Part shown: positions 1-64,000 of the stretch, piece after piece | Layout of the letters: the number at the start of each line of letters is the position of its first letter | How positions within the stretch are numbered: position 1 is the first letter of the stretch | Origin: Neorhizobium tomejilense | Lineage (GTDB): Bacteria > Pseudomonadota > Alphaproteobacteria > Rhizobiales > Rhizobiaceae | Reading direction: 5' to 3' | Assembly (NCBI GenBank): GCA_002968845.1 | Contig: PVBG01000009.1 | Location: 62,001-126,000 of the forward strand | Length of the DNA stretch: 64,000 nucleotides | Program-made: the position numbers and the translations under genes | The notes under the pieces: model-generated | Seen by the model: the letters and a program-made list of their open reading frames with translations, nothing else | Database searches by the model: none | What the model was told of the DNA's origin: nothing

Positions 1-1993
1 GCAGTTCCCAGCCAAGCTCGCCGACGAAATTGACGCGAAGCGCATGGGCAGAAGCAATGCCGACCGAAATCTCCTTGCCGGACAGCCAGGGGAAATCCTT
101 GTTGTCGAGACTGGTGCGGGTGAGCTTCTTCAGAACCTGGCGGGACTTCGGGCCTGCCAGAACCAGCACGCCGAGCCTCTGGGTGATCTGGGTCAGTTTG
201 ACCGAGCCATCCGTCGGGGCGAGCTTACGCAGGTAATCCTGGTCATGCGCCTCATAGGCGCCCGCCGACACGAGATAGAAACGATCCGGTGCCCATTCGT
301 AGACGGTGAACTCGGAACGCACCCCACCCTGTTTGGTCAGAAGGTGGCAGAGCGCGATGCGGCCGCGCTTCTTCGGGATCGCATTGGCAAAGATAGAGTC
401 GAGGAAAGCGCGCGCACCCGGGCCGGACACTTCCATCTTGGCGAAGGCCGACATGTCGAGCACGCCGACATTCTCGTGGACATTCTTGACCTCGTTGCCA
501 ACGTGGTCGAAATAGTTCGAGCGGCGGAAGGACCATTTCTCGACGATCCGGCCATCTTCCAGTGCCGGCGCATGATTGTGGCCGGTCAGCACGTCGACGC
601 CGACGCCGAGGTCTTCCGCAGGCACTTCATAACCTTCAGGCGCGAACCAGTTGGCGCGCTCCCAGCCGTAGACGGAGCCGAACACGGCACCCATCTTCTT
701 CAGCCGGTCATAGACCGGCGTCGTCTTCAACGGACGCGCGGCAGAACGCTCTTCGTCAGGATAATGCATCGTGAAAACATTGGCATAGGCCTCTTCGTTC
801 TTCTCGATGAGGTAGCCTTCCGTTGCGTAAGGGCCGAAGCGGCGCGGATCGACGCCCATCATGTCGACGGTGGGTTCGCCATCGACGATCCATTCCGCCA
901 GCTGCCAGCCGGCGCCGCCAGCGGCGGTGATGCCGAAGGAATGGCCCTCGTTCAGCCAGAAGTTCTTGAGCCCGGGCGCGGGACCGACGATCGGCGAGCC
1001 GTCCGGCGTATAGGCGATCGCGCCATTGTAGACCTTCTTGATGCCCACTTCGCCGAAGGCCGGCACGCGCACGATGGCGGTCTCGATATAGGGCATCAGC
1101 CGGTCGAGTTCCTCGTTGAAGAGCTCGTATTCGCTCTCGTCGGACGGACCGTCGACGTAACAGACAGGTGCTCCGACCTCGTAAGGCCCGAGCAGCAGGC
1201 CGCCATTCTCCTCGCGCATGTACCAGGAGGAGTCCGATTCGCGCAGGACCCCCATTTCCGGCAGGCCCTTGGCCTTGCGCTCCTGGATCGCCGGATGCGG
1301 TTCGGTGACGATGTACTGGTGTTCGACCGGTATGACCGGAATGTTGATGCCAACCATCTCGCCGGTCTTGCGGGCGAAGTTGCCGGTGCAGGAAATGACG
1401 TGTTCGGCGGTGATCTCGCCCTTGTCAGTCGTCACTTTCCAGAGCCCGTCCGGCTGTTGTTCGATGGCGGTGACGGTCGTGTTGCGATAGATCGCGGCGC
1501 CGAGGTCGCGCGCGCCCTTGGCAAGCGCCTGGGTGAGGTCCGCCGGCTGAATATAACCGTCGTCAGGATGCTGGATGGCGCCGAGGATTCCATCCATCTC
1601 GCAGAGCGGCCAGATTTCCTTCACCTGTTCGGGCGTCAGGACGTTGACCGTGACGCCGATCGTCTCGGCGATCCCGGCATAATACATGTACTCTTCCCAG
1701 CGGTCCCTGGTGCGGGCGAGACGGATGTTCGAGACTTTCGAGAAACCGACATTCATGCCGGTCTCTTCCTGCAGTTCCTGATAGAAACGCACCGAATATT
1801 TGTGCAGCTGGCCAACCGAATAGGAGAGGTTGAAAAGCGGCAGAAGGCCCGCCGCATGCCAGGTCGAACCGGAGGTCAATTCCTTGCGTTCGATCAGGAC
1901 GGCATCGCTCCAGCCCTTTTTCGCCAGATGATAAAGCGTCGAAACACCGACCACGCCGCCGCCGATCACCACCGCCCGTGCATGTGTCTTCAT
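1..1993 (-). CDS. FAD-dependent dimethylglycine/sarcosine dehydrogenase-like protein (GcvT family), 3' end outside window
   Basis: The encoded protein (664 codons visible) begins with an FAD-binding Rossmann motif, VVIGGGVVGVST, about ten residues in, followed by a DAO-type oxidoreductase domain and then, past about residue 430, the start of a glycine-cleavage T-protein (folate-binding) domain. This order is that of dimethylglycine or sarcosine dehydrogenases, which oxidatively demethylate N-methylglycines and pass the C1 unit to tetrahydrofolate; family members are usually 810-860 residues, so roughly the last fifth lies to the left of the window. The ATG at 1991-1993 is preceded by a GAGGGG ribosome site. 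Exact substrate (dimethylglycine, sarcosine or another betaine breakdown product) cannot be told from sequence. It stands alone here, with the MscS gene behind it on the same strand. Confidence 0.85.
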   Translation of the reverse strand, partial: MKTHARAVVIGGGVVGVSTLYHLAKKGWSDAVLIERKELTSGSTWHAAGLLPLFNLSYSVGQLHKYSVRFYQELQEETGMNVGFSKVSNIRLARTRDRWEEYMYYAGIAETIGVTVNVLTPEQVKEIWPLCEMDGILGAIQHPDDGYIQPADLTQALAKGARDLGAAIYRNTTVTAIEQQPDGLWKVTTDKGEITAEHVISCTGNFARKTGEMVGINIPVIPVEHQYIVTEPHPAIQERKAKGLPEMGVLRESDSSWYMREENGGLLLGPYEVGAPVCYVDGPSDESEYELFNEELDRLMPYIETAIVRVPAFGEVGIKKVYNGAIAYTPDGSPIVGPAPGLKNFWLNEGHSFGITAAGGAGWQLAEWIVDGEPTVDMMGVDPRRFGPYATEGYLIEKNEEAYANVFTMHYPDEERSAARPLKTTPVYDRLKKMGAVFGSVYGWERANWFAPEGYEVPAEDLGVGVDVLTGHNHAPALEDGRIVEKWSFRRSNYFDHVGNEVKNVHENVGVLDMSAFAKMEVSGPGARAFLDSIFANAIPKKRGRIALCHLLTKQGGVRSEFTVYEWAPDRFYLVSAGAYEAHDQDYLRKLAPTDGSVKLTQITQRLGVLVLAGPKSRQVLKKLTRTSLDNKDFPWLSGKEISVGIASAHALRVNFVGELGWEL

Positions 1994-2146
1994 GGAATGA
2001 ACCCCTCTTCGGCCTCGTGCGGCCTTTTCGCGAACTGCAGGGACTATGCAATTCCGACAGGCGGGCCAAACGCCTGTTTACGACATGCCAAGAGCCAGCC
2101 CGCGACGACCCTCAGAATGGCCGTGCGGGCTCGGGCGGAGGCACGG

Positions 2147-4627
2147 TCATGCGCCCCCTCTTGCATCGTTCTCCTCCTGCGGGATCGGTCTGCCCCGATG
2201 AAAGATGATTTCCTGCTGCGGGAACGGAATATCGATCCCCTCCTCCTTGAACCGCTTGAGGATGGCGATCCGCAGATTGTTGCGGATCCTCAAGCCCTCG
2301 CCCATGTCGGCCAGATGGAACCTCAGTTCGAAATTGAGCGAGGAAGGCCCGAAGCTCAGAAACTCCACATGCGGTTCCGGATTGCGCAGCACTTCCGGCA
2401 CCTGATCGACCAGTTCCAGAAGGATATCCATCACCTTCTGCGGATCGGTGTGGTGGCTCACCGCGACCGGCACCTCGGAACGCCCGATCTTGTTGCGATG
2501 CGTCCAGTTGCCGACCGGCGAATTGATGAGGTCGGAATTCGGCACGATGATCGACTGCTTACGGAACGTCTCGATCTCCGTGGCGCGCACCGAAATGCGC
2601 TTGACGATACCTTCTGTCGCCCCGGTCACCACATGGTCGCCGACCTTGAAGGGCCGCTCGACGAGCAGGATCAGACCGGAGACGAAGTTCGAGACGATAT
2701 TTTGGAGACCGAAACCGATGCCGACCGATAGGGCGGATGCCACCAGCGCGAAGCTCGAGAGATCGATGCCCGCGGCCGAGACGCCGACGATCACCGCAAG
2801 CCCGATGCCGAGGTAACCGATACCGGTCTTGACCGAGTTGCGGACCCCGAGATCCACCTGGCTGCGCGCCAGCACATTGCCGTCGATCCACTTCTGTACC
2901 CAGCGGGTGACGACGAAACCGAGGCCGAAAAGCAGGATGCCGCCGAGGATGCCGACGATCGAGATCGAGATGTTGCCGATCCGGATCTGCGTGAAGAAAC
3001 TGTAGATCCAGGCTTCGATATCGGCGATCTGGAAGCCCCAGGTCAGCAGGATGAGGGGGATGCCGAGGATCAGCGCAAAGGCGTAGATGCCAAGTCCAGC
3101 AACGAGCCCTGCCTGGTCGAGGGAGACCTCGCCGAAATTGAAGCTTTCGGCGAGCCGGCGGCCGACCGCCGTATCCGTGAACGATCCCTGTTTCGAAACC
3201 GCCCTGCCCGACAGGAGCCCGATATAGATCAGCACGATCACCGCACCTGTCAGCACGATCTGGGTCGAAGCGAACCGGGCAAGCCCCACATATCCCGTCA
3301 GAACCGACAGGATCAGGAGCAGACCCATGACACGGAGGAACAGCGGAAAGTACCGCGGCCACCGATGTCCCGGCCCATCGGGATCTTCACCCTCGACAAG
3401 CCGCGGCTGGACGAAGGAGATGGCAATCAGGATCAGGCCGATGATCACCGAAGCTAGCAGGCTTTTGACGATGGTCAGAACCAGCGGCGAATTCAGCGCC
3501 TCGCTGATCGCGCCGAGCAGATAGTCGAGCCCGTTGACGATCGCCATGGCGAGTACGGCGAGCGTCAGCAGGCGGGCACCGCGATTGGTGATGCGGACGA
3601 GCCGCCACTCCGGCTCGCCCGGCGCCAATACGCCATAGGTGAGCTTCCAGACGAAATTAACGAACCAGACGAAGCCGAAAAAGGTCACCACGATCGGCGT
3701 GATATCCGTCCGCAGCACGTTGAAGCCGTCGAGGAACAGGAAGGAAGCGAGCAGAAAGGCCGCCAGCGCCACGGTCTGGATCACCGTCGACCAGAACGCC
3801 ACCGACAATCTCCTTATATAGGAGGGATGTTCGTGGTCGTTTCGCCGGATGAAGCGCCCGAACAGCCGGTATCCTCCGGACAGGAAGAGCATAGCCGCGC
3901 CGAGCGACAGCGCCAGAGCGCCCAGCAGCTGCAGCTTCTTGAATTTCCAGACGAAACTGATCCAGCCGCTGAAGGTAGAGCCGAAGTTCCTGACCTCGGC
4001 GACGAACGCGTGGCCGGCATCGGCGAACAATTCGCCCGACAGCTCGGTGTGGCGGAACAGCGTCTGAGTAAACAGCGTGCGGCGCAGATTGGTGATCGTG
4101 TTGGCGACCTGGGTCGCGCTGTTGGAAAGCTGGCCGGCGTCGTCGACGATCAGATTGAGCTCGGAGCGCTCGTTCAACAGCCGATTGCGCTCTTCAACGA
4201 CCGCAGGCGCTTCCGGAGGCTGGCCGGCCGCAGGCGGCTCGCCGAGGCTCTTAAGCCGGGCCTGGATCTGTTCGACGCGAGTGCGCATGGCATCCGAGGC
4301 CGAGCGCATTTCGCCGACGATCGTTTCCGCCTGAACCCTGAGTTCCGCAAGGCGCGCATCGTCATCGGCGTCGCTTTGGATCCGGTTGCGGAAGCTATCG
4401 AGCCGCTGACGGATCGTGTCTATCTTGCCCTTCATGTCCGAATTGATCGAATCGAGGGTGACGTCGGGTGGCACCTGCTCCTGGCGCTGTCCCTGCGCCT
4501 GCTGTTGCGTCTGGGCGAACACCTGCGACGGCGAGCCCAGCTGGACGGCGGCGGTCATGAGTGCGGCGAACAGCACGCGGGTTATGCGCTGAATGGTTGA
4601 AGGGCCGGTCGTGGGAAGTTCTGTCAA
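2147..4627 (-). CDS. Large MscS-family mechanosensitive channel with N-terminal DUF3772-type region
   Basis: An 826-residue membrane protein. Residues about 14-38 are a signal peptide ending near VFAQ. A coiled, Gln/Arg/Glu-rich periplasmic region (about 40-190, DUF3772-like) follows, then some ten hydrophobic segments. The C-terminal third is the MscS core, with the pore-lining Gly/Ala-rich helix and the beta-domain signature VERPFKVGDHV near residue 660. By family, it gates on membrane tension to release solutes on hypo-osmotic shock, and the long N-terminus resembles MscK-type channels. The chosen start is a TTG at 4625-4627 with AAAAGAG upstream; the next in-frame ATG (4558) would cut the signal peptide, so it is less likely. 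The gene is divergent from the glsB-like stress gene at 4792. Confidence 0.85.
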   Translation of the reverse strand: MTELPTTGPSTIQRITRVLFAALMTAAVQLGSPSQVFAQTQQQAQGQRQEQVPPDVTLDSINSDMKGKIDTIRQRLDSFRNRIQSDADDDARLAELRVQAETIVGEMRSASDAMRTRVEQIQARLKSLGEPPAAGQPPEAPAVVEERNRLLNERSELNLIVDDAGQLSNSATQVANTITNLRRTLFTQTLFRHTELSGELFADAGHAFVAEVRNFGSTFSGWISFVWKFKKLQLLGALALSLGAAMLFLSGGYRLFGRFIRRNDHEHPSYIRRLSVAFWSTVIQTVALAAFLLASFLFLDGFNVLRTDITPIVVTFFGFVWFVNFVWKLTYGVLAPGEPEWRLVRITNRGARLLTLAVLAMAIVNGLDYLLGAISEALNSPLVLTIVKSLLASVIIGLILIAISFVQPRLVEGEDPDGPGHRWPRYFPLFLRVMGLLLILSVLTGYVGLARFASTQIVLTGAVIVLIYIGLLSGRAVSKQGSFTDTAVGRRLAESFNFGEVSLDQAGLVAGLGIYAFALILGIPLILLTWGFQIADIEAWIYSFFTQIRIGNISISIVGILGGILLFGLGFVVTRWVQKWIDGNVLARSQVDLGVRNSVKTGIGYLGIGLAVIVGVSAAGIDLSSFALVASALSVGIGFGLQNIVSNFVSGLILLVERPFKVGDHVVTGATEGIVKRISVRATEIETFRKQSIIVPNSDLINSPVGNWTHRNKIGRSEVPVAVSHHTDPQKVMDILLELVDQVPEVLRNPEPHVEFLSFGPSSLNFELRFHLADMGEGLRIRNNLRIAILKRFKEEGIDIPFPQQEIIFHRGRPIPQEENDARGGA

Positions 4628-4707
4628 ATGTCTGCTCTTTTGTCTTTCGATCGGATTCGTCGGCGAAAATAGAGTGACTTCTGGGCGAAGAAAAGGAATG
4701 CTGTAGT

Positions 4708-4744
4708 CCAGGTTCCAGGAATTGTTCCAATTCCTGGAACCTGG
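4708..4744. repeat. Perfect 17-bp inverted repeat with 3-base loop
   Basis: The arm CCAGGTTCCAGGAATTG (4708-4724) is repeated exactly as its reverse complement at 4728-4744, separated by TTC. The right arm contains the GGAAC -35 element of the EcfG promoter for the downstream gene. The repeat lies between the divergent MscS and GlsB/YeaQ genes, so it could be an operator, a cruciform, or a terminator-like hairpin insulating the two. Confidence 0.85.
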
Positions 4745-4760
4745 AACATTTCTTCGCGTT
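4736..4760 (+). promoter_or_regulatory. EcfG (general stress sigma factor) promoter, GGAAC-N16-CGTT
   Basis: GGAAC at 4736-4740 and CGTT at 4757-4760 are exactly 16 bases apart, the consensus for alphaproteobacterial EcfG sigma factors. The predicted transcript starts near 4767 and runs into the stress-family membrane protein at 4792, which fits the function. The -35 element sits in the right arm of the palindrome 4708-4744. Confidence 0.75.
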
Positions 4761-4791
4761 TCCCCGTCCCAACAATCATTGAGGGTAAGTC

Positions 4792-5043
4792 ATGGAACAG
4801 GCAGGTATCGGCTGGATCGCAGCCATCATCATCGGCGGCATTGCCGGCTGGCTCGCCGAAAAGTTCATGAAAAGCGACATGGGCTTGATCATGAACATCA
4901 TTCTGGGCATTGTCGGCGCCATCATCGCCAATGCCATTCTCGGCGTCTTCGGCGTCGTGCTCGGCGGCTGGATCGGCTACCTGATTGCCGGCTTCATCGG
5001 TGCATGCATCCTGATTGCCGTTGCACGCATGTTCCGCCGATAA
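4792..5043 (+). CDS. GlsB/YeaQ/YmgE-family stress-response membrane protein
   Basis: An 83-residue, almost wholly hydrophobic protein with three membrane segments rich in Gly/Ala/Ile and repeated G-x-x-G packing motifs (IGGIAGWLAEKFM near residue 15, LGGWIGYLIAG near 60). This is the transglycosylase-associated/YeaQ family, small inner-membrane proteins induced under general stress; the biochemical role is unknown. Start ATG 4792 follows a GAGGG site. An EcfG promoter (4736-4760) points straight at it, so general-stress induction is predicted. It converges on the DUF924 gene with only 11 bases between them. Confidence 0.9.
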   Translation: MEQAGIGWIAAIIIGGIAGWLAEKFMKSDMGLIMNIILGIVGAIIANAILGVFGVVLGGWIGYLIAGFIGACILIAVARMFRR

Positions 5044-5054
5044 TTACTTCAAGA

Positions 5055-5612
5055 TCAGAAACCGGCGCCGGGCTTGGCAAGATATTCGAGTTCGGCGGCG
5101 GTCGATTCCCGGCCGAGCAGCGCATTGCGGTGCGGGAAACGGCCAAATTCGCGGATCACCGCACGGTGACGTTCCGCATAATCCAGATATTCCGCATCCC
5201 CCAGCAAGGCGAACAGTTCAACCGACCGATCCTGATCGGCGAGCGTCTCCGAATGCTCGAAGGGAAGATAGAAGAAGCCGCGCTGCTCGGGCAGAACCGC
5301 CATATCCGCGCCAGCCTCGATCGCCAGCCTTGTCTCACGCAAGGCCAGCCAATCCGTTGCGAAGGCAAGCGGGGTGCCGCGATAGAGGTTGCGGGAAAGC
5401 TGGTCGAGCACGATCACCGCTGCGAGCCGATTTTCCGGCGACGCCCGCCAGGCGTCGAGCTCGCCGCGGGCAAGCGAAAGATGAGTGGCCGCGAAATGCC
5501 GGCGCATCGCCTCGTCGAGCGCCTCGTTCTTCTCGAACCAGTCCTTGCGGGTCAGCTCCTTGAACCAGAAGGTGAAAACTTCCTCGGGGGTTTTTACGTC
5601 GGCCTGCGCCAT
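5055..5612 (-). CDS. DUF924 family protein
   Basis: A 185-residue soluble alpha-helical protein. Family features include FTFWFKEL near the N-terminus, VLDQLSRNLYRGTPLAFATD around 68-87, FFYLPFEHSE near 110 and a C-terminal FGRFPHRNALLGR. The DUF924 fold resembles TPR-like proteins; no reaction is established. The gene starts 11 bases after the end of the upstream UPF0303 gene on the same strand, so the two are probably co-transcribed. Confidence 0.9.
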   Translation of the reverse strand: MAQADVKTPEEVFTFWFKELTRKDWFEKNEALDEAMRRHFAATHLSLARGELDAWRASPENRLAAVIVLDQLSRNLYRGTPLAFATDWLALRETRLAIEAGADMAVLPEQRGFFYLPFEHSETLADQDRSVELFALLGDAEYLDYAERHRAVIREFGRFPHRNALLGRESTAAELEYLAKPGAGF

Positions 5613-5623
5613 CGCATATCTCC

Positions 5624-6115
5624 TTAGCCGAGACGGAGTGTGGAGATATCCTTGCCGGTCATCCGGGCAAGGGCTTCGACGACCATGTTATGATCCTCGC
5701 GCTGTGGCAGGCCCGACACCGTCACCGCCCCGATGCAGCCGACACCGGCGACCTTGATCGGAAAGCTGCCGCCATGCGGCGCATGGTCCGCTGCGGGAAT
5801 ACCATATCGGCTTTCCACCGTATCGCCCTGGAGCTCGAGCTTCCGCCCGATTGCATAACTCGACTGGAAAAAGCGGAACACCAGATTGCGCTTGCGGCGT
5901 ACCCAGTTTTCGTTGTCTGCGGTGGTGCCCGGCAATGCCGTGTAGAAGGCGGACATCGAATGCAGCCGCACGTCGATGACGACGCTCAGGCCCCGTTCGA
6001 CGGCCATGTGGCGAAGCAGCGATCCGAGGTCCCAGGCAGTGGTCAGGTCGAACCGGTCGAAGACCAGTGCCTTCTCCTGTTCCGCGATCTTCGCCATGTC
6101 TTCTTCGATCGTCAT
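5624..6115 (-). CDS. UPF0303 / heme-degrading-domain (HbpS-like, DUF336) protein
   Basis: A 163-residue protein with the HbpS-like pattern: an N-terminal helix, the segment IDVRLHSMSAFYTALPGTTADNE (about residues 47-69), and a C-terminal GGSFPIKVAGVGCIGAVTVSGLPQREDH stretch (about 115-142) that is strongly conserved in UPF0303. Members are annotated as heme-degrading-domain proteins by similarity to HbpS, but most are uncharacterised and several HbpS-like proteins bind flavin or corrinoid cofactors instead, so the activity is left open. It is the first gene of a probable pair with the DUF924 gene. Confidence 0.85.
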   Translation of the reverse strand: MTIEEDMAKIAEQEKALVFDRFDLTTAWDLGSLLRHMAVERGLSVVIDVRLHSMSAFYTALPGTTADNENWVRRKRNLVFRFFQSSYAIGRKLELQGDTVESRYGIPAADHAPHGGSFPIKVAGVGCIGAVTVSGLPQREDHNMVVEALARMTGKDISTLRLG

Positions 6116-6175
6116 GCGTTCCCCTCCGGATTGCGATGGCGGGGATTGATGACGACAAATCCGGCGAAAGTAAAG

Positions 6176-6727
6176 TTACTCGGCGGCAGCGAGTCCCCGG
6201 ACGGGGAAGAAGGCGGCAAGCTCGTCGACGGCAAAGCCGATCCGTTGCTGCAGGGACTCCGAAACGATCCGATAATCGGCGAAATCGCGATCGGAGGCGT
6301 AGACAGCCGTCGGCAATGTATGGGCCATGAAGAATCCGAACAGCGGCCGAAGCTGATGTTCGACCATCAGTGCGTGCCGGTCGCCGCCGCCGGTTGCGGT
6401 GATCAGGATCGGCTTGGCGCGCAGTTGTTCCGGATCGATCAGGTCGATGAAATGTTTGAACAGGCCGGGATAGCTGCCCTTGTAGGTCGGCGAACCGACG
6501 ATCAGGAAATCGGCCTCCACGACATCGGCGAGCACCCTGGCGGCTGCTTCGTCGAGATCGCCCTGGCGTTGTGCCTGACCGAGAGACGGCCCGACATCGG
6601 TAAGGTCGTGAAGCCGGACGTCGAATCCATAACGTTCGGCTGCGACGGAGGCGATGTGTTCGACCAGCGCAAAGGTCTTGGATGGGCGGTTGTAGCTACC
6701 CGCAAGACCGACGAGTTTCAGGGCCAT
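6176..6727 (-). CDS. NADPH-dependent FMN reductase (MsuE/SsuE-type flavodoxin-fold)
   Basis: A 183-residue flavodoxin-like protein. The phosphate-binding loop is GSYNRPSKT (residues 10-18) and the flavin-contact motif is SPTYKGSYPGLFKHFIDL (about 83-100), as in NAD(P)H:FMN reductases that feed reduced FMN to two-component monooxygenases (sulfonate or nitrilotriacetate type). The ATG at 6725-6727 is preceded by AGAGGAA; an upstream in-frame start would add an unrelated 21 residues. No partner monooxygenase is adjacent, and the next gene upstream is an FAD/NAD(P)-binding protein on the same strand 117 bases away. MsuE versus SsuE cannot be settled from sequence. Confidence 0.8.
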   Translation of the reverse strand: MALKLVGLAGSYNRPSKTFALVEHIASVAAERYGFDVRLHDLTDVGPSLGQAQRQGDLDEAAARVLADVVEADFLIVGSPTYKGSYPGLFKHFIDLIDPEQLRAKPILITATGGGDRHALMVEHQLRPLFGFFMAHTLPTAVYASDRDFADYRIVSESLQQRIGFAVDELAAFFPVRGLAAAE

Positions 6728-6844
6728 GGAAATTCCTCTCTGCGCAATGACTTTCTCCAGATTAGCGTGGGTACCGCAGCATGAAAGCAAGGAAGCTGCC
6801 GCAGATACCCAGTCAGGAGAAAATCATGCTCAGAGAATGCTTGA

Positions 6845-8230
6845 TCACGCGATGCGGGCCGTCCGCGGCGCAGCGCGGGCGATCTGGGTCGTGATCTCTT
6901 CGGCAAGCGCCTTTGCCTGGACACGGATATCCGGCACAGCCGTGATCTCCCAGAACTGGCCGGCCGTCAGCGCTCCGGCTGCAAACAGGCCCGGCTGCGG
7001 CCGGCCGTCCGGGTCGAGAACCCGAGACTGCCGATCGACGGAAATGCCAAGTCCGAGTTCGTCCATGGAGATCATCTGTCGATTGCGCATCTCGCTCAGC
7101 AGCGGCGAATGGCCGATGCCTGCGCGCTCCATGCCTGTGCAGTTGACGATCCAGTCGGCACGGAGGGAGACGATGTCAGGCGTGCCGCGTTGCCTGAACC
7201 GGACGTTCGCACCTTCGCCATCCCTGTCGATCAAGCGGAGGAAGCCTGCATGCACAGTCACCGTGCCATCCTTCAGAAGCGCGTCGAAGCGCGCAAACAC
7301 CTCCGGCGCGATACGATGGCGGTGGACATTCCACCAGGCCAAGGCGTGCCGAAGGAAACGGGAACGCTGATCGGCATTGAGGCTCTGCCACAAAGCCTGG
7401 GTCTGCGGTCGCAGGCCATCGACGACGCCCCGCCAGTCGGCGCCGTTCTCCACCTGCCGGCGCAAAGCGTGAAGCAGCGCGCTGATCTCCCGGGTATCGG
7501 GCAGGTCCGGCGTGACCGGAGCGGCGCGTCGGGCCGGATGCGGGTGCGGCACCAGTCCGCGCCGCGACAGGACATGGATGCGGCCGCGATGGCCCTGGGC
7601 CCGCAGCGACAGGACCTGGTCGATCATCGTCAGCCCAGAGCCGAAGATACAGAGTTCGTCGGTACGGCCCACGCGCGAAAGCCACCCGAGCCGCCAAGGA
7701 TTGTCGATGGTTCGGGCGCCGACGGCCGAATCGATGCGATCCTTCGGCAGAGGCAGATCGGCATTGCCGACGCCGAGTGCCAGGATAACGGTACGGGCGC
7801 GCAATTCGCCGCCATTGTCGAGATGGAAGACGAGCCCGTCCTGTTCGCAGTGGACGCAGGCGGTGGCCTTGGCCCGGATGAAATCCACATGCGCGCGCCG
7901 CTCGCGGGGCCTCAGCAGCGAGGCCAGCGTGTCGCGCAGGTAGAGGCCGTAGTCGCCGCGAGAGGCGAAATCCTCAGGAAAGGCCGCCCTGCCCTGGCGG
8001 CGCAGCCATTCGACGAAATCGTCCGGCCGATCCGGAAACACGCTCATCCGCGCCGCCGGCACATTGAGGCGGTGCAGGTAAAATTCGGTGCGGTAGGCGG
8101 TGCCCCGCCCGAAGCCGGGATCGTCGCCGACCACAGCGATCGAGGCTGAGGACGGCAGGAAGCGAAGGAGATTGATGGTAAGGGCGATTGCGGAAAAACC
8201 GGAACCGACGACGGCGACATCATAAGTCAT
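6845..8230 (-). CDS. FAD/NAD(P)-binding protein, YdhS-like
   Basis: A 461-residue flavoprotein that opens with the Rossmann motif VAVVGSGFSAIALTINLL and carries the NAD_binding_9 hallmark GRGTAYRTE (about residues 42-50) and a second dinucleotide motif near ILALGVGNADLP. This family (E. coli YdhS-like) has no firmly assigned substrate. The ATG at 8228-8230 has GAGGAG eight bases upstream; a GTG nine bases earlier is possible but less well placed. Proximity to an FMN reductase hints at a shared redox role, but this is only inference. Confidence 0.8.
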   Translation of the reverse strand: MTYDVAVVGSGFSAIALTINLLRFLPSSASIAVVGDDPGFGRGTAYRTEFYLHRLNVPAARMSVFPDRPDDFVEWLRRQGRAAFPEDFASRGDYGLYLRDTLASLLRPRERRAHVDFIRAKATACVHCEQDGLVFHLDNGGELRARTVILALGVGNADLPLPKDRIDSAVGARTIDNPWRLGWLSRVGRTDELCIFGSGLTMIDQVLSLRAQGHRGRIHVLSRRGLVPHPHPARRAAPVTPDLPDTREISALLHALRRQVENGADWRGVVDGLRPQTQALWQSLNADQRSRFLRHALAWWNVHRHRIAPEVFARFDALLKDGTVTVHAGFLRLIDRDGEGANVRFRQRGTPDIVSLRADWIVNCTGMERAGIGHSPLLSEMRNRQMISMDELGLGISVDRQSRVLDPDGRPQPGLFAAGALTAGQFWEITAVPDIRVQAKALAEEITTQIARAAPRTARIA

Positions 8231-8378
8231 CAAGCACACTCCTCGTCCTTGGTTGCTCTGGGCGAAAGGCTGTCTTGGGGACCACGGGAAGACGGTTTTG
8301 GATCCGCTTCCGTGGCCGCTTCAATGTCTACCAACTTAATAGAGATTGACGAAGAGTAAAGGCGTTTTCGTGTCTCTA

Positions 8379-8681
8379 TCAGTTGCACGCCTGTTCAGGC
8401 CGCGGCAGCGTCAGGGCTTCGGCGCTTGGATTGGTATTGCTCGGCGTCCCCGGCGGCTGGCAGTGATCTTCGTGATCGACGGTGCCGGTCGTGCTGTTGG
8501 TCGTCGTCGGATCGGTAACGCCGGAAAGCGTCGTGACCTTCGAGGCGCCGGAATTGGCATCGGGTGTGGTCGCTGTCGCGCCGGGCAAGGCGGGAGTTGC
8601 GCCAGGGCCGGATGTCTGGGCCAAACCGGGTGCCGCAAGCGACAGCGAAAGGGCGGAAAACGCGATGAACCTCTTCAGCAT
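8379..8681 (-). CDS. Small secreted Thr/Pro/Gly-rich protein of unknown function
   Basis: A 100-residue protein with a clear signal peptide (Lys-Arg, a hydrophobic Ala/Leu/Ser core, cleavage after APGLAQ at about residue 22) and a low-complexity mature part rich in Thr, Pro, Gly, Asn and Ser, with two cysteines. I do not recognise the family. The ATG at 8679-8681 is preceded by a strong GGAGG. An EcfG-like promoter (8712-8737) lies just upstream, so stress induction is possible. Codon use matches the neighbours. Confidence 0.7.
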   Translation of the reverse strand: MLKRFIAFSALSLSLAAPGLAQTSGPGATPALPGATATTPDANSGASKVTTLSGVTDPTTTNSTTGTVDHEDHCQPPGTPSNTNPSAEALTLPRPEQACN

Positions 8682-8711
8682 CTGAAATTCCTCCGGTTGA
8701 TCGAAGGAGGT

Positions 8712-8737
8712 AACCGGAAGCCATACCACTTGGTTCC
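8712..8737 (-). promoter_or_regulatory. Possible EcfG-type promoter, GGAAC-N17-GGTT
   Basis: On the minus strand GGAAC (8737-8733) is followed after 17 bases by GGTT (8715-8712), one base off the CGTT consensus. It would start transcription near 8705, just ahead of the ribosome site of the small secreted protein. The mismatch and the alternative 17-base spacing make it weaker than the site at 4736. Confidence 0.4.
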
Positions 8738-8765
8738 GGCGACCCGTCTTCGGTCCACCGATGTT

Positions 8766-9131
8766 TCAGCCCGGCATCATCTCGTGGATCGAGGACAGCA
8801 GCAGGTCGTGCTGATAGGGTTTCGGCAGGAACACCGTATTGGTCGGCAGAAGCATCGGATCGAGGCTGACGACGCCCGACGTGATGATGATGCCGATGCT
8901 CGGGCGGATGGCGCGGATACGCTGAGCGAGCTGAATGCCATCCATCGAGCCGGCCATGTTGACGTCGGTGAAGACAATGTCGATATCGTCGCGGTTGCGG
9001 AACAGCACCATCGCCTCGTCGGCATTGCCGGCTTCCAATACGTAATGCCCGACCTCTTCCAGCGCATCGAGCGTGGTAAAGCGGATCAGCGGTTCATCCT
9101 CGACGACAAGCACAACGGCCTTCTGCGCCAT
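8766..9131 (-). CDS. Single-domain response regulator (CheY-like receiver)
   Basis: A 121-residue stand-alone receiver domain. The acidic pocket is E11-D12, the phospho-acceptor is D56 (VFTDVNM), the switch Thr/Ser is in IIITSG (83-86), and K104 sits in LPKPY. There is no output domain, as in many rhizobial single-domain regulators that act as phosphate sinks or by protein contact. The ATG at 9129-9131 has AAGGAGA at good distance; an ATG at 9146 has its Shine-Dalgarno too close. No histidine kinase lies nearby, so it is an orphan. Confidence 0.85.
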   Translation of the reverse strand: MAQKAVVLVVEDEPLIRFTTLDALEEVGHYVLEAGNADEAMVLFRNRDDIDIVFTDVNMAGSMDGIQLAQRIRAIRPSIGIIITSGVVSLDPMLLPTNTVFLPKPYQHDLLLSSIHEMMPG

Positions 9132-9472
9132 CAACGTCTCCTTCATTCCTTGGACGCTTGCCCCCACAGCTTCCCGAGGCGAAAAACTCCGCGCCTTGAG
9201 TGGCAGGTTGGGGACCTGTTCCGCCGTGAGGCCATATAGGGGGCAGGTGAGTCGCGGCAAGTGGAGGTAGAGCGCGGTAAAACTGCTGCTCGGATCGTCT
9301 GCCTTCTTCCCGGGCGAAATCCGCTTCGATAGCGGACGATGCCGTTTGACAAAACGCAAAATGCGCTTGCCAAGCGCTTGGAAATATTCTGTACCAGTCC
9401 GCATAAAAGCATGACTAGAAGATCAGCATAACCTCACACCCTCGATCTATTCCCGATTCAGGTTCACGCTTC
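9132..9472. other. Intergenic region between divergent response-regulator and terC genes
   Basis: About 340 bases without a convincing gene. It holds a consensus -35-like TTGACA at 9346-9351 with no good -10 behind it, and a perfect 12-bp palindrome CCAAGCGCTTGG at 9370-9381. A reading frame continues upstream of the response regulator through this region, but it lacks a ribosome site and receiver-like sequence. No yybP-ykoY riboswitch is apparent ahead of the terC-like gene. Confidence 0.6.
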
Positions 9473-10096
9473 ATGATGGAACTCTTCACCGCAGGCGGCC
9501 TTGCGGCGCTTCTCGAGGTCATTGCCATCAACCTCGTTCTTTCCGGCGACAATGCCATCGTCATCGGCCTTGCTGCCGCCGGTCTTCCAGCCGCACTCCG
9601 CAAGAAAGCGATCATCTTCGGCATTTCCGCCGCCACCGTGCTGCGCCTCGTGTTTGCGGTCGTCGCCACCTATCTTCTGGCGATCAAGGGGCTTCAGCTC
9701 GCGGGCGGCCTGCTGCTCGGCTGGGTCTGCTGGAAGATGTGGAACGAACTGCGCGAAGGCCAGAGCGACGATGCACATGCCGCCGCCACCACGAAGGAAA
9801 AGGCTGCCAACAAGACCTTTTTCCAGGCCGCCACCCAGATCGTCGTCGCCGACGTCTCGATGTCGCTCGACAATGTGCTTGCCGTCGCCGGTGCCGCCAA
9901 GGAACATTCCATAGTGCTGATCGTCGGCCTGATCATCTCGATCGCGCTGATGGGCGTGGCGGCCAACTTCGTCGCCAAACTGCTGTCCCGCTTCCGCTGG
10001 ATCGCCTATGTCGGCCTGGCCGTCATCGTCTATGTGGCCCTCGACATGATCTACCAGGGCTCCATTGAAGTCCTGCCGCTCATCCAGGGCGTTTGA
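9473..10096 (+). CDS. TerC-family integral membrane protein (probable metal exporter, YjbE/YkoY-like)
   Basis: A 207-residue protein with six to seven membrane helices and the two family signatures NLVLSGDNAIVIG (about residues 21-33) and VADVSMSLDNVLAVAG (about 124-139), whose aspartate and asparagine residues are the conserved TerC core. Related proteins in Bacillus and E. coli (YkoY, YceF/MeeF, Alx) export Mn2+, some at the time of metalation of secreted enzymes. A charged cytoplasmic loop (about 95-115) separates the two halves. Two adjacent ATGs exist (9473, 9476). The His-rich cupin follows on the same strand. Confidence 0.85.
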   Translation: MMELFTAGGLAALLEVIAINLVLSGDNAIVIGLAAAGLPAALRKKAIIFGISAATVLRLVFAVVATYLLAIKGLQLAGGLLLGWVCWKMWNELREGQSDDAHAAATTKEKAANKTFFQAATQIVVADVSMSLDNVLAVAGAAKEHSIVLIVGLIISIALMGVAANFVAKLLSRFRWIAYVGLAVIVYVALDMIYQGSIEVLPLIQGV

Positions 10097-10260
10097 GCCT
10101 CCTTCACCCACGAACCCCGCCGTGTTCGCGACGCGATCCACGATGCAACCGGCAAGCGGCGGTTCGATCTGCCGTTCGCGCTGGAGAGGCCAAAGGGGCT
10201 ATCGGCGCGTGACAGTGCGTTGATTTGAAACAGGAAAGTTATTCTTTCCTTACCAAGTCT

Positions 10261-10289
10261 TTGACATTTGGGATGTTCCCATTGATCAT
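10261..10289 (+). promoter_or_regulatory. Possible sigma-70 promoter ahead of the cupin gene
   Basis: A perfect TTGACA (10261-10266) is followed after 17 bases by GATCAT (10284-10289), a four-of-six match to TATAAT. The predicted start near 10296 would give a leader of about 90 bases carrying the nested inverted repeats at 10338-10378. Confidence 0.4.
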
Positions 10290-10337
10290 GTTCCTCGAGC
10301 AAAGCTACGTGGCCTCCAGCCGGCATGACGCCGGTCA

Positions 10338-10378
10338 GGGGCTCGCGGACCCCCTACTCGCAAGAGTTGGTGAGCCCC
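10338..10378 (+). repeat. Nested inverted repeat in the predicted leader of the cupin gene
   Basis: GGGGCTC (10338-10344 region) pairs with GAGCCCC (10372-10378), enclosing a small ACTC-GCAA-GAGT hairpin with a GNRA-type tetraloop (10356-10367). It lies immediately before the start codon at 10389, where no Shine-Dalgarno is visible. It could be a structured 5' leader or the terminator of the upstream terC-like gene, although no U-tract follows. Confidence 0.5.
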
Positions 10379-10388
10379 GTCCTAGTCA

Positions 10389-10910
10389 ATGAGAACGATC
10401 TTGAGCCATAGCCACGACGATCATCACCACCCTCATGACGATGACCATGACGGTCATTCCAACGTCGATTGGCGCGAGCACGGCGTGAAAGTCATTCCCG
10501 GCAATTCGCTCGATCCCAACACCGCCCAGACTCCCGGCATGAACCGCGCGACCGCGATCAACAACGCCCGCGCGGGCGCCGAGAAGATCTGGGCTGGCAC
10601 GGTGACGATCCATGCCAACGCCAAGACCGGCGCCCATCACCACGGCGATCTCGAGAGCATCATCTATGTGCTCAAGGGAAAAGCGCGGATGCGCTGGGGC
10701 GACAACCTGGAATTCGTGGCGGAGGCCGGCCCCGGCGATTTCATCTACGTGCCGCCCTATGTGCCGCACCAGGAGATCAATGCCAGTCCGGACGAAACGC
10801 TGGAATGTGTGCTCTGCCGCTCCGGCCAGGATCCTGTCGTCGTCAATCTCGATATCGAACCCATCGAGAAGCCGGAAGAAGTCCTGTGGAAGGACCCGAT
10901 CCACAAATAG
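10389..10910 (+). CDS. Cupin-domain protein with a His/Asp-rich N-terminal tail
   Basis: A 173-residue protein. Residues 7-24 are almost entirely His, Asp and Gly (ten His), a likely metal-binding tail. The rest is a single cupin barrel: motif 1 is HANAKTGAHHHGDLE (about 76-90, metal-ligand histidines) and motif 2 is PGDFIYVPPYVPHQEIN (about 114-130). The active site is consistent with a mononuclear metal cupin; no substrate can be named. The start is uncertain because no clear ribosome site precedes 10389; a TTG at 10401 directly before the His tail is possible. It lies downstream of a TerC metal-exporter gene. Confidence 0.8.
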   Translation: MRTILSHSHDDHHHPHDDDHDGHSNVDWREHGVKVIPGNSLDPNTAQTPGMNRATAINNARAGAEKIWAGTVTIHANAKTGAHHHGDLESIIYVLKGKARMRWGDNLEFVAEAGPGDFIYVPPYVPHQEINASPDETLECVLCRSGQDPVVVNLDIEPIEKPEEVLWKDPIHK

Positions 10911-11113
10911 AGGCGGCGTCTTCATGGTCTCATGCAGGCAGATCGGCAAAAGCGCCGGATTCCGACCCGCAATGCCGTGATCGGCGCAAATGCCGCCGCA
11001 ATCTGCCGTTACGCTCCCGGCCTACTGGAGATTGACCGCCTCCCACCTCTCCTTTAGAAGGCGGCATTCCGTTCCGAAGCAAAGACTTCGGGATTTTTAA
11101 CGCTCCGGAGCTG

Positions 11114-11527
11114 ATGCGGATGGCGCTGTTTCCGCAGGACAAGCGGACGAGAAACGGACGTGAACAGGAAAGCCACCTGTCGCGCTGGCCGGTCTTTGCC
11201 GCCGCTCTGCTGATCGCCGCCCTGTTCGGCCTGCTGTCGAGTGTCGTCAAGGACGTGCAATTCCCCCGCGGCATTCTTTCGGCCGACAGGACCAGCGACA
11301 CTCCACACCTGAGCAAGCGCGAACCTTTGCGCGCACTCGCGGCCATGGACCGCAAGGACGGAACGGGCGCCCATTGGCACGCGGGCGGCGGTGCGCTGGA
11401 AGCCCGCGCCATCGAGATCACTTTCCCGATTTTCGTCCCGGCCTTCGCCTCGAAGCCGTCTTCCCATCCGGCGGCCTCCCCGTTCTGGCATGGTTCGCTG
11501 GCGCGCGCGCCGCCGGCCAGCGTCTGA
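11114..11527 (+). CDS. Hypothetical single-pass membrane protein
   Basis: A 137-residue protein with a basic N-terminus, one hydrophobic segment (about residues 25-42, PVFAAALLIAALFGLLSS) and an extended C-terminal part rich in Pro, Ala, Ser and His. It resembles no family I know. Codons are strongly GC-ending like the neighbouring genes, and GGAG sits a few bases ahead of the ATG, which supports real coding. It ends 88 bases before secDF on the same strand, so a shared transcript is possible. Confidence 0.55.
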   Translation: MRMALFPQDKRTRNGREQESHLSRWPVFAAALLIAALFGLLSSVVKDVQFPRGILSADRTSDTPHLSKREPLRALAAMDRKDGTGAHWHAGGGALEARAIEITFPIFVPAFASKPSSHPAASPFWHGSLARAPPASV

Positions 11528-11615
11528 GATATCGCGCGCCAAGCGCTTGAACGACATCAGCATTCTGCCCTAACCGCTCGACAGAGCGTGGCTCGGGCTC
11601 AGCAGGATTAAACAT

Positions 11616-14153
11616 ATGAGAAATTCCCCATGGTTGGTGGCGAGCTATGCCGTCATCATCATTCTCGGTATTCTGGTCGCTCTACCGAACGTGATCCCCC
11701 AGTCGGCGCTCGACCGCATGCCGTCATGGCTGCCGCATAGCCGCGTGGCACTCGGCCTCGACCTGCGTGGCGGCTCGCATCTCGTGCTCGAGGTGGACCG
11801 TCCCGACCTGATCAACGAACGCGTCCAGAGCCTGCTGCAGGACGCCCGCCGCGTGCTGCGCGACAAGAACATCAACACTTCTGCGATCCGCCGGTCCGGC
11901 GATACGATCACCGTTGCAGTGCGCGACGCGGCCCAGCGCGCTGCAGCCGTGACGGAACTCCAGACGCTCGCCAACCCGATCGGCCTCGGCACGAGCGTCG
12001 GCGGCAGCGATCTCGCGATCACCACGCCGACCGACAACACGATTTCGATCGCCCAGACGGAAGCCGGCATCAACTCGCACATCACCGCGGCTGTCGAGCA
12101 GAGCCTTGAAATTATCCGCCAGCGCGTCGACCAGGTCGGCGTCGCCGAGCCGACCATCCAGCGAGTCGGTTCGGACCGCGTCCTCGTGCAACTTCCGGGC
12201 GAACAGGATCCGTCCCGCCTTCGCCAGCTCCTCGGCTCGACCGCCAAGATGAGTTTCCATCTGCTCGGCCAGCAGGGCGAGGCCGGCGTCACCATGCTCG
12301 CCGACGAGGGCGGCAACCAGTATCCGGTCCTCGACCGCGTCGAACTGTCCGGCGACCGCCTGACGGATGCCCGCGCCGCCTTCGACCAGCAGACCAACGA
12401 ACCCGTCGTCAACTTCCGCTTCGACAGCGCCGGCGCCAACCGCTTCGCGCAGATCACCCAGCAGAATGTCGGCCGTCCCTTCGCGATCGTGCTCGACAAC
12501 AAGGTTCTCAGCGCGCCGGTCATCCGCACGCCGATCACCGGCGGTTCGGGCCAGATTTCGGGCGGCTTCTCGGTTTCCGAAGCCAACACGCTGTCTGCGC
12601 TGCTGCGCGCCGGCGCCCTGCCCGCCAAGCTGACCGTCATCGAGGAACGCACCGTCGGTGCCGACCTCGGCGCCGACGCCATCGAAATGGGCATTTTCAC
12701 CGGCCTCATCGGCTTCGGCCTGGTCGTCGCCTTCATGCTGTTTCTCTACGGCACCTGGGGCATCCTCGCGAACGTCGCGCTGTTCATCAACGTCATCCTG
12801 ACCTTCGCCGGCCTGACGCTGATCGGCTCGACGCTGACCTTGCCGGGCATCGCCGGCGTCGTGCTCGGCATCGGCCTTGCTGTTGACGCCAACGTCCTTA
12901 TCAACGAACGCATCAAGGAAGAGTCGCGCAAGGGTCGCAGCGCCTTTGCAGCGATCGATGCGGGCTTCAAGCGCGCCTATTCGACCATCGTCGACAGTAA
13001 CGTCACCAGCTTGATCGCCACGGTCCTGCTCTTCTGGTTCGGCTCCGGCCCCGTGCGCGGCTTCGCCGTCACCATGGGCCTCGGCATCATGATCTCGATG
13101 TTCACGGCCGTATCCGTCGTTCGCGTCGCGATGGTGTTCATCACCGCCCGCAGGAAGCTGAAGAAGATCGACATCAGGCCGCTGCTGCCGATCAAGCTCG
13201 TTCCGGACGGCACCCATATCCACTTCATGAAGGGCCGCTTCCTCGGCATCGGCGTCTCGGTGATCCTGTCGATCGCCTCGGTCGTGCTGTTCTTCACGCC
13301 AGGCCTCAACTACGGCGTCGACTTCCGCGGCGGTATCCAGATGGAAGTCACCACCACGCAGCAGACCGATCTTGCAGCCTTCCGCTCCGGCCTCGGAGAG
13401 CTCGGCCTGGGCGAAGTGGCCCTGCAGGAATTCGGCGGCAACAACCGCGTACTTGTCCGCGTCGAGCGCCAGCCCGGCGGCGAGCAGGCCCAGACGGTCG
13501 CCGTCGAGAAGCTGAAGGCGGAGATCATCAAGATCGACCAGACCGCCAAGGTGGAACGCACCGAAGTCGTCGGCCCGAAGGTCAGCGGCGAGCTTGCCAC
13601 CGCCGGCTTCCTGTCGGTCGGTCTCGCCTCGATCGCCATGATGATCTACATCTGGGCGCGGTTCGAATGGCCGTTCGCCGTCGGCGCGATCGCGACGCTC
13701 GTGCTCGACGTGACGAAGACGATCGGCTTCTTCGCGCTGACCGGTCTCGACTTCAACCTGACCGCCATCGCAGCGTTGCTGACGCTGGTCGGTTATTCCG
13801 TCAACGACAAGGTCGTGGTCTACGACCGCATGCGTGAAAACATGCGGCTCTACAAGAAGATGTCGTTGCGCGACGTGATCGACCTGTCGATCAACGAAAC
13901 GCTCGCCCGAAGCCTCTATACTTCGGCAACCGCCTTCCTGGCCCTGCTGCCGATGGCGATCTGGGGTGGTAGTGCTGTGGAAAGCTTCGCGGTGCCGATG
14001 GTCTTCGGTATTGCCGTCGCAGCGCTTTCGTCGGTCTTCATCGCAGCGCCGATCCTGCTCTTCCTTGGCGACTGGCGCACCCGCCACAAGGCGCAGACCG
14101 AAGCCGCCGGCGAAAAGGCCGTCGGCGACGGCGAGCGTCCCAGCCAGGCCTGA
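11616..14153 (+). CDS. secDF: SecDF fusion, protein translocase subunit
   Basis: An 845-residue fusion of SecD and SecF, the form common in Rhizobiales. The SecD half begins with one membrane helix and the signature GLDLRGGSHLVLEV (about 48-61), a large periplasmic region, then a five-helix block. The SecF half starts about residue 535 with GVDFRGGIQMEV and ends with its own five helices including the SVNDKVVVYDRMRENMR loop. SecDF uses the proton gradient to pull secreted proteins from the SecYEG channel on the periplasmic side. A clean intrinsic terminator follows (14175-14201). yajC is not next to it. Confidence 0.97.
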   Translation: MRNSPWLVASYAVIIILGILVALPNVIPQSALDRMPSWLPHSRVALGLDLRGGSHLVLEVDRPDLINERVQSLLQDARRVLRDKNINTSAIRRSGDTITVAVRDAAQRAAAVTELQTLANPIGLGTSVGGSDLAITTPTDNTISIAQTEAGINSHITAAVEQSLEIIRQRVDQVGVAEPTIQRVGSDRVLVQLPGEQDPSRLRQLLGSTAKMSFHLLGQQGEAGVTMLADEGGNQYPVLDRVELSGDRLTDARAAFDQQTNEPVVNFRFDSAGANRFAQITQQNVGRPFAIVLDNKVLSAPVIRTPITGGSGQISGGFSVSEANTLSALLRAGALPAKLTVIEERTVGADLGADAIEMGIFTGLIGFGLVVAFMLFLYGTWGILANVALFINVILTFAGLTLIGSTLTLPGIAGVVLGIGLAVDANVLINERIKEESRKGRSAFAAIDAGFKRAYSTIVDSNVTSLIATVLLFWFGSGPVRGFAVTMGLGIMISMFTAVSVVRVAMVFITARRKLKKIDIRPLLPIKLVPDGTHIHFMKGRFLGIGVSVILSIASVVLFFTPGLNYGVDFRGGIQMEVTTTQQTDLAAFRSGLGELGLGEVALQEFGGNNRVLVRVERQPGGEQAQTVAVEKLKAEIIKIDQTAKVERTEVVGPKVSGELATAGFLSVGLASIAMMIYIWARFEWPFAVGAIATLVLDVTKTIGFFALTGLDFNLTAIAALLTLVGYSVNDKVVVYDRMRENMRLYKKMSLRDVIDLSINETLARSLYTSATAFLALLPMAIWGGSAVESFAVPMVFGIAVAALSSVFIAAPILLFLGDWRTRHKAQTEAAGEKAVGDGERPSQA

Positions 14154-14174
14154 GCCTTCTTGGTATGAAAGCAG

Positions 14175-14201
14175 AAGGGCGGATTTTCATCCGCCCTTTT
14201 T
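14175..14201 (+). terminator. Intrinsic terminator after secDF
   Basis: AAGGGCGGA (14175-14183) pairs with TCCGCCCTT (14190-14198) across a six-base loop and runs into a T-tract. It lies 22 bases beyond the secDF stop codon. Confidence 0.9.
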
Positions 14202-14226
14202 CATTCGGCTCGGCTATAGCTCCATC

Positions 14227-14664
14227 ATGTTCGATTTCGCCGCCTATGCAGGCTTGTTCTCCGCCGCCTTCATCGCCGCCACGATCTTTCCGATGCAGTC
14301 GGAAGCGATTCTGGTCGGGCTTATCCTGGCCGACCGGTATTCGCTCGTCGGTTTGCTGCTGGTTGCTTCGGTCGGCAATACGGCGGGCGCTGCAGTCAAC
14401 TGGCTGCTCGGGCGGGGCGTCGAGCGGTTTCGCGACAGCCGCTGGTTTCCGGTCGGCGAGGACAAGCTGGACAAGGCGCAGGCCTGGTACCGGAAATACG
14501 GAAAATGGTCGCTGCTACTGAGCTGGCTGCCGATCGGCGGTGACGCGATCACGGTCGCGGCCGGCGTGCTCAAGGAACCGCTGCCGACCTTCCTGATCCT
14601 GGTGTTCATCGGCAAGGCGCTGCGCTACGTGGTGCTCGCGGCCGCGACGCTCAGCCTGATCTGA
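14227..14664 (+). CDS. YqaA/DedA-family (VTT domain) membrane protein
   Basis: A 145-residue membrane protein with the shortened SNARE-associated/VTT architecture: FPMQSEAILVGLIL near residue 22, GNTAGAAVNWLLGRGVERF around 56-74, then W-Y-R-KYGKWSLLLSWLPIGGD around 87-107, the re-entrant motif of the family. DedA-type proteins influence membrane homeostasis and may move lipids; YqaA itself is uncharacterised. The start at 14227 has a poor ribosome site but sits just after the secDF terminator. Its stop codon directly abuts the stop of the convergent TetR gene. Confidence 0.85.
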   Translation: MFDFAAYAGLFSAAFIAATIFPMQSEAILVGLILADRYSLVGLLLVASVGNTAGAAVNWLLGRGVERFRDSRWFPVGEDKLDKAQAWYRKYGKWSLLLSWLPIGGDAITVAAGVLKEPLPTFLILVFIGKALRYVVLAAATLSLI

Positions 14665-15291
14665 TCAGCGCCCCTGCCCCTCGTTGCCGAAATCGGCAAG
14701 CGTCTTCCAGAAATCGCCGAAGAACTGATGCGCGAACGTTTCGAGCGAGGTGCCCGGCGGCTGTTCGTTCCAGAGTTCTCCGCCCGCCCGCAAGGCGCCT
14801 ATGACCACGGCGGCAAGCAGGCGGACGCGCAGCCGCTCCTCGTCGCTCCGGCTTCGAGCCTTCAGCGCCTCCGTGAGCTTCAGCTCCAGCTTGGCATATT
14901 TGAGCTGGTCGCGGGCCTTCAGCGCCGGTGTGCGACGGATCAGTTCTCCGAGCGCCATCGCCCTTTCGTCGGCCGCCGAGACGATGGCGCTGACGAGGCC
15001 GTGTTGCACGGCCTTGACCGCCGGCTCGTCCGCTGGCCTGGACGCGATCGCCGCCATCAGATGGTCGGCAAAACCGTCCTGCCAGGCGAACACGACCTCT
15101 TCCTTGGACGGAAAATAATCGAAGAAACTGCGTTTCGAGACCTCGGCGCGTTCGGCAATCTCCTCGATCGTCGTGGCGTCGAAACCGCGCTCGAGGAACA
15201 GGCTCATCGCCGCTTCCTCGATGCGTTCGCGGGTCTGCCGGCGCTTGATTTCCCGCCGGCCCTCCTTGGCGCCATCAGTCGTCCTGGTCAT
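14665..15291 (-). CDS. TetR-family transcriptional regulator
   Basis: A 208-residue repressor-type protein. The DNA-binding domain occupies about residues 18-66, with the helix-turn-helix ATTIEEIAERAEVSKRSFFDYF and the following SKEEVVF helix typical of TetR. The C-terminal ligand domain is divergent. The likely target is itself or the PmtA-like gene immediately upstream on the same strand (15 bases away), but no obvious palindromic operator is seen at its start. Confidence 0.9.
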   Translation of the reverse strand: MTRTTDGAKEGRREIKRRQTRERIEEAAMSLFLERGFDATTIEEIAERAEVSKRSFFDYFPSKEEVVFAWQDGFADHLMAAIASRPADEPAVKAVQHGLVSAIVSAADERAMALGELIRRTPALKARDQLKYAKLELKLTEALKARSRSDEERLRVRLLAAVVIGALRAGGELWNEQPPGTSLETFAHQFFGDFWKTLADFGNEGQGR

Positions 15292-15306
15292 TGCATCCGA
15301 TTTTGT

Positions 15307-15972
15307 TCAGCCGCCCGCTTCGTCGGGATTATGGACCGGACCAGCCTCTGCCTCGGCACGATATCTGGAACGCTCCCGCGTCAGGTCCAGCGGCTTGCGG
15401 CGGGAAATCCGGTAGACGGCAGCCGGCGGCAGGTTGCGCACGGTGTGGCCGATATGCACGGCCTTCAAACCCAGCCGGTCGAGGATCGGCCGCGGCACGG
15501 GGCAGCGCGGGCCGTAGGTGAACTGATAGAAGGAACCGCCCGGGCGCATATAGGTAAAGGCACCGCCGATGATCGCGGTAATCTTGCGCGGCGACATCGA
15601 GAGAAGCGGCAAGCCGCTGATGACCGCGCCGACCGGTTCGCCCTCGAAAATATCTTCATGGGCGAGCTTTGCCGCGTCCATCTGCAGAACCCGCGCTTCC
15701 GGAAACCGCCGCTGCAGGCCGGGAACGAATTCCGGACCGTATTCGATCAGGGTGAGGTCGGATTGAGCAACGCCGCGCGCCAGCAGCGCACGAGTGAACA
15801 CGCCCGTGCCCGGACCGAGTTCGATGACCGGACCATCGAGGGGAGCGATCTCCTGGGTCATCAGCCGCGCGAGCGAATCCCCCGAAGGCGCCACCGCCGC
15901 AACCCTCAATGGATTGCTGATCCACGAACGGAAGAAATGCAGGAAATCGGAGAATGCGGCATCTGCTGTCAT
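15307..15972 (-). CDS. Class I SAM methyltransferase, phospholipid N-methyltransferase (PmtA)-like
   Basis: A 221-residue soluble protein. It begins with an amphipathic FLHFFRSWISNPLRVAAVAPSG segment, followed by the SAM-binding motif I VIELGPGTGVFT (residues 49-60) and acidic post-motif LTLIEYGPEF. This order matches the COG3963 phospholipid N-methyltransferases, including rhizobial PmtA, which converts phosphatidylethanolamine to phosphatidylcholine in three steps; a paralogous methyltransferase of the same COG is the main alternative. The ATG at 15970-15972 was chosen because it matches the family N-terminus. Pcs, the other phosphatidylcholine route, is encoded at 50531-51259. Confidence 0.65.
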   Translation of the reverse strand: MTADAAFSDFLHFFRSWISNPLRVAAVAPSGDSLARLMTQEIAPLDGPVIELGPGTGVFTRALLARGVAQSDLTLIEYGPEFVPGLQRRFPEARVLQMDAAKLAHEDIFEGEPVGAVISGLPLLSMSPRKITAIIGGAFTYMRPGGSFYQFTYGPRCPVPRPILDRLGLKAVHIGHTVRNLPPAAVYRISRRKPLDLTRERSRYRAEAEAGPVHNPDEAGG

Positions 15973-16133
15973 GGTCAGAGACTCACCGGTTTGAAAATGC
16001 AATCGAGTATTCCGCCGACCTTGACAGCCCGCATGGCAATTCCAAGGCACCGGAACCTCCGTTCAAGAAAAATACCCATATCGGCCGCAGAATTGTGCAG
16101 TGCAGCGCCTACACCGTCACATTTAAGAGATAT

Positions 16134-16148
16134 TTGCACCGAGTGCAA
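16134..16148. promoter_or_regulatory. Candidate operator palindrome TTGCAC-CGA-GTGCAA
   Basis: Six-base perfect arms flank a three-base centre. It lies about 140 bases before the permease start and 160 before the methyltransferase start, so it could serve either divergent gene. No regulator can be assigned. Confidence 0.35.
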
Positions 16149-16221
16149 GATTTCAACGAGAATTTTTAAATTGGGTTTTCGGCCTGGAGACGGAACGGCC
16201 TGAAACTTCTATATTTTTTTC

Positions 16222-16244
16222 GGGAACAACCGGGGCTTGTTCCC
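16222..16244. promoter_or_regulatory. Candidate operator palindrome GGGAACAA-N7-TTGTTCCC
   Basis: Perfect eight-base arms with a seven-base centre lie 45 bases ahead of the permease start codon, in the position of a promoter or leader. The left arm includes GGAAC, with CATT 16 bases on, one mismatch from an EcfG promoter. Confidence 0.45.
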
Positions 16245-16289
16245 ATTGAACAATCTCTCGGAGGGAATCGATAACATCAGGAGGAGTTT

Positions 16290-17651
16290 ATGAAAAAGCC
16301 GGTCACTGAATTGGGCGAACAGAAGACGGAACTCCAACGGGTGATGGGACCCGGATTGCTGCTGCTGTTCATCGTCGGGGATATTCTCGGAACGGGCATC
16401 TATGCCCTGACCGGCCAGGTGGCCAAGCAGGTCGGAGGGGTGGTCTGGCTGCCCTTTCTGATCGCCTTCGTCGTCGCCCTCCTCACCGCCTTCAGCTATC
16501 TCGAACTGGTCACCAAATATCCGCGCGCGGCCGGCGCCGCGCTCTATACCCACAAGGCCTTCGGCATCCACTTCGTCACCTTCCTGGTGGCCTTTGCGGT
16601 GATGTCGTCGGGCATTACCTCGGCGGCGACCGCATCACGTGCCTTCGCCTCCAACTTCGCGACCTCGCTCAGCCTCGATCTCGGGGCCTGGGGCGTACCC
16701 CTGATCGCGGTCGGTTTCATCGCCCTGGTTGCCGCCATCAATTTTCGGGGCGTGGGGGAAAGCGTCAAGATGAACGTGCTGCTGACCGTGGTCGAACTGA
16801 CCGGCCTGCTGATCATCATCGGCATCGGCTTCTGGGCGATCGCTGGCGGCCAGGGTGACGTTTCCCGCGCCTGGACCTTTGCGGCGCCCAACGATGGCGG
16901 TGTCTTCTGGCCGGTGATCGCGGCCACCACCCTCGCCTTTTTCGCCATGGTCGGTTTCGAGGACTCGGTCAACATGGCCGAGGAATGCAAGGAGCCGAGC
17001 CGGATGTTCCCCAAGGTGCTGCTGACCGGCCTGGCGGTAACCGGCCTGATCTACGTCCTGGTGGCGATCTCGGCGATCACGCTGGTACCGGCCGATGAAC
17101 TCGGACAGGGCGAAACGCCGCTGCTGAAGGTCGTGCAGGCCGGTGCCCCCGGCTTTCCGATCGGCATCTTCGCGGTCATCACCATGTTCGCGGTGGCAAA
17201 TTCCGCGCTGATCAACATGATGATGGCGAGCCGCCTGATCTACGGCATGAGCCGCGAAGGGGTTCTGCCGCAGGTGCTCGGCAAGGTCCATCCGGGCCGT
17301 CGCACGCCCTATATCGCGATCGGTTTCACCTCGCTGCTGGCGGTCGCGCTGATCCTGTTTGCCGGCGGCGTTCCGGCGCTCGGCGGCACGACGGCGCTGC
17401 TGCTTCTCTGCGTCTTTGCGATCGTCAACGTCGCAGTGCTGGTGCTGCGCAAGGACACCGTCGAGCACAGGCATTTTCGCACGCCGACCATCCTGCCGGT
17501 ATTCGGTGCGATCTCCTGTGCCTTCCTCGCCGGCCCATGGACGGGCCGGGATCCGGTTCAATATCTGATCGCTGCCTGCCTGCTCGGTCTCGGCGTCGTG
17601 CTCTGGCTCGCGACGATCAGCATCATGCGGGCGTCGGCCCAGCCCGCCTGA
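16290..17651 (+). CDS. APC-family amino acid permease
   Basis: A 453-residue inner-membrane protein with twelve or so predicted helices. The unwound TM1 substrate-site motif is GDILGTGIYALTG (about residues 29-41), and TM3/TM6-like segments carry the family's glycine-rich patterns, with SRLIYGMSREGVLP near residue 312 as the conserved intracellular loop. APC members carry amino acids or polyamines by proton or sodium symport, or by antiport; the substrate is not predictable here. A strong GGAGGAG lies before the ATG. The gene converges on the HAD gene with three bases between the stops. Confidence 0.85.
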   Translation: MKKPVTELGEQKTELQRVMGPGLLLLFIVGDILGTGIYALTGQVAKQVGGVVWLPFLIAFVVALLTAFSYLELVTKYPRAAGAALYTHKAFGIHFVTFLVAFAVMSSGITSAATASRAFASNFATSLSLDLGAWGVPLIAVGFIALVAAINFRGVGESVKMNVLLTVVELTGLLIIIGIGFWAIAGGQGDVSRAWTFAAPNDGGVFWPVIAATTLAFFAMVGFEDSVNMAEECKEPSRMFPKVLLTGLAVTGLIYVLVAISAITLVPADELGQGETPLLKVVQAGAPGFPIGIFAVITMFAVANSALINMMMASRLIYGMSREGVLPQVLGKVHPGRRTPYIAIGFTSLLAVALILFAGGVPALGGTTALLLLCVFAIVNVAVLVLRKDTVEHRHFRTPTILPVFGAISCAFLAGPWTGRDPVQYLIAACLLGLGVVLWLATISIMRASAQPA

Positions 17652-17654
17652 GAC

Positions 17655-18335
17655 TCAGTCCTTGCGGCAGACCGAAAGCCGGCCGTCCTCACCGATATGC
17701 GGCACCACATCGAGATAGCCGGGTATTTTCGAATGCCCGGTTTCGAGCGGATGGGAATGGGTGGCGGTGATGACCATGACGTCGGCCCCTGCCGCCTCGC
17801 CCGCCTGGATGCCGGCAGGCACGTCCTCGAATACCAGCACGTCCGACGGGCTGACGCCGAGACGTTCCGCACCCAGAATATAACCTTGTGGATTGGGCTT
17901 GCCGACGGTGACGTCTTCGGCAGTCACCATGTAGCGCGGCTGCGGAATGCCGGCGGCGGCAAGCCGGACCTTGGCGAGTTCGATCGGCGACGACGTGACG
18001 ATCGCCCAGCGCTCCGGAGGCAGCGCGGAGAGGAATTCCACGGCACCTGGGATCGGCACGACCCCTTCGACATCCTCGATCTCGCCGCGCAGGATGCCCT
18101 CGGCCTCGGCGACCGGATCAACGCCCGGCAGGTTCAGTGCGCTGATCGTGTCGATCCCGCGCTTGCCATGCATGGTCGGCAGGAATGCCTCCACGTCGAA
18201 ACCCATCTTCGCCGCCCAGCGTCCCCAGACGCGTTCGGCGGACGCGATCGAATTCAGAATCGTGCCGTCCATGTCGAACAGGAAAGCAGCATAGGTTTTT
18301 TCGGGAAGGGAGAGGTCGGCGGCGGGAAGAGGCAC
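17655..18335 (-). CDS. HAD-family hydrolase (sugar-phosphate phosphatase-like)
   Basis: A 226-residue HAD phosphatase. The nucleophile and acid/base are D21 and D23 in FLFDMDGT; motif II Thr/Ser is in VTSSP, motif III Lys is in VGKPNPQGY, and motif IV acidic residues are in VFEDVPAG. The cap type is that of beta-phosphoglucomutase-like and glycerol-3-phosphatase (GPP1/DOG) proteins, so a small phosphorylated polyol or sugar is the likely substrate. The GTG at 18333-18335 is preceded by AAAGGAAC and is preferred over a longer frame that adds 61 unrelated residues. Confidence 0.85.
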   Translation of the reverse strand: MPLPAADLSLPEKTYAAFLFDMDGTILNSIASAERVWGRWAAKMGFDVEAFLPTMHGKRGIDTISALNLPGVDPVAEAEGILRGEIEDVEGVVPIPGAVEFLSALPPERWAIVTSSPIELAKVRLAAAGIPQPRYMVTAEDVTVGKPNPQGYILGAERLGVSPSDVLVFEDVPAGIQAGEAAGADVMVITATHSHPLETGHSKIPGYLDVVPHIGEDGRLSVCRKD

Positions 18336-18453
18336 GGAAAGTTCCTTTAGCGTCAGATTCCGACTCGGGGATATGGCCGGAACTGCCGCATTCCGAGTAA
18401 ATGCAATGATGTCGAAAGGCAATTGCCGGCAAGGAACCGCAATCTCGTTCGGG

Positions 18454-18660
18454 CTATTTCGATCGCGAACGCAGGAATTGAGACAGGGCAACGCCGATCG
18501 CGATGCCCACGGCAACACCGATGCCGATATTGTCGAAAACGGCTGTCCCGAGCACCGTGCCCAGCCCGACGCCGACGGCTATTCCTGTCGCAATGGTCAT
18601 CGCCAGACCATTGCGCGCCCAGATGGCGAGAGTTTGTCGTGCATCCTTGTCTTCCCGCAT
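18454..18660 (-). CDS. Small glycine-zipper-like membrane protein, hypothetical
   Basis: A 68-residue protein with a charged N-terminus, two hydrophobic segments (about 19-37 and 43-60) full of GxxxG and AxG spacings (IAVGVGLGTVLG, IGVAVGIAIGVAL), and a basic tail. It fits a small helical-hairpin membrane protein. No ribosome site is obvious before the ATG at 18660, so the start may be the internal ATG at 18600, or translation may be weak. It is divergent from the SDR gene. Confidence 0.5.
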   Translation of the reverse strand: MREDKDARQTLAIWARNGLAMTIATGIAVGVGLGTVLGTAVFDNIGIGVAVGIAIGVALSQFLRSRSK

Positions 18661-18704
18661 CGAAGCGATAGAACTTGGCGTCCAAGCCGGACAAGGAGGG
18701 TGTT

Positions 18705-19475
18705 TTGGCCAATATTTCTGTACGGCATGCGGACCTAGCCGATCGCGGCGTGCTGATCACCGGTGGCGGTTCCGGCATCGGCGCCGCCCTGGTGGAAGGT
18801 TTTGCGGCACAGGGCGCCAAGGTCGCCTTCATCGACATTGCCGACGAGCCGAGCCGCGAACTGGTGGGACGTCTGTCCCAGACCGTCCGGCATCCGGTCC
18901 TCTACCTGAAGGCTGATCTGCGCAACGTCGCGGAAACGAAAGCCGCCGTCGACAAGGCTGCGCGGGAACTCGGATCGCTGTCGGTGCTGGTCAACAACGC
19001 CGGCTGGGACGACCGCCACGAATTCGAGACGGTCACCGAGGAATATTGGGACAACGCCCAGGCGATCAACCTCAAGCAGATGTTCTTCGTCTCGCAGGCG
19101 GCGGTCCCGCACCTGCGCAAGGCCGGCAGCGGCGCGATCGTCAATTTTTCCTCGATCGCCTATCTGCTCAACATGGGCGGGCTGCCAGCCTATGCGACAG
19201 CCAAGGCCGGGATCATCGGCCTGACCAAGAGCCTTGCCGGAAAGCTCGGGCCGGAAAACATCCGCGTCAACGCCATCCTGCCGGGCATGATCGTCACCGA
19301 ACGGCAGAAGAAACTCTGGCTGAATGACGACAGCATCACGGCGATGGTGGCGCGCCAGTCCTTGAAGCGGGTGCTGGTGGCTGAAGACCTGGTCGGCCCC
19401 TGCCTGTTCCTCGCCTCGAATGCCTCCGCCGCCATGACGGCCCAGACGATCATTGTCGACGGCGGTGCTCTCTAG
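18705..19475 (+). CDS. SDR-family NAD(P)-dependent oxidoreductase
   Basis: A 256-residue classical short-chain dehydrogenase. The cofactor loop is TGGGSGIG (19-26), NNAG is at 97-100, and the catalytic residues are Ser150 (NFSS), Tyr163 and Lys167 (YATAK). The C-terminal TAQTIIVDGGAL is the usual ending of sugar, polyol and 3-oxoacyl reductases. The TTG at 18705 is chosen because AAGGAGG lies five bases upstream; a TTG thirty bases earlier has no ribosome site. The substrate is unknown. An Asp at the end of strand beta-2 (FIDIAD) favours NAD(H). Confidence 0.88.
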   Translation: MANISVRHADLADRGVLITGGGSGIGAALVEGFAAQGAKVAFIDIADEPSRELVGRLSQTVRHPVLYLKADLRNVAETKAAVDKAARELGSLSVLVNNAGWDDRHEFETVTEEYWDNAQAINLKQMFFVSQAAVPHLRKAGSGAIVNFSSIAYLLNMGGLPAYATAKAGIIGLTKSLAGKLGPENIRVNAILPGMIVTERQKKLWLNDDSITAMVARQSLKRVLVAEDLVGPCLFLASNASAAMTAQTIIVDGGAL

Positions 19476-19479
19476 ACAT

Positions 19480-19520
19480 AAAAATACCGCGCGGGTTCCC
19501 GGTGGAAAGAACCCGCGCGG
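19480..19520 (-). terminator. Intrinsic terminator of the RND efflux operon
   Basis: CCGCGCGGGTTC (19487-19498) and GAACCCGCGCGG (19509-19520) form a perfect 12-bp stem. Read on the minus strand it is followed by TATTTTTATG, a normal U-tract, 15 bases after the permease stop codon. It may also slow readthrough from the convergent SDR gene. Confidence 0.85.
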
Positions 19521-19535
19521 CGCCGGAGGTAGACC

Positions 19536-22500
19536 TTACTCCGCTGGAGAGAGAGCGGGAGCCGCCTCCTCCGTACCGTGCTGCCTCAGAGGGCGGCTGC
19601 CGGTAAGCAAACGTGCCAGCATGTAGAAGACCGGTGTCATGAAGATGCCGAAGAACGTCACTCCGATCATGCCGGAGAACACCGCGATACCCATCGCGGA
19701 GCGCATTTCAGCACCCGCACCGGTCGAGACGACCAGCGGCACGACACCCATGATGAAGGCCATGGACGTCATCAGGATCGGACGCAGACGGAGCCGGCTT
19801 GCCTCGACTGCCGCCTGGAACGGCGTCCGACCCTGGAACTCCAGTTCTCGGGCGAATTCCACGATCAGGATCGCGTTCTTCGCCGAGAGACCCACAAGGA
19901 CCACGAGCCCGATCTGGGTGAAGATGTTGTTGTCTCCACCGGTGAGCCAGACGCCGCTCAAGGCTGCAAGCACACCCATCGGCACGATCATGATGATCGC
20001 GATCGGCAGCGTCAGGCTTTCATACTGGGCTGCGAGCACGAGATAGACGAGCAGCAGCGCCAGCGGAAAGACTACGATGCTGGAATTGCCGGCGAGGATC
20101 TGCTGGTAGGTCAGGTCCGTCCATTCGTAGTCGATCCCGGAAGGCAGCGTCTCCGCGACGATCTTTTCGATCGCGGCCTGAGCCTGGCCCGACGAGAAGC
20201 CCGGTGCCGGACCGCCGTTGACATCGGCGGAGAGGAAGCCGTTGTAGCGGGTCGTGCGTTCCGGACCGGTCTGCGCGTCCACCTTCAGGAGGGCCGAAAG
20301 CGGGATCATCTGGCCGGACTGCGAACGAACCTTCAACTGGCCGATATCTTCCGGCTTGGCGCGGAATTGCGCATCCGCCTGAACCCGGACGCTGTAGGTG
20401 CGGCCGAAGGCATTGAAGTCGTTGACATAGAGCGAGCCCAGATAGACCTGCAGCGTTTCGAAGACGTCGGTCACCGATACTCCAAGCTGTTCGGCCTTGG
20501 CGCGGTCGAGATCGGCGTAGAGCTGCGGCACGTTGATCTGGAAGCTCGAGAAGATGCCGGCAAGTTCCGGCGCCTGGTAGGCCTTGGCGATGACCGCCTT
20601 GGCCGCCTCGTCCAGAGCCTGATTGCCCAGGCCGGCACGATCCTCGATCTGCAGCTTGAAACCGCCCGTCTGACCGAGGCCGTTGACCGGCGGCGGCGGG
20701 AACATGGCGATGAACGCATCCTGGATGCCAGAGTATTTCTGGTTCAGCGCCATGGCGATGGCACCACCCGAAAGCTCCGGCGTCTCGCGCTTCTCGAAAT
20801 CGTCGAGCACCGCGAAGACGATGCCGGCGTTCGAGCCGATCGTGAAGCCGTTGATCGACAGGCCCGGGAACGCGATGGCGTGCTCGACGCCGGGCTGCTC
20901 CAGGGCGATGTCGCTCATCCGCTTGATCACCTCTTCCGTACGGTCGAGGGTTGCGCCGTCCGGAAGCTGAGCGAAACCGATCAGGTACTGCTTGTCCTGC
21001 GCCGGCACGAAACCGCCCGGCACCGCGTTGAACATGCTGTAGGTCATCGCCACAAGCGCGAAGTAGATGATCATCACCAGGCTCTTGCGGGAAAGCAGGC
21101 CGCCGACCGTGCGGCCGTAGCCGTTCGAGGCGGCCCCGAATGCGCGGTTGAAGCCACGGAAGAACCAGCCCAGGATCGCGTCCATGAACCGCGTCAGCCA
21201 GTCCTTCTTGGCGTGATGGTCCTTCAGCAGAAGGGCTGCCAGCGCCGGCGACAGGGTGAGCGAATTGATCGCCGAAATGACGGTCGAAATGGCGATCGTC
21301 AGCGCGAACTGCCGGTAGAACTGGCCGGACAGGCCGCTGATGAAGGCGAGCGGCACGAAGACCGCGACCAGCACGAGCGCGATCGCAATGATCGGGCCGG
21401 AGACTTCCTTCATGGCCTTATAGGTCGCATCACGCGGACTGAGGCCGTTCTCGATATTGCGCTCGACGTTTTCGACCACCACGATCGCGTCGTCGACGAC
21501 GATACCGATCGCCAGCACCAACCCGAACAGCGTCAGCGCGTTGATCGAGAAACCGAAGGCGTACATGACCGCAAACGTGCCGATGATCGAGACGGGAACG
21601 GCAATCAGCGGGATGATCGACGCCCGCCAGGTCTGCAGGAAGAGGATGACGACGAGCACGACGAGCGCGATCGCTTCAAGCAAGGTCTCGATGACCTTCT
21701 CGATCGAAGCGCGCACGAACTTGGTCGTGTCGTAGACGATCTCGTATTTGACACCTTCCGGCATCACCTTCTGGAGTTCGTCCATCGTCGAACGGACGTT
21801 ATCGGCGATTTCGATCGCGTTGGAACCGGGTGCCTGAAGAACGGCGACGGCGACGGCCGGCTGGCCGTCAAGCAGCGAGCGCAGGGTATAATCCGCCGCG
21901 CCGAGCTCGATACGGGCGACGTCGCGCAACCGCGTGATCTCGCCGTTTTCGCCGCTCTTGACGATGATGTTGCCGAACTCCTCCGGGGTGCGCAGGCGCC
22001 CCTGGGCATTCACGTTGAGCTGCAGATCGACACCCGGCCGGCTGGGCGATGCGCCGATAATGCCGGCGGCCGCCTGAACGTTTTGGCTACGGATCGCGTT
22101 CGAGATGTCGCTTGCAGCGAGCGAATGTTCGGCTGCCTTCTGCGGGTCTATCCAGACGCGCATCGAATAGTCGCCGGCGCCGAACACCTGAACCTGACCG
22201 ACACCCTGAATGCGGGTAAGCCTGTCCTTGACGTTCAGCGTCGCATAGTTGCGCAGATAGGTGATGTCATACCGGTCGGAGACGAGATTGACGACCATGA
22301 TGAAGTCGGGCGAGCTCTTGACGGTCGTGACACCGAGCGCACGCACTTCCGCCGGCAGGCGCGGTTCCGCCTGACTGACGCGGTTCTGCACCAGCTGCTG
22401 CGCCTTGTCTGGGTCGGTGCCCAGCTTGAAGGTGACGGTGAGCGTCAGCACGCCGTCAGACGTCGCCTGGCTCGACATGTAGAGCATGTCCTCAACGCCG

Positions 22501-22715
22501 TTCACCTGCTCCTCGAGCGGTGTTGCGACGGTCTCGGCGATGACGGTCGGGTTGGCGCCTGGATAAGTTGCACGCACGACGATCGATGGCGGCACGACTT
22601 CCGGATATTCGGAAATCGGCAGGGACCGCATGCCGATCAGGCCTGCGACCACGATGAGGATCGAGAGCACGGCCGCAAAGACCGGTCTGTCGATGAAAAA
22701 CCTGGAAATATTCAT
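19536..22715 (-). CDS. RND efflux permease, HAE-1 family (AcrB/MexB-like)
   Basis: A 1059-residue inner-membrane pump. The N-terminus MNISRFFIDRPVFAAVLSI is characteristic, the TM4 proton-relay segment GLVLAIGIVVDDAIVVVENVERN carries the paired aspartates, and two large periplasmic domains follow TM1 and TM7. It should form a trimer that expels hydrophobic drugs or plant compounds through the adjacent adaptor and an outer-membrane TolC-like channel that is not encoded here. The ATG at 22713-22715 has GAGAGAGGG upstream. It is the last gene of a probable hydrolase-adaptor-permease operon and is followed by a strong terminator. Confidence 0.95.
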   Translation of the reverse strand: MNISRFFIDRPVFAAVLSILIVVAGLIGMRSLPISEYPEVVPPSIVVRATYPGANPTVIAETVATPLEEQVNGVEDMLYMSSQATSDGVLTLTVTFKLGTDPDKAQQLVQNRVSQAEPRLPAEVRALGVTTVKSSPDFIMVVNLVSDRYDITYLRNYATLNVKDRLTRIQGVGQVQVFGAGDYSMRVWIDPQKAAEHSLAASDISNAIRSQNVQAAAGIIGASPSRPGVDLQLNVNAQGRLRTPEEFGNIIVKSGENGEITRLRDVARIELGAADYTLRSLLDGQPAVAVAVLQAPGSNAIEIADNVRSTMDELQKVMPEGVKYEIVYDTTKFVRASIEKVIETLLEAIALVVLVVILFLQTWRASIIPLIAVPVSIIGTFAVMYAFGFSINALTLFGLVLAIGIVVDDAIVVVENVERNIENGLSPRDATYKAMKEVSGPIIAIALVLVAVFVPLAFISGLSGQFYRQFALTIAISTVISAINSLTLSPALAALLLKDHHAKKDWLTRFMDAILGWFFRGFNRAFGAASNGYGRTVGGLLSRKSLVMIIYFALVAMTYSMFNAVPGGFVPAQDKQYLIGFAQLPDGATLDRTEEVIKRMSDIALEQPGVEHAIAFPGLSINGFTIGSNAGIVFAVLDDFEKRETPELSGGAIAMALNQKYSGIQDAFIAMFPPPPVNGLGQTGGFKLQIEDRAGLGNQALDEAAKAVIAKAYQAPELAGIFSSFQINVPQLYADLDRAKAEQLGVSVTDVFETLQVYLGSLYVNDFNAFGRTYSVRVQADAQFRAKPEDIGQLKVRSQSGQMIPLSALLKVDAQTGPERTTRYNGFLSADVNGGPAPGFSSGQAQAAIEKIVAETLPSGIDYEWTDLTYQQILAGNSSIVVFPLALLLVYLVLAAQYESLTLPIAIIMIVPMGVLAALSGVWLTGGDNNIFTQIGLVVLVGLSAKNAILIVEFARELEFQGRTPFQAAVEASRLRLRPILMTSMAFIMGVVPLVVSTGAGAEMRSAMGIAVFSGMIGVTFFGIFMTPVFYMLARLLTGSRPLRQHGTEEAAPALSPAE

Positions 22716-22816
22716 GTCAAAGCCCTCTCTCCGGGGTTGAACAAGAGGCGAAACGGCCCCGGCTCGCGGCCAACAAGGCCGCAAGCTCCACGAACCGGAA
22801 CTGGATGAGTGTTGGA

Positions 22817-22839
22817 GAGCGGCGGACTAACCGCCGCTC
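22817..22839 (-). repeat. Intercistronic hairpin between adaptor and permease genes
   Basis: GAGCGGCGG (22817-22825) pairs with CCGCCGCTC (22831-22839) over a five-base loop, seven bases beyond the adaptor stop codon. No U-tract follows on the transcribed strand, so it is more likely an mRNA-stabilising or attenuating structure than a full terminator. Confidence 0.6.
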
Positions 22840-22845
22840 AGAGCA

Positions 22846-24027
22846 TTACTTGTTGGCGACTTTCGCCTCTTCCTGGGGCTGGACAACCGCGCCCGGACGG
22901 ATGCGCTGCAGGCCGTTGACGACGATCCGGTCGCCCGGATTGAGGCCCTTCTCGACGATCCGCATGCCATCGACCGCCGTGCCCAGCTCCACCTGCCGGT
23001 ACGCAACGGTATTGGCCGCATCGACCACGAAGACGAACTTCTTGTCCTGATCGGTGCCGACGGCCTTTTCGCTGACCATCAGGTGATCCTGCGCCTTCGG
23101 CTGGCCCATGCGGACCCGCACGAACTGGCCTGGGATCAGCTTGCCGCCCGGATTGTCGAAGACGGCGCGCACGCGGATCGTGCCGCTCGAGGCATTCACC
23201 TCGTTGTCGATCAACTGCAGCTTGCCGCGGATCGGCGTGCCGTTGGTAGCTAGCGTGCTCACCTCGACCGGCACCTGTTCGATCGCCGGTACGCCGTCGA
23301 CGAGCGGAAGGTCGGCGAGCGTGCGGGACACCAGCTCTTCACCGGCATCGAAGCTCGCATAGATCGGATCGGAGGAAACCAGCGTCGTCAGCGGGGCGGA
23401 GGCGGAACCTGCCGCTACCAGGTTGCCGACGGTGATTTCCAACTTGCCGACCCGGCCGGCGATCGGTGCCCGGATCTCGGTATAGTCGAGATTGAGCTGC
23501 GCCGTCTTCAACGCCGCCTTGGCGGACTGGAGATTGGCCAGCGCCTCACTCTGGGCGCTCTGGCGCTGGGCGAGATCGCTCTGGGAGATGGTGCTCTTGG
23601 AGACGAGGTTCTTGCCACGCTCCAGTTCTGTGTTGGCAAGTTCCACCCTCGCCTGCGCCGAGGCCACCTGGCCTTCGGCCTGAGCGACCGCCGCCTGGTA
23701 GGGCTCCGGATCGATGCTGACGAGCAGGTCGCCCTGCTTCACCAGTCCGCCTTCGCGGAAATGCACCGACTGGATGGCGCCGGTGACGCGCGGCCGGATC
23801 TGGACGCGGTCGACAGCTTCAAACCGGCCGGAAAATTCCTGCCAGGTAGAAACGTTGCGCGGCTCGACGGTGGCGACCGTCACGGGGACGGCCGGAGCAG
23901 CAGCAGCCGTCGCAGGCGCGGCATGGGCGCCCTGCGGCAGATCGAGATAAACCGAAGCACCGGCAATCAGTGCAGCCGTGCTCAGTCCAGTGCCCCACAG
24001 GGCCCAGCTTTTGATCTTCGAGGTCAT
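22846..24027 (-). CDS. RND efflux periplasmic adaptor (membrane fusion protein)
   Basis: A 393-residue HlyD/AcrA-type adaptor. It has an N-terminal membrane anchor or signal segment (about 10-36), a barrel-sandwich half motif GRVGKLEITVGNLV (about 191-204) paired with the upstream RVTGAIQSVHFREGGLVKQGD, a coiled-coil hairpin rich in Ala, Gln and Glu (about 105-175), then beta-barrel and membrane-proximal domains. It links the downstream permease to an outer-membrane channel. It lacks an obvious lipobox cysteine. A small inverted repeat lies in its leader next to the ribosome site. The permease begins 130 bases after its stop codon. Confidence 0.92.
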   Translation of the reverse strand: MTSKIKSWALWGTGLSTAALIAGASVYLDLPQGAHAAPATAAAAPAVPVTVATVEPRNVSTWQEFSGRFEAVDRVQIRPRVTGAIQSVHFREGGLVKQGDLLVSIDPEPYQAAVAQAEGQVASAQARVELANTELERGKNLVSKSTISQSDLAQRQSAQSEALANLQSAKAALKTAQLNLDYTEIRAPIAGRVGKLEITVGNLVAAGSASAPLTTLVSSDPIYASFDAGEELVSRTLADLPLVDGVPAIEQVPVEVSTLATNGTPIRGKLQLIDNEVNASSGTIRVRAVFDNPGGKLIPGQFVRVRMGQPKAQDHLMVSEKAVGTDQDKKFVFVVDAANTVAYRQVELGTAVDGMRIVEKGLNPGDRIVVNGLQRIRPGAVVQPQEEAKVANK

Positions 24028-24040
24028 TGGTAGTCTCCTT

Positions 24041-24061
24041 ACGGCCTTGGGAATGGGCCGT
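24041..24061 (-). repeat. Hairpin in the leader of the adaptor gene
   Basis: ACGGCC (24041-24046) and GGCCGT (24056-24061) are inverted copies separated by nine bases, immediately upstream of the AAGGAG ribosome site of the adaptor gene. It could be an operator or could affect ribosome access. Confidence 0.4.
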
Positions 24062-24088
24062 TATTTGCCTTCAAAATAAATCATGCTA

Positions 24089-24883
24089 CTAACTTAACTC
24101 TTTGGCGAAGCCCGTGAATTCGGCACAAAGCGCTGTCATCCACTCGCCGTCGCCTTCTCTGTAAATGCCCGTCCAGCCGCAGCTGGCCGGGAAAATCTTC
24201 CGTCTGACCGAAACGCCGGCCTCACTCAGGCGCGCCGCGTAACCGAGCGTTTCATCGCGCAACGGATCGTCTTCCGATGTCACGATGAGAGCCGGCGCGA
24301 CACCCGAAAGCCGCGAACAGAGGCAGGGTGCCGCATAAGGATGCTGGAACCCGCAATGAGAGCCGAGATAATGGCTCCAGCCCTCAGCCCAGCGTTCGCC
24401 CATGCCGATCTCGTCCGCCTTGCGGAAGGATTTCGTCGTCATCATCGGGTCGATCATCGGCGACAGCAGGATCTGGCCGCTCAGTTCGCCCGGCATCAGA
24501 TCGCGCGCCTTCAGCGCCACGCCGGCCGCGACATTGCCGCCAGCCTCGTCACCCGCCACGAAAAGCAGGGACTTCGCGCTGCCGAACTGCTTGCGCCGGC
24601 CAGCCAGGCATTGAAGCGCCGCAAAAGCGCATTCCATCGCCTGCGGAAACATGTTCTGCGAGACGCTGCTGTAATCGGCTTCGAGTACCACGGCCCCGGA
24701 CTCGGCCAGTGCCTTTGCAACCGGACGTTCGTTTTCGCCGCGTTGCTCATTGAGAAACGCCCCACCTCGCAGATATAGAACCAGCGGCGGAGCCTTGGCC
24801 TTGGCGGCTCCTTCATAGACACGCATCGGCACAGCCGGCATGGCCGACTTCTCAAATGCGATGTTTTCCCACTGTGCGGTCAT
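24089..24883 (-). CDS. Alpha/beta-hydrolase-fold protein (HSL/Abhydrolase_3 family) lacking catalytic residues
   Basis: A 264-residue protein that aligns with hormone-sensitive-lipase-type esterases along its length, yet every key position is changed. The oxyanion HGG motif reads RGG (39-41), the nucleophile elbow GDSAGG reads GDEAGG (111-116, Glu in place of Ser113), and the catalytic histidine region, normally HGF, reads PASCGWTG (232-239). The acid loop SEDDPLRDE (203-211) is kept. It is therefore expected not to be an esterase, perhaps a binding or regulatory pseudoenzyme. The ATG at 24881-24883 has GGAGG upstream. It sits 61 bases ahead of the RND adaptor on the same strand and is divergent from a LysR gene. 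Confidence 0.8.
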   Translation of the reverse strand: MTAQWENIAFEKSAMPAVPMRVYEGAAKAKAPPLVLYLRGGAFLNEQRGENERPVAKALAESGAVVLEADYSSVSQNMFPQAMECAFAALQCLAGRRKQFGSAKSLLFVAGDEAGGNVAAGVALKARDLMPGELSGQILLSPMIDPMMTTKSFRKADEIGMGERWAEGWSHYLGSHCGFQHPYAAPCLCSRLSGVAPALIVTSEDDPLRDETLGYAARLSEAGVSVRRKIFPASCGWTGIYREGDGEWMTALCAEFTGFAKELS

Positions 24884-24995
24884 TGAAAAATCCTCCGACA
24901 AACCCCTAGTAAAAGCGGGGTACTTGCCGTCAATCTTGAACCTGATATTATTATTCGGGTGCAAACACACAAGCTCACGGCATTCGACAACACTA

Positions 24996-25010
24996 TTCCA
25001 TATTTCGGAA
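24996..25010. promoter_or_regulatory. Candidate LysR-type operator TTCC-N7-GGAA (contains T-N11-A)
   Basis: An inverted repeat with four-base perfect arms in the 157-base gap between the divergent pseudo-hydrolase and LysR genes, 31 bases before the LysR start. The T-N11-A spacing is the generic LysR box, so LysR autoregulation and control of the efflux operon are plausible. Confidence 0.45.
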
Positions 25011-25040
25011 CAATGTTGCGGCGCAGCAGGAATCAGCACG

Positions 25041-25976
25041 ATGGATCAGCTTTCGGCAATGCGCGTATTCGTTCGCGTCGTGGAAACCGGTAATTTTACC
25101 CGGGCTGCGGCGACCCTCAATATGCCCAAAACGACGGTGACCAATCTCGTCCAGAGCCTCGAGAGCCATCTGCGCACGACGCTGCTCAACCGGACGACCC
25201 GCAAGGTGATGGTGACGACCGACGGCGCGCTCTATTACGAGCGCGCGATGCAGATAATCTCCGAGCTCGACGAACTCGACGGCAGCATCTCGAATTCGCA
25301 GAGGCAGCCGTCCGGGAGGCTGCGGGTGGAAATGGCCGGCGCCTTTGCCGATCTGCTGGTCATTCCGAATTTATGCGATTTCCATATGCGGTTTCCGCAG
25401 ATCAGGCTCGATATCGGCGTCGGCGACCGGCTGGTCGATTATATCGCCGAAAACGTCGATTGCGCGTTGCGCGCCGGCACCCCGACCGACCAGTCGCTGA
25501 TTGCCCGCAAGGTCGGCGAGATCAGCATGTCCGCCTATGCGGCACCGCTCTACATCCGCAATTTCGGGGCACCCGAACGTCCACAGGACCTGCAGGAAGA
25601 CCATTTGGCCGTCGGCTACCTGAGTGCCCAGTCCGGCCGGGTGAGATCCATGGAATTCCACCGCGACGACGAAAACGTGGAAATCACCCCCCGTTACGTG
25701 GTCTCTGTCAACGATGCCCGGACCTACGTAAACGCGGCCATATCCGGCATGGGCATCGTGCAATCGCCGCGCTTCATGGTCAGGGAGGCGGTGGAGAAGG
25801 GCGACCTTGTCGAAGTGCTCTCCGACTGGCGCTGCGGATCCCTGCCCCTCTACATCGTCTATCCGCAGACCCGCCACCTCTCCAACAAGGTGCGGGTCTT
25901 CGTCGACTGGCTCGCCAAGCTGGTTCAGAACCTCAAGGTCGAGGAAAGCCGCGAGCAGATGCGCAAGGCGAGTTAG
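25041..25976 (+). CDS. LysR-family transcriptional regulator
   Basis: A 311-residue LTTR of the AaeR/DmlR-like subgroup. The winged helix-turn-helix is at residues 1-60 (MDQLSAMRVFVRVVETGNFT, then AAATLNMPKTTVTNLVQSLE), followed by a linker helix and an effector domain with the usual LPDYI-like region VGDRLVDYIAENVDCALRAG. It is divergent from the pseudo-hydrolase/RND operon, the usual arrangement for an LTTR and its target, with a T-N11-A palindrome in between. The effector is unknown; efflux substrates such as aromatic acids are a guess. Confidence 0.9.
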   Translation: MDQLSAMRVFVRVVETGNFTRAAATLNMPKTTVTNLVQSLESHLRTTLLNRTTRKVMVTTDGALYYERAMQIISELDELDGSISNSQRQPSGRLRVEMAGAFADLLVIPNLCDFHMRFPQIRLDIGVGDRLVDYIAENVDCALRAGTPTDQSLIARKVGEISMSAYAAPLYIRNFGAPERPQDLQEDHLAVGYLSAQSGRVRSMEFHRDDENVEITPRYVVSVNDARTYVNAAISGMGIVQSPRFMVREAVEKGDLVEVLSDWRCGSLPLYIVYPQTRHLSNKVRVFVDWLAKLVQNLKVEESREQMRKAS

Positions 25977-26194
25977 GCTTTACTTATGATGCGGCGACGG
26001 CGGCATGACTGGCGGCCGGCGTCTTGCGACTGAGTATCACCGTCCCGGCGAGGCGTCGCCCGAGAAGGCGAGCCCTTTCATCGTCCACTGCGCAAGCCGA
26101 GAAATCATGCCCTCCGCGAAGGAATTTATGCCTCGGAACGTACGGGGATGATAAAGCGCCCGGACGTTTGTTCGATGAATGGAATACCGACCGC

Positions 26195-27400
26195 ATGACT
26201 CGTTGGGGACATGTCACAATCGCTGTTCTGGCAGGTATCGCCGCTGCCCTGCATGTGGGCAAGGTGCCGCCCGCCATCCCGCTGCTGCGCTCCGAGCTCG
26301 GCATCGACCTCGTGGCCGCCGGCTGGCTGATGGGGCTTTCAAGCGCCCTCGGCGCCGCCTGCGGCATCCTGATCGGCCGTTTCACCGATTACCTGACCCA
26401 TCGCCGCGCCATGATCCTCGGTCTTGCCCTGCTGATCGCCGGCAGCCTGATCGGCGCCCTCACCCAGTCGGAAACCGTCATCTTCGCCAGCCGCGTGCTC
26501 GAAAGCGTCGGTCTCATCATGGTCTCGGTTGCCGCCCCCGGCCTGATTGCTGCTTCAGTCGCGCTACGCGATACCGGCCTTGCCTTTGCGGTCTGGGGTA
26601 TCTGGATGCCGGTCGGCGTCGCGGTGATGATGATGATCTCGCCCTTCCTGCTGCCGAGCTTCGGCTGGCAGGGTTCATGGATTTTCGCCGCCATGCTCAG
26701 CGTCATCCCGATGGTTGCGCTGCTGACGATGAAGGTGCCGAAACCGCAGGCTACGGGACATCCTGCAACCTCGCTGCTTACGGCCGTCAGCCTCACAGCC
26801 TCCCGACCGATGTCCTGGATACTGTCGGGTATTTTTGCCGCTTACAGCGCCAGCTTCATGTCCGTCTTCGGTTTCCTTCCGACACTGCTGATCGAGGAAA
26901 TGGGAACAGGCCTGACGGCTGCATCCATCATGACCGCACTCGCAGTGCTCGCGAACGGCGTCGGCAACGTGGTCGGCGGCATCTTCGCCCGTTGGGGCGC
27001 CCCGCGCTGGGTGCTGATCGCCGGCCCCTGCGTGATGCTGACGCTGACCGCCTTCGTCGTCTTCGGCCATGGTTTTCCCCTCTGGATGCGCTACGGAGCC
27101 TCGGTGCTCTACGCGGTGTCGGGCGGTGTCCTGCCGGCGACCATCATGGGCTCGCTGCCCGTCTATGCGCCGCGCCGCGACCTCGTCGGGACATTCAGCG
27201 GCTTCGTCATGCAGGGGTCCAATATCGGCCAGGTCTTCGGACCGATGCTGCTCGCCTCGATCGTTGCGGCATCCGGCTGGCAGGGCGCGCCGTTCTACAT
27301 TGCCGCGGCAACCGGACTGGGCCTAATCCTGGCGCTCTGCCTGCGCCAGACCGAACGCCGCATCGCAGCGACGAGGCCGGAAACCGCCGGAACGATGTGA
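26195..27400 (+). CDS. MFS transporter (CynX/NimT-like)
   Basis: A 401-residue major-facilitator protein with twelve predicted helices. The loop 2-3 signature appears as GRFTDYLTHRRAM (about 61-73), and the N-terminus HVGKVPPAIPLLRSELGIDLVAAGWL resembles cyanate/2-nitroimidazole-type transporters. The second half carries a degenerate repeat of the motif. Substrate unknown. The ATG at 26195 is chosen by the hydrophobic start of TM1; its ribosome site is weak. An acetamidase/formamidase gene follows on the same strand, so a small amide or its acid could be the cargo, though this rests on position only. Confidence 0.82.
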   Translation: MTRWGHVTIAVLAGIAAALHVGKVPPAIPLLRSELGIDLVAAGWLMGLSSALGAACGILIGRFTDYLTHRRAMILGLALLIAGSLIGALTQSETVIFASRVLESVGLIMVSVAAPGLIAASVALRDTGLAFAVWGIWMPVGVAVMMMISPFLLPSFGWQGSWIFAAMLSVIPMVALLTMKVPKPQATGHPATSLLTAVSLTASRPMSWILSGIFAAYSASFMSVFGFLPTLLIEEMGTGLTAASIMTALAVLANGVGNVVGGIFARWGAPRWVLIAGPCVMLTLTAFVVFGHGFPLWMRYGASVLYAVSGGVLPATIMGSLPVYAPRRDLVGTFSGFVMQGSNIGQVFGPMLLASIVAASGWQGAPFYIAAATGLGLILALCLRQTERRIAATRPETAGTM

Positions 27401-27523
27401 GCGAGAAGGGTTCGAGATGGCTCATGCGCCGAAGCGCGGAGAGGGAGCCGGGCTCAATTTGCGGACTGGCGTGCAAAATAAAATCGGCTAGTCTCTCCCC
27501 GGATCAGACAAGCGAGCCCGGCC

Positions 27524-28465
27524 ATGAAACATCACGTCTCCGCCTCCTCCAAAACCTGCGCCTGGGGTTATTTCGACGCCGCCCGCGAGCCGGTGCTGAC
27601 GATCGACAGCGGCGACACGGTGGTGATCGACACGGTCTCCGGGCCTGGGGAAGTTCTACCCAAGGAAGGGTTCACCATCCTTCCCGAACATCTCGAAATC
27701 CACGAAAACTGCCGGCCGATCATGCAGGGCCATATCCTGACCGGCCCGGTCGCCGTGCGCGGCGCCAAGCCCGGCCAGGTGCTGGAGGTGAAGATCCTCG
27801 ACGTCGAACTGCGCCAGGACTGGGGCTATAACGTCATCCGTCCGCTTGCCGGCACGCTCCCTTATGATTTCGAGACGCCGCGGATGATCACCATCCCGCT
27901 CGACAAGCAGAGGAATGTCGGCCGCCTGCCCTGGGGTCTCGACCTGCCGCTGGCGCCCTTCTTCGGGGTCATGGGGGTCGCTCCGCCGCCAAACTGGGGC
28001 CGCATCACCTCGATCATGCCGCGTTCGCACGCCGGCAATATCGACAACAAGGAACTGGTCGCCGGCACCACGCTCTATCTGCCGATCTTCAACGAGGGCG
28101 CGCTGTTTTCCTGTGGGGACGGTCATGGTGCGCAGGGCGACGGCGAGGTCTGCATCACCGCGATCGAGACGGCACTGCGCGGCACCTTCCAGCTTACCGT
28201 GCGCGACGATCTCGATTTCGTCTATCCACGGGCTGAAACGCCGACGCACTACATCACCATGGGCATGGATCCGGATCTCGACCAATGCGCCGTCATGGCG
28301 CTGCGCGACATGATCGTGCTGCTCGGCGAAAAAGGCGGCCTGTCGCGGGAAGATGCCTATACGCTCTGCAGCCTCGCCGGCGACCTGCGCATCACCCAGA
28401 CCGTCAACGGCTGCAAGGGCGTGCATATGATGATGGCGAAGAACCTCGTCCAACGCGCCGCCTGA
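27524..28465 (+). CDS. Acetamidase/formamidase family protein
   Basis: A 313-residue protein of the FmdA/AmdA family, which hydrolyses formamide or acetamide to ammonia and the acid. Seen signatures are GHILTGPVAVRGAKPGQVLEV (about 69-89), MPRSHAGNIDNKELVAGTTLYLPIF (about 164-188) and FSCGDGHGAQGDGEVCITAIE (about 192-212), the metal-site stretch. The length fits the shorter bacterial branch. It ends eight bases from the convergent BA14K-like gene. The start has a poor ribosome site (GAGCCCGGCC just ahead). Confidence 0.88.
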   Translation: MKHHVSASSKTCAWGYFDAAREPVLTIDSGDTVVIDTVSGPGEVLPKEGFTILPEHLEIHENCRPIMQGHILTGPVAVRGAKPGQVLEVKILDVELRQDWGYNVIRPLAGTLPYDFETPRMITIPLDKQRNVGRLPWGLDLPLAPFFGVMGVAPPPNWGRITSIMPRSHAGNIDNKELVAGTTLYLPIFNEGALFSCGDGHGAQGDGEVCITAIETALRGTFQLTVRDDLDFVYPRAETPTHYITMGMDPDLDQCAVMALRDMIVLLGEKGGLSREDAYTLCSLAGDLRITQTVNGCKGVHMMMAKNLVQRAA

Positions 28466-28473
28466 GCTGGTGA

Positions 28474-29250
28474 TCAGCCGAAAGGCGATTGGCATTGGCG
28501 GCGCGGGCCGCCGGCGAAGGGCTGATAGCTGTTGTCCTCGGCCTGATAGGACCGGTAACGGGCAAAACACCATTCCTCATGGGATCCGGCCGGAACGTCG
28601 GCATCGATCGCCTGCGTCTGTGCATAGCCTGCCGCGTCGTCGTCGGCTCGCTGGTTGGCGCGGGCAGCCGGCATCTCCGGAAGCGGCTGCAATTCGTCCT
28701 GCATCGGCGGGGCTTGCGGCCGGCTAGGCACCGGTGCGGCGGCAACAGTCCCCGTCGCGGCAGCGCCTGGTGCCCGGCACTGCCGCCGGGGGCCGCCGCT
28801 CAAGGGCTGGTAGCTGTTGTCTTCGATGCGATAGGACCTGTATCGCGCGAAGCACCAGTCCGCCTGCGCGGGGTCGACCATGGCTTTGCGCTCTTCCTGC
28901 GGCTGCGGCAAGGTGGCCTGCGGCTGCGGCACGGAGGCCGGCTGCTGCGGATTGATGGACCCGGTCACTGTATTGTCGACGACTACCCCCGCGGCGGTCT
29001 GCTGGACGGCGGGCGTTTCCCGCGTGTCGGCTGCAACCGAAGCCGGAGGCGTCGCGGTGGGCAGGCGCTTATATTCCTGGCCGGCGGTGTCCACGGCCTT
29101 CGGTTTTGAGGTCCACAGGTCCGGCGTATCCATATTGGCGAACTTATGGGGTTCGGGCACGGCGATCACGTTGGCGGTGATGATCACGCCGCTCAGGAAC
29201 ACCAGAACGAGCAGGACAAGGCTGCCCAAAAGCAAAAGGATTGGCTTCAT
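28474..29250 (-). CDS. Membrane-anchored protein with two tandem BA14K-like modules
   Basis: A 258-residue protein. It has an N-terminal membrane segment (residues 4-30), a long Pro/Gln/Ala-rich linker, and two near-identical 27-residue modules at about 132-158 and 227-253. Each begins WCFARYRSY, continues with EDNSYQP, and ends GGPRRQC with its second cysteine. The pattern W-C-x-x-R-Y-R-S-Y...C is that of BA14K proteins, rhizobial/Brucella surface or lectin-like antigens that normally have one module. The two cysteines per module could form a disulfide. Start ATG 29248-29250 follows GGGAG. Function unknown; periplasmic or cell-surface location inferred. Confidence 0.75.
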
Positions 29251-29319
29251 GACCGCGCTCCCATTTCGTCTTTCAGACCAAATGCCGATCAGGCGCCGGA
29301 GTTCCCGCCCCAACGCGGA

Positions 29320-29694
29320 CTATTCAGACACTACGCAGAAATTGTTGCCTTCGGGGTCGTTCAAGACCGTATATCCATCCGCCTCCCGGACGAAAGTCGC
29401 GCCGAGGGACAAAAGGCGTTGCACTTCGCTCGCCCTATCGGGGGTGGCGATATCGAGATGAAGTCGGTTGCGGGCGGGGCGTTCCCCTTGGCGAAGTTGG
29501 AAGCAAAGGCGGGTTCCCGGACCTTCGACCATCACGGTAGGGTCGGTCTCGGGTGTCAATCCGAGAGCGGCAAGGCGGGCCAGTTCCTCGTCGTCGTAGG
29601 GCATCACCTCGTAGCCATCGAGTGCCTCCGCCCAGAACCGGGCGACACGCGAGGGAACGTCGCAATCAATGACGATTTCTTTCAGCCTTGCCAT
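29320..29694 (-). CDS. VOC-family (glyoxalase/bleomycin-resistance fold) protein
   Basis: A 124-residue protein with two beta-alpha-beta-beta-beta units: LKEIVIDCDVPSRVARFWAEALDGY at the N-terminus and RLHLDIATPDRASEVQRLLSLGATF near the middle, ending in VLNDPEGNNFCVV, the usual VOC finish with a metal-ligand Glu. The reaction is unknown, as for most VOC proteins. The ATG at 29694 gives the normal family length. The same frame stays open upstream to 29973 and there encodes two CxxC pairs, so a longer form cannot be ruled out (see findings). Confidence 0.8.
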   Translation of the reverse strand: MARLKEIVIDCDVPSRVARFWAEALDGYEVMPYDDEELARLAALGLTPETDPTVMVEGPGTRLCFQLRQGERPARNRLHLDIATPDRASEVQRLLSLGATFVREADGYTVLNDPEGNNFCVVSE

Positions 29695-29902
29695 GGAGCC
29701 ATTCAAGAATTGTTGGGCCGGTGATTGCAGACGCGTTCGGCGACCGCGCCACGCCGACTGCCGGCAGTAATGGCAAAAATCACGAGCTGCCGCGTCTCCG
29801 TCGGCGAACATAAGCGGAATTGTGATATAGAGACCTTCGCAGTATCGGCAATGACTGGCGTTGGTGATATCCCGATCGAACGCGAATGGGTCGAGCGTCC
29901 GC

Positions 29903-29934
29903 CATCCGACTTTTTCAGTCGGAAAAGTCGGATG
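29903..29934. repeat. 12-bp inverted repeat with alternative pairings, between VOC gene and tRNA-Lys
   Basis: CATCCGACTTTT (29903-29914) and AAAAGTCGGATG (29923-29934) are perfect inverted copies around an eight-base loop that itself contains GTCGG, able to pair with CCGAC at 29906-29910 instead. It lies downstream of the tRNA-Lys(CTT) gene in the direction of its transcription. Confidence 0.7.
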
Positions 29935-29990
29935 AAATATCAGACAAAAAATCTGAAAATCGCTGGAGGCCATATTGGCCAAGGAGATAG

Positions 29991-30066
<76 letters not shown>

Positions 30067-30109
30067 AAGAACCGTCTGTGCGAGGCGTGCTCGCCAGCGG
30101 TGTGAGGGG

Positions 30110-30138
30110 CGTATAAAGGGGATCTTTCGGCTTGTCCA
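30110..30138 (-). promoter_or_regulatory. Promoter for tRNA-Lys(CTT)
   Basis: On the minus strand, TGGACA (30138-30133) is followed after 17 bases by TATACG (30115-30110). The predicted start is about 35 bases upstream of the mature tRNA. The spacing is ideal; both hexamers are partial matches to consensus. Confidence 0.5.
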
Positions 30139-30298
30139 GCGGCTCGGTGAAAATTATTCGCCAGAGCGGGCAAAAAATCCGCCAAGTCGGATTTTGCGCC
30201 TGACGGAAACCTCTCCGCAGCTCAATAGCGACGCAAAAACGAAAAATTTCAAAGTCTTACTGCGTCACAATATCGCAATCATCGACAAGCGGAGAAAT

Positions 30299-31231
30299 TC
30301 AAAGATAGAGCGTGCCTTCCGCAACCTTGATCGCCTGGCCGCCGATGCGGGCCCTGGCGATCTCTCCCTCCTTCACGTCGATATGCAGATGGATCAGGGA
30401 CGGACGCCCCATCTCCACCCCCTGCTCTACCAGCACCGGGTGATGGCCGTCCGGGAGCGCATCGAAATGTCGGATCGCGCCGGAGAGTGCGGCAACGGCA
30501 GCGCCCGTGGCCGGATCCTCGGAAATCCCCATGTCCGGCGAGAACATCCGGGCGTGGAATTTTGCCTGATGGTTCACGCCGCTGCGGCAATAGACGTATG
30601 CCGATGCAAGCGCGCCCTCGACGAACGGCGCTGACTTTTCCCACAATGCCGCGTCGAATTCGAGGTTCTGCACCGTCGCCAGATTGTGCAGCGGAATCAT
30701 CAGGAAGGGCACGCCGGCGCTCCAGATGGAGGCGACATGGTTCTCGAAACCGATATCCGTCGATTTGACGCTCAGCGCATCGGCAAGCCCCTGCCGGTCG
30801 AGCGGAAGCTCGATCTGCACCGGCTTTCTCGGCAGGTCGAATTCGGCAAATCCGGCCTCGCCGGATCGAAGCCTTACGGCGCAGCGCACAGGGCCGACAT
30901 TTTCCTCCAGCACGCAGACAAGATCCATGTCGGGCTGCTGTCCGGCGCGGTGTCCGGACCTGTGATTGAGTTCGGCGAGCGCCACTGCCGTTCCGATCGT
31001 CGGATGCCCCGCAAAAGGCAATTCCCGGCCCGGCGTGAAGATGCGCAGGCGGGCTGCATAGGCTGCATTCGCGGAAGACTGGACGAACACCGTCTCGGAG
31101 AGATTCATCTCCCTGGCGATCGCCTGCATTTTGTCGTCGGCAAGGTCGTCTCCGTCGAGAATCACCGCCAGCGGATTGCCGGCAAGTCGTCTGTCGGTGA
31201 AGACGTCATAGATGCTGTAGCGACGGGCCAA
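30299..31231 (-). CDS. PhzF-family isomerase/epimerase-like protein
   Basis: A 310-residue PhzF-like protein. The N-terminal half has YDVFTDRRLAGNPLAVILDGDDL and the catalytic-site segment NLSETVFV (Glu acid/base), followed by FTPGRELPFAGHPTIGTA; the second half repeats the fold with ISEDPATGAAVAAL. Family members isomerise small metabolites, e.g. in phenazine synthesis, but chromosomal homologues such as this mostly have unknown substrates, and no phenazine genes are near. The TTG at 31229-31231 is preferred because GGGGAGG lies five bases upstream; another TTG 30 bases earlier lacks a ribosome site. It is the last gene of a likely operon with the NUDIX and nuclease genes. Confidence 0.85.
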   Translation of the reverse strand: MARRYSIYDVFTDRRLAGNPLAVILDGDDLADDKMQAIAREMNLSETVFVQSSANAAYAARLRIFTPGRELPFAGHPTIGTAVALAELNHRSGHRAGQQPDMDLVCVLEENVGPVRCAVRLRSGEAGFAEFDLPRKPVQIELPLDRQGLADALSVKSTDIGFENHVASIWSAGVPFLMIPLHNLATVQNLEFDAALWEKSAPFVEGALASAYVYCRSGVNHQAKFHARMFSPDMGISEDPATGAAVAALSGAIRHFDALPDGHHPVLVEQGVEMGRPSLIHLHIDVKEGEIARARIGGQAIKVAEGTLYL

Positions 31232-31294
31232 CCACACCTCCCCGTGTTTCGATGGCGCCAAACTGCCCGACCGGTCGGCTCAAAGCAACCCTGT

Positions 31295-32029
31295 TCAGCG
31301 CGTCGGCTGGCCGAAAAACAGGTCGAGAATCGGGAACATCAACGGGCTGTAGGGATGCGCGCCGCGATCGGCCGAGCGGATCGCCACGGCTCCGGCAATC
31401 TCCTTTTCCTCGTCATGGACCATATGGTCGGCAATGCGCGCCAGCATCTCCTGCGCCGTAAGGTCGAAGCGATAGAAGCGGAAGCCGACGACCCGGTGTC
31501 CGCCGTAGCAGGCGAAGAGCCGCCGGTCGGCCGCTGCTTCGGCGAGATCGAGGCCGGTTTCTTCCCGCACTTCACGGCGCATATTGGCCTCGAGATCCAG
31601 CTTGCCGTCGACGATGTCCAGAAGATCGAGCGAACCGGCAGCGCAATAGACCTGGCCGGGATTTGCGGTCCTTTCGCTCATCCGGACGGCGATGATCGCC
31701 CCATCGGACGAGACGGGCACGGCGAAGCCGAAGAGGTGAAAGGCGCCGGTCGGATCAGGCTGTCTCCGCCACCATAAGAGCGTCGAATAGGGGATGACAT
31801 GCGCCTCGCCGATAATCACGCCATCGCGGAACGAAAGTCTGTTCTGCAGCACCATCTGGCCGTTGAAGAGATGCGGATTGGCCGCTGATTCCCGCGCCCA
31901 GTTCTCCTCGATCTCGTCCCGGTGCGCGAGATAGATCGGATGTGCTCCGGGCAGCACCGAAAGATCGAAAGCCTCGACCTCGAAGACGGTATTTTCAGGC
32001 GGCCAGCCGCTAATCGTCTGGATGGTCAT
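31295..32029 (-). CDS. NUDIX hydrolase
   Basis: A 244-residue protein. The Nudix helix core REVREETGLDL (about residues 153-163) keeps the metal-binding glutamates, but the upstream half of the box (G-x5-E) is degenerate. The N-terminal extension of about 100 residues, with the WWRRQPDPTG segment, is larger than in simple Nudix enzymes. The substrate, a nucleoside diphosphate linked to some moiety, cannot be named. The start codon overlaps the stop codon of the upstream nuclease gene (ATGA at 32026-32029), so translation is coupled. Confidence 0.8.
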   Translation of the reverse strand: MTIQTISGWPPENTVFEVEAFDLSVLPGAHPIYLAHRDEIEENWARESAANPHLFNGQMVLQNRLSFRDGVIIGEAHVIPYSTLLWWRRQPDPTGAFHLFGFAVPVSSDGAIIAVRMSERTANPGQVYCAAGSLDLLDIVDGKLDLEANMRREVREETGLDLAEAAADRRLFACYGGHRVVGFRFYRFDLTAQEMLARIADHMVHDEEKEIAGAVAIRSADRGAHPYSPLMFPILDLFFGQPTR

Positions 32030-33135
32030 CGAAGCTCCAGCGACATCACGACGGGGCAGTGGTCCGATGCCTTCGGCCGATCCCAGCCGATGCGCGGAAA
32101 CCGTTCCACTTCCTGTCCCGGCGGAAAGACGGTGCGATAGGGTTGGCCGCCGCGGATGATTTCCGGCACGCTGTCGGCGTTGTGCTCGGCGAGCGCCGGC
32201 GACAGCCAGATGTAATCGAGCTGGCAGAGGTGCTGCTCCTCCGGCCCGCGCGCGTGGTAGAGCGTCCAGCGATCCATCACGTCGCGGCGCGTAGTCGGGT
32301 TCACCACGAAGCCGTCGTCGGTGAAGACGTTCAACGCACTTGCCTCTTCGCGCCGCGGTTCGAACCGGTATCCTTCGCGGCGGGTGCCGATCACCTGCAC
32401 CTTTTCCTGATAATCGTTCATGTCGCCGCAGATGGCGAAGTTCTTGTCCGCCGTCCGCCCCTCGCCGAAACGGCGCTCGACGATCTGGCGCACCGCTTTC
32501 GCCTCCGCCATGCGGACCGCCATCGTGCCGGTGCGGCCGTCCTGGCCGTCGCGGGCATTGCCCATGGATTTGAAATGCACGACGAAGAGCGAGAACGGCT
32601 TGGACCCGATCGTCAGCTCCAGTTCGAGGCAGTCGCGCTTGAAGATCTTGTCATGCGCCTGGTTGCTGAGCGCCAGTTCGTCGTTGAAGAGGCCGAGGTC
32701 CTGATAGGTCAGCATGGCGTGGCTGCGCACGTCCCGCACCTCGATCTTCTCGCCGCTGCGGGTCTCCTCGCGCATCAATACGGCAACATCGATGCCGCGC
32801 GAATCATTGCCCTCGACCAGATATTTCTGGCGATAGCCGTTGCCGACCATGCGGTAGAGATACCCGTATTCGAAGGCTTGCAGGGCCGGCATGCTGTCGA
32901 CCTCCTGCAGGCAGAGGATGTCGGCGTCCGCGTCCGCGATCGCCAGCGCCGAAAGCTGTCGCGTGTCGTCGGTCTCGGCGATCATTCGGGCCTGTTCGAG
33001 CTGCTGATAGACCGCCTTGTCCTGCACGTCGTAGAGCCGAAGCACCCGGTCCTGCCGGAGCTGGTTGCGCCAGCCGGAGAAATCGAAGCGCGTCATCAGG
33101 TTTTCAATATTGAAGGTGCCGAGACGCAGCGACAT
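32026..33135 (-). CDS. Endonuclease/exonuclease/phosphatase (EEP, DNase I-like) family protein
   Basis: A 369-residue EEP-fold protein. The hallmarks are LGTFNIENL (metal-binding Asn), ADILCLQEVDS (catalytic Glu), FVVHFKSMGN, ICGDMNDY (catalytic Asp/Asn pair) and a C-terminal KASDHCPVVM (catalytic His). No signal peptide is seen, so it should be cytoplasmic. It may act on DNA, RNA or a phosphoester. Homologues can be phosphodiesterases of many sorts. It lies between the ABC uptake operon (50 bases upstream) and the NUDIX gene with which it overlaps. Confidence 0.88.
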   Translation of the reverse strand: MSLRLGTFNIENLMTRFDFSGWRNQLRQDRVLRLYDVQDKAVYQQLEQARMIAETDDTRQLSALAIADADADILCLQEVDSMPALQAFEYGYLYRMVGNGYRQKYLVEGNDSRGIDVAVLMREETRSGEKIEVRDVRSHAMLTYQDLGLFNDELALSNQAHDKIFKRDCLELELTIGSKPFSLFVVHFKSMGNARDGQDGRTGTMAVRMAEAKAVRQIVERRFGEGRTADKNFAICGDMNDYQEKVQVIGTRREGYRFEPRREEASALNVFTDDGFVVNPTTRRDVMDRWTLYHARGPEEQHLCQLDYIWLSPALAEHNADSVPEIIRGGQPYRTVFPPGQEVERFPRIGWDRPKASDHCPVVMSLELR

Positions 33136-33184
33136 GAGAGGGATTCCTTTTCCTGGCGAACACCATAACCACGGCGACGCCTGG

Positions 33185-34213
33185 CTACAATCTCCAGGCC
33201 GCGCGGATCACGATCGACAGGCGATCGCCAACCTTGACCGGCTGGCGGCTGAAGGCGCGCAATGCCTGTCCGTCCGGCAGGGCAAGACGCAGCGCATAAC
33301 GTTCGCCCTCGAACAGCACCGAGAGGACTGTGGCCGCCTGTCCTTCCGCCGCAATCTCGACGTCCTGCGGACGGACGAGGATGTCGGCGGGCGGCTCCTG
33401 TGCCGGCCCGGCGAGGATCTCCTGCATGGCGGACCAGTCGAAAAGCCGCCGGTCACCGAACGGTGACGGAAGTGATAATGTCGCCCCCTGCCCTACCAGA
33501 CCGCCGACCAACCGGCCTTCCGGTCGCGCATAGATTTCCTCGGGCGTCGCCACCTGCAGCAGCCGACCCTCGGACATCACGGCAACGTCGGTCGCAAGCG
33601 CCATCGCTTCCGACTGGTCATGGGTGACATAGATCATCGTCGCACCGGATCGGGCATGGAACTCGCGGAACGTCTCTTCCATCTCCTGGCGCAGGTGCCG
33701 GTCGAGATTGGCAAGCGGCTCGTCGAGCAGCACGACGTCCGGCTCGGTGACTAGGCAGCGGGCAAGTGCCACGCGCTGCCGCTGGCCGCCGGAAAGATCC
33801 GCCGGACGGCGGTCCGCGTAGGCGTCGAGGCGGACGGCTGCAAGCGCCTCCCTCACCTTGCGTGCGCGTTTTTCGCCCGAAACGCCGCGCACCTTCAAAG
33901 GGTAACCGACATTTTCCGTGACGCTCATATGCGGCCAGAGCGCATAGGACTGGAAGACCATCGCCATGTTGCGATGTTCGGGCGACACCATCTCGGCTGC
34001 GTCCGCCAGAACGCGCTCGCCGAGCAGGATCGAGCCGTCGCTCGGCTGCTCGAAACCGGCGATCATCCTGAGCACCGTCGTCTTGCCGCAGCCGGAAGGC
34101 CCGAGCAGCGCCAGGAAGCCGCCTTCGCGTACCGTCAGCGACACGTCGTTGACGGCCGCACGGCCGCCGGTGTCGAACGTCTTGGAGAGGCGGTTGAGGA
34201 TCAGCTTCGCCAC
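33185..34213 (-). CDS. ABC transporter ATP-binding protein (FbpC/PotA-type)
   Basis: A 342-residue ATPase. Walker A is GPSGCGKTT (38-46), the Q-loop follows at FQSYALWPHM, the signature is LSGGQRQRV (about 139-147), Walker B is VVLLDEPLANLD, and the H-loop is in YVTHDQSEAM. The C-terminal TOBE region runs from about 240. It powers the permease encoded just upstream, whose gene it overlaps by 13 bases. The set (binding protein, fused permease, ATPase) is that of Fe(III), thiamine or 2-aminoethylphosphonate importers. Confidence 0.92.
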   Translation of the reverse strand: MAKLILNRLSKTFDTGGRAAVNDVSLTVREGGFLALLGPSGCGKTTVLRMIAGFEQPSDGSILLGERVLADAAEMVSPEHRNMAMVFQSYALWPHMSVTENVGYPLKVRGVSGEKRARKVREALAAVRLDAYADRRPADLSGGQRQRVALARCLVTEPDVVLLDEPLANLDRHLRQEMEETFREFHARSGATMIYVTHDQSEAMALATDVAVMSEGRLLQVATPEEIYARPEGRLVGGLVGQGATLSLPSPFGDRRLFDWSAMQEILAGPAQEPPADILVRPQDVEIAAEGQAATVLSVLFEGERYALRLALPDGQALRAFSRQPVKVGDRLSIVIRAAWRL

Positions 34214-35895
34214 GGTACCACACCTTTCGGCAGTCGTTTCGCCATCAGTTCCAGCACCACCATCATCGCTATCACCATGATGACGACGAGGACGGAGAGT
34301 GCAGCAGCGATGTTGAAGCTGCCGCTGTCATCGAGATTGTAGATCAGCACGCCAAGGGTCTGGGTGCCAGCCGACCAGAGGAGCGCCGAGACTGTCAGTT
34401 CGTTGCAGGCGATCAGGAACACCAGGATCACCGAGGCGCCTGCGGCCGGTGCCACCAGGGGCACGAGAATATCGACGAGCCGGCGCGCGAACCCTGCTCC
34501 GGAAAGCCGCGCCGCCTCCTCGAGCGACGGATCGAGCTGACGGAAGGCGCTAACTACGGGCTTCAGGCTGACGGCGAAGAAACTCGAGAAATAGGCGACC
34601 AGGATGATCCAGATCGTCCCATAGATCGAGATGCCGATCACCGGAATGGGCGCCGCGAACAGCAGGATGAAGGCGACAGCCAGCACGATGCCCGGCAGCG
34701 CATAGGGGATTTCCGCGAGCGCCGAAATGAGGCCCACGAAGCGGCTCTTGCTGCGCACCAGGAAATAGCCGGTCAGCACCGTCACCACCAGGAGACCGAA
34801 GGCGGTGGCGAGCGACAGCGAGAGGGAATTGGTGAACGCAATGCGCGTCGCGGCCTGGCGGTACAGGATTTCCTCATAGGCCTTGATGGTGACGGTCGCC
34901 GGGCTGAGCGGCACGCCGTAGGCAGGCGCCAGCGAGCTCGCGACAAGAGCGATGAGCGGCATGGCGAGGATCAGGAAGATCGTCAACCAGAGCAGGAGTT
35001 CGGCAAACCGGCGCCAGGTGCCGAGCCGGAACACGGCGACCTGCCCCGACAGGCCGATGACGCGATAATCGCGGCCGCGCAACACCCGTGCCTCGACCAT
35101 CAGCCCGATCACCGACAGGATCGCAATCAGGCCGGACAGGACCGAGATGTCCGCGAACGTGCGGGGACCGAAAGCCGCGAATTTTGAATAGATGAGGGTC
35201 GGCAGCGTATAGATCCCGGCGGGAATGCCGAGGATTGCCGGAATGCCGAAATTGCCGATGCAGGAAACGAAGGCAATCGCCGCGCCTGCCGCGAGACCCG
35301 GCAGCGACAAAGGCAGGATGACGTCCTTCAGCACCTGAAAGGACGATGCGCCGGAAAGCCTCGCCGCCTCCACTGCATCGCGCGGCAGCGCCAGCAGCCC
35401 GGCCCGGAGCGAGAGGTAGACGAGGGCCGCATTCTGGACGCCGTAGAGCAGCGCGATGCCGCCGATCGAATAGAGCGGCTGCGGTGAACCGAGCGGCGGC
35501 GCGAGCCCCAGCGCCTTCAGGAGCGCGCTGGAAGGCCCGGTCATGCCGATCCAGGCAAGCGCCGTCACCTGCGGCGGGATCATCGTTGGCAGCATGAAGA
35601 GGAAACCGAGGAGAGCCTTGCCCCGGATGTCAAACAGCGTCAGCAGCAGCGCGAAGCCGCCCCCCAGAACGACGGCTGCGATCATGCCGAAAAAGGAGGT
35701 GGACAGCGTGTCATAGACCGACCGCCACAGGCCCGGATCGGACAGAAGTTCGCTCGCCCCGCCGCGAAGGGCGGACATGATTCCGGTCGCGGCAAGCCGA
35801 CCGAGCGGCAGCACGCTCAGGCAGAAGATCACGGTTACGACAAAAGGAAACAGCCAGCGTGGCTGGCTGTTTCCTTGTTTTTGAGGTCGCGTCAT
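34201..35895 (-). CDS. ABC transporter permease (double-length FbpB/ThiP-type)
   Basis: A 564-residue inner-membrane protein with twelve helices in two homologous halves, each carrying an EAA-type loop (about residues 180 and 455, the latter EEAARLSGAGF). The fused double permease is typical of iron(III), thiamine and 2-aminoethylphosphonate systems. The ATG at 35893-35895 lies 12 bases after the binding-protein gene. Its first 18 codons are part of a perfect 15-bp inverted repeat with a following T-run, which looks like a terminator (see 35844-35876). Confidence 0.9.
   Translation of the reverse strand: MTRPQKQGNSQPRWLFPFVVTVIFCLSVLPLGRLAATGIMSALRGGASELLSDPGLWRSVYDTLSTSFFGMIAAVVLGGGFALLLTLFDIRGKALLGFLFMLPTMIPPQVTALAWIGMTGPSSALLKALGLAPPLGSPQPLYSIGGIALLYGVQNAALVYLSLRAGLLALPRDAVEAARLSGASSFQVLKDVILPLSLPGLAAGAAIAFVSCIGNFGIPAILGIPAGIYTLPTLIYSKFAAFGPRTFADISVLSGLIAILSVIGLMVEARVLRGRDYRVIGLSGQVAVFRLGTWRRFAELLLWLTIFLILAMPLIALVASSLAPAYGVPLSPATVTIKAYEEILYRQAATRIAFTNSLSLSLATAFGLLVVTVLTGYFLVRSKSRFVGLISALAEIPYALPGIVLAVAFILLFAAPIPVIGISIYGTIWIILVAYFSSFFAVSLKPVVSAFRQLDPSLEEAARLSGAGFARRLVDILVPLVAPAAGASVILVFLIACNELTVSALLWSAGTQTLGVLIYNLDDSGSFNIAAALSVLVVIMVIAMMVVLELMAKRLPKGVVPWRS
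35844..35876 (-). terminator. Terminator-like hairpin overlapping the start of the ABC permease gene
   Basis: AAGGAAACAGCCAGC (35844-35858) and GCTGGCTGTTTCCTT (35862-35876) are perfect inverted copies around GTG. On the transcribed strand the stem is followed by TTTGTCG, so it has the form of a partial terminator. It begins 17 bases inside the permease coding sequence, just after the binding-protein gene, the place where ABC operons often lower downstream expression. Confidence 0.6.
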
Positions 35896-35907
35896 ATGGC
35901 GCTTATA

Positions 35908-36891
35908 TCAGCCTTTGATGCCGAAGATATCCGCGAAGCCCTTGACGTCCTTCTCTGAGTTCTTGAGCGCCTCGGGAGCATTGATCGGCAGGACCTTGAT
36001 CGTCTCGCGCGCCGGGAAGCCGGCCGGTACGGCCATGCCGTTGCGGGCCGGGATGTAGCCGAGCTTCAGGAAGCCTTCCTGGCCCTTCTGCGAGAGCACG
36101 TAGTCGATGAACTTCTTGGCATTGTCCGCATGTTTGGTGGAGGCAAGGATCGCTGCCGGCTCGGTCACCGCGGACACGCCTTCCTTCGGGAAGACGAACT
36201 CGACGGGAGCGCCCTTCGCCTTTTCGCGGATCGGCAGGTAGTCGACGACGAAGCCGTAGGCCTTTTCGCCCGAAGCGACGGACTTCAGGATCGCGCCGTT
36301 GCCGCCGGCTGCAATCGCGCCGTTTGCCTTGAGGTTCTTGTAATAGTCCCAGCCGAGGCCGGGGATGCCGGAAAGCGTCTGTGCGTGGATGAGGGCGGCA
36401 CCCGAGGCGAGCGGGCTCGGCATGGTGACGAGACCTTTGGCTTCCGGCTTGGCAAGGTCTGCCCAGCTGGTCGGCTTCATCGCGGCCTGGGTGTTGTAGA
36501 TGATGCCGGTGGTGATCAGCTTGGTCGAATGGTAGAAGCCGTCGGCGTCATAGAGGGCCTTGTCGTAATTGGCGGCTTCCGGCGACTTGTAGGCCATCAG
36601 CTGGCCTGCCTGCTTCATGCGCTCGAGCGTCACCGTGTCGGCGATCAGGAGAACGTCGGCCGCCGGATTGCCGGCCTGGATCTCGGCATTGAGCTTGGCC
36701 ATGATCTGCGGCGTCCCGTCACGCACCCACTGCACGTCGAGCCCCGGATTGGCAGCCTTGAAACCGTCGACGGTCGCCTGGGCGTCCTCGTTCGGCTGGC
36801 TGGTATAGAGCACGAGATCGGCGGCCTCGGCGGCACCGGCAATCATGCCGAAAGCCACGAGGGCGGTGAAAGCGGAAAGAAGGTTCTTCAT
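35908..36891 (-). CDS. ABC transporter substrate-binding protein, family 1 (iron(III) or 2-aminoethylphosphonate type)
   Basis: A 327-residue periplasmic binding protein with a signal peptide (residues 1-21, ending AEAA) and the fold of FbpA-like proteins: LVLYTSQPNEDAQATVDGF at the mature N-terminus, ADVLLIADTVTLERMKQAG near 75-95, SPLASGAALIHAQTLSGIPG near 150. The tyrosine pair that binds Fe(III) in FbpA is not evident in its usual place, so 2-aminoethylphosphonate or another anion is possible. AGGGA precedes the ATG at 36889-36891. It heads an operon with the permease and ATPase. Confidence 0.85.
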   Translation of the reverse strand: MKNLLSAFTALVAFGMIAGAAEAADLVLYTSQPNEDAQATVDGFKAANPGLDVQWVRDGTPQIMAKLNAEIQAGNPAADVLLIADTVTLERMKQAGQLMAYKSPEAANYDKALYDADGFYHSTKLITTGIIYNTQAAMKPTSWADLAKPEAKGLVTMPSPLASGAALIHAQTLSGIPGLGWDYYKNLKANGAIAAGGNGAILKSVASGEKAYGFVVDYLPIREKAKGAPVEFVFPKEGVSAVTEPAAILASTKHADNAKKFIDYVLSQKGQEGFLKLGYIPARNGMAVPAGFPARETIKVLPINAPEALKNSEKDVKGFADIFGIKG

Positions 36892-37134
36892 CGGAGCGTC
36901 CCTGTTCGAACATAAGCTGCGGACGATAAGCATTCCTGCTTGACAGCCATGTGACAGGCTGGGGGCAACGCCGATCTTCCCGCATGTTTTACCAGCGGCC
37001 ACCGAAATACGAAGACTAAATTTACTGTTATTCGATCATTCCCGCACAGCGGTGCTGCCGGACCCCGCCACTTCAATTGTTTCGCAACCAAATCCTGCCA
37101 TCTCGTGCTCCAGGGTATATTTCGGGGGCACAGA

Positions 37135-39036
37135 ATGAAAAGCCGGGACAACTGGGGCGCACGACTGCGCTATGGGTTCGACAAGAGCATGGCGGGCGGC
37201 GCGATCGCGCTGATCGGCTGGCTGGCGCTGATATCGCTGATCGTGATCATGATCGCCGGCGCGATACTCGCCATAACCGGCATCGCTCCGGAAGGCGCAG
37301 AATCGCTCGGCTTCATCGAGGGCACGTGGGAATCGCTGATGCGCACCTTCGATGCCGGCACCATGGGCGCCGACCAGGGCTGGAGCTTCCGCATCATCAT
37401 GCTGCTGGTCACGCTCGCCGGCATCTTCGTCTTCTCCGCGTTGATCGGCGTCATCTCGTCCGGCCTTGAGGAAAAGCTCGACGAGTTGCGCAAGGGCCGC
37501 TCGCGGGTACTCGAAACCGAGCACACGATCATCCTCAACTGGTCGCCCTCGATCTTCGACGTCATCTCGGAACTCATCATCGCCAACCAGAGCCGCCGCA
37601 ATCCTCGCATCGTCATCATGGCGAACAAGGACAAGGTGGAGATGGAAGACGAAATCGCCACCAAGGTCGTCGATCGCAAGAACACCAAGATCATCTGCCG
37701 CAGCGGTGATCCGACCGATCTCTACGATCTCGGCATCGTCAACCCGCAGACGTCGCGGTCGATCATCGTGCTGTCACCGGAAGGTGAGGACGCGGACCCG
37801 CAGGTTATCAAGACGGTGCTTGCGCTGGTCAATGATCCCAACCGGCGGCCCGAGAAATACATGATCGCTGCGGAAATCCGCGACGCCGACAATGCCGAAG
37901 TGGCAAGGATCGTCGGCGGCGGCGAAATGCAGCTGGTGCTTGCCGACGATCTGATCGCCCGCATCGTCGTCCATACCAGCCGGCAGGCGGGCCTGAGCGC
38001 CGTCTATTCCGAACTGCTCGATTTCGACGGCTGCGAGATCTACACGCTCGAACAGCCCGGCCTCGTCGGAAAGTCCTTCGGCAATGCGGTGCTCGCTTAC
38101 GAGAACAGCACGCTGATCGGCCTCTGCGACAAGGACGGCGCAATCCGTCTCAACCCCGACCCTAACCAGGTGATCGTCGCCGGCGATCGCGCAGTCATCA
38201 TCGCCGAGGACGACGACTCGATCAAAACCTGGTCCGGCGACATGGGCATCGACAAGAATGCCATCAAGGCCATCGTCAAACGCGGCAAGACTGCCGAACG
38301 CACGCTGATCCTCGGCTGGAACCGCCGCGGCCCGATCATCGCGACCGAACTCGTCCGTTACGTGGCCCCCGGCTCGCGGCTGATGATCGCGGCCGACACT
38401 CCGGAATTCGAAGACGAGATCGCAGCGCTTAACCTCGACAAGGCGCTGCTCGCCGTCGATCACCGGGTGATCGACACCAGCAGCCGTTCGGCACTCGATG
38501 CACTCGATATCCCGTCCTACGACCACGTCCTGGTTCTCGGCTACAGCGACAGCATGATGGCGCAATCGGCCGACACCCGCACGCTGATCACCCTGCTGCA
38601 GCTCCGCAAGATCGGCGAAAAGGCCGGCAAGCATATCAGCGTGGTCAGCGAGATGATCGACGTGCGCAACCGCGAGCTGGCGGAAGTGACCCGCGCCGAG
38701 GATTTCGTCGTCAGCAATAAGCTGGTCAGCCTGATGCTTGCCCAGGCATCCGAAAACGAATCCATGGCGGCAATCTTCAACGAGCTTCTGGATGAGGCCG
38801 GCTCCGAGATCTACATGCGGCCGATGAGCGACTATGTCGACATCTCGAAGCCGGTGAATTTCTTCACGGTGGCGCTCGCGGCCCTTCGCCGCGGCGAAAT
38901 TGCCATCGGCCACCGCCGTCAGCGGCCGGGCGATGCCGACCTCAGAAATCTCGGCGGCGTGGTGGTCAATCCGCCCCGGTCGGCGGTGACTACCTATTCG
39001 GACGGCGACATGCTGATCGTGTTGGCTGCAGACTAG
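37135..39036 (+). CDS. CASTOR/POLLUX (DMI1)-type ion channel
   Basis: A 633-residue protein. Two membrane segments (about 20-48 and 86-110) flank a pore loop, residues 60-82, containing FDAGTMGAD, similar to the ADAGNHAD filter of plant CASTOR/POLLUX. The remaining 520 residues are tandem RCK/TrkA-N-like domains (about 128-330 and 340-600) that gate such channels by ligand or ions. The plant proteins are nuclear channels of the symbiosis calcium-spiking pathway; bacterial members are inner-membrane cation channels of unproven role. The ATG at 37135 has GGGGG upstream. A bidirectional terminator follows at 39065-39095. Confidence 0.85.
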   Translation: MKSRDNWGARLRYGFDKSMAGGAIALIGWLALISLIVIMIAGAILAITGIAPEGAESLGFIEGTWESLMRTFDAGTMGADQGWSFRIIMLLVTLAGIFVFSALIGVISSGLEEKLDELRKGRSRVLETEHTIILNWSPSIFDVISELIIANQSRRNPRIVIMANKDKVEMEDEIATKVVDRKNTKIICRSGDPTDLYDLGIVNPQTSRSIIVLSPEGEDADPQVIKTVLALVNDPNRRPEKYMIAAEIRDADNAEVARIVGGGEMQLVLADDLIARIVVHTSRQAGLSAVYSELLDFDGCEIYTLEQPGLVGKSFGNAVLAYENSTLIGLCDKDGAIRLNPDPNQVIVAGDRAVIIAEDDDSIKTWSGDMGIDKNAIKAIVKRGKTAERTLILGWNRRGPIIATELVRYVAPGSRLMIAADTPEFEDEIAALNLDKALLAVDHRVIDTSSRSALDALDIPSYDHVLVLGYSDSMMAQSADTRTLITLLQLRKIGEKAGKHISVVSEMIDVRNRELAEVTRAEDFVVSNKLVSLMLAQASENESMAAIFNELLDEAGSEIYMRPMSDYVDISKPVNFFTVALAALRRGEIAIGHRRQRPGDADLRNLGGVVVNPPRSAVTTYSDGDMLIVLAAD

Positions 39037-39064
39037 TCGGACAGCGGAAAGCATTGCATGAACA

Positions 39065-39095
39065 AAAAAGCCTGCCGTTCTGCGGCAGGCTTTTT
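39065..39095. terminator. Bidirectional terminator between the ion-channel and aminotransferase genes
   Basis: GCCTGCCG (39070-39077) pairs with CGGCAGGC (39083-39090) over TTCTG, flanked by AAAAA on the left and TTTTT on the right, so it works for both the plus-strand channel gene and the minus-strand aminotransferase that converge here. Confidence 0.92.
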
Positions 39096-39116
39096 CCGTC
39101 AAAGGCTTTCGAAGGC

Positions 39117-40343
39117 TCAGGCAGCAGCGCGGATCGCGTTGGAGATCAGGCGGCCGAGCCGCTTGATACCTTCGTCGATCATCGCCTCGTCTGCGCAGGA
39201 GAAGCTCATGCGCAGCGTATTGGCATTGCTGCCGTCCGCGTAGAACGCCCTGCCCGGTACGAAGGCGACTTTTTCCGTGGCGATCGATTTCGCCAGCAGT
39301 TCTGCACCGTCCATGCCTTCCGGCAAGGTCACCCACACGAACATGCCGCCTTCCGGGCGCGTCCAGGTGGCATTCTTCGGCATGTACTTGTCGAGTGCCG
39401 CCAACATCGCGTCGCGCCGCTTGCTGTAGACGGACCTGATCTTGGCGACCTGGGCGTCGAAGCCGCGCGAGGCGACGTGCTCGATGGCGATCTGGTTGAT
39501 CGTCGAAGAATGCAAGTCGGCCGCCTGCTTCATCAGTACCAGCTTGCGGATAACCGGCATCGCCGCGACCACGAAGCCGACGCGCAGGCCCGGCGCCAAG
39601 GTCTTCGAAAAGCTGCCGCTGTAGATCGTGCGGGTGTTTTCGATACCGCCCCGGCGGGCGATGTCGAGCGCCATGATCGGCGGAATGGCCTCGCCGTCAT
39701 ACCGCAGGTGCTGATAGGCGGCGTCCTCGAGGATTGCGATATCGAGTTCGTCGGCAAGCGCCAGCAACCTTTCGCGGGCCGCCAGGTCGATCGTCTCGCC
39801 GGTCGGATTGGAAAAATCCGCAGACAGATAGGCGAACTTGACGGCGCCGCCGGTCTTGGCCGCGGTGTCGCGATAGGCTTCCGGCGTGCGGTTGCCGTTC
39901 AGCGACAGCTGGTCGTAATTCGGCTCGTAGGCATTGAAGGCCGAAAGCGCGCCGAGATAGGTCGGCCAGGTAACCAGCGCCGTGTCGTTCGGCGACAGGA
40001 ACAGCTTGCCGAGATAATCGAGCGCCTGCTGCGATCCGGACGTGATGAACACGTTATCGGGCGTGCAATCGATACCGATCTTGGCGACGTCGCGGGCGAT
40101 CCATTCGCGCAGCGGCTTGTAACCTTCGCTGACGGAATACTGCAGCGCCGCCCCCACCTGGGCGCTGGAAAAAATGTCCGAATAGGCCTCCTTGAAAGCC
40201 ACGTCCGGAAACAGCGCCGGATCGGGAATGCCGCCTGCGAAGGAGATGATGTCGGGCTGGTCGAGCAGCTTCAGCAGTTCGCGGATTTCAGAGGCGCGCA
40301 TGCGGCTGGAGCGCGTCGCAAAGATTTGTTCCCAATCAAGCAC
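39117..40343 (-). CDS. PLP-dependent aminotransferase (class I/II, 2-aminoadipate/MocR-like)
   Basis: A 408-residue fold-type I aminotransferase. The PLP lysine is in YSGSFSKTLAPGLRVG (about residues 243-258), the phosphate-binding SGSQQALD is near 102-109, and the substrate-arginine region is FVWVTLPEG...LRMSFSCAD. It resembles LysN/2-aminoadipate aminotransferases and the C-terminal half of MocR regulators, but no DNA-binding domain is present. The amino donor is not predictable. The gene is divergent from vapB; a 12-bp inverted repeat (40394-40422) lies upstream. Confidence 0.88.
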   Translation of the reverse strand: MLDWEQIFATRSSRMRASEIRELLKLLDQPDIISFAGGIPDPALFPDVAFKEAYSDIFSSAQVGAALQYSVSEGYKPLREWIARDVAKIGIDCTPDNVFITSGSQQALDYLGKLFLSPNDTALVTWPTYLGALSAFNAYEPNYDQLSLNGNRTPEAYRDTAAKTGGAVKFAYLSADFSNPTGETIDLAARERLLALADELDIAILEDAAYQHLRYDGEAIPPIMALDIARRGGIENTRTIYSGSFSKTLAPGLRVGFVVAAMPVIRKLVLMKQAADLHSSTINQIAIEHVASRGFDAQVAKIRSVYSKRRDAMLAALDKYMPKNATWTRPEGGMFVWVTLPEGMDGAELLAKSIATEKVAFVPGRAFYADGSNANTLRMSFSCADEAMIDEGIKRLGRLISNAIRAAA

Positions 40344-40393
40344 GGGATGTTTCCTCTTATTACAATTTTCTTTGTCCGAACTTTACACAAAGA

Positions 40394-40422
40394 CCGATAG
40401 GTCAGCAAGACTGACCTATCGG
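40394..40422. repeat. 12-bp inverted repeat between aminotransferase and vapB
   Basis: CCGATAGGTCAG (40394-40405) and CTGACCTATCGG (40411-40422) are perfect inverted copies around CAAGA. It lies 51 bases ahead of the aminotransferase start and 25 ahead of the vapB -35 hexamer, so it may be an operator for the aminotransferase gene. Confidence 0.7.
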
Positions 40423-40446
40423 GGTAGCTGCGATTTTTTTGGACCA

Positions 40447-40475
40447 TTGTGCTTTACCACGAACCGGCCTATCTT
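40447..40475 (+). promoter_or_regulatory. vapBC promoter
   Basis: TTGTGC (40447-40452), a 17-base spacer and TATCTT (40470-40475). The left arm of the ATCTTACC inverted repeat overlaps the -10 hexamer, as expected for a repressible toxin-antitoxin promoter. Confidence 0.6.
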
Positions 40476-40508
40476 ACCAATAAGCGATCGATGCGCCGGA
40501 GGTAAGAT
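40471..40508. promoter_or_regulatory. Candidate VapB operator: inverted repeat ATCTTACC / GGTAAGAT
   Basis: Perfect eight-base arms at 40471-40478 and 40501-40508, centre-to-centre 30 bases (about three helical turns). One overlaps the -10 hexamer and the other the ribosome site of vapB. Such spacing suits two antitoxin dimers bridged by toxin. It could also fold in the mRNA and hide the ribosome site. Confidence 0.6.
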
Positions 40509-40509
40509 C

Positions 40510-40719
40510 ATGGCAGTTGCGACCTTGTCATCCAAATTCCAGATTTCCATACCCAAGGAAATCCGTGAAAAGCATAATTGGCAAGCTGGGCAGCAATTTG
40601 CTTTCATTCCAAAAGGAAAGAGTGTCGTTCTCGTCCCGGTGCCGACACGAGACGAATTGCGAGGAATAGCAAAGGGCGCCGACACGAGCAATTACCGGGA
40701 CAGGGACGATCGGTACTGA
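40510..40719 (+). CDS. vapB: VapB-type antitoxin (AbrB/MazE swapped-hairpin DNA-binding fold)
   Basis: A 69-residue protein. The N-terminal 45 residues (LSSKFQISIPKEIREKHNW, then GQQFAFIPKGKSVVLVPV) are an AbrB/SpoVT domain that binds DNA as a swapped-hairpin dimer; the charged, Arg/Asp-rich C-terminus should wrap around and inhibit the toxin. GGAGG lies seven bases before the ATG at 40510. Its TGA overlaps the ATG of vapC by one base (40717-40721), giving coupled translation. An inverted repeat at its promoter is the expected autoregulatory site. Confidence 0.92.
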   Translation: MAVATLSSKFQISIPKEIREKHNWQAGQQFAFIPKGKSVVLVPVPTRDELRGIAKGADTSNYRDRDDRY

Positions 40720-41105
40720 TGCGCGTCGTCGATAGCTCGGCATGGATCGAATGGCTGATCGACAGTCCTCTGGCTTCTCGCCTGGCAGGCGAGATTCCTG
40801 AAACGCGTGAATTAATCGTGCCTACGATCATTCAAATGGAAATGTGCAAATGGCTGATGCGGGAGAAGGGCGAGGAATCTGCCGACCGCTTCATTTCCTA
40901 TACAACCGAATGCCTCGTTGTTGAACTCGGCACCGAAATTGCCTTGGATGCGGCCGAAGTTTCCCGCCGTTTCCAGCTCTCGACCGCCGATGCCATCATC
41001 TACGCGACGGCAAGGCTCCTCGATGCCGATCTTCTGACCTGCGACCGGCATTTCGAACACCTGCCGCATGTCACCTATGTTCAGAAATCGGGGGCGGAAC
41101 GTTAG
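40719..41105 (+). CDS. vapC: VapC-type toxin (PIN-domain ribonuclease)
   Basis: A 128-residue PIN domain with the metal-binding acids in place: D5 (VVDSSAWIEWL), E41 (QMEMCKW), D91 (LSTADAIIYATA) and D109 (LTCDRHF). VapC toxins are Mg-dependent RNases that cut tRNA or rRNA and arrest translation when the labile antitoxin is lost. All catalytic residues are intact, so the pair looks functional. It is convergent with ilvC. Confidence 0.93.
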   Translation: MRVVDSSAWIEWLIDSPLASRLAGEIPETRELIVPTIIQMEMCKWLMREKGEESADRFISYTTECLVVELGTEIALDAAEVSRRFQLSTADAIIYATARLLDADLLTCDRHFEHLPHVTYVQKSGAER

Positions 41106-41117
41106 CTCCACCCCCGA
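41088..41117 (-). terminator. Probable ilvC terminator (GC-rich hairpin)
   Basis: TCGGGGG-C-GGA (41088-41098) pairs with TCC-A-CCCCCGA (41107-41117), with one mismatch, ten bases beyond the ilvC stop. Only a short TTTCTG follows on the minus strand. It overlaps the 3' end of vapC. Confidence 0.5.
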
Positions 41118-41126
41118 AATTAATGG

Positions 41127-42846
<1,720 letters not shown>

Positions 42847-42863
42847 GATTTTAAATCCTTTTG

Positions 42864-42879
42864 CGTACCGTACGGTACG
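42864..42879. promoter_or_regulatory. Probable TetR operator, perfect 16-bp palindrome CGTACCGTACGGTACG
   Basis: The 16-mer CGTACCGTACGGTACG equals its own reverse complement. It lies 17 bases before the GTG start of the TetR gene, where it would cover the promoter or the transcription start. Confidence 0.8.
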
Positions 42880-43011
42880 GTTCTGCTCGTATAAAGCATC
42901 CGCCGCCGCCGTCAAGCCCGTTCTTTCAAGGTCCGATCATCAACGATGAAGGTTTTTAAGCTAGACGTTCCCGGAGCCGATACAATCGCCCGAACGATCA
43001 GGAGGACATTC

Positions 43012-43374
43012 ATGAACCGGGTATATAGCGCCATCGCCGCCTTCGCTTTTCTCGCTCTTCCGTCTGTTGCCCATGCCGCCGACAACCGTTGCGGCTGGAT
43101 CCAGAATCCGACGCCCGGCAACTGGTGGCTGGACGACGCCGAGGACACCTGGACGATCCGCACCCAGGGAAGCGAAGATGAGCCCGAAGGCATGGATCTC
43201 ATCCCGGACATTTCGGAACGCGACTATGTCCGCACCAACGGCAGCTACGGTTACGCTTGCGCCTGTATGAAGGTCGATACGGACGGCGACGGACAGATCA
43301 CCAAAATCTATTCGTTCAAGCAGCTCAAGCTCGCCCAGTGCCGCAACGACAAGGCGCTGAAATTCCCCGGTTAA
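43012..43374 (+). CDS. DUF4087 secreted protein
   Basis: A 120-residue protein with a cleavable signal peptide (about residues 1-22, ending VAHA) and the DUF4087 signature: CGWIQNPTPGNWWLDDAEDTW right after the cleavage site and YVRTNGSYGYACACMKVDTD near residue 80. Four or more cysteines suggest disulfides in the periplasm. No function is known. AGGAGG precedes the ATG at 43012; an upstream in-frame ATG would bury the signal peptide. It ends 22 bases from the convergent AraC gene. Confidence 0.85.
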   Translation: MNRVYSAIAAFAFLALPSVAHAADNRCGWIQNPTPGNWWLDDAEDTWTIRTQGSEDEPEGMDLIPDISERDYVRTNGSYGYACACMKVDTDGDGQITKIYSFKQLKLAQCRNDKALKFPG

Positions 43375-43396
43375 TCCCCGAGGATTTTAGGCCTCG

Positions 43397-44299
43397 CTAT
43401 TCCGCGGCGGCCAGGATCGCACCCACGTCACGCAGCGGTGATATGCCGTAGAGCCGGCTGTATTCGCGGCTGAACTGCGACGGGCTCTGGTAGCCGACCC
43501 GGTGGCCGGCGCTGCCGACATCGAGGCCCTCCAGCAGCATCAGCCGCCGCGCCTCGTGCAGGCGCAGCTTCTTCTGGAACTGCACCGGCGTCATCGCCGT
43601 AACCGACTTGAAATGATGGTGCAGCGAGGACGGGCTCATGCCGACATGGTCCGCCAGGTCCTCGATCCGCAGCGTGCGGTGGAAATTGGCGCGCAGCCAG
43701 GCGACGGCGCGGGCGATGCGGTTGCTGCGGCTTTCGGCGGTCGCGATATGAACAAGCCGTGCGCCGTCGGGCCCGCAAAGCACGCGATAGAGGATTTCCT
43801 GCTCGATCAGCGGCGCCATGGCCGCTATGTCAGCCGGCCGGTCCAGGAGGCGAAGCAGCCGCGTGGCTGCATCGAGCAATTCCGGAGGCGCGACGTTGGA
43901 GACGATGCCGCGCATGGCATCCGTGTCGGAACCAGGCCGTGGAACGTCTACCCGCTCCAGCAGCGCGGACAGGCGGTCCGTATCGATGGCAAGCGCGAAA
44001 CATAGGTGCGGCACCTCCGGGCTTGCGACAGTGACGCGCGAGGTCACCGGCAATTCGATCGAGGTGAGAAGATAATCGCCAACGCCGTAGGCGATCATCT
44101 CGTCCCCCAGCTTGACGCTCTTGGTGCCTTGCAGGACCAAACCGAGGCAGGGCCGGTAGTCCATATAGAGCGGTGCGGTTGGGACCGTCCGCCGGCTGAG
44201 CATCAGATTTCCAACGGCTGTGAACACTTCCCCATCCTTCTGAACGTGCCGCGCGGCAATCGAGGCCGCCTCGTGATAGGGATTGAAGGGCAGTGTCAT
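43397..44299 (-). CDS. AraC-family regulator (YqhC-like, with AraC_N effector domain)
   Basis: A 300-residue regulator with an N-terminal cupin-type effector domain (residues about 25-160, including YRPCLGLVLQGTKSVKLGDE) and a C-terminal double helix-turn-helix (about 200-295; FHRTLRIEDLADHVGMSPSSLHHHFK, then GSAGHRVGYQSPSQFSREYSRLYG). It most resembles E. coli YqhC, which senses electrophilic aldehydes and activates the divergent aldehyde reductase gene yqhD. Here too an alcohol/aldehyde oxidoreductase gene lies divergently (44488), so an aldehyde-responsive switch is inferred. Confidence 0.87.
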   Translation of the reverse strand: MTLPFNPYHEAASIAARHVQKDGEVFTAVGNLMLSRRTVPTAPLYMDYRPCLGLVLQGTKSVKLGDEMIAYGVGDYLLTSIELPVTSRVTVASPEVPHLCFALAIDTDRLSALLERVDVPRPGSDTDAMRGIVSNVAPPELLDAATRLLRLLDRPADIAAMAPLIEQEILYRVLCGPDGARLVHIATAESRSNRIARAVAWLRANFHRTLRIEDLADHVGMSPSSLHHHFKSVTAMTPVQFQKKLRLHEARRLMLLEGLDVGSAGHRVGYQSPSQFSREYSRLYGISPLRDVGAILAAAE

Positions 44300-44487
44300 G
44301 GAGCCTCCGGAATGAGCAGGTGACCGCTTTTCCTATGCCGACTTGCTCCTGAAACCAACAGGCGGGCGATCACTTTTGCAGGATCGTGCAAAAAGCTCGC
44401 AGGATCGCTCTAACGCCGTTGCGAGGTCCGGAGGCATAGTCCGCGCGTCCAATTCCCTCCCAACCCCAACAGATGAATGGAGCTCCC

Positions 44488-45534
44488 ATGGCTATTGCAA
44501 AAGGCTATGCCGCGACCGACGCGTCGAAACCATTGACGCCTTTCACCTTCGAGCGCCGCGAACCCAATGACGACGACGTCGTCATCTCGGTGCAGTATTG
44601 CGGCGTCTGCCATTCGGACATCCACCAGGCCCGCAACGAATGGGGCAATTCCCGTTTTCCGATGGTGCCGGGTCATGAAGTGGCCGGCGTCGTTTCGGCC
44701 GTCGGCTCCAAGGTCACCAAGTTCAAGGTCGGCGACCGTGTCGGCGTCGGCTGCTTCGTGAATTCCTGCATCGGCTGCGCCACCCGCGATCTCGACTACG
44801 AACATTTCCTGCCGGGCCTCACCCAGACCTATAACGACGTCGAGGCTGATGGCACGACGCCGACCTATGGCGGTTATTCGGATTCGATCGTCGTCAAGGA
44901 AGGTTATGTCCTCTCCTTCCCGGACAATATCCCGCTCGACGCCGGCGCCCCGCTGCTTTGCGCCGGTATCACGCTCTACTCGCCGCTGCGCCACTGGAAG
45001 GCCGGTCCCGGCATGAAGGTCGCGATCGTCGGCATGGGCGGCCTCGGCCACATGGGCGTCAAGCTCGGTTCGGCCATGGGCGCCGACATCACCGTGCTCA
45101 GCCAGACGCTGTCGAAAAAGGAAGACGGCATGAGGCTCGGCGCCAAGGACTATTACGCCACCAGCGACGCCGAGACCTTCACCAAGCTCGCCGGCACGTT
45201 CGACCTGATCATCTGCACGGTCGGTACGGCGATCGACTGGAATGCCTATCTCGGCCTCTTGAAATTCGACGGCTCGATGGTGCTGGTCGGCGTCCCGGAA
45301 CATGCGGTCCCGGTCCACGCCTTCTCGGTCATCGGCGGTCGCAAGAGCCTTTCGGGCTCGATGATCGGCTCCATCAAGGAAACCCAGGAAATGCTGGATT
45401 TCTGCGGCGAGCACGGCATCACGTCCGAGATCGAGAAGATCAATATCCAGGATATCAACGAAGCCTACGAACGCGTCATCAAGAGCGACGTGCGCTACCG
45501 CTTCGTCATCGACATCGCCTCGCTGGCGGTCTGA
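44488..45534 (+). CDS. NAD(P)-dependent zinc alcohol dehydrogenase, YahK-like
   Basis: A 348-residue medium-chain dehydrogenase. The catalytic zinc residues are Cys41 ([10 protein letters not shown]), His63-Glu64 (PGHEVAG) and a late Cys (LLCAGIT); the cofactor loop is [14 protein letters not shown]. It belongs to the YahK/CAD-like aldehyde reductases, mostly NADPH-linked. The usual structural-zinc lobe with four cysteines is degenerate (only C89, C94 and C97 remain, followed by [13 protein letters not shown]). GGAG lies six bases before the ATG at 44488. A strong terminator follows. Divergent from the YqhC-like regulator. Confidence 0.9.
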
Positions 45535-45555
45535 CAGCCCAAAAGGTCGAAACAG

Positions 45556-45584
45556 AAAGGGCGGTCCACGGACCGCCCTTTTTT
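45556..45584 (+). terminator. Intrinsic terminator after the alcohol dehydrogenase gene
   Basis: AAAGGGCGGTCC (from 45556) pairs with GGACCGCCCTTT and runs into TTTTTT. It lies 21 bases after the stop codon. Confidence 0.92.
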
Positions 45585-45662
45585 ATTACGCCGACCATTC
45601 CCGGTCGCTGAGATGAGCACGCCATTCGAAACGATGCGGTGATCGTTTCCGGCCGCTTTTCC

Positions 45663-46736
45663 CTACTTCGGCAGCTTGTCGTCCACGCCTTCGACGTAGA
45701 AATTCATGCCGAGCAGGACGCCGTCCTGCGCCTTTTCGCCGGCAGGCAACCATGCGGTGCCGTCCTGCTTGTTGATCGGGCCGGTGAACGGATGCAGTTC
45801 GCCCGACTTGATCTTGGCTTCCGTCTCTTCCGCCATTGCCTTCACGTCGTCCGGCATGTTTGTATAGGGCGCCATGGTCAGGATGCCGTCCTTCAGGCCA
45901 TCCCAGATCTGCTCGGACTTCCAGGTGCCGTCGAGCAGTGCCTGGGCGCGCTTGATGTAATAGGCGCCCCAGGTGTCGACGATGGCGGTCAGCTGCGTCT
46001 TCGGGCCGGCCGCGATCATGTCGGAGGCCTGGCCGAAGGCGAGGATGCCGCGCTCGGAGGCGACCTGCATCGGAGCGGTCGTATCGGTGTGCTGGGTCAG
46101 GATGTCGACGCCCTGGTCGATCAGCGCCTTGGCGGCATCGGCTTCCTTGCCCGGGTCGAACCAGGTATTGGCCCAGACGACCTTCAGCTTGAAGTTCGGA
46201 TTGATCGACCTGGCGCCCAGTTCGAAGGCGTTGATGCCCATCACCACTTCCGGAATCGGGAAGGAGGCGATGTAGCCGGCGACGCCCTTCTTCGACATCT
46301 TCGCGGCAATCTGGCCCTGGATATAACGGCCTTCGTAGAAGCGCGAATTGTAGGTCGCGAGGTTCGGCCCAGCCTTGAAGCCGGTCGCATGCTCGAACTT
46401 CACATCGGGAAATTTCGCGGCGACCTTGACGGTGGCATCCATGAAGCCGAAGGACGTCGTGAAGACCAGCGAGCAGCCGGAACGGGCCATGCGCTCGATC
46501 GCGCGTTCTGCATCCGGGCCTTCCGGCACGTTTTCGAGGAAGGGCGTTTCGACCTTGGCGCCGAGTGCCTTGTCGAGCTGCTGGCGACCGAGGTCATGGG
46601 CCTGGGTCCAACCACCATCCGTCTTGGACCCGACGTAGATGAAGCAGACCTTCTTCTTCTCCTGAGCCACGGCGCCGGTCGAAAAACCGCCCATCAGGGC
46701 GGCCGATGCGGCAAGGGCGATAATCAGTTTCTTCAT
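45663..46736 (-). CDS. BMP-family ABC transporter substrate-binding protein (nucleoside/purine type)
   Basis: A 357-residue periplasmic protein with a signal peptide (residues 1-24, ending AVAQ). The BMP/PnrA fold is shown by VCFIYVGSKTDGGWTQAHDLGRQ, then FTTSFGFMDATVKVA, then GYIASFPIPEVVMGINAFELGA. Such proteins deliver purine nucleosides to the membrane complex. The gene is the last of the operon (ATPase, permease, permease, binding protein), 47 bases behind the second permease. The substrate is inferred from the family only; no nucleoside hydrolase or deaminase gene is next to it. Confidence 0.88.
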   Translation of the reverse strand: MKKLIIALAASAALMGGFSTGAVAQEKKKVCFIYVGSKTDGGWTQAHDLGRQQLDKALGAKVETPFLENVPEGPDAERAIERMARSGCSLVFTTSFGFMDATVKVAAKFPDVKFEHATGFKAGPNLATYNSRFYEGRYIQGQIAAKMSKKGVAGYIASFPIPEVVMGINAFELGARSINPNFKLKVVWANTWFDPGKEADAAKALIDQGVDILTQHTDTTAPMQVASERGILAFGQASDMIAAGPKTQLTAIVDTWGAYYIKRAQALLDGTWKSEQIWDGLKDGILTMAPYTNMPDDVKAMAEETEAKIKSGELHPFTGPINKQDGTAWLPAGEKAQDGVLLGMNFYVEGVDDKLPK

Positions 46737-46783
46737 TTCCTAACCTCTATTGGCTTGAAGACGTTTTGTTTTTGGTTCCGCGG

Positions 46784-47710
46784 TCACCGGTCGGGGACAA
46801 AGGGTTTCCCGAGCGAGGCCGGCGTATTGATGAGCGTCGTGCGACGATTATGCGAAATGATGATCAGCACGACAATAGTCGCCGCATAAGGAAGTGCGGA
46901 CAGGAACTGCGACGGGATGACGATGCCGAGGTTCTGCGCCACGATCTGCGCGTGCAGCTGGCCGATCCCGACGGCGCCGAAGAGGTACCCGCCGGCCAGA
47001 ACCCGCCATGGCCGCCAGGAGGCGAAGACGACGAGCGCGAGCGCGATCCAGCCGCGGCCGGCCGACATGTTCTCCACCCATTGCGGCGTGTAGACGAGCG
47101 AAAGCTGAGCGCCGGCAAGTCCGGCACAGGCGCCGCCGAACATGACCGCCAGGTAGCGGGTGCGGATGACGTTGATGCCGAGTGCGTGGGCAGAGGCATG
47201 GCTGTCGCCGATCGCCCGCAGCTTCAGCCCGGTCCGGCTCCTGAACAGGAACCAGTTGATGCCGACGACAAGCGCGATCGATACGTAGAAGATCAGGTCC
47301 TGACGAAAGAGGACGCGACCGAAAAACGGGATGTCCGAAAGGAACGGAAAGACGATCGGCTGCAGCTTGATGCCCGGCTGGCCGACGAAGGCCTCGCCGA
47401 TCTGGCCGGAAAGCCCGAGACCGAGGATGGTGAGCGCAAGGCCGGTCGCGACCTGGTTGGCCACCAGCGTCAGCGTCAGGAAACCGAAGAGCAACGAGAA
47501 GATCCCGCCGCCCAGAATGCCGGCGAGGATGCCGATATAGGGTGAGCCCGTCAGTTGCGCGGCCACGAAGGCGCAGGCCGCGCCCATGATCATCATGCCC
47601 TCGACGCCGAGGTTCAGCACGCCGGAGCGCTCGGTCACCAGTTCGCCGAGTGCGGCGAGAACCAGCGGGGTCGATGCGGTGATGACGGTGAGAAGGATCG
47701 CCTCGAACAT
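46784..47710 (-). CDS. ABC transporter permease, BMP/nucleoside type (subunit 2)
   Basis: A 308-residue inner-membrane protein with eight or more helices and the BPD_transp_2 (branched-chain/sugar-type) core: ERSGVLNLGVEGMMIMGA near residue 27 and GINVIRTRYLAVMFGGACAGLAGA near 200. It pairs with the permease encoded upstream, with which it overlaps by one base (TGATG at 47708-47712), to form the transmembrane channel. Confidence 0.9.
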   Translation of the reverse strand: MFEAILLTVITASTPLVLAALGELVTERSGVLNLGVEGMMIMGAACAFVAAQLTGSPYIGILAGILGGGIFSLLFGFLTLTLVANQVATGLALTILGLGLSGQIGEAFVGQPGIKLQPIVFPFLSDIPFFGRVLFRQDLIFYVSIALVVGINWFLFRSRTGLKLRAIGDSHASAHALGINVIRTRYLAVMFGGACAGLAGAQLSLVYTPQWVENMSAGRGWIALALVVFASWRPWRVLAGGYLFGAVGIGQLHAQIVAQNLGIVIPSQFLSALPYAATIVVLIIISHNRRTTLINTPASLGKPFVPDR

Positions 47711-48798
47711 CAGGCCTTCACCTCCGCCGTTTTCGCGCCTGCAAAGATCAGCCGGATCCTGTAGTGGATCAGCGTATCGCAGGACAGCACGAAGAAGAGC
47801 AGCAACCCTTGAAAGACGCGGCTGACCTTGTCCGAAATGCCGATCGACAGCTGCGCCGCCTCGCCGCCGAGATAGGTCAGCGCCAGCACGAGCCCTGAAG
47901 CGATGATCCCGAGCGGGTTGAGCCGCCCGAGGAAGGCGACGATGATCGCCGTGAAACCGTAGCCCGGCGAGATGACCGGCTGGACATGGCCGATCGAGCC
48001 GGAGACTTCCGAAATGCCGGCAAGCCCGGCAAGCGCACCGGACAGCAACATCGAGAACCACACCATGCGGCGGGCGGAGAAGCCGGCAAAGCGCCCTGCC
48101 CGCTCCGACTGGCCAAGCACCGAGACCTCGAAGCCCTTCAGCATGAAGCGCATCATGAACCAGAGCGCCACGGCGGCGGCGATCGCGAAGATGAAGGCCC
48201 AGTGGGCGCGGCCGGACGACAGGATCTCCGGCAGCACCGCTTCGATCTGAAAGCCCTTGGTCTGCGGGAAATTGTAGCCTTGCGGATCGCGCCAGGGCCC
48301 CCGCACCAGCCAGTCGAGATAGAGCTGGGCGATATAGACCAGCATCAGGCTGGTCAGGATTTCGTTGGTGTTGAAGCGGGTTTTCAGCAGCGCCGGTATG
48401 CCGGCATAAAGCGCGCCGCCGATCATGCCGAGGATCAGCATCAGCGGCAGGATCAGCGGCGAGTGCCAGGCCGGATACATGACCGGCAGGATCGAACCGG
48501 TAATCGCACCGATGGTGAACTGGCCTTCGGCGCCGATATTCCAGTTGTTGGACCGGTAGCAAACCGACAGGCCGACCGCGATCAGGATCAGCGGCGCCGC
48601 CTTGATCGCCAGTTCGTGCAGCGACCACACTTCCAGCAGCGGCTCGACAAAGAAGCTGTAGAGCGCGCTGACCGGGTTCTTGCCGAGCAGCCAGAACATG
48701 ATGGCGCCGAAAAGCAGCGTCAGCGCCAGCGCCAGCAGCGGCGAGAGGACCGAGAACAGCGTCGAGACGCGGGCACGCTTCTGGAGCTCAATGCGCAT
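47710..48798 (-). CDS. ABC transporter permease, BMP/nucleoside type (subunit 1)
   Basis: A 362-residue permease with about nine helices. Signatures are YRSNNWNIGAEGQFTIGAITGS (about 81-102) and the cytoplasmic coupling segment VLGQSERAGRFAGFSARRMVWFSML (about 228-252), shared with YufP-type subunits. It overlaps the ATPase gene by 11 bases upstream and the second permease gene by one base, so all are translated from one transcript. Confidence 0.9.
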   Translation of the reverse strand: MRIELQKRARVSTLFSVLSPLLALALTLLFGAIMFWLLGKNPVSALYSFFVEPLLEVWSLHELAIKAAPLILIAVGLSVCYRSNNWNIGAEGQFTIGAITGSILPVMYPAWHSPLILPLMLILGMIGGALYAGIPALLKTRFNTNEILTSLMLVYIAQLYLDWLVRGPWRDPQGYNFPQTKGFQIEAVLPEILSSGRAHWAFIFAIAAAVALWFMMRFMLKGFEVSVLGQSERAGRFAGFSARRMVWFSMLLSGALAGLAGISEVSGSIGHVQPVISPGYGFTAIIVAFLGRLNPLGIIASGLVLALTYLGGEAAQLSIGISDKVSRVFQGLLLFFVLSCDTLIHYRIRLIFAGAKTAEVKA

Positions 48799-50362
48799 GC
48801 GCCGTCTCCGGAATGGGATGGCTTTCGTGGATACCGCCCATCAGCAGACCGATGCGTTCCAAGGTCAGCGTGCCGGCCGGATAGGCCTTGGAGAGACTGC
48901 CTTCGGAGATGACGGCGATATTCGTCGCCACCTCGAAAATCTCGTCGAGATCCTGGCTGATCACGACGACCGCCGAGCCCGACCTGGCGAGATCGATCAG
49001 CGCCTGGCGGATGCGGCTTGCGGCGCCGGCATCGACGCCCCAGGTCGGCTGGTTGACGACGAGCACCGAGGGCTGCCGGTCGAGTTCGCGCCCGACGATG
49101 AATTTCTGGAGGTTGCCGCCGGAGAGCGAGCCTGCCTGCGGATCCTCGCCGCTCTTGCGGACATCCATCGCCTCGCAGATGCGGCGGGTGGCGGAGCGGA
49201 TCGCGTCGAAGCGGATGACGGAAAACGCGCCGCCAGACAGAAAGGCCTTCTTGTCCGACTGGCTGCGAGCGAGCAGGAGATTGTCCGAAAGCGCCATGGC
49301 CGAGACGGCGGCGTGGCCGTGGCGTTCTTCCGGCACGAAGCCAGCGCCAAGCAGGCGGCGGCCGTTGATGCCGGTGCGGCCGACCGCCTTGCCCCGGATG
49401 TGGATCGCCTCGTCTTCGGCGACCGGATATTCGCCCGAGAGCGCATCGAAGAGTTCGCCCTGTCCGTTGCCCGCAACGCCGGCAATCGCCAGCACCTCTC
49501 CGGCCCGGACCTTCATGGCGATGTTCTTCAGCGAGACCGCAAAGGGCGTGCGCGCCGGAACCGAAAGATTGCTGACCTCGATGCGGATATCGCCGAGTGC
49601 CGCTGCATTGTCCCGGTGGACTTCGGCGACGTCGGAGCCGACCATCATGCGGGCGAGCGAGGCCGGCGTCTCCTGGCTCGGATCGCAGGCGCCGGTGACC
49701 TTGCCGTGACGCAGGACCGTGGCGCGATCGCAGATGCGGCGCACTTCCTCCAGCCTATGGCTGATATAGAGAACCGATCGGCCCTCGGCCTTCAGCTTGA
49801 ACAGCGTCTCGAACAGCCGGTCGGCCTCCTGCGGGGTCAAGACCGAAGTCGGCTCGTCAAGGATGATCAGCTTGGGATTCTGAAGCAGCGCCCGGACGAT
49901 CTCGATGCGCTGGCGTTCGCCGACGGACAGGTCCGCCACATGCGCCTGGGGGTCGAGCGGCAGGCCATATGCCTTGGAAAGCGACGCGGCTTCGTCCGAG
50001 ATCCTGGCGAGCGAAATCTTCGGGTCGAGCGACAGCGCAATGTTTTCCGCGACCGTCAGTGCCTCGAACAGCGAGAAATGCTGGAAGACCATGCCGATGC
50101 CGAGGTGGCGGGCCTCGCCCGGCGAGGCGATCGTCACCGGCGCGCCCTGACAGAGGATCTGACCGGCGCTTGGCTGCAGCACACCGAAGAGCATTTTTAC
50201 CAGCGTCGATTTGCCGGCGCCGTTTTCACCGAGCAATGCGTGGATTTCGCCGGGAGCGATATCCAAATCGATCGCGTTGCAAGCCGCGAAGCTGCCGAAA
50301 AGCTTGGTCAAACCTCGAACCGACAGAAGCGGAACGGTCGCCGGACCCTCGGATAACGTCAC
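48788..50362 (-). CDS. ABC transporter ATPase with two nucleotide-binding domains (YufO/RbsA-like)
   Basis: A 524-residue protein with two ABC domains. In the first, Walker A is GENGAGKST (45-53) and the signature/Walker B are LSVGERQRIEIV and LIILDEPTSVLT. The second has a degenerate Walker A (GVAGNGQGEL), signature LSGGNLQKFIVG and Walker B VLVVNQPTWGVD, in which Asn replaces the expected Asp/Glu. This asymmetry is normal for the sugar/nucleoside ATPases. It is the first gene of the BMP operon. Confidence 0.92.
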   Translation of the reverse strand: MTLSEGPATVPLLSVRGLTKLFGSFAACNAIDLDIAPGEIHALLGENGAGKSTLVKMLFGVLQPSAGQILCQGAPVTIASPGEARHLGIGMVFQHFSLFEALTVAENIALSLDPKISLARISDEAASLSKAYGLPLDPQAHVADLSVGERQRIEIVRALLQNPKLIILDEPTSVLTPQEADRLFETLFKLKAEGRSVLYISHRLEEVRRICDRATVLRHGKVTGACDPSQETPASLARMMVGSDVAEVHRDNAAALGDIRIEVSNLSVPARTPFAVSLKNIAMKVRAGEVLAIAGVAGNGQGELFDALSGEYPVAEDEAIHIRGKAVGRTGINGRRLLGAGFVPEERHGHAAVSAMALSDNLLLARSQSDKKAFLSGGAFSVIRFDAIRSATRRICEAMDVRKSGEDPQAGSLSGGNLQKFIVGRELDRQPSVLVVNQPTWGVDAGAASRIRQALIDLARSGSAVVVISQDLDEIFEVATNIAVISEGSLSKAYPAGTLTLERIGLLMGGIHESHPIPETAHAH

Positions 50363-50509
50363 TGAACCCCCTCGTTCACCGCGTACCTACCTTCTTCGAG
50401 GTTTTTCAGGGCAACGCGACGTATTGACTTTGACGACATCCGGCGATCCCTCCGGACATTCTACTGATATTGATACCGTTTTTGTTGCTTCGCACAACAC
50501 TAAAGAAAA

Positions 50510-50528
50510 GGGCGTTTCCGGAACGCCC
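50510..50528 (-). terminator. Intrinsic terminator of pcs
   Basis: GGGCGTT (50510-50516) pairs with AACGCCC (50522-50528) over five bases. On the minus strand, TTTTCTTT follows. It starts just two bases beyond the pcs stop codon. Confidence 0.75.
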
Positions 50529-50530
50529 AA

Positions 50531-51259
50531 CTATTTTCCGAGACTGGGGAAAAGCTGCAGAACGCCGCCAATGCAATAGAGGTAGATGCCGCTCAATACG
50601 ACGCCGTAGACGACCCAGTCGGGTGTATCGAAATGCAGGAGCAGCGAATAGCCGCCGAGCGCGCACCAGATGAGGCCGACGGCCATATTGAGCGGGCGGA
50701 GCCGCTTGACGCGGACGGGATGCAGAAAGTTGATCGGCAGGAAGGTGAGGACAACCGATACGGAGACCACGACCAGAGCCGCCGTGGCGCTTGCATCTAT
50801 GACGAATAGCGTAAACACGACCATGTTCCAGACGACCGGAAAGCCGGAAAAAAAGTACTCGTCCGTCTTCATGCCCATGTCGGCATAATAAACCGCGCTC
50901 GAGACGACGATCGCGCCGGCGGCGACGAAAGACCATGGCTCCCCGATCATGCCGCTCTGGTAAAGCGCAAACGCCGGCAAAAGCACGTAGGTCACGTAGT
51001 CGATGATGTTGTCGAGCGTATCGCCGGACCAGTTGGGCAGGACTTCCTTGACCCGCACCTTGCGGGCGATCGGTCCATCGATACCGTCGACGAGGAGCGC
51101 CAGCCCCAGCCACCAGAACATGTCGACGAAGCGATGCTCGGCTGCCGCGACGACCCCGAGGAAAGCGAGGAACGAACCGGATGCCGTCAGGAGGTGAACC
51201 GAGAAGGCGCGGATTTCGGCATACGGAACTTTTTTGTAATTGAAGATTCGTCTGATCAC
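50531..51259 (-). CDS. pcs: Phosphatidylcholine synthase
   Basis: A 242-residue protein with about eight membrane helices. It condenses CDP-diacylglycerol with choline to give phosphatidylcholine and CMP, in the inner membrane. The bacterial-Pcs form of the CDP-alcohol phosphotransferase motif is intact: D61-G62...A65-R66, twelve residues, then G79-x3-D83-x3-D87. The N-terminus FNYKKVPYAEIRAFSVHLL matches rhizobial Pcs proteins. The start is a GTG (51257-51259) with GGGA ahead. Because it needs choline from the host or soil, it complements the methylation route suggested by the PmtA-like gene at 15307. Confidence 0.96.
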   Translation of the reverse strand: MIRRIFNYKKVPYAEIRAFSVHLLTASGSFLAFLGVVAAAEHRFVDMFWWLGLALLVDGIDGPIARKVRVKEVLPNWSGDTLDNIIDYVTYVLLPAFALYQSGMIGEPWSFVAAGAIVVSSAVYYADMGMKTDEYFFSGFPVVWNMVVFTLFVIDASATAALVVVSVSVVLTFLPINFLHPVRVKRLRPLNMAVGLIWCALGGYSLLLHFDTPDWVVYGVVLSGIYLYCIGGVLQLFPSLGK

Positions 51260-51446
51260 GCGTCAGTCCCGCCTTTCCCTTATCCGGCGAGGTATGCGGC
51301 CAATCACCGCGCATTGCAACCGGCTTGGCCGCGCCTCAAGACATAGAGCATTGCTTTTTCCATGCTGCGCTGCCGTGCCCCATGGATATGCCCGCCACGA
51401 AGCTCTAGATAATCGAGAGTACATTTTGCAGAGCAGGACGACGGAC

Positions 51447-52649
51447 ATGCAGCATTTCGAGATCGCCGTGGTGGGCGGGGGACTGGCCGGATCGGTTGCC
51501 GCACTGGCGCTCGCGCGTGCCGGCCGCATGGTGGCGATGATCGCGCCCTCATCCGAGAAAACCGACGAGCGTACGACCGCACTGATGGACCACTCCATTC
51601 GCTTTCTTGAACGACTTGGCATCTGGGAGGACATAGCGCCTTCCGCCGCGCCGCTTTCGGTCATGCAGATCGTCGACGGTACCAAGCGGCTGCTGCGCGC
51701 GCCGACGGCGCAGTTCCGGGCGCAGGATGTCGGCCTCTACGCCTTCGGCTACAACATACCGAACCGGGCGCTATCGGAAACGCTGGATGCGGCGGTGGCA
51801 GCAGAACGCAATATTACCAACGTCACCCAAACCGTCGAGACCTTCGATTTCTCGGCCGAGAGAGTGATGCTGACGCTGTCGGACGGCACGATTGCCAGCG
51901 CCGATTTCGTCGTGGGTGCGGATGGCCGCCAGTCGAAAGCGCGGGAGACGGCCGGCATCGGCGTGCGCCGCTGGTCCTATCCCCAGTCGGCGGTGGTATT
52001 GAACTTCGCCCACAGCCTGCCGCACGGCAATGTTTCGACCGAGGTCCATACGGAAAGCGGACCGTTCACCCAGGTTCCCCTGCCCGGCCTGCGCTCCAGC
52101 CTTGTCTGGGTGGTGAAGCCGGATGAAGCCCGCCGTCTCGTCAAACTTCCGACCGAGGAATTGTCGCGGCTGGTCGAAGACCGCATGCAGTCGATGCTCG
52201 GCAAGGTGAAGGTCGAAGGCAAGGCACAGGCATGGCCACTCTCCAGCCTGATGGCGGAGCGGTTCGGCAAGGGCCGGCTGGCGCTGATCGGCGAGGCCGC
52301 ACATGCCTTTCCGCCGATCGGAGCGCAGGGCCTCAACCTGTCGCTGCGCGACATCATCGCGCTTTCGGACCTGCTCGCCGCAACCGGCGACCGTCCGGTC
52401 CCTGCGGATGCAGGCGATCGCTTCAACCGGCGCCGCGGCCCGGACATCGTCAGCCGCACGGTCGGCGTCGATCTCCTCAACCGTTCGCTGCTGTCGGATT
52501 TCCTGCCCGTCCAGATGCTGCGTGCCGCCGGCCTGCACATCCTCAGCTACGCGCCGCCGCTCCGCAATCTGCTGATGCGCGAGGGGATCGAACCGGGTCG
52601 TGGGCTGCGGGCCGTCGTCGATGCCTTACGGAAAGAGATCCGGCGGTAA
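51447..52649 (+). CDS. UbiH/UbiF-family FAD monooxygenase (probable ubiquinone-ring hydroxylase)
   Basis: A 400-residue flavoprotein monooxygenase. The FAD motif GGGLAGSVAALALARAG is at the N-terminus, the middle motif is FVVGADGRQSKARETAGI (about residues 153-170), and the C-terminal FAD-ribityl motif is LIGEAAHAFPPIGAQGLNLSLRD. These place it in the UbiH/UbiF/UbiL group that hydroxylates the ubiquinone ring; the ring position cannot be told. The ATG at 51447 follows AGGA. Its 3' end overlaps the convergent AEC transporter gene by 24 bases. Confidence 0.85.
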   Translation: MQHFEIAVVGGGLAGSVAALALARAGRMVAMIAPSSEKTDERTTALMDHSIRFLERLGIWEDIAPSAAPLSVMQIVDGTKRLLRAPTAQFRAQDVGLYAFGYNIPNRALSETLDAAVAAERNITNVTQTVETFDFSAERVMLTLSDGTIASADFVVGADGRQSKARETAGIGVRRWSYPQSAVVLNFAHSLPHGNVSTEVHTESGPFTQVPLPGLRSSLVWVVKPDEARRLVKLPTEELSRLVEDRMQSMLGKVKVEGKAQAWPLSSLMAERFGKGRLALIGEAAHAFPPIGAQGLNLSLRDIIALSDLLAATGDRPVPADAGDRFNRRRGPDIVSRTVGVDLLNRSLLSDFLPVQMLRAAGLHILSYAPPLRNLLMREGIEPGRGLRAVVDALRKEIRR

Positions 52650-53588
52650 CGCGCCTGAGTTGATGAGGTAAAGCAGCACCGGCAGCGTTGTCACCGATGC
52701 GACGGTAATGATCAGGATGCTCGCCGACGCCCTCTCCTGCCAGACGCCGTATTGCTGGCTGATGACAAAAACGTTGGTCGCCGTCGGCAGCGCCGAAAGC
52801 AAGGTCGCAGAATAGATCCAAACGGGATCGAAATTGCCGATCAGCGACAGGACCGCATAGGTGGTCATCGGCAGCACGATCAGCTTGGAGACCGCGATAT
52901 AGCTGATCTCCACCGGCACGCGTTTGATCGGCCGGAGCGCCAGCGTCACCCCCATGGCAAAAAGCGCGCAAGGGGCCGCCGCCTGGGCGAGGTAGTCGAT
53001 GAGCCGCTGGAAGGCAGCCGGCGGCTGAACGGCAAATGCCGCGAAGCAGAAACCGAACGCCGTCGAGATGATGAACGGGTGCAGCACGACTTTCCGGACG
53101 ATATCGGCGACCACATGGCTGGCTGGGCGTTTGTCGCCCCCGGCTACCGCCATCATCGCAGGCGCGACAATGAAATGCGCGGCGTTCTCGAAGCAGACTA
53201 TCAGCGCCACCGGCACCGCTGCCGCCTCACCGAAAGCCAGCAGCGCCAGGCCCGGCCCCATATAGCCGATATTGCCGTAGGCGCCGGCAAACGACTGGAT
53301 GGTGCAATCAGCAAACGAATTGCGACGTAAAAAGAAGCCGATCAGGAAGAGAACGAAGAAGACCAGGTAGGTCGCGCCGATCTCGCCGAAGATGAAGTCG
53401 GCTCGGGTCAGCTGCTCGACCGGAGTGCGGGACACGAGCTTGAAGAACAGCGCCGGCAGAGCCGCGTAGATGATGAACGTATTCATCCAGCCGAGCGCTT
53501 CGGCCGGCTGTTTCGTCACCCTCGCGGCCAGATAACCGATGAAGATCAGGCCGAAGAAGGGCAACAGCAATGCAATGATATCGGCCAT
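52626..53588 (-). CDS. AEC-family transporter (auxin efflux carrier-like)
   Basis: A 320-residue inner-membrane protein with about ten helices in two halves. The family signatures are PALFFKLVSRTP (about residues 44-55), GAYGNIGYMGPGLAL near residue 95 and SALPTATNVFVISQQYG near 272, whose conserved prolines and asparagines form the crossover site. Substrates in bacteria include malate and malonate; none can be chosen here. The 3' end overlaps the convergent UbiH-type gene. A gene for CcdA lies upstream, 47 bases away on the same strand. Confidence 0.85.
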   Translation of the reverse strand: MADIIALLLPFFGLIFIGYLAARVTKQPAEALGWMNTFIIYAALPALFFKLVSRTPVEQLTRADFIFGEIGATYLVFFVLFLIGFFLRRNSFADCTIQSFAGAYGNIGYMGPGLALLAFGEAAAVPVALIVCFENAAHFIVAPAMMAVAGGDKRPASHVVADIVRKVVLHPFIISTAFGFCFAAFAVQPPAAFQRLIDYLAQAAAPCALFAMGVTLALRPIKRVPVEISYIAVSKLIVLPMTTYAVLSLIGNFDPVWIYSATLLSALPTATNVFVISQQYGVWQERASASILIITVASVTTLPVLLYLINSGALPPDLFP

Positions 53589-53635
53589 CGGTTCCCTGCC
53601 CGAACGAGCGGGCCGTATTGGAAGACGCTTTTCCG

Positions 53636-54391
53636 TTAGCCGATTTGCATCAGGATTGGAAAGGTCTGCTGGAACCAGATTGCGGCCGAAGTGACGAAAC
53701 CGAAGATGAAAGCAAGCCCGGTCAAAATCAGGAAGACCCCCATGACCTTCTCGACCATGCCGAGATGGCGGCGGAAACGGGTGAGGAACCGCATGAACGC
53801 ACCGGAGAAGCCGGCGGCGATCCAGAACGGCACGGCCAGGCCCAGCGAATAGATGGCAAGCAATGCCGCTCCCTCGCCGACGGTGTCGCGGGATGCGGCC
53901 ACGCCGAGGATGGCGCCAAGCACCGGGCCGATGCAGGGCGTCCAGCCGAAAGCGAAGGCAAGCCCCATGACATAGGCGCCGGAGAGCGTCGCCGGCTGGC
54001 CGCCGCCCTGGAAGCGTGCCTCGCGGGCGAGAAGGCCTATCCGGAAAACCCCCAGAAAATTCAGCCCCATAAGGATAATGATCAGGCCGCCGAGCTTCGA
54101 CAGGAGATCGAGATGCTGACGCAAGAGCACGCCGATCGTCGAGGCGCCGGCCCCGAGCGCCACGAAGACGGTGGCGAACCCGAGGGTGAAGAACAATGCC
54201 GACTTGAGCACCGCCCGCCGTGTCCCGCCCCCCGAATCGATAACCGCCACTCCGCCGCCGCGGAATTGCTCGACCGAAATGCCCGCCATATAACAGAGAT
54301 AGGGCGGCACGAGCGGCAGCACGCAAGGAGAGAGAAACGACAATGCGCCGGCAAGAAGCGCGCTCAGCAGGGATATTTCGGCAATCGACAC
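53636..54391 (-). CDS. ccdA: Cytochrome c biogenesis/thiol-reduction protein CcdA
   Basis: A 251-residue membrane protein with six helices. The reactive cysteines are in SPCVLPLVPPYL near residue 22 and WTPCIGPVLGAI near residue 151. CcdA moves reducing equivalents from cytosolic thioredoxin to the periplasm for cytochrome c heme ligation and other thiol targets. The start is a GTG (54389-54391) with GGAG ahead. No other cytochrome c maturation gene is adjacent. Confidence 0.93.
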   Translation of the reverse strand: MSIAEISLLSALLAGALSFLSPCVLPLVPPYLCYMAGISVEQFRGGGVAVIDSGGGTRRAVLKSALFFTLGFATVFVALGAGASTIGVLLRQHLDLLSKLGGLIIILMGLNFLGVFRIGLLAREARFQGGGQPATLSGAYVMGLAFAFGWTPCIGPVLGAILGVAASRDTVGEGAALLAIYSLGLAVPFWIAAGFSGAFMRFLTRFRRHLGMVEKVMGVFLILTGLAFIFGFVTSAAIWFQQTFPILMQIG

Positions 54392-54528
54392 GTGTGGCTC
54401 CGGATGGCGGGCTTCAGGGAGCCCGCGTCTTACGCTTGAGGTAATGGCCGAACGCGGCGAATGCCAATCACCTTTTCGCAGCGCGACGGAAAAGCGTCAG
54501 ATAGCCGCATTTTTGCTGTTTTTGCGGG

Positions 54529-54557
54529 TTGACCGCAAGGGGGCACCTGCCTATGTT
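54529..54557 (+). promoter_or_regulatory. Promoter for tRNA-Lys(TTT)
   Basis: TTGACC (54529-54534), exactly 17 bases, then TATGTT (54552-54557). Both hexamers are close to consensus. The start would be about 32 bases upstream of the mature tRNA. Confidence 0.8.
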
Positions 54558-54595
54558 CCGCGCACTTTCAAGGACGCGCTTACCCGCGGCCGCGG

Positions 54596-54671
54596 GAGAG
54601 CGTAGCTCAGCTGGTAGAGCAACTGACTTTTAATCAGTAGGTCTCGGGTTCGAACCCCGACGCTCTCACCA
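54596..54671 (+). tRNA. tRNA-Lys (anticodon TTT)
   Basis: A 76-base tRNA with encoded CCA (54669-54671). The acceptor arm is GAGAGCG/CGCTCTC, the D-loop is AGCTCAGCTGGTAGAGC, the anticodon stem ACTGA/TCAGT carries loop CTTTTAA, and the T-arm is GGGTTCGAACCCC. It reads AAA/AAG. A strong sigma-70-type promoter precedes it. Confidence 0.98.
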
Positions 54672-55606
54672 TACTCAAATTAAGTCATACACTTAAACGG
54701 CACCAATGCGATTGCAGTGGTTTGGTGCGCTTGGGCCAAGGCTCCGTGCGCCGCCTCGTTTTGCAGTGGCGGGTGGAATCGCTGCGCCTGCTTCGTCACA
54801 ATGTGGGTGGACGAAGTCCAGCCGGTCTGTCACAAGCCGATCAGGACGCGACTGCCGTTAACTTTAGAACGGGGTCGGGCGACCGATTGACGTCACGTCG
54901 CTGCCACGAGATCACGTCGGCCGTCCTTTTCTAGATCCGGTCCTGGATCCGGGACTCAAACGCATCGAAAAACCCCGCCTCACCCATTACAATTTGCTCA
55001 TCTTCAGAGCGGATGCCATTCATTACAGTCAGGTCACGTTTGCGGCGACAAACCGCGGACGTGCGAAAACTCCGGGTGCAGCGTCAAACCCTTGAAATAT
55101 CTTATTTCGCGAGATCAAGGACGTCTCCGGAGCGGAGCATTTGGCCTAAATTTCGGCAGATGAGGCCTTCCAAACCTTATTTATTATTAAGCTGACCTTC
55201 GAGGCTTCGGGGCGTAATTCTGTCTTCAAGACTGAATGCTGCCGACGGTCGGAGAGGCTGTGGCGGCAGAGTCAGTTTCACAACCGTTTGCCGAAGGTGG
55301 AGCTCAGATATGCGCTCGCTCGTCCCGATAAACCAGCCTTCCCCCGTGTCGCCGGCGCCCTGCCCCGTCATGCACCTCACCGGACCGCCCGGCGATCGAC
55401 GTCGATAGCCAGGCGTTCAAAGCCGCTTCACCCGCCGTCCCGTGAATCGGTTTCTGATGCGACGGCTTTCTCCAAAGCCGGCTTTTCAGCTTCGCAAATC
55501 TCCAGAACTCCAACCGATCGGCCGTTCTCATCGCGCGGCTTCGATCCTCTTCGCCCCAATGCGCCGCCTCCCGGCGCAAGGGCTGCAGATTGAAAGGAAG
55601 ACCTCC
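54672..55606. other. Long intergenic region between tRNA-Lys and degP
   Basis: About 935 bases in which I find no credible gene. Short open frames occur on both strands, but none has a ribosome site, a family signature or neighbour-like codon use. It must hold the degP promoter. It shows no direct repeat of the tRNA 3' end, no integrase fragment and no insertion-sequence ends, so evidence for a decayed island is lacking. A small RNA cannot be excluded. Confidence 0.6.
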
Positions 55607-57148
55607 ATGTCAAATATCCTTCGCAGACATCGGATCGCGGCACTTCTTGGCGCCGCCATCGTTGCGATCCCGCTCTCCGTGCCGGTCATTCTCGGCACTA
55701 ACGCGGCGCATGCAGCAACCACCGCAACGGCTGCTGCCGGCTCGGTTTCCGGCATCGTCGCTCCGGGTGGTTCGTTCGCACCGATCGTTTCCGCCGACAA
55801 ACCGGCCGTTGTCACCATCACGACCACGATGAAGGCGCAGAACGTCGCTCCGGACGACAGCTCGCCCTTGGACGACAATTCGCCGTTCGACGAGCAATTC
55901 CGGCAGTTCTTCGGCCAGCAGGGCATCCCCATGCCGCGCCATATGCCGCAGCAGCGTCAGGCTCCCCGGACCGAAGCCCTCGGCTCCGGCTTTGTCGTCA
56001 CGGCCGACGGTTACATCGTCACCAACAATCACGTGATCGATAACGCGATCGACATCAAGGTAACGCTCGATGACGGCACCGACGTGCCCGCCAAACTGAT
56101 CGGCGCCGACGCGAAATCCGATCTTGCCGTCATCAAGATCAACGCGCCAAAACCGCTGGCGACGATCGCTTGGGGCGATTCGGACAAGCTCAATGCCGGC
56201 GACCAGATTCTGGCGATCGGCAATCCGTTCGGCATCGGCACGACCGTCACCGCCGGCATCGTTTCGGCCCGCGGCCGCGATCTCCACAGCGGCCCGTATG
56301 ACGATTTCATCCAGATCGATGCACCGATCAACCACGGCAATTCGGGCGGCCCGCTGGTCGATCTCGAAGGCAAGGTCGTCGGCATCAATACGGCGATCTA
56401 TTCCCCGAATGGCGGCAGTGTCGGAGTCGGCTTCGCGATTCCTTCAGACCAGGCCCAGAAGGTCGTCGCCAAGCTGATGAAGGACGGCTCGATCGAGCAT
56501 GGCTTCATCGGTGTGCAGATCCAGCCGGTGACGGCGGATGTGGCGAGCGCCATAGGCCTCGACAAGCCGGAAGGCGCGCTGGTCGCCAATGTCAATGATG
56601 ACACGCCGGCAGCCAAGGCGGGTATCCGGATCGGCGACGTCATCACCGCGCTCGGCGGCCAGCAGATCAAGTCGCCGCGGGATCTGTCGCGCATGGTCGC
56701 CGACCTGACGCCCGGCGCCAAGGAGGGCCTGACCGTCTGGCGTCAGGGTCAAAACCGTAATCTCAGCATCACGGTTGGCGGCAACGAGCCCGACCAGCAG
56801 CAGGCTTCGGCCGAGAATGGCGACAAGCCCATGCAGGGTGCCCAGCGCGTTCCGACCATCGGCATCGGCCTTGCCGACCTCACGCCGGATATCCGCGAGG
56901 CGCTTAACCTGCCGCGTCGGGAAAACGGTGCCGTGATCGAAAGCGTCGCCCCCGACAAGCCGGCTGCCGACGCCGGCCTGCAGCCCGGGGATATCATCGT
57001 CTCGATCAACCAGCAGCCCGTGAAGTCGGCCAAGGATGCCAAGGCGGCGGTCGCGGAAGCCGGCAAATCCGGGCGCAAGTCCGTCCTGCTCCTCATCCAG
57101 CGTGGCGAGAACCAGACCTTCGTCGCGGTCCCCTTCTCGATCGGCTGA
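55607..57148 (+). CDS. degP: Do-family periplasmic serine protease (DegP/HtrA)
   Basis: A 513-residue protease. A signal peptide spans residues about 10-35 (ending AAHA). The catalytic triad is His in TNNHVID, Asp in AKSDLAVIK and Ser in HGNSGGPLVDL, followed by two PDZ domains (about 300-395 and 420-510, the first with GFIGVQIQPV, the second with IGIGLADLTP). DegP degrades or refolds damaged envelope proteins. AAGGAAG precedes the ATG at 55607; an upstream in-frame ATG would give a long non-conserved leader. A long GC-rich hairpin (57175-57203) follows. Confidence 0.95.
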   Translation: MSNILRRHRIAALLGAAIVAIPLSVPVILGTNAAHAATTATAAAGSVSGIVAPGGSFAPIVSADKPAVVTITTTMKAQNVAPDDSSPLDDNSPFDEQFRQFFGQQGIPMPRHMPQQRQAPRTEALGSGFVVTADGYIVTNNHVIDNAIDIKVTLDDGTDVPAKLIGADAKSDLAVIKINAPKPLATIAWGDSDKLNAGDQILAIGNPFGIGTTVTAGIVSARGRDLHSGPYDDFIQIDAPINHGNSGGPLVDLEGKVVGINTAIYSPNGGSVGVGFAIPSDQAQKVVAKLMKDGSIEHGFIGVQIQPVTADVASAIGLDKPEGALVANVNDDTPAAKAGIRIGDVITALGGQQIKSPRDLSRMVADLTPGAKEGLTVWRQGQNRNLSITVGGNEPDQQQASAENGDKPMQGAQRVPTIGIGLADLTPDIREALNLPRRENGAVIESVAPDKPAADAGLQPGDIIVSINQQPVKSAKDAKAAVAEAGKSGRKSVLLLIQRGENQTFVAVPFSIG

Positions 57149-57162
57149 ACATCGGCCTCGCC

Positions 57163-57462
57163 TCATCTTCTCGGCGCCGCCCGGTTGTCGCGACCGGGCG
57201 GCGGTCGTTTGGTCTCGCCCACACTCGCCTCCAACGCGGCGACGAGTTCTGCAAACCTCGCCCTCGCCCGAGCAAGCACCAGCGCATCGGCGATCGGTTT
57301 GTCGACAACGTCCTCCAGAGCCCGAGACACCCGGCGGGCCGCTCTCTTCAATTCGCCGGGAGCAGTTTCGCTGCTCACGATCTCGGTCGCCAGGATATAC
57401 ATTCGCCGATAGCTCCTTGCTTCGGCGGCCGCCCTCATCCACGTCCTAGGGAAATCAGTCAT
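57163..57462 (-). CDS. Small Arg/Ala-rich helical protein, hypothetical
   Basis: A 99-residue soluble protein, strongly basic and alpha-helical by composition (AARRVSRALEDVVDKPIADALVLARARARFAELVAALEAS pattern from about residues 41-80, split here by function only). I do not recognise a family. Codon use is acceptable but the ribosome site is poor, and its 3' end covers a hairpin that probably belongs to the end of the degP transcript, so coding is only moderately supported. Confidence 0.4.
   Translation of the reverse strand: MTDFPRTWMRAAAEARSYRRMYILATEIVSSETAPGELKRAARRVSRALEDVVDKPIADALVLARARARFAELVAALEASVGETKRPPPGRDNRAAPRR
57175..57203. terminator. GC-rich hairpin, possible degP terminator
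   Basis: CGCCGCCCGGT (57175-57185) and ACCGGGCGGCG (57193-57203) form a perfect 11-bp stem over seven bases, 26 bases past the degP stop. Only GTCGTTTGG follows, a weak U-tract. Confidence 0.5.
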
Positions 57463-57576
57463 CCGGGCTTACATGGGAGCCGCCGGCGGAAAGTCAGCCG
57501 CGCCGTAACTGTAGAGTCAATCTCGCTTTAACCAAAACTTAAGCGTGAATTACCGCCTCCTGATGAAACCAGCACC

Positions 57577-57601
57577 GGAACCTTCGCAGGCAGAAGACGT
57601 T
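57577..57601 (+). promoter_or_regulatory. EcfG promoter, GGAAC-N16-CGTT, ahead of the 41-residue protein
   Basis: GGAAC (57577-57581) and CGTT (57598-57601) are exactly 16 bases apart. The predicted start near 57608 is followed by GAAGGAG and the ATG at 57624, so the short gene would have a very short leader under the general stress sigma factor. Confidence 0.75.
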
Positions 57602-57623
57602 TGCCCGGCCGAAGGAGCGTCTT

Positions 57624-57749
57624 ATGCGCATTATATTCGTGGTCATGATCGTTTCGGTGCTCAGCATCCTGGCATTCAAATATGCCGACCAGTCGCTTGG
57701 CGGTGGCGACATCATGGCTTCACCGACGGAACTCTCGGCCCAGAACTGA
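57624..57749 (+). CDS. 41-residue single-pass membrane micro-protein
   Basis: A tiny protein: residues 1-19 form one hydrophobic helix (MRIIFVVMIVSVLSILAFKY), followed by a short polar tail with a Gly-Gly-Gly-Asp stretch. AAGGAG lies six bases before the ATG, and a perfect EcfG promoter lies 23 bases upstream, both strong signs that it is a real gene despite its size. No family is recognised. By context it is a general-stress membrane micro-protein, possibly co-transcribed with the next small gene. Confidence 0.7.
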   Translation: MRIIFVVMIVSVLSILAFKYADQSLGGGDIMASPTELSAQN

Positions 57750-57766
57750 CACGATCGCGTGGGGCC

Positions 57767-57791
57767 GGAACCTTCCCGTTTTCCGGGGGTT
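57767..57791 (+). promoter_or_regulatory. EcfG-type promoter, GGAAC-N16-GGTT, ahead of the 59-residue protein
   Basis: GGAAC (57767-57771) and GGTT (57788-57791), 16 bases apart, one mismatch from the CGTT consensus at its least conserved base. The start near 57797 would be followed at once by GAGGAG and the ATG at 57817. Confidence 0.6.
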
Positions 57792-57816
57792 GTCAGGCTA
57801 TAGAGGAGCCGTAGTC

Positions 57817-57996
57817 ATGAGCGCCCAGAATGTCCTGATTGCCTTGGGATCCGCCATCGCGGGCGGCCTTGTCGTTGCCCTTCTAATGCATCCCGCCGGA
57901 CCGACCGCCAGCACGAAGTCGGATCGCCTGAGTGGCCCTCCGGCAGAGACCGCCTTCCTGCCGGAACGCTTCGGCGTTCCAAGTTCGACCCAGTGA
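57817..57996 (+). CDS. 59-residue single-pass membrane micro-protein
   Basis: A small protein with an N-terminal hydrophobic helix (residues about 5-24, VLIALGSAIAGGLVVALLMH, containing GxxxGG) and a polar Pro/Ser/Thr-rich tail. GAGGAG precedes the ATG at 57817. It has its own EcfG-type promoter and is followed by a strong terminator (58026-58066). No family recognised. It is likely a general-stress gene like its neighbour. Confidence 0.7.
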   Translation: MSAQNVLIALGSAIAGGLVVALLMHPAGPTASTKSDRLSGPPAETAFLPERFGVPSSTQ

Positions 57997-58025
57997 TTCT
58001 TGGTAAAATTGGGATCCGAAACACG

Positions 58026-58066
58026 AAAAAAGGCCGGCTCCTCTTTCCAGGCGCCGGCCCTTTTTT
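58026..58066. terminator. Bidirectional terminator between micro-protein and DUF2171 genes
   Basis: GGCCGGC (58032-58038) pairs with GCCGGCC (58053-58059) with an A-tract on the left and a T-tract on the right, so it can stop both the plus-strand micro-protein transcript and the convergent DUF2171 transcript. Confidence 0.85.
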
Positions 58067-58078
58067 ATGTCTAGTCGA

Positions 58079-58339
58079 TCAATGAACGGCCTTGCCGCCC
58101 TCTTCTTCTTCGAATGTCACTGCGACATCGCCGTCTGCCGAAAGACGGACCCTGTCGCCTTCGATATCGGCGACCAATTCAAGCGGAATGAAGTGGTGGT
58201 GGCCTCGATGGCCGCCCTCGCCGCTGTCCTTCTTCGTCAGCTTGATACGGCTGCCTTCGACGCGGTCGACCGTTCCAACGTGGGCACCATCCGCGCCGAT
58301 GACTTCGGCGTGTTCCTTGATTCTTGCAGCATCGATCAT
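58079..58339 (-). CDS. DUF2171 family protein (PRC-barrel-like)
   Basis: An 86-residue protein with the DUF2171 pattern: IKEHAEVIGADGAHVGTVDRVEG at the start, a lysine/glycine/histidine loop (KKDSGEGGHRGHHHFIP, about 35-51) and VRLSADGDVAVTF at the end. The fold is a small PRC-barrel-like beta sheet; no function is known, though such proteins often appear among stress-induced genes. AAAAAGGAG precedes the ATG at 58339; upstream in-frame starts add unrelated sequence. No EcfG match was found ahead of it. Confidence 0.88.
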   Translation of the reverse strand: MIDAARIKEHAEVIGADGAHVGTVDRVEGSRIKLTKKDSGEGGHRGHHHFIPLELVADIEGDRVRLSADGDVAVTFEEEEGGKAVH

Positions 58340-58783
58340 GGGAAATCTCCTTTTTCTGCGTTTCGACAACGCATGAATGGGAATATCGATGCATGCTCTT
58401 CGAAATTGAGAGGCTTTCACAAAACAGGCCACTCGCGGAGAACGTCCGGAACGGCTGCTCACGCTTTCCGGTCGAGTGTACCTTTGGTTTTATTGGTCGA
58501 AGGCGCAGGCCAACACAGAGAATCTTACAACTGTAATACTGTCAGTATACCCGTATTTCTACGCGCCATTACAATTTCCAAGCTTTCATCGCAGGACGAA
58601 CTGAAGTTATTCTTTCGCCTCCATAGGTTACCGATATTTAAGTTTTATCACTTCCGGTTTTATGTCATTGAGAGAGCAGAAGAATTCCCTCCGGCGACCA
58701 CGCTTCCGGCGGATTTGCGCCGCAGGACGGCGCAACGGGAGATTTGGTCCCGGTTGTATCGCTACCCAGCAAAGGACAGACCG
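58340..58783. other. Intergenic region between DUF2171 and the MacA-like gene
   Basis: About 440 bases, clearly lower in GC than the genes, without a convincing gene. It must hold the promoters of the divergent DUF2171 and exporter genes. Its best structured element is the palindrome ATACTG-T-CAGTAT at 58536-58548. Confidence 0.6.
58536..58548. promoter_or_regulatory. Candidate operator ATACTG-T-CAGTAT
   Basis: A perfect 13-base palindrome with a one-base centre in the AT-rich part of the intergenic region, about 235 bases before the MacA-like start. The binding regulator is unknown. Confidence 0.4.
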
Positions 58784-60070
58784 TTGAACGTGCAGAACAG
58801 CCCCGACCCGGCAACCAAGACCAGCGGCACGCCCGATCTCGCCGCGATCCTGGCCACTTCGGGAAACCAGCGCAAGAAGCGCCGCTGGGTCTGGCCGACG
58901 GTCCTTATCGTTGCCGTTGCCGCCGCGGCGGGTGCCTACAGCTATTTCGGCAGCAGCGGCCCGCGCTACGACTACACCACCCAACCGGCAAAGCGCGGCG
59001 GCCTCTCAGTCATCGTCACGGCGACCGGCTCGGTCCAGCCGACCGATCAGGTGGACATATCGAGCGAATTGTCGGGCACTGTCCGCAAGGTCAATGTCAG
59101 CTACAACAGTGCGGTGAAACAGGGCGACGTGCTCGCCGAACTCGACACCAACAAGCAGGAAGCAGATGTCCAGAGCGCCCGCGCCCAGTTGGCTTCGGCA
59201 AGGGCCAACGTGCTGAAGGCCGAAGCGGAAGCGGCCTCGGCCAAAAATTCGCTCGACCGCCTGACCGGCCTCGTCAGCAATCGCATTTCGACCCAGCAGG
59301 AGCTCGACGCGGCGAAATTCACCTATGATTCGGCGCTCGCCACCAAGGCCGTCAACGAGGCGTCCGTTCTTTCCGCCGAAGCCAATCTGCGGCTCTCGGA
59401 GCTCAATCTTCTCAAGCTCAGGATCGTTTCCCCAATCGATGGAATCGTGCTGACCCGCGACGTGGATCCTGGCGCGACCGTCGCCTCCTCGCTGAACGCG
59501 CCGGTGCTCTTCACCATCGCCGGCGACCTGAAACGCATGGAACTGCAGGTCGCCGTCGACGAGGCGGATGTCGGCCATGTCCAGGAAGGACAGTCGGCGA
59601 AATTCTCGGTCGACGCCTATCCCGATCGCAACTTTCCGGCCACCATCCAGGCGGTGCGCTTTGCATCCGAAACCGTCTCGAACGTCGTCACCTACAAGGC
59701 GATCCTGACGGTCGACAACGCCGACCTGCTGCTGCGTCCCGGCATGACGGCAACTGCTGATATCACCGTGCAATCGGTCACCGACGCGCTCCTCGTGCCG
59801 AACGCGGCGTTGCGCTACTCGCCGCCGACCACAGTGCGCAGCCGCGGCAATTTCCTCACCCGGCTTTTCGCACCGCCCCGGCCGCGCGGCAATCGCGGTG
59901 GCGACAATGCCTCGAGTGCAGGCCGTGCCGTCTGGGTGCTGCGCGCCGGCGTGCCGACACGGGTTCAGGTCGAGACCGGCCCGACCGACGGGCAGTTCAC
60001 AGTGCTGAAATCCGGCGAGGTCGAGCAAGGCGATCTGCTGATCACGGACGCCGTCGCCCGCGCGAGCTGA
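58784..60070 (+). CDS. MacA-type periplasmic adaptor (HlyD family)
   Basis: A 428-residue adaptor. One membrane helix (about residues 37-55) anchors the protein; a lipoyl half-motif SGTVRKVNVSYNSAVKQGD is followed by a long Ala/Glu/Ser-rich coiled-coil hairpin (about 125-190) and the second half LRIVSPIDGIVLTRDVDPGATV. MacA stimulates its ABC partner and contacts TolC to expel macrolides, peptides or heme-like compounds. The start is a TTG (58784) with AAGGA seven bases ahead; a GTG two codons later is possible. The ATPase and permease genes follow directly. Confidence 0.85.
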   Translation: MNVQNSPDPATKTSGTPDLAAILATSGNQRKKRRWVWPTVLIVAVAAAAGAYSYFGSSGPRYDYTTQPAKRGGLSVIVTATGSVQPTDQVDISSELSGTVRKVNVSYNSAVKQGDVLAELDTNKQEADVQSARAQLASARANVLKAEAEAASAKNSLDRLTGLVSNRISTQQELDAAKFTYDSALATKAVNEASVLSAEANLRLSELNLLKLRIVSPIDGIVLTRDVDPGATVASSLNAPVLFTIAGDLKRMELQVAVDEADVGHVQEGQSAKFSVDAYPDRNFPATIQAVRFASETVSNVVTYKAILTVDNADLLLRPGMTATADITVQSVTDALLVPNAALRYSPPTTVRSRGNFLTRLFAPPRPRGNRGGDNASSAGRAVWVLRAGVPTRVQVETGPTDGQFTVLKSGEVEQGDLLITDAVARAS

Positions 60071-60081
60071 GGAGGGTTTTG

Positions 60082-60798
60082 ATGACGCTCCCTCCCATCA
60101 TCACCTTCAGGCAGGTCTCGAAGTTGTACGGGCACGGCGAAGCGACGATCCGTGCGCTCGATCATATCGACCTGTCCATCACGGCGGGCGAGTTCGTATC
60201 GATCATGGGTCCGTCCGGCTCGGGTAAATCCACGGCAATGAACATCATTGGCGGGCTCGATGTGCCCACCTCCGGTGAATATCTGTTCCAGGGCATTCCG
60301 ACGAGCGGTTTCGACCGCGCGCAGCTGACGCTGCTGCGGCGTCACATGCTCGGCTTCGTGTTCCAGGGGTTCAACCTTCTCGCCCGCACATCCGCCGTCG
60401 AAAATGTCGAACTGCCACTGGTCTATCGGGGCATGGATCACCGCGAGCGGCGCAGCCGCGCGATGATCGCGCTGGAACAGGTGGGCCTCAAGGGCCGCGA
60501 AGGCCATACAACGCAGGAGCTGTCGGGCGGCCAGCAGCAGCGCGTGGCGATCGCTCGCGCCATCGTCACCGATCCCGCAGTGCTGCTCGCCGACGAGCCG
60601 ACCGGCAATCTCGACACCAGGACCAGCGCAGAGATCATGGAGCTGATCACCCGGCTCAATCGCGACAACGGCATCACCGTGATCATGGTCACCCACGAAG
60701 AGGATATCGCCGCCTATGGCAAGCGGCTCCTGCGCTTCGTCGACGGCCATCTCGCCTCGGATCACGCGCAGGCGAAGGAGCACGACCATGTTCTTTGA
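60082..60798 (+). CDS. ABC transporter ATP-binding protein, MacB/LolD type
   Basis: A 238-residue ATPase. Walker A is GPSGSGKST, the Q-loop FVFQGFNLLART, the signature LSGGQQQRVAIARAIV, Walker B LLADEPTGNLD and the H-loop MVTHEEDIA. In E. coli this part is fused to the MacB membrane domain; here it is separate. GGAGGG lies five bases before the ATG at 60082, and the 3' end overlaps the permease gene by 11 bases. Confidence 0.93.
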   Translation: MTLPPIITFRQVSKLYGHGEATIRALDHIDLSITAGEFVSIMGPSGSGKSTAMNIIGGLDVPTSGEYLFQGIPTSGFDRAQLTLLRRHMLGFVFQGFNLLARTSAVENVELPLVYRGMDHRERRSRAMIALEQVGLKGREGHTTQELSGGQQQRVAIARAIVTDPAVLLADEPTGNLDTRTSAEIMELITRLNRDNGITVIMVTHEEDIAAYGKRLLRFVDGHLASDHAQAKEHDHVL

Positions 60799-61993
60799 GA
60801 CGGCGAAATTGGCCTGGCGTGCGATCAGCCGCAACATGCTGCGTTCCTTCCTCACCGTACTCGGCGTGGTCATCGGTGTCGCGGCGGTCATCGCCATGGT
60901 GACGGTCGGCAACGGCACGACGGCGAAGGTGCAGGCCGAACTTTCCCGCCTCGGCACCAACACGCTGTTCGTCCGGCCCGGCCAGTGGGGGCCGGGACGC
61001 GCCAGCAGCGAGGCCAAGCGCTTCAACGACAAGGATGTCCTGGCGATCCAGGAACAGGTGGCCGGGCTTCGCGCCGTGGCACCCGTGAACCGCGGCACCG
61101 CGACCGTGATTGCCGGCGGTGCCAACCATTCGTCGAGCGTGATCGGCACCAACAACGATTATCTGATCGCCCAGGACTGGGATCTGTCGCTCGGCCGGTC
61201 ATTCCTCGCCAACGAAGATCGCGGCAGCCAGGCTGCCTGCATCATCGGCGAGACGGTGCGCAAGGAACTCTTTGGCGCGGCCAACCCGGTCGGGCAGAAC
61301 ATCCGCGTCAGCAATGTCGCCTGCCCGGTGGTCGGCGTGCTCGCCGTCAAGGGTCAGTCCGGCATGGGCGACGACCAGGACGACACGGTCATCATGCCCT
61401 TGAAACTGCACCAGCGGCGGATCGGCGGCACGACGACGATCAGCAGCATCATCCTGTCGGCGCAGGACGGCGTGGCGACCACAAAGGTCCAGTCGGACGT
61501 CGAAAGCCTGCTGCGCGAACGGCGCAGGATCGCGATCGGCCGCGAGGACGATTTCTCGGTCAACGACATGTCGCAGATCGCCGCGGCGATGACCGGCACG
61601 ACGGTGCTGCTGACGGGTCTGCTTGGCGCGGTCGCGGCCGTGAGCCTGCTGGTCGGCGGCATCGGCATCATGAACATCATGCTGGTTTCGGTCACCGAAC
61701 GCACCCGCGAGATCGGCATTCGCCTCGCGATCGGTGCGCTTGAGCGGCAGGTGCTGACCCAGTTTCTCGTCGAGGCGGTGATGCTGTCGATCTTCGGCGG
61801 CGTCAGCGGCATCGTTGCCGGCCTTGCGCTTGCGTATGGTGTCGTCAGCTTCCTCGGCGTGCCCTTCGTCGCCAGCCCGACGATCATCCTGCTTGCCTTC
61901 GCCTTCTCGGCGGCGATCGGCATGGTGTTCGGCTATTTCCCCGCGCGGCGTGCGGCGCAGCTCAATCCGATCGAAGCGCTCCGCCACGAATGA
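60788..61993 (+). CDS. ABC transporter permease, MacB type (split from its ATPase)
   Basis: A 401-residue membrane protein of the MacB/FtsX/LolC architecture: one N-terminal helix (about 20-42), a large periplasmic domain (MacB_PCD, about 45-250), and three C-terminal helices from about 275. The loop before the third helix, RTREIGIRLAIGA, is the coupling region of the family. It should act as a dimer with two copies of the ATPase and a MacA hexamer as a mechanotransmission exporter. Confidence 0.92.
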   Translation: MFFETAKLAWRAISRNMLRSFLTVLGVVIGVAAVIAMVTVGNGTTAKVQAELSRLGTNTLFVRPGQWGPGRASSEAKRFNDKDVLAIQEQVAGLRAVAPVNRGTATVIAGGANHSSSVIGTNNDYLIAQDWDLSLGRSFLANEDRGSQAACIIGETVRKELFGAANPVGQNIRVSNVACPVVGVLAVKGQSGMGDDQDDTVIMPLKLHQRRIGGTTTISSIILSAQDGVATTKVQSDVESLLRERRRIAIGREDDFSVNDMSQIAAAMTGTTVLLTGLLGAVAAVSLLVGGIGIMNIMLVSVTERTREIGIRLAIGALERQVLTQFLVEAVMLSIFGGVSGIVAGLALAYGVVSFLGVPFVASPTIILLAFAFSAAIGMVFGYFPARRAAQLNPIEALRHE

Positions 61994-62046
61994 CCGGGGC
62001 ACTTCTGGCCGCCGAAGGCGCCGACGACCAACTGTATACCGCAGAC

Positions 62047-62056
62047 TGATATATCA
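62047..62056. promoter_or_regulatory. GntR operator copy 1, TGATATATCA
   Basis: A perfect 10-base palindrome, repeated identically 47 bases downstream, both in the short leader of the GntR gene. FCD-type GntR proteins often bind such short AT-centred palindromes. Confidence 0.7.
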
Positions 62057-62091
62057 ACTCGGCTTGCCATTCCAAATGCGACATGTCACCT

Positions 62092-62105
62092 TCTGATATA
62101 TCAGA
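62092..62105. promoter_or_regulatory. GntR operator copy 2, TCTGATATATCAGA
   Basis: The second copy of TGATATATCA (62094-62103), here extended to a 14-base palindrome, ending 10 bases before the ATG. It would overlap the ribosome site and block transcription or translation starts when occupied. Confidence 0.75.
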
Positions 62106-62115
62106 GAGGATCACC

Positions 62116-62739
62116 ATGGCAGCCGAAGCAGAACCGCTCAGCAGACAGGCCTATCGCCGGCTTGAAAGCATGATCGTCACCATGAAGCTGCCGCCCGGCG
62201 CGCTGGTTACGGAAAAGCAGCTCATCGGCCTTGCGGGCCAAGGCCGCACACCGGTGCGCGAAGCGATCCAGAAACTCGAATGGCAGGGATTGATGCGGGT
62301 GCGCCCGCGCGTCGGGCTGCAGGTCACCGAGATCATCGAGAGCGACCATGACAGCATCATGCAGGTGCGGCGCCAGCTTGAACCGGTTGCAGCAGCCCTG
62401 GTGGCGGAACATGCCAGCGATGAGCAACGCAGTGCCCTACTCGATTGCGCCAAGGCAATGGGTGCCGCTGCGGCGACCGGTGACATTCACGGCTTCCTGG
62501 ATGCCGACAAGCGCTTCGACGAGGTTCTGGAGGAGGCCTGCCCCAACCGGTTCCTGATGTCGGCGCTGGCGCCGCTCCAGACCCATTCCCGGCGGCGGTG
62601 GTTTTCGACGGCCTCTATCGAACGGCTGGATCAGGCCGTGACCCAGCATGTCGCCGTCATCCGCGCCATCCGGGCGGGCGACGTCGAAGCGGCACGAAGA
62701 GCGATGGAGACGCTCCTCGCCTATCTTACGAATTCATAA
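62116..62739 (+). CDS. GntR-family regulator (FadR/FCD subfamily)
   Basis: A 207-residue regulator with an N-terminal winged helix-turn-helix (about 8-72; VTEKQLIGLAGQGRTPVREAIQKLEWQGLMRVRPRVGLQV) and a C-terminal helical FCD domain with metal-ligand candidates (Asp/His at about 102-155). Two identical palindromes lie in its leader, so autoregulation is very likely. Its targets may lie elsewhere; the convergent suf genes do not carry the same palindrome in the region visible. Confidence 0.9.
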   Translation: MAAEAEPLSRQAYRRLESMIVTMKLPPGALVTEKQLIGLAGQGRTPVREAIQKLEWQGLMRVRPRVGLQVTEIIESDHDSIMQVRRQLEPVAAALVAEHASDEQRSALLDCAKAMGAAAATGDIHGFLDADKRFDEVLEEACPNRFLMSALAPLQTHSRRRWFSTASIERLDQAVTQHVAVIRAIRAGDVEAARRAMETLLAYLTNS

Positions 62740-62744
62740 GGTAA

Positions 62745-63134
62745 TCAGGCGTGGACTTCGGCTTCGCGCTGCTTTGCGAGCGCAGCGAGATCCGCAGGCT
62801 TCAGCTCGACCGACTCGCCGCAACCGCAGGCAGACGTCTGGTTCGGATTGACGAAGGTGAAGCCCGAGCGCATCTGCGTGACTTCGAAATCCATCTGGGT
62901 GCCGAGGAGATAAAGCACGGCGGAAGGCTCGATCCAGACGCTCGCGCCGTCGTACTCGATCATGTCGTCCTTGGCATTGGGCTCGGTGACGAGATCGACC
63001 GTGTATTCCATGCCGGCGCAGCCGCCCTTCTTGATCCCGACACGCAGGCCCTTGGCCTCCGGTCCGGAATTGGCGACGAGCTGCTTGACGCGGGTCGCGG
63101 CAGCATCGGTCATGGTCATAATGGCGAAGCCCAT
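62745..63134 (-). CDS. sufA: A-type iron-sulfur carrier (SufA)
   Basis: A 129-residue HesB/IscA-like carrier. The Fe-S ligands are Cys39 (GGCAGMEY) and the Cys103-x-Cys105 pair (SACGCGES). It takes new clusters from SufBCD and hands them to apoproteins. The ATG at 63132-63134 has AAGGAG nine bases upstream; an in-frame GTG 21 bases earlier overlaps that site and is less likely. It is last in the operon sufS-sufT-sufA, as in many alphaproteobacteria. Confidence 0.93.
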   Translation of the reverse strand: MGFAIMTMTDAAATRVKQLVANSGPEAKGLRVGIKKGGCAGMEYTVDLVTEPNAKDDMIEYDGASVWIEPSAVLYLLGTQMDFEVTQMRSGFTFVNPNQTSACGCGESVELKPADLAALAKQREAEVHA

Positions 63135-63211
63135 GGGCTCATTCTCCTTCCGCACACGGATTCAAGGTCCGGTGTTTCACGATTCAAATGTAGTACCGAC
63201 CGATTAATCGA

Positions 63212-63592
63212 TCAATACCAGCCGACAGCCACCTGGGCTTCTTCGGACATGCGCTCCGGCGTCCACGGCGGATCGAAGGTCATCTCGACCTCGACGCCGG
63301 ACACGCCTTCGACGGCGCCGACGGCGTTTTCCACCCAGCCCGGCATTTCGCCGGCGACCGGGCAGCCCGGTGCAGTCAGCGTCATCATGATCTTCACCAT
63401 GCGGTCGTCCTCGATGTCGATCTTGTAGATCAGACCGAGTTCGAAGATGTCTGCGGGGATTTCCGGATCATAAACCGTTTTCAGCGCTCCGATCACGTCG
63501 TCGCTCAGTCGCGCCAACTCATCGGCCGGAATAGCGGATTGGATCAGTCCTTCGCGGGCGTCCCACTTCAATTCCGTTTCATCGGCGGCCAT
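63212..63592 (-). CDS. sufT: MIP18/DUF59 family iron-sulfur assembly factor (SufT-like)
   Basis: A 126-residue MIP18-family protein: DPEIPADIFELGLIYKI (about residues 42-58), then MMTLTAPGCPVAGEMPG with the conserved cysteine, ending FDPPWTPERMSEEA. SufT helps mature Fe-S proteins, especially under high demand, and lies next to sufS/sufA in many genomes. GAGGAC precedes the ATG at 63590-63592. It follows sufS by 11 bases. Confidence 0.9.
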   Translation of the reverse strand: MAADETELKWDAREGLIQSAIPADELARLSDDVIGALKTVYDPEIPADIFELGLIYKIDIEDDRMVKIMMTLTAPGCPVAGEMPGWVENAVGAVEGVSGVEVEMTFDPPWTPERMSEEAQVAVGWY

Positions 63593-63603
63593 GGCAATAG
63601 TCC

Positions 63604-64000
63604 TCAAGCAAAGAAATTTCGCGCGTAGTCGAGCGCATCGGCCAGCGCATCCACTTCGGCACGGGTATTATACATGCCGAACGATGCCCTGCATGTGGAG
63701 GTGACGCCGAAGCGCTTCAAGAGCGGCATGGCGCAATGGGTGCCGGCGCGAACCGCCACGCCCTTGCGGTCGATCACCATCGAGACGTCATGGGCATGGA
63801 TGCCCGCAAGCTCGAAGGAGAAAATGCCGCCCTTGCCCGGCGCATTGCCGATGATCCGCAGCGAGTTGATGGCGCGCAGGCGTTCCGCCGCGTAAGCGGC
63901 AAGATCCGCTTCATGACGGGCGATCGCGGCGCGGCCGATCTTGTCCATGTAGTCGAGCGCGTAACCGAGCCCGATCGCCTGGACGATCGGCGGCGTACCC
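63604..64000 (-). CDS. sufS: Cysteine desulfurase SufS, C-terminal part (5' end outside window)
   Basis: The visible 131 codons are the C-terminal domain of a class II cysteine desulfurase. The catalytic cysteine is in RAGTHCAMPLLKRFG, in the same place as the RTGHHCA of SufS, followed by SFGMYNTRAEVDALADAL. SufS transfers sulfur from cysteine through SufE/SufU or SufB to the SufBCD scaffold. The N-terminal PLP-binding part lies beyond the right edge, presumably preceded by sufBCD. Confidence 0.93.
   Translation of the reverse strand, partial: GTPPIVQAIGLGYALDYMDKIGRAAIARHEADLAAYAAERLRAINSLRIIGNAPGKGGIFSFELAGIHAHDVSMVIDRKGVAVRAGTHCAMPLLKRFGVTSTCRASFGMYNTRAEVDALADALDYARNFFA

Follow-up and report, generated by a model that had tools for sequence, protein, structure and literature searches.

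Two candidate stress-induced small membrane protein genes with conserved EcfG-type promoter boxes in Neorhizobium tomejilense and related Rhizobiaceae

Organisation of the locus

The window analysed here comprises 64,000 nucleotides of contig PVBG01000009.1 of Neorhizobium tomejilense. Two short open reading frames, encoding products of 41 and 59 amino acids (proteins 1 and 2), are found in tandem downstream of a gene coding for a Do-family protease and upstream of a DUF2171 gene, which is located on the opposite strand. The following features were identified:

57577-57601, + strand: EcfG-type promoter of protein 1, GGAAC-N16-CGTT, exact match
57612-57617, + strand: ribosome binding site of protein 1, AAGGAG, 6 nt 5′ of the ATG at 57624
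57624-57749, + strand: protein 1, 41 aa, a helix (residues 2-26 in the model) followed by a variable tail
57767-57791, + strand: EcfG-type promoter of protein 2, GGAAC-N16-GGTT, exact match
57803-57808, + strand: ribosome binding site of protein 2, GAGGAG, 8 nt 5′ of the ATG at 57817
57817-57996, + strand: protein 2, 59 aa, an N-terminal membrane helix, a linker and a conserved tail
57916-57981, + strand: tail motif of protein 2, residues 34-55, KSDRLSGPPAETAFLPERFGVP, with the family core K-x-x-R ... F-x-x-E-R-F
58032-58066, + strand: hairpin and T run 3′ of protein 2, before the convergent DUF2171 gene, by folding

A first-pass annotation of this DNA had described two open reading frames of these lengths, each with a good ribosome binding site and a GGAAC-N16-NGTT box, and a strong terminator behind the second, and all of these elements are present. 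The boxes end 22 and 25 nt before the start codons of proteins 1 and 2, respectively; that of protein 1 is perfect, while that of protein 2 deviates from CGTT by one base. The hairpin at 58032-58059 has a folding energy of -20.2 kcal/mol and is followed by a run of T residues, but was not among the sites returned by a simple terminator scan. In a mechanically derived list of open reading frames, the protein-2 frame appears as a 104 aa ORF with an ATG at 57682. The start at 57817 was chosen because the box, the ribosome binding site and conservation favour it.

The sigma-EcfG system and the frequency of its motif

GGAAC-N16-CGTT is the sigma-EcfG1 motif of Rhizobium etli (PMC3892343), and GGAACN16-17cgTT that of RpoE2 in strain NT-26 (PMC6011840), according to the sections of these papers that were consulted. 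The -35/-10 motif and spacing of the sigma-EcfG (RpoE2) regulon, as described for R. etli and Sinorhizobium meliloti, are thus the same as those found here, and PhyR, NepR and the ECF sigma factor are likewise encoded in the N. tomejilense genome. They form one cluster on contig 55 (L073), with PhyR and NepR identified by Pfam. The ECF sigma factor, which has a PhyR_sigma2 match, is taken as EcfG since its gene is placed beside nepR and phyR. The ATG of phyR is preceded at 43 nt by a GGAAC-N16-CGTT box, and a second ECF sigma gene elsewhere on the same contig is also located behind a box. Many EcfG-type boxes can be observed between positions 260000 and 279000 of contig 55 (L072), before genes for DUF892 and DUF2934 proteins, the second ECF sigma factor and two proteins that look Ku-like by eye; this stretch is likely a stress-regulon island.

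Overexpression of rpoE2 in S. meliloti raised the expression of 202 protein-coding genes, 150 of which lacked a predicted function, as well as the signals of probe sets in 56 intergenic regions (PMC3616915, sections consulted). Many targets without predicted function are a feature of both published regulons (PMC3892343, PMC3616915), and proteins 1 and 2 were not met in the consulted text of the two papers, their supplementary tables lying outside that scope. RpoE2 does not occur in the portion consulted of the main text of a paper on the S. meliloti small proteome (PMC10117765).

Two further boxes are found in the window. The first (4736-4760, + strand, GGAAC-N16-CGTT) lies 31 nt before a gene (4792-5043, + strand) for an 83 aa Transgly_assoc (PF04226) membrane protein, plausibly a further stress target. 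The second (8712-8737, - strand, GGAAC-N17-GGTT) precedes an ORF on the same strand, which starts 30 nt past it and encodes a small product without a Pfam match whose N-terminus resembles a signal sequence. In this genome, EcfG-type boxes are thus also found before genes for small membrane proteins of the Transgly_assoc and DUF1328 (PF07043) types, but these are registered Pfam families, and proteins 1 and 2 match neither.

Counting of the motif was rejected as evidence. The 64 kb window contains four matches to the box pattern against 1.83 +/- 1.38 expected, with at least as many in 12 of 100 shuffled windows, while the whole genome contains 112 CGTT-type matches against 100 for the reversed pattern. 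The genome-wide count is near background, and the box motif alone is therefore not significant. This is also the lesson of strain NT-26, where a looser RpoE2 pattern was matched before 469 genes and was considered too generic by the authors (PMC6011840, sections consulted). The conservation of the genes and of their boxes was therefore tested.

Distribution of the two protein families

Protein 1 is encoded in 43 of 57 genomes of the same genus, and protein 2 also in 43. Both genes are present in 41 of these genomes and neither in twelve, while two encode only protein 1 (G243, G247) and two only protein 2 (G224, G225). Their joint absence from 12/57 genomes indicates that both genes are dispensable. 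Of the 41 genomes with both genes, at least three (G202, G211, G228) have the two separated by over 150 kb. Scanning of named genomes yielded 25 loci with a protein-2 relative, ten of them from Neorhizobium records, with the nearest relatives, sharing 97% identity, found in N. vignae and N. galegae. The conservation of both reading frames among close relatives, on which the first-pass annotation had made its proposal depend, is therefore evident: both have been kept, with purifying selection as described below.

At the level of the family, protein 1 was found in 11/199 sampled genomes with a single sequence as query and in 17/247 genomes, representing nine genera, with a profile. For protein 2, the single sequence retrieved matches in 3/199 genomes, a genus profile in 13/297 and a broader profile in 19/247 genomes from eight genera, where one match (L125) is short and falls within an unrelated long frame. 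Among 327 genomes sampled across the order, protein 1 was found in two, both within the genus, and protein 2 in six, five of which belong to the family. The sixth (a 232 aa frame; e-value: 6.7e-4) is weak and is not believed, so that nothing convincing was found beyond the family in this sample for either protein.

The proposal that neither protein belongs to a known family was borne out, as the window proteins have no Pfam or NCBIfam match at e-values up to 1. Eleven protein-2 relatives gave single weak matches only (best e-values: Pfam, 0.039; NCBIfam, 0.049), and sixteen aligned protein-1 sequences gave none in Pfam. Their description as unannotated, judged on the plasmid records of relatives, is apt in part: the protein-1 type has no feature in 16 of the 17 listed plasmid records that are not marked as lacking annotation (20 of the 57 records, among the matches listed), while all three protein-2-type matches are annotated as hypothetical proteins. 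Protein-1 relatives are mostly without annotation on large Sinorhizobium plasmids, including pSymA of S. meliloti Rm41, and at least this one of the sixteen records has just three features overall. The pSymA relative (L193:3001-3123) is a 40 aa protein with a GGAAC-N17-AGTT sequence ending 29 nt 5′ of it. Supplementary tables may already include it among the intergenic transcripts that depend on rpoE2; a literature search of the consulted parts of papers, with supplementary target tables outside its scope, found no description of protein 1 or 2. With respect to the libraries searched, both families are new, whereas their kind, small single-helix stress membrane proteins, is already known.

Among further arrangements, tandem protein-1-type genes are found on contig 12 of G290 (L134/L141), with a box before the second only. 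In two genomes of the same genus (L005, L006), the contig starts 233 and 564 bases 5′ of protein 1, as would be expected if the gene were preceded by a repeat or an insertion element.

Conservation of the promoter boxes

A box was scored where GGAAC-N16/17-NGTT ended 15 to 45 nt 5′ of the start codon. The counts refer to distinct genes with upstream DNA among the matches listed, rather than to every genome with a match. They exclude frames of more than 110 aa and treat identical coding sequences as one; among the 56 protein-1 entries, one gene (L012) appears twice, with different starts, and one is a weak match (L139), while L193-L196 lie outside the counts. Among the matches listed, a box precedes 43/56 protein-1 and 37/56 protein-2 distinct genes, and its strict CGTT form 28/56 and 11/56, respectively. 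Shuffled upstream regions gave a mean of 0.025 (protein 1) and 0.05 (protein 2) boxes per 56 genes. Control ORFs of at least 120 aa from the same loci, which are mechanical six-frame ORFs with an ATG and many of them not genes, had a box in 5/1265 cases, and those of the window in 0/121. Unlike the motif by its frequency, its conservation at a constant position 5′ of conserved ORFs is significant when compared with the shuffled regions.

Within the genus, all 36 distinct protein-1 genes among the matches listed have a box, as opposed to 7/20 outside it, and stress control of the protein-1 family is therefore not universal. For protein 2, the corresponding numbers, again among the matches listed, are 23/38 within and 14/18 outside the genus. 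Thirteen of the fifteen box-less protein-2 genes listed for the genus start 44 to 158 nt behind a boxed protein-1 gene. Where the two genes are adjacent, the protein-1 box is present in 36/36 of the pairs listed; protein 2 has its own box in 14/15 listed pairs with a gap above 200 nt and in 8/21 of those within 160 nt (Fisher p = 0.0013, indicative of a trend only as the sequences are related). Two exceptions occur within the genus: one gene keeps GGAAC with an altered -10 element (L055), and one genome without a protein-1 gene carries a protein 2 without a box (L068). These data fit an arrangement in which a stress promoter, located directly before the gene or before protein 1, would nearly always be accessible to protein 2.

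The GGAAC before protein 2 could also be read as the 3′ arm of the terminator of the preceding gene (GGTTCCGG...CCGGAACC) rather than as a -35 element. In N. vignae and N. galegae (L076, L078), GGAACC lies within a hairpin of approximately -18 kcal/mol. Two relatives from the N. galegae group (L076, L082) have a gene located between the two micro-protein genes, with an FMN reductase gene (PF03358 in L076) in front of GGAACC, and here the hairpin could terminate that gene. Furthermore, GTTCC occurs within 25 nt 5′ of GGAAC at 11/42 protein-2 sites. The remaining 31 sites, including that of the window, are however without such an arm, and the hairpin can therefore not explain the conservation of the box in general. 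In the window, the gap between the genes (57750-57816) is 67 nt long and contains neither an FMN reductase gene nor the 5′ arm, yet the box is still there. The box is also found in other genera, in the 14 of 18 listed genes given above, and its distance to the start codon is kept, so that we consider the terminator-arm interpretation improbable. The presence of an FMN reductase gene between the pair in N. vignae is recorded here as a feature of that locus; short gaps are also found in other relatives.

The claim of the first-pass annotation that an EcfG-type promoter precedes each gene is supported by boxes conserved in relatives and by the PhyR, NepR and ECF sigma genes of the genome, with the qualification that some protein-2 genes have no box of their own. 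The putative promoter logic appears well supported by comparison, and its view that both genes are under stress control is probably right.

Sites of selective constraint and predicted structure

The median dN/dS of protein 1 is 0.157 among 35 distinct sequences of the genus, with 0.10 for residues 2-21 and 0.26 for residues 22-41. For protein 2, the median is 0.253 among 23 sequences, with 0.452 for residues 2-33 and 0.073 for the tail motif. These values are rough, as mean pS is near saturation (0.67 for protein 1 and 0.60 for protein 2) and the pairs are non-independent; the contrast within each gene is nevertheless clear in the sequences compared. Third codon positions carry 61% of the differences in protein 1 and 50% in protein 2. 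As rpoE2-dependent intergenic transcripts and small RNAs are known in S. meliloti (PMC3616915, sections consulted), the two transcripts might be small non-coding RNAs, or the ORFs chance frames behind promoters. These dN/dS values and third-position shares speak against this reading, as does the retention of the start codon and ribosome binding site while the DNA around them differs. It is already disfavoured by codon-level selection and we regard it as scarcely credible.

Constraint falls on the helix in protein 1 and on the tail motif, K[ST]xRLxG..F..ERF, in protein 2. S14, I15 and K19 of protein 1 are invariant, and S11 nearly so, in 17 aligned sequences, while K34, R37, F47 and R51 of protein 2 are invariant in 20 members chosen for diversity, among which the helix, the linker and the C-terminal extension vary. 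AlphaFold predicts a helix at residues 2-26 of protein 1 and 3-24 of protein 2, with both tails at low confidence. A periplasmic motif, KxDRL ... WP ... C, was not found in the window or in the loci of the relatives listed.

The size of protein 1, its hydrophobic helix and its scattered distribution are reminiscent of a type I toxin-like membrane peptide, and five genomes of the family have two protein-1 matches, some of them weak. A type I toxin would be expected to have a long leader that controls translation, and an antisense RNA. The leader predicted from the position of the box is however short (15-17 nt) and carries the strong AAGGAG ribosome binding site, and protein 1 has a single match in this genome. 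Furthermore, no sigma-70-like site is found on either strand between 56500 and 59000, which leaves room for an antisense RNA from another promoter. We consider a toxin function very improbable.

For protein 2, the weakly constrained helix and strongly constrained tail would also be expected if the helix were a signal peptide that is removed, setting the tail free in the periplasm as a peptide of some 25 to 35 residues. A lysine or arginine is present within residues 2-7 of 45/56 protein-2 sequences, in keeping with a signal peptide, and the helix ends in AVA or AIA in some relatives (L114, L115). A permissive [AVSTG]xA pattern lies between helix and motif in 44/56 sequences, which counts as weak evidence. 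The protein 2 of the window, by contrast, has no AxA at the end of its helix. Cleavage appears rather unlikely, and an uncleaved, membrane-anchored protein 2 is preferred.

Proposed mode of action

It is likely that the two are real genes for small proteins, distinct from each other, which belong to the general stress response and encode sigma-EcfG-driven single-pass inner-membrane proteins, of which one acts through its helix and the other through a periplasmic motif. The genes, their boxes, the place of constraint and the sigma system come from the comparison itself; from these we infer transcription, topology, docking and partners, as follows. Under stress, PhyR would free sigma-EcfG from NepR, and the holoenzyme would transcribe both genes from start sites predicted approximately 6 to 8 nt past each box. 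The resulting mRNAs would be short, with predicted leaders of about 15 to 20 nt and a strong ribosome binding site. Where relatives carry a box-less protein 2, it is probably expressed by read-through from the protein-1 promoter. Both products are predicted to enter the inner membrane as single helices, the N-terminus most likely inside and the C-terminus outside, a topology suggested by the basic residues near the N-terminus of most protein-2 sequences, although the form in the window has none within residues 2-7.

As constraint lies at opposite ends of the two proteins, their modes of action should differ. Protein 1 may act inside the membrane via a face formed by Ser11, Ser14, Ile15 and Lys19, probably packing against a larger membrane protein. 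In protein 2, the helix would serve as an anchor only, while the periplasmic tail motif, K[ST]xRLxG ... FxxERF, would dock on a partner in the envelope. The gene neighbourhood was rejected as a clue to function and names no partner, as the clustering of ORFs within approximately 10 kb was swamped by antisense ORFs. It suggested no more than that two loci of another genus (L156, L157) have the HlyD/DUF2171 surroundings in common.

Small single-helix, stress-induced membrane proteins are known in enterobacteria, where they are presumed to act on a larger membrane partner. Proteins 1 and 2 resemble these in size, single helix and putative stress control. The enterobacterial proteins however depend on another sigma factor, and the tail motif with its low dN/dS is a feature of protein 2.

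Tentatively, the protein-2 family may represent a new envelope-stress device of the Rhizobiaceae, in which a sigma-EcfG-induced anchor presents a periplasmic motif that would bind and switch a conserved envelope enzyme or transporter; the helix, length and neighbours would be free to change, whereas the motif and, for the most part, the promoter would stay. In the general stress response of alphaproteobacteria, many targets are without known function, and the two small families described here, which bear a clear regulatory signature, are added to them. The selection map, which points to the helix in one protein and to a tail of approximately 20 residues in the other, lends itself to simple knock-out, tagging and pull-down tests, and the presence of a protein-1 relative on pSymA of S. 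meliloti makes one of the families testable in a model organism.
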